From Spirochaetales bacterium (GTDB lineage Bacteria > Spirochaetota > Spirochaetia > DSM-27196 > PWMO01): a stretch of 36,459 nt of DNA. The position numbers and the translations under genes are program-made. Within the stretch, counting starts at the first letter, position 1, and each line of letters starts with the position of its first letter. Location of the stretch: contig SKLB01000329.1 of assembly GCA_007123465.1 (NCBI GenBank), positions 1 to 36,459 on the forward strand. Reading direction: 5' to 3'. Below, one piece after another: positions 1 to 36,459 of the stretch. The notes under the pieces are model-generated. The model ran no database searches and was not told the DNA's origin. It was given only the letters and a program-made list of their open reading frames with translations.

Positions 1-971
1 ATGTGGAAGACGCTGCCGAAGTACGCAACCTCCGTACCGGCGTTGAGGCCCATCATGATCAGGCCGATCTGCGAAACCGTGGAGAAGGCCAGGATCAGCT
101 TCACGTCGCGGTGCACCAGAGCAATTGTGAAGCCGGCAACCGCGGTCAGCAGCGCGACAACGAAAAAGAAACCGGTTGTCTCAAAGACGCCCGAAAAGAT
201 CCACTGCACGCGCAGAAAGAGAAAGATACCGACTTTGACCTGCAGGCCAGACAGTACCGCGGATACCGCCGATGGCGCGGTCAACGCTCCGTGCGCGCTC
301 GGCAGCCAGCTGAACAGCGGCAGGATAGCGGCCTTCAGGCCGATGGCCGAAAGCAGCAGCGCGTACGGCAACGCCAGGCCGCGGGTGTCATCGAGCAGCT
401 GGATTCGCTCGGCTATCAGCGCCATGTCGAGTACACCGAAGGTCTTGTAAATGAAACCTACTCCCAGCAGAAAGAACGCCATTCCGAAGAGGTTCAGCAG
501 GATGTAGAGCAGGCCGTCGTACAGCGCCTGTTTGTCGCGTTTGTACATTATCAGGATACTGATGGTAATTGTTGCCAGCTCGATCAGTACGTAGACGTGG
601 AAGAGGTCGCCGGCCAGGAAGACACCGACGCTGACGCCCTGCAGCAGGACGAACAGGAACTGAAAGATATTGTCCATATAACGCTTGCCGTAGTTGAACA
701 GAAAGAGCAACAGGAACAGCAGCGAGGCGAGCAGCACCATGGTTATTGAAAGCGTATCGGCTACCAGGGCGATGCCGATGCCGTCGCTCCAACCGCCGAC
801 GTAGTGGCGTATCACACCGCCGGTTCTTACCTCGATGAAGACCAGCACAACCATGAGCAGGTGTAACAGTTGGACCAGAATCAGCACGTGCTTATAGATC
901 GAGCGCGGCAGGAAGTACCCAACAGTCGCGGCCAGGACCGGCAGAATAACCAGAGCGTAGAGCGGTATCAT
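1..971 (-). CDS. mrpD: Mrp antiporter subunit D-like (NuoN/ND5 family), 3'-truncated
   Basis: This gene is not in the supplied ORF track because it runs off the left edge. Reading from the ATG at 971, the reverse strand is open to base 1, giving about 323 residues beginning MIPLYALVILPVLAA. The protein is a string of hydrophobic helices. It carries the antiporter-family hallmarks: a membrane-buried Glu in 'VLIELATI' and a Lys in 'GLKAAILPLFSWLPSAHG'. These are the proton-path residues of the MrpA/MrpD/NuoL-M-N family. In Mrp complexes this subunit forms one of the cation/proton translocating channels in the cytoplasmic membrane. The start overlaps the mrpC-like stop by ATGA, so translation is probably coupled. 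A typical MrpD is near 490 residues, so roughly one third is missing from the window. A MrpA-type paralogue cannot be excluded, but the position after mrpC favours mrpD. Confidence 0.88.
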   Translation of the reverse strand, partial: MIPLYALVILPVLAATVGYFLPRSIYKHVLILVQLLHLLMVVLVFIEVRTGGVIRHYVGGWSDGIGIALVADTLSITMVLLASLLFLLLFLFNYGKRYMDNIFQFLFVLLQGVSVGVFLAGDLFHVYVLIELATITISILIMYKRDKQALYDGLLYILLNLFGMAFFLLGVGFIYKTFGVLDMALIAERIQLLDDTRGLALPYALLLSAIGLKAAILPLFSWLPSAHGALTAPSAVSAVLSGLQVKVGIFLFLRVQWIFSGVFETTGFFFVVALLTAVAGFTIALVHRDVKLILAFSTVSQIGLIMMGLNAGTEVAYFGSVFH

Positions 972-1315
972 CGTTTCTGTATCCGCTTGATGACGTTTTC
1001 CCAGTCAGCGGTTCCGTGCTTGCGGAAGAGACTGATGAAGATAGTCAAACTGACGGCGGTGACCGAAATACCGATCACAATCGCTGTGATCATCAGCGCC
1101 TGCGGCAATGGATCTGCCATGCGCTCAATGTCGGTGCTGCCAATCGGCGGGATGCTTCCCGGCTGGTAGTTTACGGTAATCAGGAACAGGATTGCACCGA
1201 AGTCCATGATATTGACCGAAACAATCGTCTTGATGATGTTACGCTTGACCAGCACGCCGTAAAGTCCAATGAAGAACAGTACCAGGCTGACGTTCTGTGC
1301 GGTTACGTACTGCAC
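968..1315 (-). CDS. mrpC: Mrp antiporter subunit C (NuoK-like)
   Basis: This small membrane protein of about 115 residues belongs to the MnhC/MrpC (NuoK-like) family. It has three predicted helices, starting 'VSLVLFFIGLYGVLVKRN' and ending with a basic cytoplasmic tail. The track lists an ATG at 1354 that would overlap mrpB by 38 bases. I prefer the GTG at 1315, which has GAGGA eight bases upstream and gives the usual family length of about 113-115 residues. The Pro-rich loop 'DPLPQALMITAIVI' is the characteristic family segment. It sits between mrpB and mrpD in the order usual for mrp operons. The function is assembly and cation/proton exchange within the Mrp complex. The start choice is inference; the family assignment is firm. 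Confidence 0.88.
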   Translation of the reverse strand: MQYVTAQNVSLVLFFIGLYGVLVKRNIIKTIVSVNIMDFGAILFLITVNYQPGSIPPIGSTDIERMADPLPQALMITAIVIGISVTAVSLTIFISLFRKHGTADWENVIKRIQKR

Positions 1316-1316
1316 G

Positions 1317-1703
1317 TCATCGATCCTCGTAGAATGCGTAGCGAAACACGACAACCGTCAGTCCCAGAGCCACCTTGAAGCCGATGAGAAGGTTCATGAA
1401 CACCAGATAGACCTGGTTGTACTGTGGGAACCGGCGGCTGAGCGATCCGAAGACAAAGACAACCGGTACCAGGATGAGCACGGCCAGCAGCGCCTTCTCG
1501 ACATTGTGAGCACGTCCGATATTGAAGTCATCGGCATGGGCTACGATGTAGCGTCCGATAAACAGTACCGCCAGGATTGCACCGCCCTGAAAGCCGCCGC
1601 CGGGTGTGTCGTGACCGTTGAGGATAACGTAGATTCCGAACACGATGATGAACGGATAGAGCAGACCGGTGATGCTCGAGACAATCGATGCTTCCTGCTT
1701 CAC
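1317..1703 (-). CDS. mrpB: Mrp antiporter subunit B
   Basis: This is a 128-residue integral membrane protein of the MnhB/MrpB family. The signature 'GHDTPGGGFQGGAILA' is clearly visible, and four hydrophobic segments follow. The start is a GTG at 1703 that overlaps the upstream stop (GTGA) and has AGGAGG seven bases before it. In the Mrp complex this subunit packs beside MrpC and is required for Na+/H+ exchange. The upstream partner is the MbhE-like small subunit and the downstream partner is mrpC. Length and motif are normal for the family. Confidence 0.93.
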   Translation of the reverse strand: MKQEASIVSSITGLLYPFIIVFGIYVILNGHDTPGGGFQGGAILAVLFIGRYIVAHADDFNIGRAHNVEKALLAVLILVPVVFVFGSLSRRFPQYNQVYLVFMNLLIGFKVALGLTVVVFRYAFYEDR

Positions 1704-1960
1704 TTGTTGCCTCCTGCTCTGAAGAAGTGCAGCATGCCGATGATGCTGGTGATCAGGATCAGCGCCTCAAAGATGGTGTCGTACATGCGGTAGTTCAGAT
1801 AGATGGCCGCTACTGCGTTTCCGGCACCGGTATCGCTGGTGAAGTTCTGCAGGTAGTATGCCGATACTTCGTTGTCCAGTATCTCGCGGTGGCCGTTGGC
1901 GATGAAGAGTACCGATCCCATCAGGAGAACTACAAAAATGGTGAGCGCTACCTGCCGCAT
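1700..1960 (-). CDS. MbhE-like small membrane subunit (split MrpA C-terminal module)
   Basis: This 86-residue protein has an N-terminal helix 'VALTIFVVLLMGSVLFIA', a polar middle containing 'AIYLNYRMYDTIFEALIL', and a C-terminal helix. The middle motif (NYR..DT..E) is the hallmark of the MbhE-like region, which in Bacillus-type antiporters lies at the C-terminus of MrpA. Here it is a free-standing gene, as in archaeal Mbh/Mbx complexes. The ATG at 1960 directly follows the preceding stop (TGAATG) and has AGGAG upstream. It likely forms part of the membrane arm of the antiporter. The family assignment rests on the motif and gene order. Confidence 0.8.
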   Translation of the reverse strand: MRQVALTIFVVLLMGSVLFIANGHREILDNEVSAYYLQNFTSDTGAGNAVAAIYLNYRMYDTIFEALILITSIIGMLHFFRAGGNK

Positions 1961-2524
1961 TCAGGACTCCTCCACAAAGCTGCCGTCTTCAGCGTAGCGC
2001 ATGAATCTGGTATTGAGGTCCTGGTAACGCAGAATCAACAGCATCTCGAGTTCATCGACAAAGTAGTTTTCCTGGCTGCCGTAGATTGTCAGCTGATCGC
2101 CTTCCTGGCGGATGATGAGGTCATACTTGCGCGTTTCCATCAGTGTCTCGAGGTCTTCGGGTGTGAAGACAACCTGCGGTTCCAGTTCCTTGGAGATGCA
2201 GAACTGTTCGACTTCGTGCAGCAGCTGCCCGCGACGCGTACCCTCTACGATGTAGCGGTCATCGACCTCGCGAAACATCTGGTTGGTGAAACAGATGTTG
2301 TAGACCCGGTAGCGTTTGAGCGCCGTAAGGTAGAGCAGCGTCACCAGGCCGCTGGCCATAACCGCTTCGGCGATCGCAACGTCCGGCGCACCGTAATAGA
2401 GGTAGAGAAACGAGAGCAACAGCGAAAAAATACCGAGGAATACCACCGCCATGCGCAGGATCTGAGTCTCAACGGCAACGATTGCCAGCAGAATCAACAG
2501 CAGCAGAAGAATCGCCTCAATCAA
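1961..2524 (-). CDS. MbhD-like (DUF4040) antiporter subunit with soluble C-terminal extension
   Basis: The N-terminal 80 or so residues contain three helices with 'YLYYGAPDVAIAEAVM', the DUF4040/MbhD signature found near the C-terminus of large MrpA proteins. After the last helix come about 100 hydrophilic residues (for example 'KYDLIIRQEGDQLTIYG' and a C-terminal 'DGSFVEES'). I do not recognise these, and they are absent from ordinary MbhD. The track start at 2575 would overlap mrpG by about 59 bases. A TTG at 2524 has AAAGGA eight bases upstream and gives a protein beginning at the first helix (about 187 residues), so I prefer it. The subunit sits between mrpG and the MbhE-like gene. The role is membrane-arm assembly of the antiporter; the function of the extension is unknown. 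Confidence 0.8.
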   Translation of the reverse strand: MIEAILLLLLILLAIVAVETQILRMAVVFLGIFSLLLSFLYLYYGAPDVAIAEAVMASGLVTLLYLTALKRYRVYNICFTNQMFREVDDRYIVEGTRRGQLLHEVEQFCISKELEPQVVFTPEDLETLMETRKYDLIIRQEGDQLTIYGSQENYFVDELEMLLILRYQDLNTRFMRYAEDGSFVEES

Positions 2525-2831
2525 CTCGAACGTCCTTTCTGATCCTGTAGCCGCTGGCGTAGGCCGAGTGCGCAATCGAGTGAGTGGAGATCGGGCTGGT
2601 CAGCAGCTCGAAGACCACAATCAGTGCAAGCTTCAGCGTGAAGAAGCTGAACCCCTCAATCAGCATGGCACCGAAGATCAGTGTCAGAAAGCCAACGGTA
2701 TCGACCTTGGCCGTGATCACCACGCGCGAGTAGAAGTCTCTGAATCGCAGCACGCTGTAGATGCCGAATGCCATGAATACCAGGCCGATTCCGATCAGGA
2801 TCTGACCGATCAGGTGTGCTATCTGAGCCAT
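2517..2831 (-). CDS. mrpG: Mrp antiporter subunit G
   Basis: This 104-residue membrane protein of the MnhG/MrpG family has three helices. It contains the family segment 'GIYSVLRFRDFYSRVVITAKVDTVG', close to the usual 'R..D...R.HA..K..T.G' pattern, and 'ELLTSPISTHSIAHSAY' in the last third. The ATG at 2831 overlaps the mrpF stop by one base (TAATG). MrpG is a small structural subunit needed for a functional Na+/H+ antiporter. Length is normal. The following gene starts just before this stop, so the two are translationally coupled. Confidence 0.94.
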   Translation of the reverse strand: MAQIAHLIGQILIGIGLVFMAFGIYSVLRFRDFYSRVVITAKVDTVGFLTLIFGAMLIEGFSFFTLKLALIVVFELLTSPISTHSIAHSAYASGYRIRKDVRVD

Positions 2832-3088
2832 TATTCGCCCTTCCGTTCTATGAATCGCGCTATCAGCACACTACCGATGAAACCGAGCAGCGCGTAGACT
2901 ATAGCGATATCGAGCAGGAACGTGCGCTGAATCATCAGCGCAAAGACAATGATCGCCATGATGATCTTGGAGGAAATGAGATTGAGCCCCAGCAGGCGAT
3001 CCCAGATAGTCGGGCCAATCACTACGCGGATGATCCCGCCAATGGTAAGCAGTGCCAGCGTCAGCAGCACTGCGTCGTAGAAGCTCAC
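2831..3088 (-). CDS. mrpF: Mrp antiporter subunit F
   Basis: This 85-residue, three-helix protein belongs to the MnhF/MrpF family. The conserved 'GPTIWDRLLGLNLISSK' after helix one is the family signature, and 'DIAIVYALLGFIGSV' forms the third helix. The start is GTG at 3088 (GTGA overlap with the mrpE stop) with GGGAGG seven bases upstream. Family work associates MrpF with Na+ and bile-salt efflux in Gram-positive bacteria. Here it is best seen as one subunit of the whole complex. Confidence 0.93.
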   Translation of the reverse strand: MSFYDAVLLTLALLTIGGIIRVVIGPTIWDRLLGLNLISSKIIMAIIVFALMIQRTFLLDIAIVYALLGFIGSVLIARFIERKGE

Positions 3089-3576
3089 GATTTGCCTCCC
3101 GATATCATGCGCTCAAAGTTCTGCTTGATCATAGGCCCCGCTACTTCGGGGTCAGTGGTCACACAATCGATCCAGATGACCCTGAGGTTGTTACCGTAGC
3201 GCTCGAGTGTTACCGTGCCGGGAGTGAGGGTGATCGAGTTGGCCAACAGCGCAATGTGAAAGTCACTCTCGAGGGTGGTGTGAACGTCTACGATGCCCAC
3301 ATGAACCTGGCCGCGCAGCACCTTGATCAGCGCCTGAATGCCGGCGACGTAGATCTGGATAATCAGCGAGGCCACGTACCTGACGCCAACCCACAGTCCG
3401 AGCCGATAGTCGGACTCGTAGTCGGCCCGCAGAACGTAGCGGTTGGTCACAATCATTGTCAGCAGCCCGATCAGCGAGCCAACTGCTACCGTTGTCAGTG
3501 AGAATTGCTCTTCCAGGATGATCCAGACAACCGCGAATACGGCCATCATGCTGATATGATGCAACAGACGTCTCAT
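3085..3576 (-). CDS. mrpE: Mrp antiporter subunit E
   Basis: The track joins this gene to an upstream shadow (to 3837). The real protein starts at the ATG at 3576 (MRRLLHHISMM) and is about 163 residues long, the normal size for MrpE. It has two N-terminal helices, then an amphipathic region containing 'NSITLTPGTVTLE', the diagnostic MrpE motif, and a C-terminal domain ending 'MIKQNFERMIS'. MrpE is a cation/proton antiporter subunit with a cytoplasmic C-terminal domain. It is the first mrp gene here and starts 44 bases after the GDPD stop, so it probably shares the transcript from the upstream genes. In Bacillus-type operons mrpE comes after D, so the order is rearranged. Confidence 0.92.
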   Translation of the reverse strand: MRRLLHHISMMAVFAVVWIILEEQFSLTTVAVGSLIGLLTMIVTNRYVLRADYESDYRLGLWVGVRYVASLIIQIYVAGIQALIKVLRGQVHVGIVDVHTTLESDFHIALLANSITLTPGTVTLERYGNNLRVIWIDCVTTDPEVAGPMIKQNFERMISGGKS

Positions 3577-3620
3577 AAGCCTGCGCAAATATAGCAGGTA
3601 TTGAAGGCTGTAGGAACTGG

Positions 3621-4649
3621 TCAGCGAGGTGTTGCCGGGATGATCACATCGCGAACCGGCGCTGAATTCGGTTGCTGCGGGAGCCGCTGCAGGAAGTCCA
3701 GCACGAGCTCGGGGCGGTCGGTTATAAAACCGCTTGCCTGAAACTGTGCCAGGACTCTGATCTGCCACAGGTAATTGATGGTATACGGCAGGACGAACAT
3801 CTGTTTTTCGTGTGCCGCCGCGATGTGCCACGGCCACGCCATGAAACCCTTGAGGCCCAAGCCGTGCGCTATCGGTTCAGCAACCTCCAGCCAGCTTCTC
3901 CAGCGCAGGTGCGTTATCATGGTGTCGCTTATCAGCAGTAACCGTGGTATTTCCGCTGCCACATCCTGGAAGCGGAGCAGGCTCGCTGGAGAGAAAGAGA
4001 AGAAGATGGTACGCGTGTGTTCGGCTTTGCCGGCCGAGGCTTTATCGATTACCCGGCCGCTCTCGGTCTGCTTCAGCCAGCCTTCGGCCAGCAGCGTGTC
4101 GATGATCTGCTGCTCGATGCCGGGGTATCGCTCGGGGTGCTTGCTCTCGAGTATGAGTCCTGTGGTATGCTCGCCGGATTCGGCTATAGCGATCAGCTCG
4201 CTCAGCGTCAGGATCTCGAGCCCCTCGTATTCCGGTCGTGCCCGCAGCGGAAACGCCTGATTGAACCAGCTGCCGTAGTCCAGCATTCTCAGCTCTGCCA
4301 GCGCAAAGCTTCCGACCGGGTCGTGCTGTCGCCGCGGGAAGAGCTCGCTAACGTTTGAGGTGCGCCTGAGATCGGAGTCGTGAAAGATGATCAGCTCTCC
4401 GTCGGCGCTGCGCTGTACGTCGGCTTCGAGATAGTCCGAACCGAGCCGCGCTGCAATCTCGTACGCCGGCGTGGTGGACTCCGGTGCCACAACTGAAGCG
4501 CCGCGGTGAGCTATTACCGCAGGGTGTGGAATTGAAAGCTGATCCAGAATCCGGGGTGCGCGCACGTCCGGATTGATGACGTAATACGCTCCATAGAAGA
4601 ACATCAAAAGAGCGCTGAGAACTGCTGTTATTGTGATTATCAGCTTCAT
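3621..4649 (-). CDS. membrane-anchored glycerophosphodiester phosphodiesterase
   Basis: This 342-residue protein is a GDPD-family phosphodiesterase. It would hydrolyse glycerophosphodiesters to glycerol-3-phosphate and an alcohol. Residues 3-25 form a hydrophobic signal anchor. The catalytic core begins with 'AHRGAS' (His48-Arg49) and an acidic residue in 'APEST'. It continues with 'YLEADVQRSADGELIIFHDSDL', which holds the metal-binding E.D pair and the second catalytic His. 'LILESKHP' supplies a further Glu. The C-terminal 'ASGFITDRPEL' is the usual family end. The gene lies 17 bases after the LtaS-like gene, which suggests joint processing of phosphoglycerol-containing polymers or lipids outside the membrane. 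The substrate is not determined by the sequence. Confidence 0.9.
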   Translation of the reverse strand: MKLIITITAVLSALLMFFYGAYYVINPDVRAPRILDQLSIPHPAVIAHRGASVVAPESTTPAYEIAARLGSDYLEADVQRSADGELIIFHDSDLRRTSNVSELFPRRQHDPVGSFALAELRMLDYGSWFNQAFPLRARPEYEGLEILTLSELIAIAESGEHTTGLILESKHPERYPGIEQQIIDTLLAEGWLKQTESGRVIDKASAGKAEHTRTIFFSFSPASLLRFQDVAAEIPRLLLISDTMITHLRWRSWLEVAEPIAHGLGLKGFMAWPWHIAAAHEKQMFVLPYTINYLWQIRVLAQFQASGFITDRPELVLDFLQRLPQQPNSAPVRDVIIPATPR

Positions 4650-4666
4650 TGATTGGTGGTACCCGA

Positions 4667-6544
4667 TCAGCCGCCGTTGCGCCGCGTTACCAGCATCAAC
4701 TCCCGTAGATAGCGGATAGTGTCCAGCGCCCGCCGCTGCTTGTCGGGCGGGATCTCGATGGCAGCCTGCCTGCCTTCAACATAGCCAACTTCTTCCAGTT
4801 CTCCAAGTTCGGCCACGTACAACTGATCACGGTAGAGGATCTGGGGCAGCTCGTGGATGAAGAGTACCGGTTTGTAGCCGGGTTGCAGCAGCGAGCTGCC
4901 CGAGAAACTCTCGGGTACTTCGGCAAAGCCCAGAATATCCAGAATAGTCGGGGCCAGATCGGTAATGCTACCGGCCTTTTCGATGATTCCCGGCTCTATA
5001 TCCGGATGCGAGATGAGAAGAGGAATGTGTTCGGGCTGCTTCAGGTTGCGGTCAATTGTGAAGCCGATACTCGATGAATACTCCGCGGTATCGATAGCCG
5101 CTTCGTGGTCGGAGTAGATCACAAGCAGGGTGTTCTCTGCCAGTCCACGCTGCTCCAGCTCGCCAAAGAACATCTGCAGCGCCTGGTCGACAAAATAGAT
5201 CGAGTTGAAGAAGTCGCGCACCAACGCGCTGTTGAGTTGCTCGAATTGCGGCTGCGCGAATTGCGGCGGGTAGAAGGAGAACGGGGTGTGACTGGTGACC
5301 GTGATAAGGTAGGCAAAGAATGGCTGCTCCGCCTGTTCGATATAATCGAGTGACTGATAGAGAAAATCCCAGTCGTTGATCCCCAGATACGCATCTTCGA
5401 CATGGAAGCGCTTGCGCGACTGCGAGAAGTCCGGTCTGGCATAGAAGCGGTCAAAACCGAGTTCGGGATAGGCGCGGTGACGGTAGAAGAACTCGGCATC
5501 GTTGCCGTGCAGCGCAATGGTACGGTATCCGGCGTCATTGAGGATTGCCACAAGCGAGTCGAAGCGGGTCATGTCGTTCTCGCGGAATGAGTAGTGACGG
5601 TTGACCGGGTAGAGTCCGGTCAACAGCGAGAAATCGGCATCAAAACTTCCATTGACGTGCTGTGCGTAGAAGTTGTCAGCGTAGAGGCTGTCCTGCTTGA
5701 GCGAGTTCACAAATGGCGTCACCTCGCGACCGAGGTAACGGTAGTCGATGAGCTTCTTGTCCAGCGATTCCACCTGGATGACAACCACGTTTGTGTCTGC
5801 TGCAACCAGCGCCTCTCCGTCAAGCGCGCGTGTAGCGGGCATTGGTGGCGGTTGCGACTGCTCACGCACCAGCGTTTCGGGCTGCGGATCGGCGCGGTGA
5901 TCGATAAAGAACTCGGCTGCGTAGAGTGGTGCCAGCCCATACACCGCCACAAATCCGGCACTGCTTTCGCGGTAGAGTTCCGCCGGTGTCAATCCGCCAC
6001 GACGCAGGTTGCCGACAAAAATCTGCGTAACTACAATCAGCGCCACGCTGAGCAGCGCTGTAACACGGGTGCTGGTGCGCGTCAGCCGACGGAACTCGCG
6101 GTAACGGTGCGGGCGAATAGCGGGGTTCTTCCGGCGCCCAACGGTGAGCCCCATGATCAACAGGTCCATCAGAAAGAGCAGATCGGTGGGTCGCATGATG
6201 TGGCGCAGCACCACAGCGGTCGGATCGTAGCCTTCTCCGGTGGTCATCTCGCTGATGCTGAGGAAGTTGCCAAAATAGCGGTTGTACCACAGGTTGGCCA
6301 TGAACGCCACGCTGATCAGCAGCGAAGTCAGCAACAAGGCCAGACGAGCCGGGCGCAGTCTGAGCAGCGGAAGAATGAAGCAGATTGCCACGACGACAAT
6401 GACGATATTCCGCGATGCTATAATCGGCCAGGTACGCGCGCTGAAGATGTGGACCAGCATGATGTTGTACTTGACCAGCACTCCAGCCAGGAATGAGGCG
6501 AAGAACAGCATCGTTCGGTTTGTGGTACTCTGATTTCTGCTCAT
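4667..6544 (-). CDS. LtaS/OpgB-like phosphoglycerol transferase (sulfatase superfamily)
   Basis: From the ATG at 6544 (MSRNQSTTNRTM) the protein has 625 residues. About five N-terminal helices anchor it. An extracytoplasmic alkaline-phosphatase-fold domain then starts near residue 245 with 'NVVVIQVESLDKK'. Visible family motifs are 'VNGSFDADFSLLTGLYP' (the catalytic segment), 'HGNDAEFFYRH', 'TVTSHTPFSFYPP' and 'VIYSDHEAAI' (metal-binding D-H). These match lipoteichoic acid synthase and OpgB/MdoB enzymes, which transfer sn-glycerol-1-phosphate from phosphatidylglycerol to a glycan or lipid acceptor. The catalytic position that is Thr in LtaS appears as Ser here. The acceptor is unknown, because spirochaetes are not known for classical LTA. 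GGTGG about seven bases upstream may be the ribosome binding site. Confidence 0.85.
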   Translation of the reverse strand: MSRNQSTTNRTMLFFASFLAGVLVKYNIMLVHIFSARTWPIIASRNIVIVVVAICFILPLLRLRPARLALLLTSLLISVAFMANLWYNRYFGNFLSISEMTTGEGYDPTAVVLRHIMRPTDLLFLMDLLIMGLTVGRRKNPAIRPHRYREFRRLTRTSTRVTALLSVALIVVTQIFVGNLRRGGLTPAELYRESSAGFVAVYGLAPLYAAEFFIDHRADPQPETLVREQSQPPPMPATRALDGEALVAADTNVVVIQVESLDKKLIDYRYLGREVTPFVNSLKQDSLYADNFYAQHVNGSFDADFSLLTGLYPVNRHYSFRENDMTRFDSLVAILNDAGYRTIALHGNDAEFFYRHRAYPELGFDRFYARPDFSQSRKRFHVEDAYLGINDWDFLYQSLDYIEQAEQPFFAYLITVTSHTPFSFYPPQFAQPQFEQLNSALVRDFFNSIYFVDQALQMFFGELEQRGLAENTLLVIYSDHEAAIDTAEYSSSIGFTIDRNLKQPEHIPLLISHPDIEPGIIEKAGSITDLAPTILDILGFAEVPESFSGSSLLQPGYKPVLFIHELPQILYRDQLYVAELGELEEVGYVEGRQAAIEIPPDKQRRALDTIRYLRELMLVTRRNGG

Positions 6545-6628
6545 GATAAACCACCGATCGCATACGCGTGGCAGCAATCAGAATATCATATCCAGCCAGA
6601 ACTCGGCCAGCGCGAATGAAGTCTCCGG

Positions 6629-6657
6629 TTGACAACCGCGCACTTCGGTCCTATCCT
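6629..6657 (+). promoter_or_regulatory. promoter of ptsN-like gene, probably leaderless
   Basis: The consensus -35 TTGACA (6629-6634) is followed by a 17-base spacer and TATCCT (6652-6657). The ATG of the EIIA gene begins nine bases after the -10 box. Transcription starting six to eight bases downstream would leave a leader of about 1-4 bases, and no Shine-Dalgarno is present (the bases before ATG read CCTCCTTTCATT). The same geometry recurs at two other genes in this window. Confidence 0.7.
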
Positions 6658-6666
6658 CCTTTCATT

Positions 6667-7110
6667 ATGTTGAAAGAAGCGTTAAGCCAGGATCTGGTGA
6701 CGGTCGGACTCAGCGTGCGCAACAAGCAGGAAGTCATTAATGCGCTGCTTGATATGCTGTGCAGTACGGGTAAGGTCAAGGATCGCCAGCAGGCGTTGCA
6801 AGACATCCTGGCCAACGAGGAACGCATGTCAACCGGACTTGAACAGGGTATCGCGATTCCGCACGCCAAGACCGATGCCGTTGATGAGATGATTGCGTGT
6901 GTGGCGGTCAGCGACCACAAGATCGATTTTGAGAGCATCGATCATAAGCCGGCGCACATTTTTATCATGACGTTATCGCCCAAAGGTCAGACCGGACCGC
7001 ATATGAAGTTTCTGGCCGAGGTCAGTCGTCTGCTCAAGGACAAGAAAGCGCGTGAGAAGGTCTTAGCAGCCAGGGATTCGGCAGAGCTTTTCGAGTTGCT
7101 GACCGGATGA
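6667..7110 (+). CDS. ptsN: PTS EIIA-like regulatory phosphocarrier (PtsN/fructose-type EIIA)
   Basis: From the ATG at 6667 this is a 147-residue EIIA of the mannitol/fructose/nitrogen type. The phosphorylation site region 'RMSTGLEQGIAIPHAKTDAVD' is canonical; the His in 'IPHAK' accepts phosphate from HPr or NPr. The C-terminal 'FIMTLSPKGQTGPHMKFLAEVSRLLKD' supports the PtsN-like subfamily. No EIIB or EIIC gene is adjacent, so a regulatory role is more likely than sugar transport. The track starts 33 codons earlier, but that upstream part overlaps the promoter and is unlike any EIIA. The gene is divergent from the LtaS-like gene. Confidence 0.92.
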   Translation: MLKEALSQDLVTVGLSVRNKQEVINALLDMLCSTGKVKDRQQALQDILANEERMSTGLEQGIAIPHAKTDAVDEMIACVAVSDHKIDFESIDHKPAHIFIMTLSPKGQTGPHMKFLAEVSRLLKDKKAREKVLAARDSAELFELLTG

Positions 7111-7201
7111 CCTGCTCTGACCCAGCGCAAAGCGGCCGCGACGGTTCTGCTGCTTCAAAATGCCCCCGGAAAAAAACAATTTTGGCAACAGTCAGTATTG
7201 G

Positions 7202-7230
7202 TTGAGCAATCGACTATAGTGTGGTATCAA
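7202..7230 (+). promoter_or_regulatory. candidate promoter of rubredoxin gene
   Basis: TTGAGC (7202-7207), a 17-base spacer and TATCAA (7225-7230) precede the rubredoxin gene by about 40 bases. Both boxes are only partial matches to the sigma-70 consensus, so this is tentative. Confidence 0.4.
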
Positions 7231-7272
7231 TACCCGACACTCTTAAACCTACGCAGTGACAAGGAGCAAGAC

Positions 7273-7434
7273 ATGCAGAAGTACGTATGCGACGTGTGCG
7301 GCTACATCTACGATCCCGAAGAGGGTGATCCGGATAACGGTATCGAAGCCGGTACCAGCTTTGAAGCGCTTCCCGAGGACTGGGTATGTCCGATGTGCGG
7401 TGCGGGGAAAGAAGACTTCTCGCTCGAGGACTGA
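7273..7434 (+). CDS. rubredoxin
   Basis: This 53-residue protein has both Cys-x2-Cys pairs of rubredoxin: '[20 protein letters not shown]' and '[13 protein letters not shown]'. The four cysteines bind a single iron that carries one electron. Rubredoxins in anaerobes feed superoxide reductase, rubrerythrin or flavodiiron proteins. The start at 7273 has AGGAG (7262-7266) upstream; the longer track ORF begins inside the promoter region. Length and composition (acidic, Gly/Pro-rich) are normal. No partner oxidoreductase lies next to it. Confidence 0.96.
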
Positions 7435-7442
7435 GCCTGCTG

Positions 7443-8498
7443 CTACGCCAGTAATGCCGCCTGCCTCTTGTAGTGGTCTTCGAGCACGAGGCAGGCCATT
7501 GCTTCCACAACCGGTACGATCCGCGGGCATATGCACGCGTCGTGACGGCCTTCAGTACTGATCACCGTCTCTTCACCGCTTACGCTCACCGTGCGCTGTG
7601 GCTTGGCGATCGACGAGGTAGGTTTCACCGCCACACGGAATACAATCTCCTCACCGGTTGAGATGCCGCCGATAATACCGCCGGCGTTGTTGGTCAGGAA
7701 CCCCGCGCTTCCCATCTGGTCATTGTGCTGGCTGCCGGTCATGTCGGCGACCTTGAAACCGGCGCCGAATTCGATACCTTTCACCGACCCGACCGAAAGC
7801 ATTGCGTGGGCTATTTCGGCGTCCAGCTTATCGAAGACAGGCTCTCCCAGGCCGGCTTCGAGGCCGCTGATGCGGCATTCAACAACTCCGCCGACGCTGT
7901 CGTTGTCTTCCTTGAGACGCGTGATGTACTCAAGCATCTGCTGCGCCGCCAGCGGGTCGCAGGCGCGCAACGGGTTGTGCTCGATAACACTGGGATCAAA
8001 TTGCCGACACTCAATACCGCCTGCCTTGACGGTATACGCCAGTACCGATACACCGCGGCGCTGCAGCAGCTTGCGTGCCACCGCGCCGGCGGCAACACGC
8101 CCGGAGGTCTCGCGGCCCGAAGCGCGGCCGCTGCCGCGCCAGTCGCGGATGCCGTACTTGCGCAGGTAGGTGTAGTCTGCGTGACCGGGGCGGAAGAGGT
8201 CTTTTATGGCGTTGTAGGCCGACGGTTCGGCATCTGAATTGTACAGGATCAACATCATCGGGGTGCCGGTTGCCTTACCCTCAAAGATCCCCGACAGAAT
8301 GCTTACCGTGTCGGGCTCGCTTCGCGGCGTGGTTATGAAAGACTGTCCCGGTTTGCGGCGATCGAGCTGCAACTGGATTTCTTCGCTCGAGATCTCAAGG
8401 CCGGGCGTGACACCGTCAACTACCACCCCCACGGCACCTCCGTGCGACTCTCCGAAGGTGGTTATGCGGAAGGAGTGTCCAAAGCTGCTGCCTGGCAT
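7443..8498 (-). CDS. aroC: chorismate synthase
   Basis: This is a 351-residue chorismate synthase. It converts 5-enolpyruvylshikimate-3-phosphate to chorismate, using reduced FMN, at the last step of the shikimate pathway. Visible motifs are 'FGESHGGAVGVVVDG' at the N-terminus, 'GSGRASGRETSGRVAAGA' (chorismate synthase signature 2) and 'HNDQMGSAGFLTNNAGGIIGG', with a C-terminal 'GRHDACICPRIVPVVEAMA'. The start is the ATG at 8498 with GGAGAGG upstream; the track ORF to 8711 runs into the shikimate kinase gene. It follows that gene by four bases, so the two are co-translated. Confidence 0.97.
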   Translation of the reverse strand: MPGSSFGHSFRITTFGESHGGAVGVVVDGVTPGLEISSEEIQLQLDRRKPGQSFITTPRSEPDTVSILSGIFEGKATGTPMMLILYNSDAEPSAYNAIKDLFRPGHADYTYLRKYGIRDWRGSGRASGRETSGRVAAGAVARKLLQRRGVSVLAYTVKAGGIECRQFDPSVIEHNPLRACDPLAAQQMLEYITRLKEDNDSVGGVVECRISGLEAGLGEPVFDKLDAEIAHAMLSVGSVKGIEFGAGFKVADMTGSQHNDQMGSAGFLTNNAGGIIGGISTGEEIVFRVAVKPTSSIAKPQRTVSVSGEETVISTEGRHDACICPRIVPVVEAMACLVLEDHYKRQAALLA

Positions 8499-8502
8499 GG
8501 TG

Positions 8503-9057
8503 CTACCTCTCCAATGACTGAATGACGGCCGTAAGGCTCTCGGCCAGATTCTTGTTAGTGATATCCACAACACAATCGGCACGCTGCCGATAGAGCGCGT
8601 CGCGGCGCAGGAAAAGCTCATGGAACGACGCCTCCGGATCGGCGGAGTCCAGAAAAGGCGGTACGCCGCCTTGGATAATGCGCCGATAGAGGACCTGCTC
8701 CTGCTGCACAAGATACAGAAAAACGCCGCTTGCGTCCAAGCAGCTCATTGCGCGCTGGTTTTCAATGGTGCCGCCGCCGAGAGCTACAATCTGTACGCCT
8801 TTGTGTGGTACCGCATTGGCGCTGACTTCCCGTGCGGCCTCGGCTTCGATCTGTGCAAAGCCCTGCGGGCCCAGCGTGCGGTAGACTTCGCGTACGCTGG
8901 TAAGAAGCCCGCGCCGGCTGCGTGAGAAGCGCTGCAGGATGACGTCATCGAGATCAATGAACGTGCCACCCACGTGACGCGCCAGCATTGCACCGAGCGT
9001 ACTCTTGCCGCTGTGCTTGATACCCATAATATAGACCCTCGGTGCCTCGATGTTCAC
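8503..9057 (-). CDS. aroK: shikimate kinase-like protein with altered substrate-binding residues
   Basis: This 184-residue P-loop kinase precedes aroC and overlaps the upstream gene (GTGA; GTG start at 9057). Walker A is 'GIKHSGKST' (residues 12-20), the acidic pair is 'DLDD' (35-38), and 'LGGGTIEN' matches the Gly-rich loop of shikimate kinases. Two arginines that bind shikimate in characterised enzymes are not at their usual places. The 'FRxxE' helix reads 'GFAQIE' (Ala68), and the lid 'RPLL' reads 'VPPFL'. Position next to chorismate synthase still argues for the shikimate pathway. A divergent subfamily using other contacts is the most likely explanation; a different substrate is possible. 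Confidence 0.75.
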   Translation of the reverse strand: MNIEAPRVYIMGIKHSGKSTLGAMLARHVGGTFIDLDDVILQRFSRSRRGLLTSVREVYRTLGPQGFAQIEAEAAREVSANAVPHKGVQIVALGGGTIENQRAMSCLDASGVFLYLVQQEQVLYRRIIQGGVPPFLDSADPEASFHELFLRRDALYRQRADCVVDITNKNLAESLTAVIQSLER

Positions 9058-9776
9058 CGCTTGATTTCTCCTGTCGGTTGATCGCCGCTACTGGTGTGGT
9101 CAAGGAACAGCAACGTAATCTCAATCCGGCGTTTGATGAACAGAAATCCACCCTCGGCGTTAATCGATGCTCGACTGGTGTGCCAGCCGATCGAGTTGTG
9201 CGCAAAGTGCTGTTCGACCTGTAGCTCATGCACAAAACGCGGCAGCGGTCTGATGGTTGCCGTCAGTCGCAGCGGGGTGCCGTCCTGGGGGTCCAGCCAC
9301 GCGGTTCCGGTCACGCTGCGCTGATCGAGTTCAAGGGTGTAGTGGTACTTCGGTTCGGTTCCCGCGCGGGTAACGCTGATCGCGGGTTGCAGATCGGGAT
9401 CAAAGGGGCTGTTTTGCAGCACGGCCATGGCCGCAGCACGGCCCTCGTTGGAGGGATCGGCGGAATCTGGTGTTGCCGCGTCACTGGCCGAGGTGATCGC
9501 GTCGTTGGGCGGCAACTCGCGGCCGTCTTCGCGTAGCCAGACCAGACGCGATTGTGCTATTCCGCGAGCATCGGATGTCACCTGTATTTCGGTCTGCCTG
9601 CTGAAGCGGCGATTGCCGCGAGCGTCGTACTCCGCGCTGTTGGTCTGGATCCGCGTGGCGTAGACATTGCGGTTCTGAGCATAGAGTTCCACCGCAGCCT
9701 GCCACAGCGCATCGGCGGTCAGATCGGAAACAAATAGACAAGTAAGCAGTACCGAGGTAATCAGAAAGCGCTTCAC
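9054..9776 (-). CDS. exported protein of unknown function
   Basis: From a GTG at 9776 with GGAG nine bases upstream the protein has 240 residues and begins with a signal peptide (MKRFLITSVLLTCLFVSDLTADA). The mature part is rich in short beta-like stretches: 'YHYTLELDQRSVTGTAWLDPQDGTPLRLTATIRPLP' and 'GGFLFIKRRIEITLLF'. The 'W(L)D...G.PL.L' pattern recalls LolA/LppX-fold periplasmic carriers, but I cannot name a family. A middle acidic, Ala/Ser-rich linker (about residues 100-130) looks disordered. It is the first gene of a run with the shikimate kinase and aroC and starts 46 bases after the GGDEF-EAL regulator. The longer track start (9890) overlaps that regulator and is unlikely. Confidence 0.7.
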   Translation of the reverse strand: MKRFLITSVLLTCLFVSDLTADALWQAAVELYAQNRNVYATRIQTNSAEYDARGNRRFSRQTEIQVTSDARGIAQSRLVWLREDGRELPPNDAITSASDAATPDSADPSNEGRAAAMAVLQNSPFDPDLQPAISVTRAGTEPKYHYTLELDQRSVTGTAWLDPQDGTPLRLTATIRPLPRFVHELQVEQHFAHNSIGWHTSRASINAEGGFLFIKRRIEITLLFLDHTSSGDQPTGEIKR

Positions 9777-9822
9777 TGATGAATTCTCCGCCCAAAGCCG
9801 ATTCGGGTCACTGCGATCCGGG

Positions 9823-11910
9823 TTATTGCGCTGCAAACAATGCGATCTGTTCCAGCGGGGCCGGGCGGGCGATCTCGTAGCCTTGAACATAATCCACGCC
9901 GATCTCGGCCAGCTGCTGTCTGACCGAATTAGAGGTCACAAATTCGGCAATTGTCTTCATACCCATGACGTGCCCGATGTTGTTGATTGCCTCCACCATC
10001 GCGAGGCTTATGGGGTCGGTATCAACGTCGCGTACAAAGGAACCATCGATCTTGAGATAGTCTACCGGCAGGTTCTTCAGGTAGGCAAACGATGTAAACC
10101 CGTTGCCAAAGTCATCGAGGGCAAACGAGACACCAATCTTGCGCAGACGGTTCATGAAGCCGACCGCGCGCGAAAGACTCTCGATGGCGGTGGTCTCGGT
10201 AACCTCAAAGCAGAACAGAGCGGGATCGACATCGGCGTCGCGGAATGCTCGCGTCACAAAATCCAGAAACGCTTCGTCTTTGACCGACGCGCCCGATATG
10301 TTGATGGCCAGCAGTGCCGAGTCGTGTTGCAGCGGCAGCGGACCCGCGGAGCGCAGATGGCGCAGCACGGAGTTGATCACCCAACGGTCAACAGACGGCA
10401 TCAGGTTGTAGCGCTCGGCAGCCGGTATGAAATCACCCGGGCTCACCATCGAGCCGTCGTCATCGATCAGGCGGATCAGGATCTCCTGTTTCAGTCCCAG
10501 GTTGCTCGCCAGCGGATGGATCGGCTGGGCGTAGAGCACAAAGCGGTCTTCTTCCAGTGCGCGGGTCAGACGGCTGATCCACTGCATTTCGCCGCGGCGC
10601 TTGAGAAACGTGTAATCGGCGGTTTCGTAGACCTTGACTGCGTTGCCGCCCTCTTCTTTGGCCAGGTAGCAGGCGTCGTCAGCGGCAGCAAGTACGGTAT
10701 AGATATCACTGTTGTGCGATGAAACCGGCACAACACCGATACTGGCGGTGATCTGGAACGTATTGTGCTGCCAGATGAACTTACGGTTGAGCACCTCACG
10801 CAGCTGGTAGGCAATCTGTTGTGCCTGTTGCAGGTCGGTGTCAACCAGCACCACTCCGTACTCATCACCGCCGAGGCGCCCTATGTAGTGGTCGCGGTGC
10901 ACGTTCTCCAGCAGAGCCCCCCCAATCTGGCGCAAAAGCTCGTCCCCGGCCAGGTGCCCACAGACGTCGTTGACCACCTTGAACTGATCCAGGTCAACGT
11001 AAATGAACACGTGATGGCGACCATCGTCGCGGCTGGTGCGGATTGTCTCTTCCAGGTGAGCAAAAAACTCGTCGCGATTGATAAGGCCGGTCAGAATATC
11101 GTGGCTCGCCTGATAGACAATGATGTCGGACATCTTCTTCAGATCGGTGACATCACGGAAAGCTATCGTACGGCCGTCAAAGTGATGCCGCGGGTGATTT
11201 CCGGGGCCGCGGATTGACGCGATAGTGCCGTCTACCTGGATACGCGCGCCCTGCTTGTTGTGCAGGTAGGCATCATCAAGGAAGACGGCGTTGTCGCTGT
11301 CATGGCTGCCGGTCGAAGAGGGCAGCTGAATCCGCAGTCCCGAATGCAGGTCAAAAATTTGAAAGATGTCGGCCAGCGCCAGGCCCTTGGCGTCCTTCTC
11401 GGTCCAGCCGGTGAGGCTTTCAGCAACTGGATTCATGAACTGGATGGTATCTTCACTGTCGCTGGCGATGATGGCGTCGGCAACGCTATTCAGGATCGAG
11501 GAGAGCCAACGCTCGTGGCGCCGAACTTCCATGTGCAGACGGCTCTTGTGCAGCGCCATGTCGATTGTGGTGTAGAGCTCGCGCTCCTTAAACGGCTTGA
11601 GCAAATAACCGAAGGGCTCAGCGGCTTTGGCGCGTTCGAGGGTGCGTTCATCGGCGTAGGCGGTCAGGAAAATCACCGGTATCCCCGACGAGTCGCGAAT
11701 AGTCTGGGCTGCGTCTATGCCATCCCCGTCTCCGGACAGCATGATATCCATCAGGATGATGTCGGGGTGCAATTCACCGGCGCGCTCGATGGCTTCAGCC
11801 GCGGTCAACGCAATAGCCGCCACGCGATAGCCGTAGTTCTCGAGCCGTCGCTGCAGGTCGATGGCGATTATGCGCTCATCCTCGACAATCAGTATCCGTT
11901 CGCCGCTCAT
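9823..11910 (-). CDS. response regulator with PAS, GGDEF and EAL domains (c-di-GMP turnover)
   Basis: This 695-residue protein has four domains. A receiver domain (1-120) has 'IVEDE', the phospho-acceptor Asp55 in 'ILMDIML' and 'LLKPFK'. A PAS domain (about 130-270) has 'ILNSVADAIIASDSEDTI'. A GGDEF domain (about 285-440) has the active site 'RLGGDEYGVV', preceded by 'HDILTGLINRDEF'. An EAL domain (about 450-695) reads 'QEILIRL' in place of EALLR. It keeps 'FEVTET', 'LDDFGNGFTSFAYLKNLP', 'LKIDGSFV' and 'VQGYEIARP', so most catalytic ligands are present. The predicted roles are diguanylate cyclase and/or phosphodiesterase controlled by phosphorylation. The cognate kinase is not adjacent. The start ATG at 11910 has GGTGGGAGA immediately upstream. 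Confidence 0.92.
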   Translation of the reverse strand: MSGERILIVEDERIIAIDLQRRLENYGYRVAAIALTAAEAIERAGELHPDIILMDIMLSGDGDGIDAAQTIRDSSGIPVIFLTAYADERTLERAKAAEPFGYLLKPFKERELYTTIDMALHKSRLHMEVRRHERWLSSILNSVADAIIASDSEDTIQFMNPVAESLTGWTEKDAKGLALADIFQIFDLHSGLRIQLPSSTGSHDSDNAVFLDDAYLHNKQGARIQVDGTIASIRGPGNHPRHHFDGRTIAFRDVTDLKKMSDIIVYQASHDILTGLINRDEFFAHLEETIRTSRDDGRHHVFIYVDLDQFKVVNDVCGHLAGDELLRQIGGALLENVHRDHYIGRLGGDEYGVVLVDTDLQQAQQIAYQLREVLNRKFIWQHNTFQITASIGVVPVSSHNSDIYTVLAAADDACYLAKEEGGNAVKVYETADYTFLKRRGEMQWISRLTRALEEDRFVLYAQPIHPLASNLGLKQEILIRLIDDDGSMVSPGDFIPAAERYNLMPSVDRWVINSVLRHLRSAGPLPLQHDSALLAINISGASVKDEAFLDFVTRAFRDADVDPALFCFEVTETTAIESLSRAVGFMNRLRKIGVSFALDDFGNGFTSFAYLKNLPVDYLKIDGSFVRDVDTDPISLAMVEAINNIGHVMGMKTIAEFVTSNSVRQQLAEIGVDYVQGYEIARPAPLEQIALFAAQ

Positions 11911-11979
11911 TCTCCCACCGAAAGACTGGATCGTATGTAAGATACCGAGAGACTAACGTTTCAATAGGAGAAAGTAAAG

Positions 11980-12444
11980 CTACAGTTTGAGAACTCTCTT
12001 CAATTGTAGCGGCTCGATGCGAAACGGTGCTCCCTTACCCTGCATGAAGTGGTACTTCTCGAACAGGTGCAGGCCGAGCTCGGAGTAGAGAATCTTCTCG
12101 CCGCTGGGCTCTGCGCCGGAAGTCAGCTGCACCTCGGCGTTGACTTTGCGGAATATCCCGTCTTCGAACGGGGACGGCAGAAAGCCGCGCGCCTCGCTGA
12201 CACGTACAATCCACTGGTTGTCCACGGTGACAGGTTCCTCCAACCCCTTGCGGCCCTCGGCCATCAGGTGCCGCATGCGCGCTGCCGCCTGTTCAAAACC
12301 AACACCAATGGCCTCCATTTCGGCTTCATCGTCGGCAATGATGTCAACGATCGGGCGCGTATCGTCGCCGAGGAACCCGTCCGCGGTGATCTCGCCGGGC
12401 TGCATATTGGCCTGCGCTTTGGTGAATTCCGGGGACATCTTCAT
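11980..12444 (-). CDS. uncharacterised soluble protein at the end of the nqr operon
   Basis: From the ATG at 12444 (MKMSPEFTKAQANMQPG) the protein is 154 residues. GAGGTG lies five bases upstream and the nqrF stop only 13 bases away. It is hydrophilic with no signal peptide, membrane helix or cysteine. An acidic N-terminal part ('VDIIADDEAEMEAIGVGFEQAAARMRHLM') is followed by a compact C-terminal half with 'ILYSELGLHLFEKYHFMQGKG' and a basic end. I do not recognise a family. Tight linkage to nqrF suggests a role linked to the Na+-NQR complex, for example assembly, regulation or a peripheral subunit, but no residue shows it. The longer track start overlaps nqrF and is rejected. Confidence 0.75.
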   Translation of the reverse strand: MKMSPEFTKAQANMQPGEITADGFLGDDTRPIVDIIADDEAEMEAIGVGFEQAAARMRHLMAEGRKGLEEPVTVDNQWIVRVSEARGFLPSPFEDGIFRKVNAEVQLTSGAEPSGEKILYSELGLHLFEKYHFMQGKGAPFRIEPLQLKRVLKL

Positions 12445-12457
12445 AACGGCACCTCGT

Positions 12458-13582
12458 TTAGGCAAACTTGTCGAAATAGATCTTATCGTCACTCATATCG
12501 TTTGAGCGCATTACATCCATACACGCATCCAACATACCCGGACTGCCGCACAGGTAGCCCTCTTTTGGTGCGTCGGCGGAAATCTTGCTCTTGAGGTACT
12601 TGTCCAGCACATCGGTGATCAGACCAGTTTCTCCTTGCCAATCGTCCTCGGGTTGGGGCTCGGAAAGTGCTGCTACAAAGTGAAAGCGTTCGTGTTCGTC
12701 CTGAAATTTCTGCATTTCTTCCAGGTAGAACAGGTCCTTCTTGGTACGCGCGCCAAAGAAATACCAGATATCACGCTCTTCCATCTTGTCCTTCTCGACA
12801 AAGTCGTAGAAGATCGACTTGAACGGCGCCATGCCCGATCCGCCGGCCACACAGATCATTGTAGCATCGGTGTCGCGAACGTAGAACTCGCCGAACGGCG
12901 CGATGATCTTCATCTTCTCGCCCTCTTTGAGGTGCTCGTGGACGTAGGTGGTAACGATGCCGCCGGGTACCAGACGGACCAGAAATTCAACATGGTTGTT
13001 GTCACTGGGTTTGGATGACATGGAGTAGGCGCGCTGCGTGCGTTCTTTGACCTTGGCGTACGGCGGAGTCTCAATCTGGCCGTACTGGCCGGCACGGAAG
13101 TCCACCGTCTGTCCCTCATCGAGCTTGAAGTAAACTTCCTTGATATCATGGGTGACATCGCGGATTCTCTCGACGGTTCCGGTGTACTGCTTGATCTTGA
13201 ACAGGTATTCGGGGATCTGGATATCAACGTCGCCCTTGATCTTCACCTGGCACGAGAGGCGTACGTTGTCATCAATCTGTTCTCTGGTGAGGTAGGGAAT
13301 TTCGGTCGGCAGATGCGGACCAATGTCGGACTCTACCTTGACCTTGCATTCACCGCAGCTGCCGCGGCCGCCGCACGCCGAGGGAATGAAGATCTGGTTC
13401 TCCGCCAGGGTTACCAGCATGTTGGCGCCGCCGGTAACGTCCAGTTTCTTGGAGCCGTCATTGACGTTGATCACGGCTTCGCCGTAGTTGTTGACAATCT
13501 TGTCGGTGACCGAGACCAGCGCGGCGAACGCTGCACTGAGGCTTGCAATTGCCATTGGGGCGATCAGAAACGCTAAGTCCAA
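12458..13582 (-). CDS. nqrF: Na+-translocating NADH:quinone reductase subunit F
   Basis: This 374-residue NqrF starts at TTG 13582 with AAGGAG seven bases upstream. An N-terminal membrane helix anchors it. A ferredoxin-like [2Fe-2S] domain follows, with 'SACGGRGSCGECKV' and a fourth Cys in 'VRLSCQV'. The FAD-binding motif is 'RAYSMSS', and the NAD-binding region contains 'CVAGGSGMAPFKSI' and 'GYLCGSPGMLDACMDVM'. The C-terminus ends 'YFDKFA', with the aromatic residue that stacks on FAD in this family. NqrF accepts hydride from NADH and starts the electron path that drives Na+ export. The N-terminus is shorter than in Vibrio (about 407 residues). Confidence 0.96.
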   Translation of the reverse strand: MDLAFLIAPMAIASLSAAFAALVSVTDKIVNNYGEAVINVNDGSKKLDVTGGANMLVTLAENQIFIPSACGGRGSCGECKVKVESDIGPHLPTEIPYLTREQIDDNVRLSCQVKIKGDVDIQIPEYLFKIKQYTGTVERIRDVTHDIKEVYFKLDEGQTVDFRAGQYGQIETPPYAKVKERTQRAYSMSSKPSDNNHVEFLVRLVPGGIVTTYVHEHLKEGEKMKIIAPFGEFYVRDTDATMICVAGGSGMAPFKSIFYDFVEKDKMEERDIWYFFGARTKKDLFYLEEMQKFQDEHERFHFVAALSEPQPEDDWQGETGLITDVLDKYLKSKISADAPKEGYLCGSPGMLDACMDVMRSNDMSDDKIYFDKFA

Positions 13583-13609
13583 TGTATTACTCCTTTCCTG
13601 TACGTCTGC

Positions 13610-14203
13610 TTATTGGACCTGAAGCAGGCCGGTGAAGCCGATAAACGCCATTGCCATAAACCCGATGGTGATAAAGGTCAGCCCGGCGCCCTGCAGACCG
13701 GCGGACACCTTGGACTTCTCGGTCTTCTTGCGGATAGCCGCCAGAGCCATGATCGCCAGCCACCACCCGAGCCCGGAACCCAAGCCGAAGACGGCAGACT
13801 GCAGGAAGCTGTACTGCCGGATCTCCATGAACAGTGAAACACCGAGAATGGCGCAGTTGACGGTGATCAACGGCAGGAAGATTCCCAGGTTCAGATAGAG
13901 GGTCTGCGAAACGCGGTCGATGATCATCTCCAGCATCTGCACCACCGAGGCGATCACGATGATAAAAATGATGAATCGCAGATAGACCAGATCCAGTGGA
14001 ATCAGAACGTAGTTCAGTACAACCCAGTTGATCGACGCCGTGAAGGTGAGTACCACCACCACTGCCATGCCGAGTCCGTTGGAAGAATTGATATCTTTGG
14101 AAATCGCAATAAAGGAACACATCCCCAGAAAGTTAGCCAGCAGGATGTTACTGGTGAAGATCGACGCAAAAAAGAGCGAAAACATCGGGATATCGGGTGC
14201 CAT
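13610..14203 (-). CDS. nqrE: Na+-NQR subunit E
   Basis: This 197-residue membrane protein of the NqrE/RnfA family has six helices. 'NILLANFLGMCSFIAIS' and 'PLITVNCAILGVSLF' contain the two half-helix cysteines that, with NqrD, ligate the intramembrane iron in characterised complexes. AAGGAGAG lies just before the ATG, and the nqrD stop is four bases upstream. It is assigned to NqrE rather than RnfA because the operon encodes NqrF and flavinylated NqrB/C rather than Rnf proteins. Confidence 0.95.
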   Translation of the reverse strand: MAPDIPMFSLFFASIFTSNILLANFLGMCSFIAISKDINSSNGLGMAVVVVLTFTASINWVVLNYVLIPLDLVYLRFIIFIIVIASVVQMLEMIIDRVSQTLYLNLGIFLPLITVNCAILGVSLFMEIRQYSFLQSAVFGLGSGLGWWLAIMALAAIRKKTEKSKVSAGLQGAGLTFITIGFMAMAFIGFTGLLQVQ

Positions 14204-14206
14204 ATC

Positions 14207-14836
14207 TTACTCTCCTTCCAGGACGGGCTCGCCTTGACGATGCATCAGGTACTTGCCGCCCCAGGTGATGACACCGATCAGGAAGAACGCGCTCGGGGGC
14301 ATCACCATGATGATCCAGGGCTCAAATCCTGCCGGCAGGACCTGGAAGCCGAACAGCGCGCCAAAGCCGAGCAGTTCGCGTACGAGCGCGATTGACAGCA
14401 GCACTCCCATGTATCCCATGCCCGAAGTGATACCGTCCCACAGTGACAGCAGCGGCGGATTACTCTGGGCAAACGCCTCGGCGCGGCCCATGATGATGCA
14501 GTTGGTGATGATCAGTCCAACGTAGGGACCGAGGTTGCGGCTGATCTCGGGCAGATAGGCGCGCAACACGATGTCAACAATAATCACGTAGAACGCGATG
14601 ATCAGAGTTTGCACCACCATGCGCACCTTACGCGGGATCAGGCTCTTGATTATGGCAACGGTGAGATTGGACATCCCGGTTACAAAAACAACCCCGAGCG
14701 TCATGATCATGGTGTTGGAGAGCAGATTGGTGACTGCAAGCGCCGAGCAGATACCGAGAATCTGCATGAAGATCGGATTTGCGGTCCACATGTTCTGCTT
14801 GAGAATCTGTCCGGGTTGTTTTGCGCTATCGCTCAT
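14207..14836 (-). CDS. nqrD: Na+-NQR subunit D
   Basis: This 209-residue membrane protein of the NqrD/RnfE family carries 'ANPIFMQILGICSALAVTN' and 'VGLIITNCIIMGRAEAFA', again with one cysteine in each half-helix for the iron site shared with NqrE. Six helices are predicted. The ATG at 14836 overlaps the nqrC stop (ATGA) and has GAGGTGAGG upstream. Length is normal. Confidence 0.95.
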   Translation of the reverse strand: MSDSAKQPGQILKQNMWTANPIFMQILGICSALAVTNLLSNTMIMTLGVVFVTGMSNLTVAIIKSLIPRKVRMVVQTLIIAFYVIIVDIVLRAYLPEISRNLGPYVGLIITNCIIMGRAEAFAQSNPPLLSLWDGITSGMGYMGVLLSIALVRELLGFGALFGFQVLPAGFEPWIIMVMPPSAFFLIGVITWGGKYLMHRQGEPVLEGE

Positions 14837-15432
14837 GCCTCACCTCTCAGCGCGTCTCGCAGACGTTCAAACTCACGGTTCAGAATTGTCTCTATGGCAT
14901 TGGATGTACCGGTTGCCCCGGTAATTGCGTTGATGCGGCCGTCGACCCCTTCGGTGTCTCCCTCACGGATGACATCGATCTTTCCGTCGTCAAGCGGTTT
15001 GTCACGGAACTGCCGCTTGAACTCCGGCTCATCCACGCGGCCTCCCAGTCCCGGAGTTTCGTTGTGATCGATGATTTCCAGTGCGACGGTACGGCTTACG
15101 TCCTCGTTTACGCCTACCACGCCGTTGATGGTGCCCCATAAACCGCTGCCGGCAAAAATTCTGGCGTAGAGCACCTCGTCGTCTCGGTCTATGCGGTAGA
15201 GCGTCATGCCGTTGCGCTCAACGGTTTCGATGTCATCGAACAGTTGCAGCACTTCCTGGTCGTCCTGGTAGTCAATGGCCAGCGCACTCAGTACCGACCG
15301 TTGCAGGCGCAACTGCTGGTTAAGCTGTACCTGTTCGCGGGTAGCCTGATGGGTCAGCGAGAGCAGGAAGACAAACGCAAAACAGACGATGAAAGAAAAA
15401 ACAACGGTATAGGGCAGACTCTGTTTGTTCAC
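14833..15432 (-). CDS. nqrC: Na+-NQR subunit C (covalent FMN)
   Basis: This 199-residue protein has one N-terminal helix (about 8-28) and a periplasmic/extracytoplasmic FMN-binding domain. 'ITGATGTSNAIE' matches the S/T-G-A-T-x-T-S flavinylation motif, whose Thr carries FMN through a phosphoester bond made by ApbE. 'GLWGTINGVVGV' and 'DHNETPGLGGRV' are conserved NqrC/RnfG segments. The start is GTG at 15432, overlapping the nqrB stop, with a G-rich ribosome binding site. It is shorter than Vibrio NqrC (about 257 residues). No apbE gene is visible here. Confidence 0.93.
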   Translation of the reverse strand: MNKQSLPYTVVFSFIVCFAFVFLLSLTHQATREQVQLNQQLRLQRSVLSALAIDYQDDQEVLQLFDDIETVERNGMTLYRIDRDDEVLYARIFAGSGLWGTINGVVGVNEDVSRTVALEIIDHNETPGLGGRVDEPEFKRQFRDKPLDDGKIDVIREGDTEGVDGRINAITGATGTSNAIETILNREFERLRDALRGEA

Positions 15433-16403
15433 GCCGTTCCCCCCTTGGCGCCGGGTTGTTTCCCGGCCGGTGCATTCGGGTTGGCACTCTTTTTCTTGGT
15501 GGGCTTGGGGATTATCTCGTCCAGCAGCGAGGCAAAGACGTTACCCATCAGGATACCGAAGCTGGTGCCTTCGGGAAATTGGCCGAGGTTGCGGATGGTA
15601 ATGCTGATTGTGCCGATCAGCAGGCCGTAGACCCACTGGGCGCGCGGGTTGTTGGGCGCGCTGACCGGATCGGTGGACATGAAGACTGCCACAAACAGAA
15701 TGCTCCCCGAGAGCATGCCGTATTCTGGCGGATAGTTGGGCGTCAAGCCGCTGTAGTAGAACGCGATCATCAGAGCTCCGGCGCCCAGCAGGGTAGAGAC
15801 AATCAGACGCCACTGCGCGGTCTTGGTAGCCACCAGATATATTCCGGCCAGGATAATCAGCACCGCCGAGGTTTCACCCATCGAGCCGCCGGTGAAACCC
15901 AGCAGTATGTCGAGCAACTCCGGCCTGCTGCCGTTGGCCAGCATCGCCAGCGGGCTTGCCGCCGACAGCGCGTCTACGCCGGCCTCGCCGGCAGTACCAA
16001 ACGCTCCGGGAACCATGAATCCGTAGGCAAAAAGCGACGGGAAGCTGATCCATACAAAGATTCTGCCCGATATCGCGGGGTTGAAGATGTTGCGGCCAAA
16101 ACCGCCATAGACCTCTTTGCCGAAGAAAACACCAAAGACGATCCCGATTGCGGCTATCCACAGCGGAATTGCCGGCGGGACAATCAGAACAAAGAGCATA
16201 CAGGTAACCAGCACCGCTTCGCTGACCTTCTTGCCGCGCGATTTTTCCATCACATACTCGGTGAGTATGCCCAGGGTAAAAACCACCGCCGACAGGGCAA
16301 TCACTCTCCATCCGTACCTATAGAGGGAGAACAGATAAATCGGGATCAGCGAATAGACCACTCTGCGCATGATCGGCTGTTTAATAAACACGTCTTTTAA
16401 CAC
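15429..16403 (-). CDS. nqrB: Na+-NQR subunit B (covalent FMN, quinone site)
   Basis: This 324-residue membrane protein of the NqrB/RnfD family starts at a GTG (16403) preceded by GGGAGG. 'GGFGRNIFNPAISGRIF' and 'GGSMGETSAVLI' are visible; the Thr in GETS is the covalent FMN site of NqrB. 'FMSTDPVSAPNNPRAQ' is also typical. It lacks the roughly 80-residue N-terminal region found in Vibrio NqrB, and its C-terminus is a basic, Pro/Gly-rich tail. It is the first gene of the operon. No nqrA precedes it, although nqrA is the usual first gene in gammaproteobacteria. Confidence 0.93.
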   Translation of the reverse strand: MLKDVFIKQPIMRRVVYSLIPIYLFSLYRYGWRVIALSAVVFTLGILTEYVMEKSRGKKVSEAVLVTCMLFVLIVPPAIPLWIAAIGIVFGVFFGKEVYGGFGRNIFNPAISGRIFVWISFPSLFAYGFMVPGAFGTAGEAGVDALSAASPLAMLANGSRPELLDILLGFTGGSMGETSAVLIILAGIYLVATKTAQWRLIVSTLLGAGALMIAFYYSGLTPNYPPEYGMLSGSILFVAVFMSTDPVSAPNNPRAQWVYGLLIGTISITIRNLGQFPEGTSFGILMGNVFASLLDEIIPKPTKKKSANPNAPAGKQPGAKGGTA

Positions 16404-16465
16404 GGCGCCTCCCTCAAGACGACTAAGTTTTATCTATATATAGTTACTTTATTATCCTATGCGGC

Positions 16466-16471
16466 ATTATA
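16466..16471 (-). promoter_or_regulatory. candidate -10 box for the nqr operon
   Basis: A perfect TATAAT (minus strand, 16471 down to 16466) lies about 63 bases before the nqrB start in an AT-rich block. No good -35 hexamer is found at 16-18 bases, so it may need an activator or be used by another sigma factor. The tract between the box and the ribosome binding site includes the palindromic run TATATATA. Confidence 0.45.
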
Positions 16472-16524
16472 CTAAGTTGGCGTTCAAAAGTACAGTCTAA
16501 ACAGCGGTATCCGCGATTAATTCT

Positions 16525-16559
16525 TATAATAGAGGTCAGCTTTGCGCGCCCCGCGGGCG
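16525..16559 (+). promoter_or_regulatory. plus-strand TATAAT followed by GC hairpin, upstream of SDR gene
   Basis: TATAAT at 16525-16530 faces the SDR gene, about 105 bases before its ATG. It is followed at 16545-16559 by GCGCCC-CGC-GGGCGC, a six-base-pair hairpin that would lie in the 5' leader. The -35 position is weak. No T tract follows, so a terminator is unlikely. The regulatory meaning is unknown. Confidence 0.35.
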
Positions 16560-16635
16560 CTCCGCGCAACCTGACTGCCGGCGGCTTGAAAAATGGCGCC
16601 GAATCGGTACAGTAGAGCGCAGGAGTACAGCAGAT

Positions 16636-17370
16636 ATGATGCGGCGTACGATGCAGGGACGAGTGGTATTGGTCAGCGGCGCCAGCGGAGGAATCGGAGC
16701 TGCGATAGCTGCGGCGTTTGCCGCCAGAGGCGCATCGCTGATGCTCACCGGACGCTCACAGGAGCGCCTGGACGAGGTTGCAGAAGACCTGCGCCAGCGT
16801 TTTGCCTTGATGGTCAACACCGTGCGTGCCGATCTTGCCGACCCCGCTGCGCCGGCGCGGGTCATCGATGCGCTGCGTGCCGCGTACAACCGGCTCGACG
16901 TTCTGGTCAACAACGCCGGGGTGGCGTTGCCAGGGCCGTTGTGCCGGACCAGCGTCGAGCAGTGGGATCTTCATATGGCGGTCAACGCCCGCGCGCCGAT
17001 GCTGCTCAGCTCGCAGGCACTCGAGCTGCTGCAACACTCTGATGACGCTGTCATCGTCAATATCGGCTCGGTTGTGGCCCACAAGGGCTACGCAGGCCAG
17101 GGCGCCTACAGCGCTTCAAAACACGCGCTGCTCGGCCTGACCCGGGTGCTGGCCAAAGAGCTGCAGCAGCTCGGCGTGCGCGTCCACCTGGTCTCTCCTG
17201 GCGGCGTTGCGACCCCGATGATCAGCGAGATGCGCCCGGATATCGATGTTTCAGAACTCATGCAACCCGAAGACGTTGCCGAGGCGGTTGTATTTGTGGC
17301 GCTGGCGCGCGGTAACGCACTCGTAGACGAGATCGAACTGCGACGCCGCTCCAGTGAGCCGTGGAAATAA
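16636..17370 (+). CDS. short-chain dehydrogenase/reductase
   Basis: This 244-residue classical SDR has the NAD(P)-binding 'VSGASGGIGAA' near residue 13. The structural 'LVNNAGVA' and the catalytic 'YSASKHALLG' (Tyr-x3-Lys) follow, with the catalytic Ser in 'NIGSVVAHKG' and 'VSPGGVATPM' after the active site. An Arg in 'TGRSQERL' at the end of beta-2 favours NADPH. The substrate cannot be told from sequence. AGGAG at 16621 supports the first ATG. It may be co-transcribed with the AI-2E-family gene 69 bases downstream. Confidence 0.92.
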   Translation: MMRRTMQGRVVLVSGASGGIGAAIAAAFAARGASLMLTGRSQERLDEVAEDLRQRFALMVNTVRADLADPAAPARVIDALRAAYNRLDVLVNNAGVALPGPLCRTSVEQWDLHMAVNARAPMLLSSQALELLQHSDDAVIVNIGSVVAHKGYAGQGAYSASKHALLGLTRVLAKELQQLGVRVHLVSPGGVATPMISEMRPDIDVSELMQPEDVAEAVVFVALARGNALVDEIELRRRSSEPWK

Positions 17371-17438
17371 TGCCTGAGCCCCGGCGTTGTTCGCCAGGGT
17401 TCCCCAGCCCGGTACTATTCTGATAGAGTCTACTTCAG

Positions 17439-18542
17439 ATGGATAACCAGCGGGTAAACTCAGCACTGTTGGCTGTATTAGTAGTGGTGGCAGTGGCAAG
17501 CGTTCTGCGGTTGACCGGCAGCATCTTTCTGCCGCTGGTGCTCGCGCTGCTGCTTTCTTTTGTGTTCTCTCCGGTGGTTACGTTTCTCACCCGGCACAAG
17601 GTTCCACGCCTGCTGGGGATTCTCTCGGTATTGGCTATCTTCCTGACCTTCGGCTTTCTGATTGGCTTTGTTGTCTACAGCAGTACGCAGTCGCTGCTGC
17701 GCGAGTTTCCCCTCTACCAGCGTCGGCTGACCGGTCTGATTCAAGATCTGATTGAACGCTTCAACCTGCCGGACTACATGCTGACCGAGTTCAATATAGG
17801 CCGAACCGTTGGCAGCCTGGTGGTCTCGATATCCGGCAGCTTCATGGCCTTTGCCAGTGGACTGCTGCTGGTGCTGGTGTTTCTGCTGTTTCTGCTTATG
17901 GAGAAGCCCTACCTGCACTTCAAGATGCTGCAGGCTTTCCAGGGTCACACCACGCGCAAGATTGTGATCATCTTCGCCCACATCAATGCCCAGATCGGGC
18001 GCTACCTGAGCGTCAAGCTCCTGGTAAGCAGTTTAACCGGGGCGATCATTTTTATTTCGTTCTCCATCATCGGTGTTGATTTCCCGGTTATCTGGGCGAT
18101 TCTGACGTTCCTGTTCAACTTCATTCCCAGCATCGGTTCGATTCTGATAACGCTGCTCAGCGGGGTATTCGCGCTGGTTCAGTTTGCACCGGAATGGAAC
18201 AACGTAATTGTCACCGTGGCAGCGATGTCGATTACGCAGCTCATCATCGGCAATATCATCGATCCCAAACTGCTCGGTGACAGCCTCAATCTGAGTCCGG
18301 TGGTAATACTGTTGTCTCTGCTGGTCTGGGGCTGGCTGTGGGGCATCATGGGCATGTTCCTGGCCGTACCGATGACCGTCGCAATCAAGATAGCGTTTGA
18401 AAACATTCCGGGTATGGAGGCCTTCGGTATCATGATGGGCACCGGCAGCTATCGTAAACGCAGGAAGAAGCAGTCCAGAAGTACCCCCGCTACAGGAGCG
18501 CACGCACAGCATGCAGCATCAACAACGTCTACTGACCGGTGA
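17439..18542 (+). CDS. AI-2E family membrane transporter
   Basis: This 367-residue polytopic protein belongs to the AI-2E (YdiK/PerM/TqsA-like) family. There are about seven to eight helices. Conserved C-terminal signatures are 'FNFIPSIGSIL', 'IIGNIIDPKLLGDSLNLSPVVILLSLLVWGWLWG' and 'GMFLAVPMTVAIKI'. A basic, low-complexity tail follows. Some members export autoinducer-2 and others act as Na+(Li+)/H+ antiporters, so the substrate is open; a Na+ link would fit the neighbourhood. Its 3' end overlaps trpS by 32 bases. No obvious Shine-Dalgarno precedes the ATG. Confidence 0.9.
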   Translation: MDNQRVNSALLAVLVVVAVASVLRLTGSIFLPLVLALLLSFVFSPVVTFLTRHKVPRLLGILSVLAIFLTFGFLIGFVVYSSTQSLLREFPLYQRRLTGLIQDLIERFNLPDYMLTEFNIGRTVGSLVVSISGSFMAFASGLLLVLVFLLFLLMEKPYLHFKMLQAFQGHTTRKIVIIFAHINAQIGRYLSVKLLVSSLTGAIIFISFSIIGVDFPVIWAILTFLFNFIPSIGSILITLLSGVFALVQFAPEWNNVIVTVAAMSITQLIIGNIIDPKLLGDSLNLSPVVILLSLLVWGWLWGIMGMFLAVPMTVAIKIAFENIPGMEAFGIMMGTGSYRKRRKKQSRSTPATGAHAQHAASTTSTDR

Positions 18543-19578
18543 TCGTCCGACGGGAAGGCTTCACCTCGGGCACTACGCAGGGTCGATTGCCAACCGGCTC
18601 AAACTGCAGCACAAGTACCAGTGCTACTTCCTGATAGCCGACCTGCACATGCTCACTACCAGGCCCGGCAAGTCCGACATAGAGGCGATTTCGGAAAACG
18701 CGCGCCAAATGGTGCTCGACTACCTGGCGTGCGGTATCGATCCGCAACGTTCTGTGATCTTTCTGCAGTCAGCGGTGCACGAAACCTACGAACTCAACCT
18801 GTTCTTCGAGATGCTGGTCACGGTTCCGCGGTTGCAGCGCTTGCCGAGTCTCAAAGATATGAAGGACAGCGCCAACCTTGCCGAGATGCCGTTTGGGTTG
18901 CTCGGCTATCCGGTGCTGCAGTCAGCCGATATTCTTCTGCCACGGGCGCACATAGTACCTGTGGGCAAGGATAACGAAGCCCACGTTGAACTGACCCGCG
19001 AGATCGCGCGGCGCTTCAACAACCTCTACGGCGAGGTGTTCCCGATTCCCGACGTTCTGGTGGGTGACGTGCCGACGCTGGTTGGCACCGACGGTAACGC
19101 CAAGATGTCCAAGTCATTGAACAATACTATTCTGCTCTCGGATGACCAGACAAGCGTGCAGAAACAGGTAATGAGCATGTATACCGACCCCAACCGCATC
19201 CGCGCCGACATACCGGGCACTGTGGAGGGCAATCCGGTATTCGTCTATCATGATGTGTTCAATCCCGATCGAGAGCAGGTGGCCGAACTGAAAGAACGCT
19301 ACCGCCGTGGTACGGTGGGCGATGTTGAGGTCAAGCAGAAACTTGCTGCAGCGCTCAACGCCTTTCTCGACCCGATCCGCGAACAGCGTTCCCGCTTTGA
19401 AGCGCAGCGTGGCTTTGTGGACGAAGTGATCTACCAAGGAACGCTCAAGATGCGCGAGCAGGCGCGTCAGACTTTGCTGGAAGCGCGCAAGGCGATGGGC
19501 CTGACCGGCGTCTGGAATCGAATCAGCCGCAAGGCCGAGGATGCGCGCAAGAAGCGGGAGAAAGCAGTAGCCCAGTGA
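18511..19578 (+). CDS. trpS: tryptophanyl-tRNA synthetase
   Basis: This 355-residue class I aminoacyl-tRNA synthetase charges tRNA-Trp. The HIGH-type motif appears as 'TGRLHLGHYAGS' and the KMSKS motif as 'GNAKMSKSLNN'. 'VPVGKDNEAHVELTREIARRFN' is characteristic of TrpRS. The C-terminal 20 residues are a basic helix. The ATG at 18511 lies inside the previous gene with AGGAG about 13 bases upstream. The stop overlaps the MutY-like start (GTGA), so this is a tight cluster. Confidence 0.96.
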   Translation: MQHQQRLLTGDRPTGRLHLGHYAGSIANRLKLQHKYQCYFLIADLHMLTTRPGKSDIEAISENARQMVLDYLACGIDPQRSVIFLQSAVHETYELNLFFEMLVTVPRLQRLPSLKDMKDSANLAEMPFGLLGYPVLQSADILLPRAHIVPVGKDNEAHVELTREIARRFNNLYGEVFPIPDVLVGDVPTLVGTDGNAKMSKSLNNTILLSDDQTSVQKQVMSMYTDPNRIRADIPGTVEGNPVFVYHDVFNPDREQVAELKERYRRGTVGDVEVKQKLAAALNAFLDPIREQRSRFEAQRGFVDEVIYQGTLKMREQARQTLLEARKAMGLTGVWNRISRKAEDARKKREKAVAQ

Positions 19579-20402
19579 CACCCCGGCTAACCGCTGTGCA
19601 GCTGGAAGAGTTCCGCAGCAGCATCTGGGACTACTATCAGCACCACCGCCGTTCAATGCCGTGGCGCGAGACCGCTGATCCGTACCATATCTTTGTCTCA
19701 GAGGTAATGCTGCAGCAGACACAGGTCGCGCGGGTACGCCAGAAGTACGCAGACTTTCTGCAGCGCTTTCCGTCGTGGCACGAGCTGGCTGTGGCGCGTT
19801 TAGCCGATGTGGTGCAGCAGTGGCAGGGGCTCGGCTACAACCGTCGCGCGCGCTTTCTGCATCAGGCCGCAGGTGAGGTAGTCTCGCGGTTTGCCTGCGG
19901 CCTGCCGGCTGACCAGCAACTGCTTGCAACGTTACCGGGAATCGGCCACAACACCGCCGGTGCAATCTGCGCCTTTGCATTCGGCATGCCGGTAGTCTTC
20001 ATCGAGACAAACATTCGCCGTGTGTACATCCATTTCTTCTTTGACGGGCGCTACAAAGTGTCCGATACCCAGCTTCTGCCGCTGATTGAACAGACCCTCG
20101 ACCGCAGTGACCCGCGTCAATGGTACTTTGCGCTGATGGACTACGGCGCGACGCTGAAGGCCCACGGGTCCAACCCCAATCGCCGCAGCGCGCACTACAG
20201 CCGCCAACCGGGTTTTGAAGGCTCGCGGCGCCAGTTGCGCGGAGCTGTCCTGCGCCTGCTGGTCAGCGGCCAGCGCCTGGCGCTGGCCGATATCGCGGCT
20301 GCGGTGGGTGAGCAGCACGCCGGCAGTCTTGAGTCGGTGCTTTCTGATCTCGAAAACGAGGGGTTTCTGGCCGCCGAGCAGGCGCACTACTACCTGCGTT
20401 GA
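19575..20402 (+). CDS. MutY-like DNA glycosylase lacking the Fe-S cluster
   Basis: This 275-residue HhH-GPD glycosylase starts at GTG 19575. The N-terminal 'MPWRETADPYHIFVSEVMLQQTQV' matches MutY, including the adenine-pocket Glu (E43). The helix-hairpin-helix is 'LPGIGHNTAGAI'. Where E. coli MutY has catalytic Asp138 in 'LDGNVKRV', this protein reads 'IETNIRRV' (Glu144). The Cys-x6-Cys-x2-Cys-x5-Cys motif that binds [4Fe-4S] is absent; that region reads 'NPNRRSAHYSRQPGFEG' and only Cys108 and Cys132 occur. The MutT-like C-terminal 8-oxoG recognition domain is also missing, replaced by about 65 residues resembling a winged helix. Removal of mispaired adenine is plausible but unproven. Confidence 0.82.
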   Translation: MTPRLTAVQLEEFRSSIWDYYQHHRRSMPWRETADPYHIFVSEVMLQQTQVARVRQKYADFLQRFPSWHELAVARLADVVQQWQGLGYNRRARFLHQAAGEVVSRFACGLPADQQLLATLPGIGHNTAGAICAFAFGMPVVFIETNIRRVYIHFFFDGRYKVSDTQLLPLIEQTLDRSDPRQWYFALMDYGATLKAHGSNPNRRSAHYSRQPGFEGSRRQLRGAVLRLLVSGQRLALADIAAAVGEQHAGSLESVLSDLENEGFLAAEQAHYYLR

Positions 20403-20412
20403 GATAGCCGCG

Positions 20413-20433
20413 CGGCCGGTCTCAGCCCGGCCG
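20413..20433. terminator. hairpin across the phosphohexomutase stop codon at a convergent junction
   Basis: CGGCCGG (20413-20419), a seven-base loop and CCGGCCG (20427-20433) form a seven-base-pair perfect stem between the convergent MutY-like and phosphohexomutase genes. The phosphohexomutase stop codon lies in the loop. There is no T tract on either side, so it would be an atypical bidirectional terminator or mRNA 3'-end stabiliser. Confidence 0.4.
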
Positions 20434-22326
20434 GCGGTCGGCAGTCTCGATAATCGAGCGGTGCCAGTTCAGCAACCAGAGCTGATCGGCGGGGTCGGTC
20501 GAGCGAATGTCGGCCAGTACGCGAAAAACCGGCTCGGTGCCCGAGCCGCGCATCCACACAAAGCCCACCGCCTGCTGATCACGGTCTCGGAACAGCATCT
20601 TGAGTCCGCCGCGTTGTGTCCCGGTTCGAAAATCGGGGCCGAACCCGTGACGCGCCTCGATCCCTTCGTAGTTGATCTGCTCGGCGGTAACTATGCCGAA
20701 GCGCGCCTGCAGCTCACTACGCACCTTCTGCCACTGCTTCTGAAACTCCTGCTCGTAGTTGCGCTTCAACAGCGCGTGATCGATAGTGTGGATTCTCATC
20801 ACGGCGTGGACGTCGGTAGTTGCGGTGGTCTGGTATGGCGGCAGGGTGCCGACTACATCTTCGATTGTGTAATCGGGGCGATAGGCGTTGCGGCAGTCGG
20901 CAGCGCTGCACCAGAACGAAAAAAGGTCCTCCGCGGATTCGAAGTTGCGTGCGTACAGCAGCTTGGCCAGTGATCCCAGCGCGGTCAGCGGGTCACGTAC
21001 CGTGGACGGATGAATGATCGTCCCGCCGTTGGAACCTTCACCCAGTATTGGGACTACGTACCCCTGGGTTCGTACCAGCTGTGCCAGGCTGACAACGTTG
21101 GCCTCCCCGACCTCGGCGCGGAACACACGCGCGCCAAATGCCGCGGCGATTTCCTCCAGCCGCAGCGAGGTTGCATCGTTGGCCACCACGGCCAGCGGCT
21201 CGGCAGTCGCGGCGCTGTCGGTAAGAAGCAGTCGGCGCCAGGCCAGTTCGGCAACTACCGCCAGCGCAAATCCCTGCTGGGCCGGCAACGGAATCACACG
21301 TTTGCGTCGCGGAAAGTATACCACCAGACTGCCGCGGTCACCGTCGTTATCGGGCACGTAACCGGCCTGGTAGCCGGGATCCTGGGCGCGCCTGTCTTCG
21401 AGCAGCTCTATGCACGGCAGCAGCGCATCGCCCTCGGGAATGATCGTGTGAGCAATTCTTCCGGCGGTGTCGTTGATAGAAAAGAATTTGAATCCCAGCT
21501 CGCGCAGCATCAGCCGGTCGATCGAGCAACTGCGCGCACTTCCGTTGAAGTCGACCACCACCCCGGCACCGGCCGACTGTACCGCGCCGCTGAGGTGCCG
21601 CAGCAATTCCGATGTGCGCTCGCTGCTGCCGCTGACCACGGTGCGAACAAACGCGGCGTACGTCTGCAGCGACTGTTGTTTCCAGCGCGCGAACGACAGG
21701 TGATTGTGGTGGATCCGCCCGGCAGCCAGCGCGCGCGTGGCGTCGACGGTCTCGCGGACGTAAGCGGCGTCTGCAGCGTTGCTCCTGAAGCGATCGATCA
21801 ACGCCAGAGCACGGTCGCCTTCGAGTACCGCTCCATTGCCCAGGCCGATCTTGAGACCGTTATGGCCGATCGGATTATGGCTCGCGGTCACGTAGACAAA
21901 CCCTTCAATCTCGGCGGTCATCTTGGTATAGGCCATGATCTCCGGTGCCGCAGCCACGTAGAGATAGCGTACAACTATGTCGTACGCCAGGAGTGAACGC
22001 ATCAGAATATCGCCGATTGCCGGTCCGGTCGGGCGGCTGTCGAGCCCGAGGGCAATGCACGGCGGAAAGCGCGTCGAGCGCTCGCGCAGCAATTCTGCAA
22101 CAGTGCGGCCGGCCACCGCCATCAGTACGGCGTCTGCATCACCAATATGGCGCGTGTCGGCGTCTTCATTGTCAGCGAACACGCTGCGCCAGCCGGAAAC
22201 AGACAGAATATAGCTATCCAGGACGCGCTCGAGGGCATCTGGATTAGCGGTGGTTGCCGCGGGAGGTTGCGGCTGATCGGGGTCTCCCAGCGAGCGTCCG
22301 GATACCGGCTCGTATATGGCTGCCAT
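20422..22326 (-). CDS. phosphoglucomutase/phosphomannomutase family protein
   Basis: The real protein starts at the ATG at 22326 (MAAIYEPVSGRS) and has 634 residues; the extra 169 track residues are antisense to the response regulator. It is an alpha-D-phosphohexomutase. The catalytic phosphoserine loop is 'TASHNPIGHNGLKIG', the Mg2+ loop is 'DNDGDRG' and the sugar-binding loop is 'GEGSNGGTI'. The phosphate-binding domain is 'RGSGTEPVFRVLADI'. It interconverts hexose-6- and hexose-1-phosphates. It is longer than the usual 450-580 residues. 'GEGSNGG' differs from the common GEESGH and resembles neither PGM nor PMM exactly, so substrate preference is open. Confidence 0.9.
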   Translation of the reverse strand: MAAIYEPVSGRSLGDPDQPQPPAATTANPDALERVLDSYILSVSGWRSVFADNEDADTRHIGDADAVLMAVAGRTVAELLRERSTRFPPCIALGLDSRPTGPAIGDILMRSLLAYDIVVRYLYVAAAPEIMAYTKMTAEIEGFVYVTASHNPIGHNGLKIGLGNGAVLEGDRALALIDRFRSNAADAAYVRETVDATRALAAGRIHHNHLSFARWKQQSLQTYAAFVRTVVSGSSERTSELLRHLSGAVQSAGAGVVVDFNGSARSCSIDRLMLRELGFKFFSINDTAGRIAHTIIPEGDALLPCIELLEDRRAQDPGYQAGYVPDNDGDRGSLVVYFPRRKRVIPLPAQQGFALAVVAELAWRRLLLTDSAATAEPLAVVANDATSLRLEEIAAAFGARVFRAEVGEANVVSLAQLVRTQGYVVPILGEGSNGGTIIHPSTVRDPLTALGSLAKLLYARNFESAEDLFSFWCSAADCRNAYRPDYTIEDVVGTLPPYQTTATTDVHAVMRIHTIDHALLKRNYEQEFQKQWQKVRSELQARFGIVTAEQINYEGIEARHGFGPDFRTGTQRGGLKMLFRDRDQQAVGFVWMRGSGTEPVFRVLADIRSTDPADQLWLLNWHRSIIETADRRPG

Positions 22327-22334
22327 TGCCGGCA

Positions 22335-22364
22335 ATACTATCCGCCGCCCTTTGCACGTGTCAA
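22335..22364 (-). promoter_or_regulatory. promoter of phosphohexomutase gene, probably leaderless
   Basis: On the minus strand TTGACA (22364-22359), an 18-base spacer and TAGTAT (22340-22335) stand only eight bases before the ATG at 22326. A transcript starting at the normal distance would have almost no leader. A GC-rich GGCGGA lies within the spacer, not where a Shine-Dalgarno would act. Confidence 0.65.
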
Positions 22365-22375
22365 CGCGCGCTTGC

Positions 22376-22404
22376 TTGCAAAATCGAACGATTACCCTTA
22401 TAAC
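22376..22404 (+). promoter_or_regulatory. promoter of the REC-x-REC regulator/hybrid kinase operon
   Basis: TTGCAA (22376-22381), a 17-base spacer and TATAAC (22399-22404) precede the regulator start by 24 bases, with GGGAGGAG in between. The -35 box is only about 12 bases from the -35 of the divergent phosphohexomutase promoter, so the two promoters are back to back and could be co-regulated. Confidence 0.65.
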
Positions 22405-22428
22405 GTCAAAGGGAGGAGCAACAGGCCA

Positions 22429-23682
22429 ATGAAAAAGATTCTCGTTGTTGATGAGTCCGCGCTCTTCCGTGATTTTCTCTCCAAGAAGCTGATCGAGTAC
22501 GGGTTTGAGGTCTCTGTTGCGGTCAACGGGCTGGATGCGTCGGTCAAGATTCGCCAGTTGATGCCCGAGTTGGTCATCATGGACTACTACCTGTCCAGAA
22601 GCAGCTCGCTCGAGGTGCTCGAGAAGCTGCGCCAGGACCCCAATACCGCAGGCATAGCGGTAATCATGGCTTCGGCCAAGGTTGACCGCGAGAAGCTGCT
22701 GCAGGTGGCGCGCTTCGGTGTCAAGAAGTTCTTCACTAAGCCGGTGCGCGTGGATGCACTGCTCAGGGCCGTCTCCGAGAGCCTGGGGGTCCAGGTGGAT
22801 ATGGACAACACCCCATGTATTGTAGAGGCGCACGTAAACGATGACATAGTATTTGTCGAAGTGGCCCAGGGACTGAACAAAGAGAAGATCGAACTGCTGC
22901 GCTACAAGATCAAGGAGCTGCTGGATCTCTACGACCTGTCGCTGGTCAAAGTGCTGGTGATGATGTCAAGCGTCGACATCACCTCGGCAGACTCCATCAA
23001 GCTGGGCGTGTTGCTCAACACGATCCTTCAGTACGCCAAACCGCGCAACGTCAGGATTCTGACCAATTCGGAGTTTGTTGCCCAGTACGTCGCCGGGCGT
23101 GAAGAGATGGCAGAAATCGGAGTCAGCAACAACCTGGAGCAGGCGATGAGCGGACTGCTCGGCAGAAAGACCGGCAATTACATCGATCCGTCGCAGAAAA
23201 CCGCGCAACAGGAATTTCTGCAGGTACAGGCTCCCAAGAAGGACCGCGGCGAGTCGATCGATATGAAGTTCGAGTCCGAGAAGGCACAGCAGTTTGACCT
23301 GCACGAACTCGATGAAAACCTCACCATAGCCGTGGTTGACGATGACCTTGTGATTCAGGAGCTGATCAAGACTGCCTTTTCCGATACGCAGTTTTCGATC
23401 AGGCCGTTTGGCAACGGACGCGAGTTTGTCAGCGATCCTGTCGCGGAAACCGCCGATCTCATCTTTCTGGACCTGATGATGCCCGAGATGGACGGTTTCC
23501 AGGTTCTCAGCGATTTGAAGAAGCGGCGCAAGGACCTGCCGGTGATCGTACTGTCAGCGCTGTCGCAGCAGGAGACCGTGGTGCGCGCGCTCAAGCTGGG
23601 CGTCAAGAGCTACATGATCAAGCCGTTGAAACCGCAGGCGGTCCGTAAGAAGGCCACCGAAATACTCAAAATGAACTTCTGA
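22429..23682 (+). CDS. dual-receiver response regulator (REC-unknown-REC)
   Basis: From the ATG at 22429 (GGGAGGAG upstream) the protein has 417 residues. The first receiver (1-118) has 'VVDES', phospho-acceptor Asp52 in 'VIMDYYLS', and Lys in 'FFTKPVR'. The second (about 300-417) has 'VVDDD', Asp348 in 'IFLDLMMPEMDG', and 'MIKPLKP'. Both look phosphorylatable. The middle (about 125-250, with 'DDIVFVEVAQGLNKEKIELLRYKI' and 'DSIKLGVLLNTILQYAKPRNVRILTNSE') alternates short strands and helices like a STAS-type fold, but I cannot assign it firmly. There is no DNA-binding output. The stop overlaps the kinase start (TGATG), so it is translationally coupled and probably its partner. The longer track start is in the promoter. 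Confidence 0.9.
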   Translation: MKKILVVDESALFRDFLSKKLIEYGFEVSVAVNGLDASVKIRQLMPELVIMDYYLSRSSSLEVLEKLRQDPNTAGIAVIMASAKVDREKLLQVARFGVKKFFTKPVRVDALLRAVSESLGVQVDMDNTPCIVEAHVNDDIVFVEVAQGLNKEKIELLRYKIKELLDLYDLSLVKVLVMMSSVDITSADSIKLGVLLNTILQYAKPRNVRILTNSEFVAQYVAGREEMAEIGVSNNLEQAMSGLLGRKTGNYIDPSQKTAQQEFLQVQAPKKDRGESIDMKFESEKAQQFDLHELDENLTIAVVDDDLVIQELIKTAFSDTQFSIRPFGNGREFVSDPVAETADLIFLDLMMPEMDGFQVLSDLKKRRKDLPVIVLSALSQQETVVRALKLGVKSYMIKPLKPQAVRKKATEILKMNF

Positions 23683-26087
23683 TGCAGGCGGCGCCCGTGT
23701 CGTTATCTCCGCTTGGCCGGCAGTTTCAGGTAATCTTCGATCACTCACCGGTCGGCATGCTGGTGCTCGATACTACCGTGCGGATTATTCACACCAACCG
23801 GTTAGTCGAAACGATGTTTGGTCGTTCCGAGAACGAACTCAAAGGCGAACGGCTGCAGTCGTTTGTGGTTGCCGAGGATGCGGACCGCTTTCAACGTCTG
23901 CTCGACAGTCTGTCTACCGATGGCGACAACCATTTTCGGGCCAACCTGCGCTACCATAGTGCCGGCGGCGGCGAGGCGTGGTGCCGCATGGACGTGACCT
24001 ACGTAGTTTCACAGCAGCACTCGCCATTTGTATTCGCCGTACTCGAGGATATCACCGAACAGAAGAGCGGTGAGGACAGGCTCAAGCAAGAAAAGGAGCT
24101 GGCCGAACGCGCCACAAGAACCAAGTCAGCCTTCCTTGCCAACATGAGTCACGAGATCAGAACTCCGCTGCACACTATTACCGGTATGACCGAGCTCATA
24201 CTGGACACCGGCCTTGATGAAGAGCAGCGCGAATATGCGCAGCAGATCCGTTTCTCGGCGGAAGTATTGCTCAATCTGATCAACGATATACTGGACTTCT
24301 CCAAGATCGAAGCTGGAAAACTGTCGCTGGAAGTGATTGAGTTTGAGCTGTCCGAGATGACCGAAGAAGCGGTGGACCTCGTGAGCCTCGAGGCTCACAA
24401 GAAAGGACTCGAAGCTCTGCTCTATCTCGACCCGCGGCTGCCGCGAGTCATCAAGGGGGATCCTGCCAGGCTGCGCCAGATCATCGTCAATCTGTTTAAC
24501 AACGCCGTCAAGTTCACCACCAAGGGCCACGTTTATCTGCGGGTTACGCCGCTACGCCAGGATAACGACAGCGTGGCGATTATGTTTGAAGTGATAGACT
24601 CCGGCATCGGAATACCCGAGGCCAAACTATCGGCTCTCTTCACTGCGTTTTCGCAGGTGGACTCATCGACTACGCGTCGCTTCGGCGGGACCGGGCTTGG
24701 CCTTTCGATATCGCGCAACCTGGTGCAACTGATGGACGGCAAGATCGGTGTAAAGAGCCAGCAGAACAAGGGCTCAACCTTCTGGTTTACTATTCCGTTT
24801 CCGTTGCAGCAGCCGGTCGACCGGGCGCATCCGCAGAAACTGTCGGTTTCCATCAGCGTTCTGATTGTTGATGACAACGATCTGTCACGAACGGTGTTGC
24901 GAAGCTATCTTGAGTCGTGGGGTGCAGAGGTGCACGAGGCCCGCAACGGCAAGCAGGGCCTGGAAATGCTGCAGCGCGCTGCCGTTCAGGAAACACCGTT
25001 TGATGTTGCGCTGATCGATCTGCTGATGCACGGGATGGACGGTTGGCAGCTCGCCAGCGAAATCAACGCCGACAAGAGCATAAACTCGACCAGACTGGTG
25101 TTGCTCAGTCCGGCCGGGCGTATGGCCGGCGAAGCGAAAATGAAACTGCTCAAGTGGTTCAACGCCTATGTGACCAAGCCGATACGCCGGCAGGAACTCT
25201 TCGATGCGCTGCAGAGCGTTACGGCCAGCGACATTGACCTTGGTTCTCCCGAAGAAGAGGGGGCGGCGCATGCGGCTGATGTCCAGGCGCCGAGCAGCCG
25301 GCATCACGCCGGGGCCACTACAATTCTGGTGGCCGAGGATCACTTCGTCAATCAGCAGCTGTTCAAGGCGATTCTGGAGAAACGAGGTTACAAGACCATA
25401 GTGGCCGCCAACGGTCGTGAAGCGGTGGACCAGGCCCGGACAGAGCCGATTGACCTGATCTTCATGGATGTTCAGATGCCGGAAATGAACGGCTACGAAG
25501 CGACGCAGCAAATCCGGGAGCTTGGTATCAACGTACCGATCATCGCGGTAACCGCCAGCGCACTCAAAGGAGAGGCCGAGAAATGCCTGGCGAACGGGAT
25601 GAACGACTTTCTGCCCAAGCCGTTCAAGGCCAGGGATGTCTTTCCGGTACTCGACAAATGGATACAGACCGGCAACGCCGACAACGATGAGCCGGCTGAA
25701 CTGATGCCGCTGGATGAGCCGCCGGACACTGAGTCAGTGCCGGCTGCGCCGATCTTTGATATCGACTCTGCTGTTGACTCATTCATGGGTAAGCGAGACG
25801 TGGTAGCGCGAGTGGTCAAAGCGTTTATTGCCAAGGTCGAGGACCGCCTGCCGGTCATGGACCGGGCCGCCGAGCAGCCCGACTACGAGACCCTGCGCTT
25901 TGAGGCTCACGCAATCAAGGGCGGAGCGTGGAATTTGAGTGTTATGGCGCTAGGCAATGCTGCGTCAGCCGTTGAAGAGGCGGCGCGAGAGCAGCAGCCT
26001 CGAGCCGCCCGGGAACTCTACCCCGAGCTGCGACGCACTTTTGAAAAGTTTGTGGCGTTCTGCACCGACAATCCCGAGCTGGAGTGA
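23682..26087 (+). CDS. hybrid sensor histidine kinase (PAS-HisKA-HATPase-REC-REC-HPt)
   Basis: This 801-residue soluble phosphorelay kinase has a PAS domain at about 15-130 and HisKA with 'FLANMSHEIRTPL', the phospho-His being His157. The HATPase domain has 'IVNLFNNAVKF' (N box), 'VIDSGIGIP' (G1), and 'FGGTGLGLSISRNL' (F/G2). Two receivers follow: 'LIVDDND...LIDLLMHGMDG...TKPI' and 'VAEDHFVNQQ...FMDVQMPEMNG...PKPF'. A C-terminal HPt domain has 'AHAIKGGAWNLS' (His743). No transmembrane segment is seen, so it senses a cytoplasmic signal. All phosphotransfer residues are intact, giving a complete His-Asp-His chain ready to pass phosphate to the upstream dual-receiver protein. The 3' end overlaps the convergent methyltransferase gene by 70 bases. 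Confidence 0.95.
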   Translation: MQAAPVSLSPLGRQFQVIFDHSPVGMLVLDTTVRIIHTNRLVETMFGRSENELKGERLQSFVVAEDADRFQRLLDSLSTDGDNHFRANLRYHSAGGGEAWCRMDVTYVVSQQHSPFVFAVLEDITEQKSGEDRLKQEKELAERATRTKSAFLANMSHEIRTPLHTITGMTELILDTGLDEEQREYAQQIRFSAEVLLNLINDILDFSKIEAGKLSLEVIEFELSEMTEEAVDLVSLEAHKKGLEALLYLDPRLPRVIKGDPARLRQIIVNLFNNAVKFTTKGHVYLRVTPLRQDNDSVAIMFEVIDSGIGIPEAKLSALFTAFSQVDSSTTRRFGGTGLGLSISRNLVQLMDGKIGVKSQQNKGSTFWFTIPFPLQQPVDRAHPQKLSVSISVLIVDDNDLSRTVLRSYLESWGAEVHEARNGKQGLEMLQRAAVQETPFDVALIDLLMHGMDGWQLASEINADKSINSTRLVLLSPAGRMAGEAKMKLLKWFNAYVTKPIRRQELFDALQSVTASDIDLGSPEEEGAAHAADVQAPSSRHHAGATTILVAEDHFVNQQLFKAILEKRGYKTIVAANGREAVDQARTEPIDLIFMDVQMPEMNGYEATQQIRELGINVPIIAVTASALKGEAEKCLANGMNDFLPKPFKARDVFPVLDKWIQTGNADNDEPAELMPLDEPPDTESVPAAPIFDIDSAVDSFMGKRDVVARVVKAFIAKVEDRLPVMDRAAEQPDYETLRFEAHAIKGGAWNLSVMALGNAASAVEEAAREQQPRAARELYPELRRTFEKFVAFCTDNPELE

Positions 26088-26815
26088 ATTCGGGCGTAGA
26101 CGTCACCCGATAGCGTGCCGGGGGCAAGCGAGCTCAGGTGACGCCGAAGCGTTTGCGCGTTGAGCCAGTTGTCAAGCTGCAGCCGCATCGATTCACCGGC
26201 CGACAGATTGTAGCGATACTCGGCCAGCGATTCCAGATGATCGATGCACGCCAGCGCAACCGTCAGATCGGCCGGCAGGTACTCGAACGACAGCGCACGG
26301 ACCGGCTTGGACAGTGACGCAACTACCCGGTCCTCGTGGCCTTCTACGTCAACCTTGATAAACGCCGGTTGTCCGTGGCGTTCGATCAGCTGATCGAGAG
26401 TCACCGACGGAACCTGAACAGTAGAATCCCAGTCAACGTGGCTGAACCCCGCTGTATCGGCGGCTCGTTGGACCCAGCGCGCCGAGACGGTTGCCAGGGT
26501 CGGGTGGCGGCGCGACACGTGCAGTACGCATTGCCCTCCGGAGTCCGAAACGGCAGCCTGCACCAGTGTGACGCGCGGATTGCGTCCGTAGAAAGCCCGC
26601 AGCAGCGCGGCGCACGACGGTTGCGGCTCAACCGCTACAACGCACGCGCCCAGCGAGAGCCAGGTGTGGATGCGATTGCCTACGTGAGAGCCGATATCGA
26701 AGCTCAGGTCGCCGCGGTTGATAAAGTGGCGGTAGAAGCGCCGCATGCGCGCCCAACGCCACGGGATCGCGTAGTACACCACCAACGACCGCAGCAGACC
26801 GACCAGCCCGCTCAT
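26018..26815 (-). CDS. FkbM-family methyltransferase
   Basis: From the ATG at 26815 the protein has 265 residues. It shows SAM-binding motif I 'LSFDIGSHVGNRIHTWLSLG', an acidic post-motif 'VVAVEPQPSCAALLR', 'FIKVDVEGHEDRVV' (typical of the FkbM family) and 'LSFEYLP'. FkbM proteins methylate hydroxyls of sugars or polyketides. The usual family end 'SGDVYARI' is followed by 24 additional residues that run under the 3' end of the histidine kinase gene. The start overlaps the RibD-like stop (ATGA), so the pair is co-translated. The substrate is unknown. The upstream extension in the track is shadow sequence. Confidence 0.85.
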   Translation of the reverse strand: MSGLVGLLRSLVVYYAIPWRWARMRRFYRHFINRGDLSFDIGSHVGNRIHTWLSLGACVVAVEPQPSCAALLRAFYGRNPRVTLVQAAVSDSGGQCVLHVSRRHPTLATVSARWVQRAADTAGFSHVDWDSTVQVPSVTLDQLIERHGQPAFIKVDVEGHEDRVVASLSKPVRALSFEYLPADLTVALACIDHLESLAEYRYNLSAGESMRLQLDNWLNAQTLRRHLSSLAPGTLSGDVYARIHSSSGLSVQNATNFSKVRRSSG

Positions 26816-27567
26816 GCCGTTGGCGGGAACTCCAACTCCCATACCAGATCCCGCCCGAGCTGCCGCGGTTGGCCGGGCGCCAGCCGAATTGCGTCCCCCA
26901 GAGCCTCGATTCCGAGCTCCCCGATAGCCGGTGTACCGGCGCCGATAAGCATCGGCGCAATGACCAGCAGCAGTCTGTCTACCAGGCGCTGTCTCACAAA
27001 CGAGGTAATCACGCGGCTGCCCCCTTCGACAAACAGCGATCGGATGCCTTGCTGCGCGAGCCACTGCAGCAGCTGCTGCAGGTCTACACCGCTTCCGCTC
27101 TGGTCTGCAGCAACGTCGACCACTGTGATATTATGATTGCTGAGACGGTTGCGCTGCTCGGGTGCGCTATCGCTCAGAGTTGCCACGACCGTGCGAAAAC
27201 GCGTTGCAGTCTGTACTATGCGCGATGCTTCGGGCAGCCGCAGCCGGGAATCGAGCACTATTCGCAGCGGTGAAGTGTGCTCTTGTGCCAGGCGGCACGT
27301 CAGTTCGGGATCGTCGCGCAAGACGGTACCGATACCTACCAGTATAGCATCGTTGTCGCGCCGGAGCTCGTGCGCCAGGGTCAGCGTCTCGCTGCCGGAA
27401 ATCCAGCGCGAGTCGCCGCTTCTGGTGGCGATCCGCCCGTCGAGACTCTGTGCAAAGCTCACAACCACAGTGGGACGGCCAATCATAACTGTGCTGCAGT
27501 CTACCGCATATGCGACCGACGATACAACGCGAATCGAGCCGGCGGAATGCGTTGACACCGCGGTCAT
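26812..27567 (-). CDS. RibD C-terminal-type reductase (riboflavin pathway)
   Basis: This protein of about 224-251 residues matches the RibD C-terminal reductase family, which reduces 5-amino-6-ribosylamino-uracil phosphate with NADPH. 'VSFAQSLDGRIATRSGDSRWISG' and 'DAILVGIGTVLRDDPELT' are the family opening. 'SLFVEGGSRVITSFV' is the conserved EGG segment, and 'IAPMLIGAG' follows. The zinc deaminase domain of full-length RibD is absent. Two starts are possible: ATG 27567 (AAGGA directly adjacent) or ATG 27486 (MIGRPTVV), the latter closer to homologue starts. The ribA promoter overlaps the first codons, which favours the shorter form. It sits divergently from ribA. Confidence 0.85.
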   Translation of the reverse strand: MTAVSTHSAGSIRVVSSVAYAVDCSTVMIGRPTVVVSFAQSLDGRIATRSGDSRWISGSETLTLAHELRRDNDAILVGIGTVLRDDPELTCRLAQEHTSPLRIVLDSRLRLPEASRIVQTATRFRTVVATLSDSAPEQRNRLSNHNITVVDVAADQSGSGVDLQQLLQWLAQQGIRSLFVEGGSRVITSFVRQRLVDRLLLVIAPMLIGAGTPAIGELGIEALGDAIRLAPGQPRQLGRDLVWELEFPPTA

Positions 27568-27580
27568 TCCTTACTAAATT
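27552..27580 (+). promoter_or_regulatory. ribA promoter
   Basis: A consensus -35 TTGACA (27552-27557), a 17-base spacer and TAAATT (27575-27580) precede ribA. The predicted start near 27587 gives a leader of about 38 bases with GGAGGA at 27615. That is too short for an FMN riboswitch. Confidence 0.6.
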
Positions 27581-27624
27581 CGCAAGCATGCGCCTTGCGC
27601 ACGTTGTTTACTCTGGAGGACGCA

Positions 27625-28437
27625 ATGAATAAGGCTCGCGGCGATTCCCGCGGCGGTCACGCTGGTTTATCCACCACCACACCGCTGATCAAGGTCAACG
27701 GACTCGCCCCGCACAAACAGCCCCGGAAGCTCAACGGTCACTCGCTGATCGCACGGCAGAGACTGGAAAAGAAGCTTTCGGCTCTACCATCGTATGTCCC
27801 CGAGGAGGCATACTTCAAGGCTGCCGAAGATGGAACGCTGCCCGAGGACGGGCACTCGGTACAGCTGGTTGCCAGCGTAGATTTTCCGACACGCTACGGC
27901 CATTTTACGCTGTACGGCTTCCACGAAGCCGGCAGCGGAGCCGAACACACCGCGATTGTGCGCGGAGATGTTCGCGGCGCAATCGATTGTCCGGTGCGGC
28001 TGCATTCGGAGTGTCACACCGGCGACGTCTGGGGATCACTGCGCTGTGACTGTCGTGACCAACTCGAGGCTGCCGTACGCTACGTGGCCGACCAGCAATG
28101 TGGCGCGGTTGTATATCTGCGTCAGGAGGGCCGCGGCATTGGATTGCTGAACAAGATCAAGGCCTACCACCTTCAGGATCTCGGACTCGATACGGTAGAG
28201 GCCAACGAGTTCCTCGGCTATCCCGCAGAAGCGCGCGATTACGGTGTTGGTGCACAGATCCTGGAGCTGCTGGGGATAGATTCGGTTGCACTACTTACCA
28301 ACAATCCGGACAAGATCGAAAAGCTGACCGCCGCCGGATGTATCGTGACGCGCCGAATACCGTTAAAGGCTACCACCAATCCGCACAATGAATTCTACAT
28401 GCAGACCAAGAAGAGCAAGATGGGGCACCTGTTCTGA
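27625..28437 (+). CDS. ribA: GTP cyclohydrolase II
   Basis: This 270-residue enzyme converts GTP to 2,5-diamino-6-ribosylamino-pyrimidinone phosphate, the first step of riboflavin synthesis. The zinc site 'HSECHTGDVWGSLRCDC' and the GTP-binding/catalytic 'YLRQEGRGIGLLNKIKAY' are intact, and 'LLTNNPDKIEKLTAAGC' is conserved. The core begins near residue 85 ('VASVDFPTRYGHFTLYGF'). The N-terminal 80 or so residues are extra relative to E. coli RibA and are not the RibB dihydroxybutanone-phosphate synthase domain. I chose ATG 27625 because GGAGGA lies five bases upstream; the track start at 27595 has no ribosome binding site. Confidence 0.95.
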   Translation: MNKARGDSRGGHAGLSTTTPLIKVNGLAPHKQPRKLNGHSLIARQRLEKKLSALPSYVPEEAYFKAAEDGTLPEDGHSVQLVASVDFPTRYGHFTLYGFHEAGSGAEHTAIVRGDVRGAIDCPVRLHSECHTGDVWGSLRCDCRDQLEAAVRYVADQQCGAVVYLRQEGRGIGLLNKIKAYHLQDLGLDTVEANEFLGYPAEARDYGVGAQILELLGIDSVALLTNNPDKIEKLTAAGCIVTRRIPLKATTNPHNEFYMQTKKSKMGHLF

Positions 28438-28453
28438 ATCTGTTGTGAATCCG

Positions 28454-28471
28454 GCGCTGCTGCTTCAGCGC
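28454..28471. terminator. hairpin across the dapL stop codon at a convergent junction
   Basis: GCGCTG (28454-28459), a six-base loop and CAGCGC (28466-28471) form a perfect six-base-pair stem at the convergent ends of ribA and dapL. The dapL stop codon lies at the loop/stem border. No T tract follows. It resembles the hairpin at 20413-20433. Confidence 0.35.
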
Positions 28472-29691
28472 AACGCCGCGGTGATCTTCTCCACCGCGCT
28501 CTCTACCTTCTCACGGTGATTGAAAGCGCTGATTCTGATAAACCCTTCTCCGCAGCGGCCAAACCCGCTGCCGGGCGTAGTTACTACACCGGCTTTATGC
28601 AACAGAAGTTCGAACAGATCCCAGGAACCGGCGCCTTTGGCGTCGACCCAGATATAGGGTGCGTCCTGACCGCCGCTGCAGGCGTAGCCTATCAGCCGCA
28701 TTGCCTCAAGAATAATGCGCGCGTTCTCCAGGTAGTAGTCCGAGAGCTGCCGGATTTCGTGTCTGCCCTGCCGGCTGCACGCCGCGGCGGCCGCGCGCTG
28801 TACCGGGTAGGATACCCCGTTGAACTTGGTACTCTGGCGGCGGCTCCAGAGGTCACGCACGCTGTGTGGTGAGCCATCGGCGCAGTAGGCGGTGCACTTC
28901 GCGGGCACAACGGTATAGGCGCAGCGGGTTCCGGTGAATCCGGCGGTCTTGGAAAAACTGCGGAACTCGATTGCCACCTCGTCGGCTCCCGGGATTTCGT
29001 AGATGGAATGCGGGATATTCGGGTTACGGATGAACTCTACGTAAGCCGCATCGAACAGAATCAGGGCTTTGTTGCTACGCGCGTATTCGACCCAGCGCGC
29101 GAGCTGATCGGTGGTTGCAACCACGCCGGTCGGGTTATTGGGAAAACAGAGATAGATCAGGTCAACCGGGCTGGCGGGAGGCGAGGGTACAAAGCCGTTG
29201 TGCGGCGTTGCTTCGAGATAGACGAGGCCCTGATACCGTCCCCGGTCCCACGCTCCGCTGCGCCCCGCCATGACGTTGGTATCAACGTAGACCGGGTAGA
29301 CCGGGTCGGGTACGGCAACAGTTATGGCGCTATCGAAGAGTTCCTGGATGTTGCCGGTATCGCATTTGGCACCGTCGGAGACAAAAATATCATCGGCGCC
29401 GATAGCAACACCGCGCGGTGCGTAATCGCTTGCAACTATCGCCTCGCGCAGAAAAGCGTATCCCTGTTCGGGGCCGTAGCCGCGGAAGCTCTGGTCGCTG
29501 GCCATCTCGTCGATTGCACTGTGAAATGCCTGAACAACCGACGGCGTCAACGCGCGCGTAACATCGCCAATACCGAGCTTGATAACCTCGCGGCCGGGAT
29601 TCTGCTGCTGAAACGCCTGGACTCTCTGCGCAATCTCCACAAACAGGTAGGAAGACTGCAGCTTGGTGTAGTGTTCATTTATCTGTATCAT
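28465..29691 (-). CDS. dapL: LL-diaminopimelate aminotransferase
   Basis: This 408-residue PLP enzyme, a fold-type I aminotransferase, converts tetrahydrodipicolinate directly to LL-diaminopimelate with glutamate as donor. It shows 'VIKLGIGDVTRALTPSVVQAFH', 'RGYGPEQGYAFLREAI', 'FVSDGAKCDTGNIQELF', 'PVYPVYVDTNVMAGR' and 'CFPNNPTGVV'. The PLP Lys is in 'FRSFSKTAGFTGTRCAY'. These are diagnostic of DapL as opposed to ordinary class I aminotransferases. The start at 29691 has AAGGA nine bases upstream. The DapL pathway is typical of plants, Chlamydiae, spirochaetes and some anaerobes. Its product feeds lysine and, if used, peptidoglycan. Confidence 0.96.
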   Translation of the reverse strand: MIQINEHYTKLQSSYLFVEIAQRVQAFQQQNPGREVIKLGIGDVTRALTPSVVQAFHSAIDEMASDQSFRGYGPEQGYAFLREAIVASDYAPRGVAIGADDIFVSDGAKCDTGNIQELFDSAITVAVPDPVYPVYVDTNVMAGRSGAWDRGRYQGLVYLEATPHNGFVPSPPASPVDLIYLCFPNNPTGVVATTDQLARWVEYARSNKALILFDAAYVEFIRNPNIPHSIYEIPGADEVAIEFRSFSKTAGFTGTRCAYTVVPAKCTAYCADGSPHSVRDLWSRRQSTKFNGVSYPVQRAAAAACSRQGRHEIRQLSDYYLENARIILEAMRLIGYACSGGQDAPYIWVDAKGAGSWDLFELLLHKAGVVTTPGSGFGRCGEGFIRISAFNHREKVESAVEKITAALR

Positions 29692-29713
29692 AGGAGTGTT
29701 TCCTTGTGGAGGC

Positions 29714-29742
29714 ATCTTAGAGACAAGGCAGGAGAACATCAA
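29714..29742 (-). promoter_or_regulatory. dapL promoter
   Basis: On the minus strand TTGATG (29742-29737), a 17-base spacer and TAAGAT (29719-29714) precede the dapL start by 22 bases, with an AAGGA Shine-Dalgarno in the short leader. Confidence 0.5.
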
Positions 29743-29747
29743 GAGCT

Positions 29748-30242
29748 ATGCTGGCAACTATGACCGAAGGGCAACGGCACACGCTCTATCAAGACGCGTG
29801 TGCGATTCTGCGCGAAAACGGCTCGGCGGGTGCCCGGCTGCACCGCATGTGCGATTATCTGCGGCAGCACGTAACCTCCTACGACTGGGTGGGGTTCTAC
29901 GTCGCTGTCCCCGGTGAACGAACGCTGGTGCTGGGACCGTTTGCGGGCGAACCGACCGAGCATCTGCGGATCGCGTTCGGGCAGGGCGTTTGCGGACAGG
30001 CCGCCGAGCAGGAGCGTACCGTGGTTGTTCAGGACGTGAGCGCCGAGACAAACTACCTGTCGTGCAGCGTCCACGTCAAATCCGAGATCGTGGTACCGGT
30101 CTTTGACCAGGGTCTGGTGATCGGCGAACTCGATATTGATTCACACCAGCGTGAGGCTTTCAGCGATCATGACCGGCCAATTCTGCAGCGGTTGGCAGCA
30201 GCGAGTGTCGAGCTGGTGCGCGAGATCGCGCCGGTCATTTAG
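29748..30242 (+). CDS. GAF-domain protein, free methionine-(R)-sulfoxide reductase-like
   Basis: This 164-residue single GAF domain resembles fRMsr (YebR), which reduces free methionine-R-sulfoxide. 'YDWVGFYVAVPGERTLVLGPFAGEP', 'FGQGVCGQAAEQERTVVVQDV', 'NYLSCSVHVKSEIVVPVF' and 'GELDIDS' follow the family layout. Characterised enzymes use three cysteines. Here the second (GVCG) and the third, catalytic one ('LSCS') are present, but the first (normally 'PAC') is replaced by 'PTE'. Reductase activity is therefore likely but may use a different disulfide relay. An alternative start is ATG 29760. It is divergent from dapL. Confidence 0.82.
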   Translation: MLATMTEGQRHTLYQDACAILRENGSAGARLHRMCDYLRQHVTSYDWVGFYVAVPGERTLVLGPFAGEPTEHLRIAFGQGVCGQAAEQERTVVVQDVSAETNYLSCSVHVKSEIVVPVFDQGLVIGELDIDSHQREAFSDHDRPILQRLAAASVELVREIAPVI

Positions 30243-30249
30243 GCTTGTC

Positions 30250-31482
30250 TCAGTCCTCCGGCCGATGTTTGGGACGTTGCCGTCTGGATTGACCGGCCTC
30301 CGGCAGCAGCCGCGCCCTGGTTACCGCTACCGAGCCGGGGCGTTTACGACGCAGCTCCAGCAGCGCCTGCTCCACTTTGCGCCGCTTGTCCTCGGTTTCA
30401 TCGGTGAACAGTTTCTCCTGCGTCTCACCGCTGCGGATGCGTTCGACACCGCTGACTCCCAATCCGATCAGCCGCAGCGGCTTGTGACCGTCCCAGCGCT
30501 TACTGAGCAGTGCGCACGCGACGCCGTAGAGTTCGTCGACCGATGACAGTTTGTGCTTGAGGCCGCGCTGGGCGCTGTGAGTCTGGAAATCGCTTTCGCG
30601 GACCTTGATGGTTACCGTTGCTGCGCTGCAGCCGGTCTCGTGCAGGCGAAACATTACGTGCTCGGCCAGCTCCAGCAACGTGCGTTCGACCAGCCGGCGG
30701 TCGCTGACGTCGATTTCAAAGGTAGTCTCGCTGCTGACCGAGTGCGAGCGCGCTTCAAAGCTGTAGATTCCAGGATCGATGCCACGGCTGACCCGGTGCA
30801 GGTAGTTACCGGTGGATTCGCCGAAGTGACCGCGCAGAAACGGCAGCTCGGCGTCGCGCAGAGCGGCAACCGAATCGATGCCCAGCGCTTCGAGGCGCAC
30901 CAGTGTCTTGTGCCCGATTCCCCACAGATCGCTGAGTTTGATTGTGAGGACAAACTGGTCTTCCTGGCCCGGTTCGACCACGTAGAGACCGTCCGGCTTA
31001 CTGCAGGCCGACGCCAGCTTGGCAATATAGCGGCTGGCCGCTACGCCCACCGTCACTGTCAATCCGGTCTGTATGCGCACCTGCTGCTTGAGCCGCACGG
31101 CCGTCTGGTGCGGCGAACCAAAGAGCCTGCGTGTGCCGCTAAGATCCAGAAACGCTTCGTCTACGCTGATCTGTTGCAGGTCGGGCGTGAAGTCGGCAAA
31201 AACCGCCATCACCTGCTGCGACAACTCACGGTAGCGCGCCATGCGCACCGGTACAAAGATAGCGTGTGGGCAGCGGCGATAGGCGTGCGCCGCAGGCATT
31301 GCAGAATGGACTCCGTAGCGCCGAGCCTCGTAGGAGCAGGCCGAGACAACACCACGTCGATCCGGATGCGCCCCGACAATAACCGGTTTGCCGCGGTACC
31401 CGGGGTTATCGAGTTGTTCAACCGAAGCGTAGAACGCGTCGAGATCAACGTGAAAGATCACCGAGTCAACCGCGTCGCTCAT
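30250..31482 (-). CDS. dinB: DNA polymerase IV
   Basis: This 410-residue Y-family translesion polymerase has the catalytic acidic motifs 'HVDLDAFYASVE' (about residues 11-22) and 'ISVDEAFLDLSGT'. 'GVAASRYIAKLASACSKPDGL' and the HhH 'LSDLWGIGHKT' are also visible. The steric-gate region 'DAFYASVE' is normal. Near the C-terminus 'TQEKLF' fits a beta-clamp-binding QxxLF motif, and a basic tail follows. The ATG overlaps the stop of the upstream M28-like gene (ATGA), so it is co-transcribed. No LexA box was recognised upstream of the pair. Confidence 0.96.
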   Translation of the reverse strand: MSDAVDSVIFHVDLDAFYASVEQLDNPGYRGKPVIVGAHPDRRGVVSACSYEARRYGVHSAMPAAHAYRRCPHAIFVPVRMARYRELSQQVMAVFADFTPDLQQISVDEAFLDLSGTRRLFGSPHQTAVRLKQQVRIQTGLTVTVGVAASRYIAKLASACSKPDGLYVVEPGQEDQFVLTIKLSDLWGIGHKTLVRLEALGIDSVAALRDAELPFLRGHFGESTGNYLHRVSRGIDPGIYSFEARSHSVSSETTFEIDVSDRRLVERTLLELAEHVMFRLHETGCSAATVTIKVRESDFQTHSAQRGLKHKLSSVDELYGVACALLSKRWDGHKPLRLIGLGVSGVERIRSGETQEKLFTDETEDKRRKVEQALLELRRKRPGSVAVTRARLLPEAGQSRRQRPKHRPED

Positions 31483-33704
31483 CGCTGCTCCTGCTGCAGA
31501 TTGGCCTGTACCCGTATGGTCAGCTCGGTTGCTTCGATGCGTACATCAGGGCGCGAAACCGTGACCGGCTGGCTGAGGCGCCGGCTGGTTGCGCGCAACA
31601 GCATTTCTCCGCGTGAGTTCTCGGGCAGCGTAATGTCTATTGTCAAGGGATCCGGCGGCAGCACACCCACAAGGAGCGTGGCGCGCTCGAGACCGCCGTC
31701 CAGCGAAACCGGAAAATTGGCATCGTACAGCAGGATCGGTCCGTCTGAGACAATCTGCGCTCTGATCGTGTAGAGATCAATCTGGCTGGACACGATAAAT
31801 TGCAATCGGGAACGCTCCAGGAATGAACTGCGCTGCTGGGTTACGTTCAGCGGCGCTTCCTGATGCAAGGGCAGCTGGACAGCTGAACCGTTCCAGATGA
31901 ACTGCTCGTTACCAACCGTCAGCGCCAGCGTCTCCAGTGGAGGGCCGATGCTGCGTACATCGATCGTACGGCTGTTGCTGACCAGGTCGATGCTCTCGTG
32001 CAGTGTCAGCGGCTGTGGCGAGCTTTCGGAGTAGGGCTGGTAGTGGTACAGTACAACCGCCAGGAGCGCAACAGTGAGGGCGGCCAATGATGCGCTCAGC
32101 TGGAGCACAAAACTGCGTCGGCCGACGCGCGGATGTCGGACCATAAAGTCGAGTCGCAGCAGCATCAGCAGGAACGGCAGTGAGATCAGTGCCAGCAGCA
32201 GGTTGCCGCTGATTGGCGAGAGCAGGAACGCCCGTGCGGCATTGAGCTCGCCGGTGGTATAGACTACGTATGCAGTGTGGACTAGTGGCAGCGGCGCGAG
32301 TATCAGGCAGATGCCCTTCAGTGGCCGGGTAGGCAGAACCGCAAATAGAAAAGCCCACAAGAATGCCCACAGGAAATAGTAGGTCAGCGAAATGTGAACT
32401 ACCGCGAGGGTAATTATGCCGATGAACAGAACCATAATTGCGGATGCAGAATAGAAACTGCTTGTTGATGCCAGCAGGCTGCGGCGCAGAGGCAGCATCA
32501 ACAGGGTGAAGAGGAAAAACGCGATTGAGATCTTGAGGACAAAGAAGAGCAGCGGCCGATGGTGCCACAATGCGGGGTAGCTGCGAAAGTCAAGAAAGCT
32601 CTCGATTACCGCGGTAGCAGCCAGCAAGAGTACAAAAAGCAGCGCGAAGATCGCCGGAATGCTCCACAGATTGCGCAGCACGGTTCGTGCGTAGCGCTCG
32701 AAACGACGGCGAAACGCTACCGTGTAGAACAGAGTCGTGGCAATCAGTGCCAGAAAGATCAGAAGGTAGTGCTGCTCACCGGCAATCAAAAGCGAGCTTC
32801 CGGCCTGAAAAAACACGTAGTGGCGATCCCATCCCAGCGGCAACCCGCCGGCGAAGCTGTCTATGAAGCCGGTCAGACCGTCGAGCAAGGATTCTGCCGG
32901 CTGCAGTGTGACCGCCTCGTGACGTCCGTTCTCTGCGGCACTGCTGCGGATGCCAACCGCCGGCACCCCGGCCTCCAGGTAAGGCGCAATCTGTGCTGGT
33001 TGCCGCGACAGTCCGATACGCTGAATCTGACTGCCGACAGGCTGCGCGTCGAAGGCAACCGTGGACTCCGCCAGCGCCGCACTGATCCCCTGCAGCAACC
33101 AGGAAGGGGCAACCACAGCGCCGGCAGCGCTGTCCAGGACGATCTTGTCGCCGGGCTGTTGCAGGTCGAGATAGACCAGTGCTGTCGGGCGGTCGGCCAC
33201 CCAATCGGCTAGAAAGTGACGGCTTCCCAGTGGATAGTTCTGAAGCGGCTCGCGCTCGGCCCCCAGGAACAGCAGCGTCACCGTCAACGGGGGAGGGCTA
33301 TCCGTCAGTTGTGCGGCCAGTTCCAGCGCCAGCGCCAGGCCGATCGAGCCGTCGGCTGCACGGGCGGCGCCGTAGCGGTGGTTCAGCGGTAGCGCGATAA
33401 TCAGATGATCGCGGCGTTGGCCCGTGATTGTGGCCTCTATGATGCGTGAAAACGAGTGTGCGTTGTCGAGATTTGCGAAGGTACGTTCGTTGAAGGAGAT
33501 GCCAAGCCGTTGAAGCCGATCGATGATCAGCTCGCGCGTTGCCGCTTCACCCGCGCTTGCTTCATGACGAGGGTAGAGCGCCTGGATCTGGTGCCAGGTC
33601 TCGACCAGATCGGTCGGCTGATCAGAGTGACGCGGTTCGAGGGACTGTGCGAAAACTATGTTACTTGATATGATAATCAGGATTGCGGCGGTCAGCAGTT
33701 TCAT
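31479..33704 (-). CDS. membrane protein with M28-like peptidase domain
   Basis: From the ATG at 33704 the protein has 741 residues. A signal peptide (MKLLTAAILIIISSNIVFAQS) is followed by an extracytoplasmic M28/aminopeptidase-like domain (about 30-300). The domain has 'LIIALPLNHRYGAARAADGSIGLALALELA', 'VTLLFLGAEREPLQNYPLGSRHFL', 'ALVYLDLQ' and 'RHEAVTL'. Spacing matches the M28 metal-ligand frame (D, E-E, D, H), but the first 'HxD' reads 'LNHR', so zinc binding may be altered. About nine helices follow (325-560), then a C-terminal non-membrane beta-rich domain. The track start (33962) overlaps the divergent gene. It is co-translated with dinB. Substrate and role are unknown. Confidence 0.75.
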   Translation of the reverse strand: MKLLTAAILIIISSNIVFAQSLEPRHSDQPTDLVETWHQIQALYPRHEASAGEAATRELIIDRLQRLGISFNERTFANLDNAHSFSRIIEATITGQRRDHLIIALPLNHRYGAARAADGSIGLALALELAAQLTDSPPPLTVTLLFLGAEREPLQNYPLGSRHFLADWVADRPTALVYLDLQQPGDKIVLDSAAGAVVAPSWLLQGISAALAESTVAFDAQPVGSQIQRIGLSRQPAQIAPYLEAGVPAVGIRSSAAENGRHEAVTLQPAESLLDGLTGFIDSFAGGLPLGWDRHYVFFQAGSSLLIAGEQHYLLIFLALIATTLFYTVAFRRRFERYARTVLRNLWSIPAIFALLFVLLLAATAVIESFLDFRSYPALWHHRPLLFFVLKISIAFFLFTLLMLPLRRSLLASTSSFYSASAIMVLFIGIITLAVVHISLTYYFLWAFLWAFLFAVLPTRPLKGICLILAPLPLVHTAYVVYTTGELNAARAFLLSPISGNLLLALISLPFLLMLLRLDFMVRHPRVGRRSFVLQLSASLAALTVALLAVVLYHYQPYSESSPQPLTLHESIDLVSNSRTIDVRSIGPPLETLALTVGNEQFIWNGSAVQLPLHQEAPLNVTQQRSSFLERSRLQFIVSSQIDLYTIRAQIVSDGPILLYDANFPVSLDGGLERATLLVGVLPPDPLTIDITLPENSRGEMLLRATSRRLSQPVTVSRPDVRIEATELTIRVQANLQQEQR

Positions 33705-33713
33705 GCGTGGCTC

Positions 33714-33743
33714 AGGATAGGGAAAAGGCTTCGTATTAGTCAA
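33714..33743 (-). promoter_or_regulatory. promoter of the M28-like/dinB operon, probably leaderless
   Basis: On the minus strand TTGACT (33743-33738), an 18-base spacer and TATCCT (33719-33714) lie nine bases before the ATG at 33704. No Shine-Dalgarno fits in the remaining nine bases (GAGCCACGC). The -10 sequence and spacing are the same as at ptsN. Confidence 0.65.
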
Positions 33744-33768
33744 TATGACACCGCAGAAGGAGGTTCCG

Positions 33769-34278
33769 GTGGATATTCTTCCCGAAATTGAGAAACGGGT
33801 AAGCGTACGCGCGTACACCGACCAACCTCTCGAGAAGCAGCAGATAGACCGGATTCTCGAAGCCGCCCGTCTGGCCCCGTCTGCCAAGAACCGGCAGGCG
33901 TGGCGCTTTATCGTGGTACGCAATCCTGATCTGCGGGCACGCTTGCAGGTCGCCTGTTTCAATCAGGAATACGTCGGGCAGGCACCGGTTATCATTGCAC
34001 TGTGCACAACCAACGTGGACTACAAGATGCCCAACGGGCAGTTATCCTATCCGGTTGATCTGGGAATTGCGGCGTCGTTCATGATGCTGCAGGCTACCCA
34101 CGAAGGCCTTGCAAGCTGCGCGGTTACCACGTTTGACGAGGCCGAGGTACGGGTGCTGCTGAGCGTGCCCTATTCGATGCGCGTGGTGATGCTGTTGACC
34201 ATCGGGTACCCCAACGAACAGCTCGAGCGTGCACGACGGTTTCCGCTCAGCCGCATGGTTTCGTACGACCACTGGTGA
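33769..34278 (+). CDS. nitroreductase family protein
   Basis: From a GTG at 33769, preceded by AAGGAGG with a five-base gap, the protein has 169 residues. The track ATG at 33745 would place that perfect ribosome binding site inside the gene, so I reject it. FMN-binding features of the nitroreductase family are visible: 'KRVSVRAYTDQPLEKQQIDRILEAARLAPSAKNRQAWRFIVV' at the N-terminus and 'YPVDLGIAASFMMLQATHEGLASCAVTTF' in the middle, with 'LLTIGYP' near the end. Such flavoproteins reduce nitro compounds, quinones or flavin with NAD(P)H. The physiological substrate is unknown. It is divergent from the M28-like gene. Confidence 0.92.
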   Translation: MDILPEIEKRVSVRAYTDQPLEKQQIDRILEAARLAPSAKNRQAWRFIVVRNPDLRARLQVACFNQEYVGQAPVIIALCTTNVDYKMPNGQLSYPVDLGIAASFMMLQATHEGLASCAVTTFDEAEVRVLLSVPYSMRVVMLLTIGYPNEQLERARRFPLSRMVSYDHW

Positions 34279-34295
34279 GTGGCGCTGAGTGCCTG

Positions 34296-35402
34296 TTACA
34301 TCACCGAGTAATCAAACGAAAGCGACTGTTCCTCGCGGTAGCGCAGCTCACCGAGTTCGATCAGTGTGTTCAGCAGAGCGGGGTACGCTACCCCGGCGGC
34401 CTCGCACATGCGCGGGAACATGCTGATCTGCGTGAACCCGGGTATCGTGTTGATCTCGTTGAGGTAGATCGTCCGCCCGGGATCGGAGACCAGAAAGTCA
34501 ACCCGTGACATGCCTTCAACGCCGATCGCCTGGTGCGCAGCCGCGGCGATGCGTCGGATCTCGGCCGACTCGTGGTCGCTGAGCCGTGCCGGTATCTGGA
34601 GGAGTGCGCCGTCGGGGTCGCGGTACTTTGCGTCGTAGTCGTAGAAGCGATGAGAAGGGATGATCTCACCGGGGGCGTAGGCGGTCAGCGATGCGTTACC
34701 CAGAACCGAGCATTCGATTTCCTGTCCGGTTATGGCTGGTTCCAGCAGCAGCTTGTTATCGAACTTCAGCGCCAGCCTGATTGCGTCGCCAAACTGCTGC
34801 TGATCTTCTACGCACGATACTCCCACCGAAGAACCTGCGCGCGCCGGTTTTACAAACAGCGGATAGCCAAAACGTTCCACGGCCTGCCGGTTCAACGCGG
34901 CAAGCGTCGGGTCCGACAGGTCTGCGAGGGTTGCTCGATGCGCGCTGATGTAGGGCGTTACCGGGAGCCCCGCTGCCTGCCAGACACGCTTGCTGATCTC
35001 CTTATCCATGCCCACCGCGCTGCCGAGCACCCCGGCCCCAACGTACGGCAGGTTGGCGATCTCGAGCAGTCCCTGGACGGTGCCGTCTTCGCCAAACGTG
35101 CCGTGAAGCACCGGGAAGACCAGATCCACCGGCAGGAATGCTCCGTTGACCGATAATCCGGCTGCCGGATGCACGGCGATCAGTCTGGACTGGTCGCTGA
35201 CTACCGATAGCGAGGCGTCCGACTGCCGTACCTTCTGGAAAAGATCATCGGGCTGCAGATACCAGCGACCGCGCTTGTCGATACCAATCAGGAGCGGCCG
35301 CAGGCGCGTGAGATCGAGGTAACGAATGACCGAGCGTACCGACTGCAGTGAGACTTCGTGTTCACCCGAGCGGCCGCCGTAGAGCAGCGCAATTGTCAGC
35401 AT
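34296..35402 (-). CDS. ddl: D-alanine--D-alanine ligase
   Basis: This 368-residue ATP-grasp ligase makes D-Ala-D-Ala for peptidoglycan. 'LLYGGRSGEHEVSLQSV', 'VFPVLHGTFGEDGTVQGLLE', 'LPYVGAGVLGSAVGMDK', 'LFVKPARAGSSVGVS' and 'NEINTIPGFTQISMFPRM' are all typical. The omega loop reads 'FYDYDAKYRD', keeping the Tyr that marks D-Ala-D-Ala rather than D-Ala-D-Lac ligases. It overlaps the murE stop by seven bases, so the two are coupled. Confidence 0.97.
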   Translation of the reverse strand: MLTIALLYGGRSGEHEVSLQSVRSVIRYLDLTRLRPLLIGIDKRGRWYLQPDDLFQKVRQSDASLSVVSDQSRLIAVHPAAGLSVNGAFLPVDLVFPVLHGTFGEDGTVQGLLEIANLPYVGAGVLGSAVGMDKEISKRVWQAAGLPVTPYISAHRATLADLSDPTLAALNRQAVERFGYPLFVKPARAGSSVGVSCVEDQQQFGDAIRLALKFDNKLLLEPAITGQEIECSVLGNASLTAYAPGEIIPSHRFYDYDAKYRDPDGALLQIPARLSDHESAEIRRIAAAAHQAIGVEGMSRVDFLVSDPGRTIYLNEINTIPGFTQISMFPRMCEAAGVAYPALLNTLIELGELRYREEQSLSFDYSVM

Positions 35403-36459
35403 GGTGAGGTTTCCTTGGCGCCCACGGTGTAACCGAGTGACCTGAGCGCTTCTTCGGCCACGCGGCGTTCATCCCAATCGATGGCACCGTCGTGATAGAT
35501 GATGTTGCCTTCGTGGCCCTTGCCCAGCATGACCACGGTGTCTTCGGGGCCGGCCAGCTCCAGTGCGCTGTGAATCGCCTCGCGGCGGTCGGGGATCAGG
35601 AGCAGCGATTGGCCCTCGCGCAGGGCTGGGTTCTGCTTCAGGGCCCCGTCGGCAATCTGGCGCAGGATCGTAAGCGGATCTTCTCCGCGCGGATCTTCAT
35701 CAGCGAGTACCAGCGTGTCGCAGTAACGCGCCGCTATGGCGCCCTGCAGCGGGCGCTTCTGGACATCGCGTTCACCGGCCGAACCGAAGACGGCGATCAG
35801 CTTGCCCTTTGTGTGCGAGCGAAAGATCGGAAACACCTTTTCGAAGGAACCCGGGCTGTGTGCGTAGTCGACGATAACGCTGAACGGCTGCGTCCCGGCA
35901 ACCGGAGCCATGCGACCTGGCACCGGCTGCAAAGACCCGATAGCGCTCGCCAGCTCGGCTACCGGTAGCTGCAGCAGCCGTGAAACGCAGAGAACAGCCG
36001 CCAGGGCGTTCTCAATGTTGAAGCGCGCCGGGGCGGCAATCCTGACCGCCGTCGCTGTGCCTGCAACATGATCGGCAAACTCGCAGTCGCTGTGCTCGCT
36101 GCTGTAGCGGCAGGCGATTGCCTGCAGGTCTACATCAGATCGGTCGATAGCGTAGCGATAGACCGGCCGCGCGGTGGCGCGCTCAAACCAGTTGTGGTTG
36201 GCATCATCGGCATTGACCACGCCGAAACTGTCCCGGCTGTCTCTCAGTGCACCAAAGAGGTTGGTCTTGTCATCGCGGTAGCGCTCGAAACTGCCGTGGA
36301 ATTCCAGGTGTTCGTGCGAGATATTGGTGAACAGCGCCACATCAAAGCGCAGGCCCAACAGCCGTGCGGTGCGCCGCGAGAGTCCGTGCGAGGTGGCCTC
36401 GATAACCGCGAAGCGGTATCCGGCGTCGCGCATGGACGCCAGATTGCGCTGAATCTCGG
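35396..36459 (-). CDS. murE: UDP-MurNAc-tripeptide synthetase (MurE), 5'-truncated
   Basis: The reading frame is open to the right edge, so the N-terminal third, including the P-loop, lies outside the window; the ATG at 36433 is internal. Visible Mur-ligase features are 'FAVIEATSHGLSRRTARLLGL', 'FTNISHEHLEFHGSFERYRDDK', 'ARFNIENALAAV', 'VDYAHSPGSFEKVF', 'VFGSAGERDVQKRP' and 'VMLGKGHEGNIIY'. The third-amino-acid recognition motif reads 'DEDPRGEDP', where E. coli has DNPR for meso-diaminopimelate. MurE adds the third residue of the stem peptide in the cytoplasm. Whether it uses DAP or ornithine cannot be settled here. Confidence 0.93.
   Translation of the reverse strand, partial: EIQRNLASMRDAGYRFAVIEATSHGLSRRTARLLGLRFDVALFTNISHEHLEFHGSFERYRDDKTNLFGALRDSRDSFGVVNADDANHNWFERATARPVYRYAIDRSDVDLQAIACRYSSEHSDCEFADHVAGTATAVRIAAPARFNIENALAAVLCVSRLLQLPVAELASAIGSLQPVPGRMAPVAGTQPFSVIVDYAHSPGSFEKVFPIFRSHTKGKLIAVFGSAGERDVQKRPLQGAIAARYCDTLVLADEDPRGEDPLTILRQIADGALKQNPALREGQSLLLIPDRREAIHSALELAGPEDTVVMLGKGHEGNIIYHDGAIDWDERRVAEEALRSLGYTVGAKETSPC

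Follow-up and report, generated by a model that had tools for sequence, protein, structure and literature searches.

A conserved soluble protein is encoded in NqrA-less nqr operons of mostly anaerobic bacteria and may form a sixth subunit

An operon in a spirochaete MAG encodes NqrB to NqrF, lacks nqrA and ends in a gene for a soluble 154-aa protein, to which we gave the working name X154. The DNA analysed (the window, 36,459 nucleotides) is one contig of this MAG, whose genome completeness is 75.6%. With about even confidence, we propose that the operon encodes an ion-pumping NADH dehydrogenase with six subunits, a member of the Rnf/Nqr superfamily that represents an NqrA-less subclass of NQR with X154 as a dedicated sixth protein at the proposed NqrB exit. 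Carriers of the NqrA-less operon are mostly anaerobic bacteria, chiefly spirochaetes, and their complex probably passes electrons on by an undescribed route.

Genes of the operon

The genes nqrB to X154 form a tightly packed block on the minus strand, running from position 16403 to 11980, preceded by a leader and a divergent SDR gene:

SDR gene, 16636..17370, plus strand: divergent from nqrB.
Leader, 16404..16635, minus strand: 232 bases separating nqrB from the SDR gene; the place of nqrA in a canonical operon, with no nqrA there.
nqrB, 15429..16403, minus strand: 324 aa; GTG start with GGAGG upstream; Pfam NQR2_RnfD_RnfE 1.5e-80, NCBIfam nqrB under its cut-off, alignment to Vibrio NqrB.
nqrC, 14833..15432, minus strand: 199 aa, short; FMN-binding domain (Pfam FMN_bind 4.2e-14) and flavinylation motif ITGATGTS.
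nqrD, 14207..14836, minus strand: 209 aa; both cluster Cys (GICS, TNCI); NCBIfam nqrD 242.7 bits, above the PRK09292 cut-off.
nqrE, 13610..14203, minus strand: 197 aa; both cluster Cys (GMCS, VNCA); NCBIfam nqrE 227.6 bits, slightly under its cut-off.
nqrF, 12458..13582, minus strand: 374 aa; TTG start; N-terminal hydrophobic segment, four-Cys [2Fe-2S] domain, FAD and NADH domains; NCBIfam nqrF 296.7 bits against a cut-off of 295, alignment to Vibrio NqrF.
X154, 11980..12444, minus strand: 154 aa, soluble, no known family, proposed sixth subunit; conserved beside nqrF, AlphaFold2 model.

A sequence-only reading of this DNA had described an nqrBCDEF operon without nqrA in which nqrB comes first after a clear intergenic gap; the reading frames and families are as it stated, and the 232-base gap is there. 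The reading frames of nqrB/nqrC and nqrC/nqrD overlap by 4 bases, and 13 bases separate nqrF from X154. The mechanically called ORF of the last gene has 170 aa, while the 154-aa start (ATG at 12444, preceded by GAGGTG) has support from 24 relatives, all of which begin with Met-Lys. The earlier placement of a 154-residue gene 13 bases past nqrF is borne out by the ORF coordinates and the conserved start. NqrB and NqrC are indeed shorter than canonical, as had also been noticed, with 324 aa for NqrB against 415 aa in Vibrio and 199 aa for NqrC against 243-267 aa in the canonical NqrCs compared. The curated NCBIfam cut-offs for nqr families were reached by NqrF and NqrD and missed by NqrB, NqrC and NqrE. 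A scan for consensus promoters and terminators yielded nothing beyond chance level, and an Rfam search gave no match.

X154 is conserved and linked to nqrF

X154 is well conserved, with a mean column identity of 64% over 24 representatives and invariant GFLG, RG.L..PF, H and F positions. Its closest relative is 95% identical and belongs to 'Spirochaetaceae bacterium GEM2.Bin48'. Searches against Pfam, NCBIfam, PHROGs and PDB sequences gave no match, and neither did a comparison of the predicted fold (AlphaFold2, mean pLDDT 94.7) with the PDB; membership in a known family was rejected on these results. A degenerate NqrA or RnfC was rejected as well, as profile comparison showed no similarity (hhalign probability 0.2%). 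We recognised no cofactor site and no conserved Cys in X154. The description of the protein as cysteine-free holds for the window's copy and fails as a family trait, since relatives have Cys (e.g., PCPF in L028). The sole fold matches of the model are uncharacterised giant-virus proteins (E 1.8e-5, 14% identity), which we treat as a lead only; no relatives of X154 were found in viral contigs or phages.

The collection of homologues and the test of their co-occurrence with nqrF, which had been suggested from the sequence, revealed a near-obligate linkage. A genome-wide scan yielded 80 X154 loci, and nqrF lies directly upstream in all 77 that have any upstream sequence. In these 77 loci the order B-C-D-E-F-X is complete as far as each contig extends, and 16 long loci from relatives show the same arrangement. 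Of 20 additional loci, which are for the most part the class's most divergent, 19 are nqr-linked; the lone exception (L168) is a second X154 copy, a paralogue away from nqr in a genome that also holds a linked copy. The genes flanking the B-C-D-E-F-X block differ between loci. We conclude that X154 belongs to the operon; the recurrence of the gene order exceeds chance. The scan loci come from Spirochaetota, Thermotogota (Marinitoga, Thermosipho, Fervidobacterium, Petrotoga) and Fusobacteriota (Propionigenium maris), and single MAGs with X154 are labelled Lentisphaerae, PVC group, Mcinerneyibacteriota and Sumerlaeota.

Canonical NqrA was not found in X154 genomes

No NqrA/RnfC homologue was found in the window or inside 118 X154 loci (1.69 Mb), and an NqrA model gave no match in the window's own genome at its completeness of 75.6%. 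Among 61 genomes (this one and relatives), X154 is present in 49 and NqrA exceeds the curated cut-off in one, which is without X154. The three single-contig (closed) genomes with the operon (G007, G011, G052) show weak NqrA hits at the level of RnfC, or none. The regions read in G007 and G011 carry complete or partial rnf clusters, and therefore we regard these hits as RnfC-like. We also found no canonical NqrA in the 15 genomes behind named X154 loci.

In a sample of 148 Spirochaetia genomes, evenly drawn from the class, X154 occurs in 72 and canonical NqrA in 3, with no overlap. A distant NqrA homologue is present in 7 of the 72 X154 genomes, on a contig other than that of X154. The NqrA homologues read (L017-L020, L187) keep their 4Fe-4S motifs, and those with readable neighbours adjoin nqr genes of their own. 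A count of nqrF with TIGR01941 at E<=1e-60 was dropped, as X-type NqrF falls under this limit in a six-frame search. For V. cholerae NqrA itself, no direct function has been assigned (PMC12174285).

The redox path is kept, while the usual quinone site of NqrB is missing

The cofactor ligands are kept in the operon, namely four Cys in NqrF, two each in NqrD and NqrE, and the TGAT motif in NqrC. The NqrC motif iTGAt.Ts is conserved in 72 aligned sequences, and conservation extends to the Cys of the intramembrane cluster in NqrD (GICS/TNC) and NqrE (GmCS/VNC). NqrB has Thr or Ser at the FMN site in 74/74 sequences and the riboflavin Asp in 74/74; the window's copy carries Ser (DALSAAS) at the position of Vibrio T236 and keeps the Asp that equals Vibrio D346. 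ApbE, the enzyme that attaches the FMNs, was detected in 16/16 genomes tested. Going by these ligands, the electron path to riboflavin is predicted to be intact in the X-type complex.

Ubiquinone in Vibrio sits at the NqrB rim against F159/G141/L138, under amphipathic helices of the N-terminus that cover it through L26/A29/L33 of AH-II (PMC10643135), and inhibitors occupy the same N-terminal region of NqrB (PMC9325719). The AH-I/AH-II region of Vibrio NqrB (about 50 residues) is absent from the window's NqrB. The 74 X-type NqrBs all have 0-13 residues ahead of Vibrio position 54, compared to 52-53 in canonical NQR, and all have V, L, I or S at the position of Phe159, which is F in 4/4 canonical sequences. 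Glu157, an inhibitor-binding residue, is kept in 67/74. G141 was dropped as a diagnostic of the quinone site, because Leu is also found there in 2/4 canonical NqrBs. The operon combines X154 and an apparently intact path to riboflavin with the joint lack of NqrA and the customary quinone exit, which is most simply read as X154 standing in for NqrA on NqrB and shaping another exit.

X-type sequences form one clade

A tree of concatenated NqrB-D-E was built with X-type sequences, canonical NQR, alphaproteobacterial NQR, [4Fe-4S]-NqrA hybrids and RNF (quick search, SH-aLRT without bootstrap). A branch with SH-aLRT 100 separates all 31 X-type rows from canonical NQR and RNF, and the RNF rows are likewise set apart at SH-aLRT 100. 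Because X-type NqrB-D-E form one clade, the subclass would be either old or spread between phyla by transfer. NqrA may have been lost in the X-type lineage or never gained.

Of the features of Na+-NQR, the X-type complex has NqrF with Fer2, FAD and NADH domains, the cluster Cys of NqrD and NqrE, the flavinylation motifs of NqrB and NqrC, and the riboflavin Asp; it lacks the NqrA subunit, and its NqrB lacks the N-terminal quinone helices and Phe159. RNF is not matched either, with no RnfC in the loci, NqrF instead of RnfB and a position outside RNF in the tree. Both marks of the proposed X-type NQR clade, the order BCDEF followed by X154 and monophyly, were found. On sequence grounds, this is an NQR variant without two defining features of canonical Na+-NQR, which the ordinary name Na+-NQR would not fit.

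Quinone genes in X154 carriers

MenD exceeds the cut-off in three genomes of the class sample, the very three that encode canonical NqrA, and in none of the 72 X154 genomes. This split is suggestive, and with three genomes of one family it is not significant alone. The futalosine marker PF02621 (MqnA family) gave borderline matches in 2/15 X154 genomes; the same model also matches in Thermotoga maritima. A UbiA prenyltransferase is encoded in 15/16 genomes, and the 6 scanned resemble MenA. The claim that these organisms are quinone-free was dropped, as MenA-like UbiA is present despite the absence of MenD. Components of a cluster for flavin-based extracellular electron transfer (NDH-2-like, ApbE, FMN_bind, NusG_II, HepI) also occur in several X154 genomes. 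Because of these components and the MenA-like UbiA, salvage of a naphthoquinone appears possible in X154 carriers.

Proposed complex and alternative explanations

We propose that electrons would pass from NADH to NqrF (FAD, 2Fe-2S), the 2Fe-2S cluster of NqrD/E, the FMN of NqrC and the FMN of NqrB, and would reach the riboflavin of NqrB on the cytoplasmic side. By analogy with Vibrio, this flow is predicted to drive the export of Na+ (or H+). X154 would sit on the cytoplasmic face of NqrB, at the docking place of NqrA/RnfC, and would build an exit through which electrons from riboflavin bypass the usual ubiquinone/menaquinone pool and reach a different acceptor. Most likely, then, X154 replaces NqrA as a dedicated cytoplasmic subunit and gives electrons another way out; we infer its docking site and stoichiometry, along with the acceptor and the ion. 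A co-variation analysis to place X154 (85 paired sequences, effective number 64) lacked power, giving no signal even for the known NqrD-NqrE contact. The sequence-only reading had suggested that the complex works without NqrA and uses the new protein as a subunit or assembly factor. This alternative is strongly favoured by the near-obligate linkage, the single clade and the absence of the quinone clamp in NqrB; the physical membership and exact role of X154 are what we propose. In a more specific and tentative version, the NADH dehydrogenase would pump Na+ without recourse to membrane quinone, and X154, as its output subunit, would hand riboflavin electrons to a soluble or otherwise unrecognised acceptor, in organisms without their own synthesis of the quinone head group.

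It is rather unlikely that X154 serves the assembly or maturation of the NqrA-less complex as a dedicated factor and is not a structural subunit. Small, soluble and without cofactor motifs, it has a position like that of nqrM, which immediately follows nqrF in the Klebsiella operon and lies a short way past it in Leisingera. However, NqrM, which acts in the maturation of the intramembrane 2Fe-2S cluster, has a membrane anchor and conserved Cys, features that are absent from X154, and an assembly factor alone would leave unexplained why NqrA and the N-terminus of NqrB are missing together. Less probable still is a complex that continues to reduce quinone, such as demethylmenaquinone built from DHNA taken up from outside, with X154 as a lid in place of NqrA and the NqrB helices. 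The MenA-like UbiA enzymes, the parts of the extracellular electron transfer cluster and the retained Glu157 are consistent with it, but it conflicts with the lack of MenD above cut-off in the 72 X154 genomes of the class, the borderline matches to the MqnA family and the loss of the AH-II residues and Phe159.

The incompleteness of the window's genome and the NqrA homologues on other contigs in 7/72 X154 genomes would suit an nqrA located elsewhere in the genome, with its product joining the complex in trans as in Chlamydia. This is very improbable and was rejected: the closed genomes with the operon show nothing above RnfC-level hits, the homologues read retain 4Fe-4S motifs and, where neighbours are readable, are part of their own nqr operons, and the portion of NqrB that adjoins NqrA is missing. 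The sequence-only reading had offered this alternative, and it is refuted as far as the genomes allow, since the own genome, three closed genomes and 118 loci are without canonical nqrA. That X154 is an unrelated passenger, co-transcribed by happenstance, is equally hard to credit. One lone paralogue exists, but nqrF lies directly upstream in all 77 loci with upstream sequence, in several phyla, while the outer genes vary, and therefore we do not regard X154 as a passenger. A normal nqrA elsewhere combined with homologues mainly away from nqr loci, the outcome that would have spoken against a sixth protein of the complex, was looked for and is not what the genomes contain.

Relation to known systems

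With the Na+-NQR of Vibrio cholerae, the X-type complex shares the FAD and 2Fe-2S of NqrF, the cluster Cys of NqrD/E, the FMN site of NqrC and the FMN and riboflavin sites of NqrB. It differs in having no NqrA, an NqrB without AH-I/AH-II and Phe159, a short NqrC, the added X154 and a separate clade. RNF (RnfABCDGE) has a homologous membrane core, and the lengths of NqrB and NqrC are near those of RnfD and RnfG; in contrast to RNF, X-type loci contain no RnfC, have NqrF in RnfB's place and group with NQR in the tree. NqrA-like [4Fe-4S] operons (e.g., L138 and L140), an apparent intermediate between RnfC and NqrA, also bear NqrF, some of them in the same genomes, but they retain a homologue of NqrA/RnfC in which the CxxCxxxCP motif occurs twice, and the stretch read lacks X154.

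NqrA-less nqrBCDEF operons have been reported before. Two papers describe them for Pseudothermotoga thermarum, P. lettingae and Clostridium ultunense and call the acceptor unknown (PMC4148951, PMC5924567), the latter suggesting an acceptor more negative than quinone for C. ultunense; NqrBCDEF is also listed for 'Ca. Izimaplasma' ZiA1 in a further paper (PMC6256511). The accessible parts of these sources name no sixth gene, whereas we found X154 in other Thermotogota, the four genera listed above. In the open-licence literature that we searched, neither X154 nor the missing NqrB helices nor the X-type clade came up. Within that literature, X154 and the NqrA-less subclass appear undescribed.

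X154 is a concrete candidate gene for the acceptor puzzle in Pseudothermotoga and C. ultunense. A widespread clade that lacks NqrA and the quinone helices of NqrB, retains the remaining redox path and carries one additional protein provides a natural experiment on the purpose of NqrA and the quinone site, and points to an additional energy-conserving enzyme in spirochaetes, Thermotogota and fusobacteria. If the tentative quinone bypass is true, anaerobes would have a respiratory-type ion pump that is independent of the quinone pool. Automatic annotation breaks the enzyme into RnfD, FMN-binding and hypothetical proteins. The same block is present in the annotated record of Ilyobacter polytropus, where X154 is the 'hypothetical protein' WP_013388434.1.

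Genomic surroundings of X154

The X154 gene, which encodes the proposed sixth subunit of the NqrA-less NQR (X-type), is followed after 70 bases by the start of a gene that combines response regulator, PAS, GGDEF, and EAL domains, and a homolog of this gene also follows X154 in many relatives (loci L002, L035, L036, and L038-L041).

9823-11910, minus strand: response regulator-PAS-GGDEF-EAL gene

Upstream of the operon, loci L028 and L036-L040 carry genes that resemble, by eye, those for pyruvate/acetoin dehydrogenase E1 alpha, E1 beta, and E2. Pyruvate/acetoin dehydrogenases produce NADH.

Among the loci seen, only one copy of X154 was unlinked to nqr; its neighbors encode a PF12843 (QSregVF_b) protein and a HAD hydrolase.

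L168:6233-6763: lone X154 paralog of 176 aa, away from nqr genes

In several spirochaetes with X154 (L132, L134, L199, L203, L204, and L207), the surroundings of ApbE are reminiscent of a flavin-based extracellular electron transfer cluster: they include all or part of a set made up of an NDH-2-like reductase and proteins of the FMN_bind, NusG domain II, and HepI types.

The predicted structure of X154 (AlphaFold2 model mbf18fa6db595) matched solely uncharacterized giant-virus proteins of ~300 aa (Satyrvirus, Hyperionvirus, Catovirus, and Terrestrivirus; best E 1.8e-5, identity about 14%).

NqrB and NqrA variants

The FMN-site residue of the window NqrB (15429-16403) is Ser (motif DALSAAS), shared with two other X-type NqrBs, while the remaining 71 of the 74 compared carry Thr.

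NqrA homologs of L017, L018, L019, L020 (L137-L140), and L187 retain two CxxCxxxCP [4Fe-4S] motifs; in L138 and L140 they occur alongside nqrCDEF/nqrBCDEF without X154. In the NqrB-D-E tree they branch close to the base on the NQR side, and they look like an RnfC/NqrA intermediate.

On alphaproteobacterial plasmids (L160, L161, and L166), nqrABCDEF encodes an NqrB of 257-260 aa, whose FMN-attachment motif fails to align. A divergent cytochrome c gene, annotated as cytochrome c3 family in two of the three, adjoins the operon. This is another odd NQR variant, different from the X-type.
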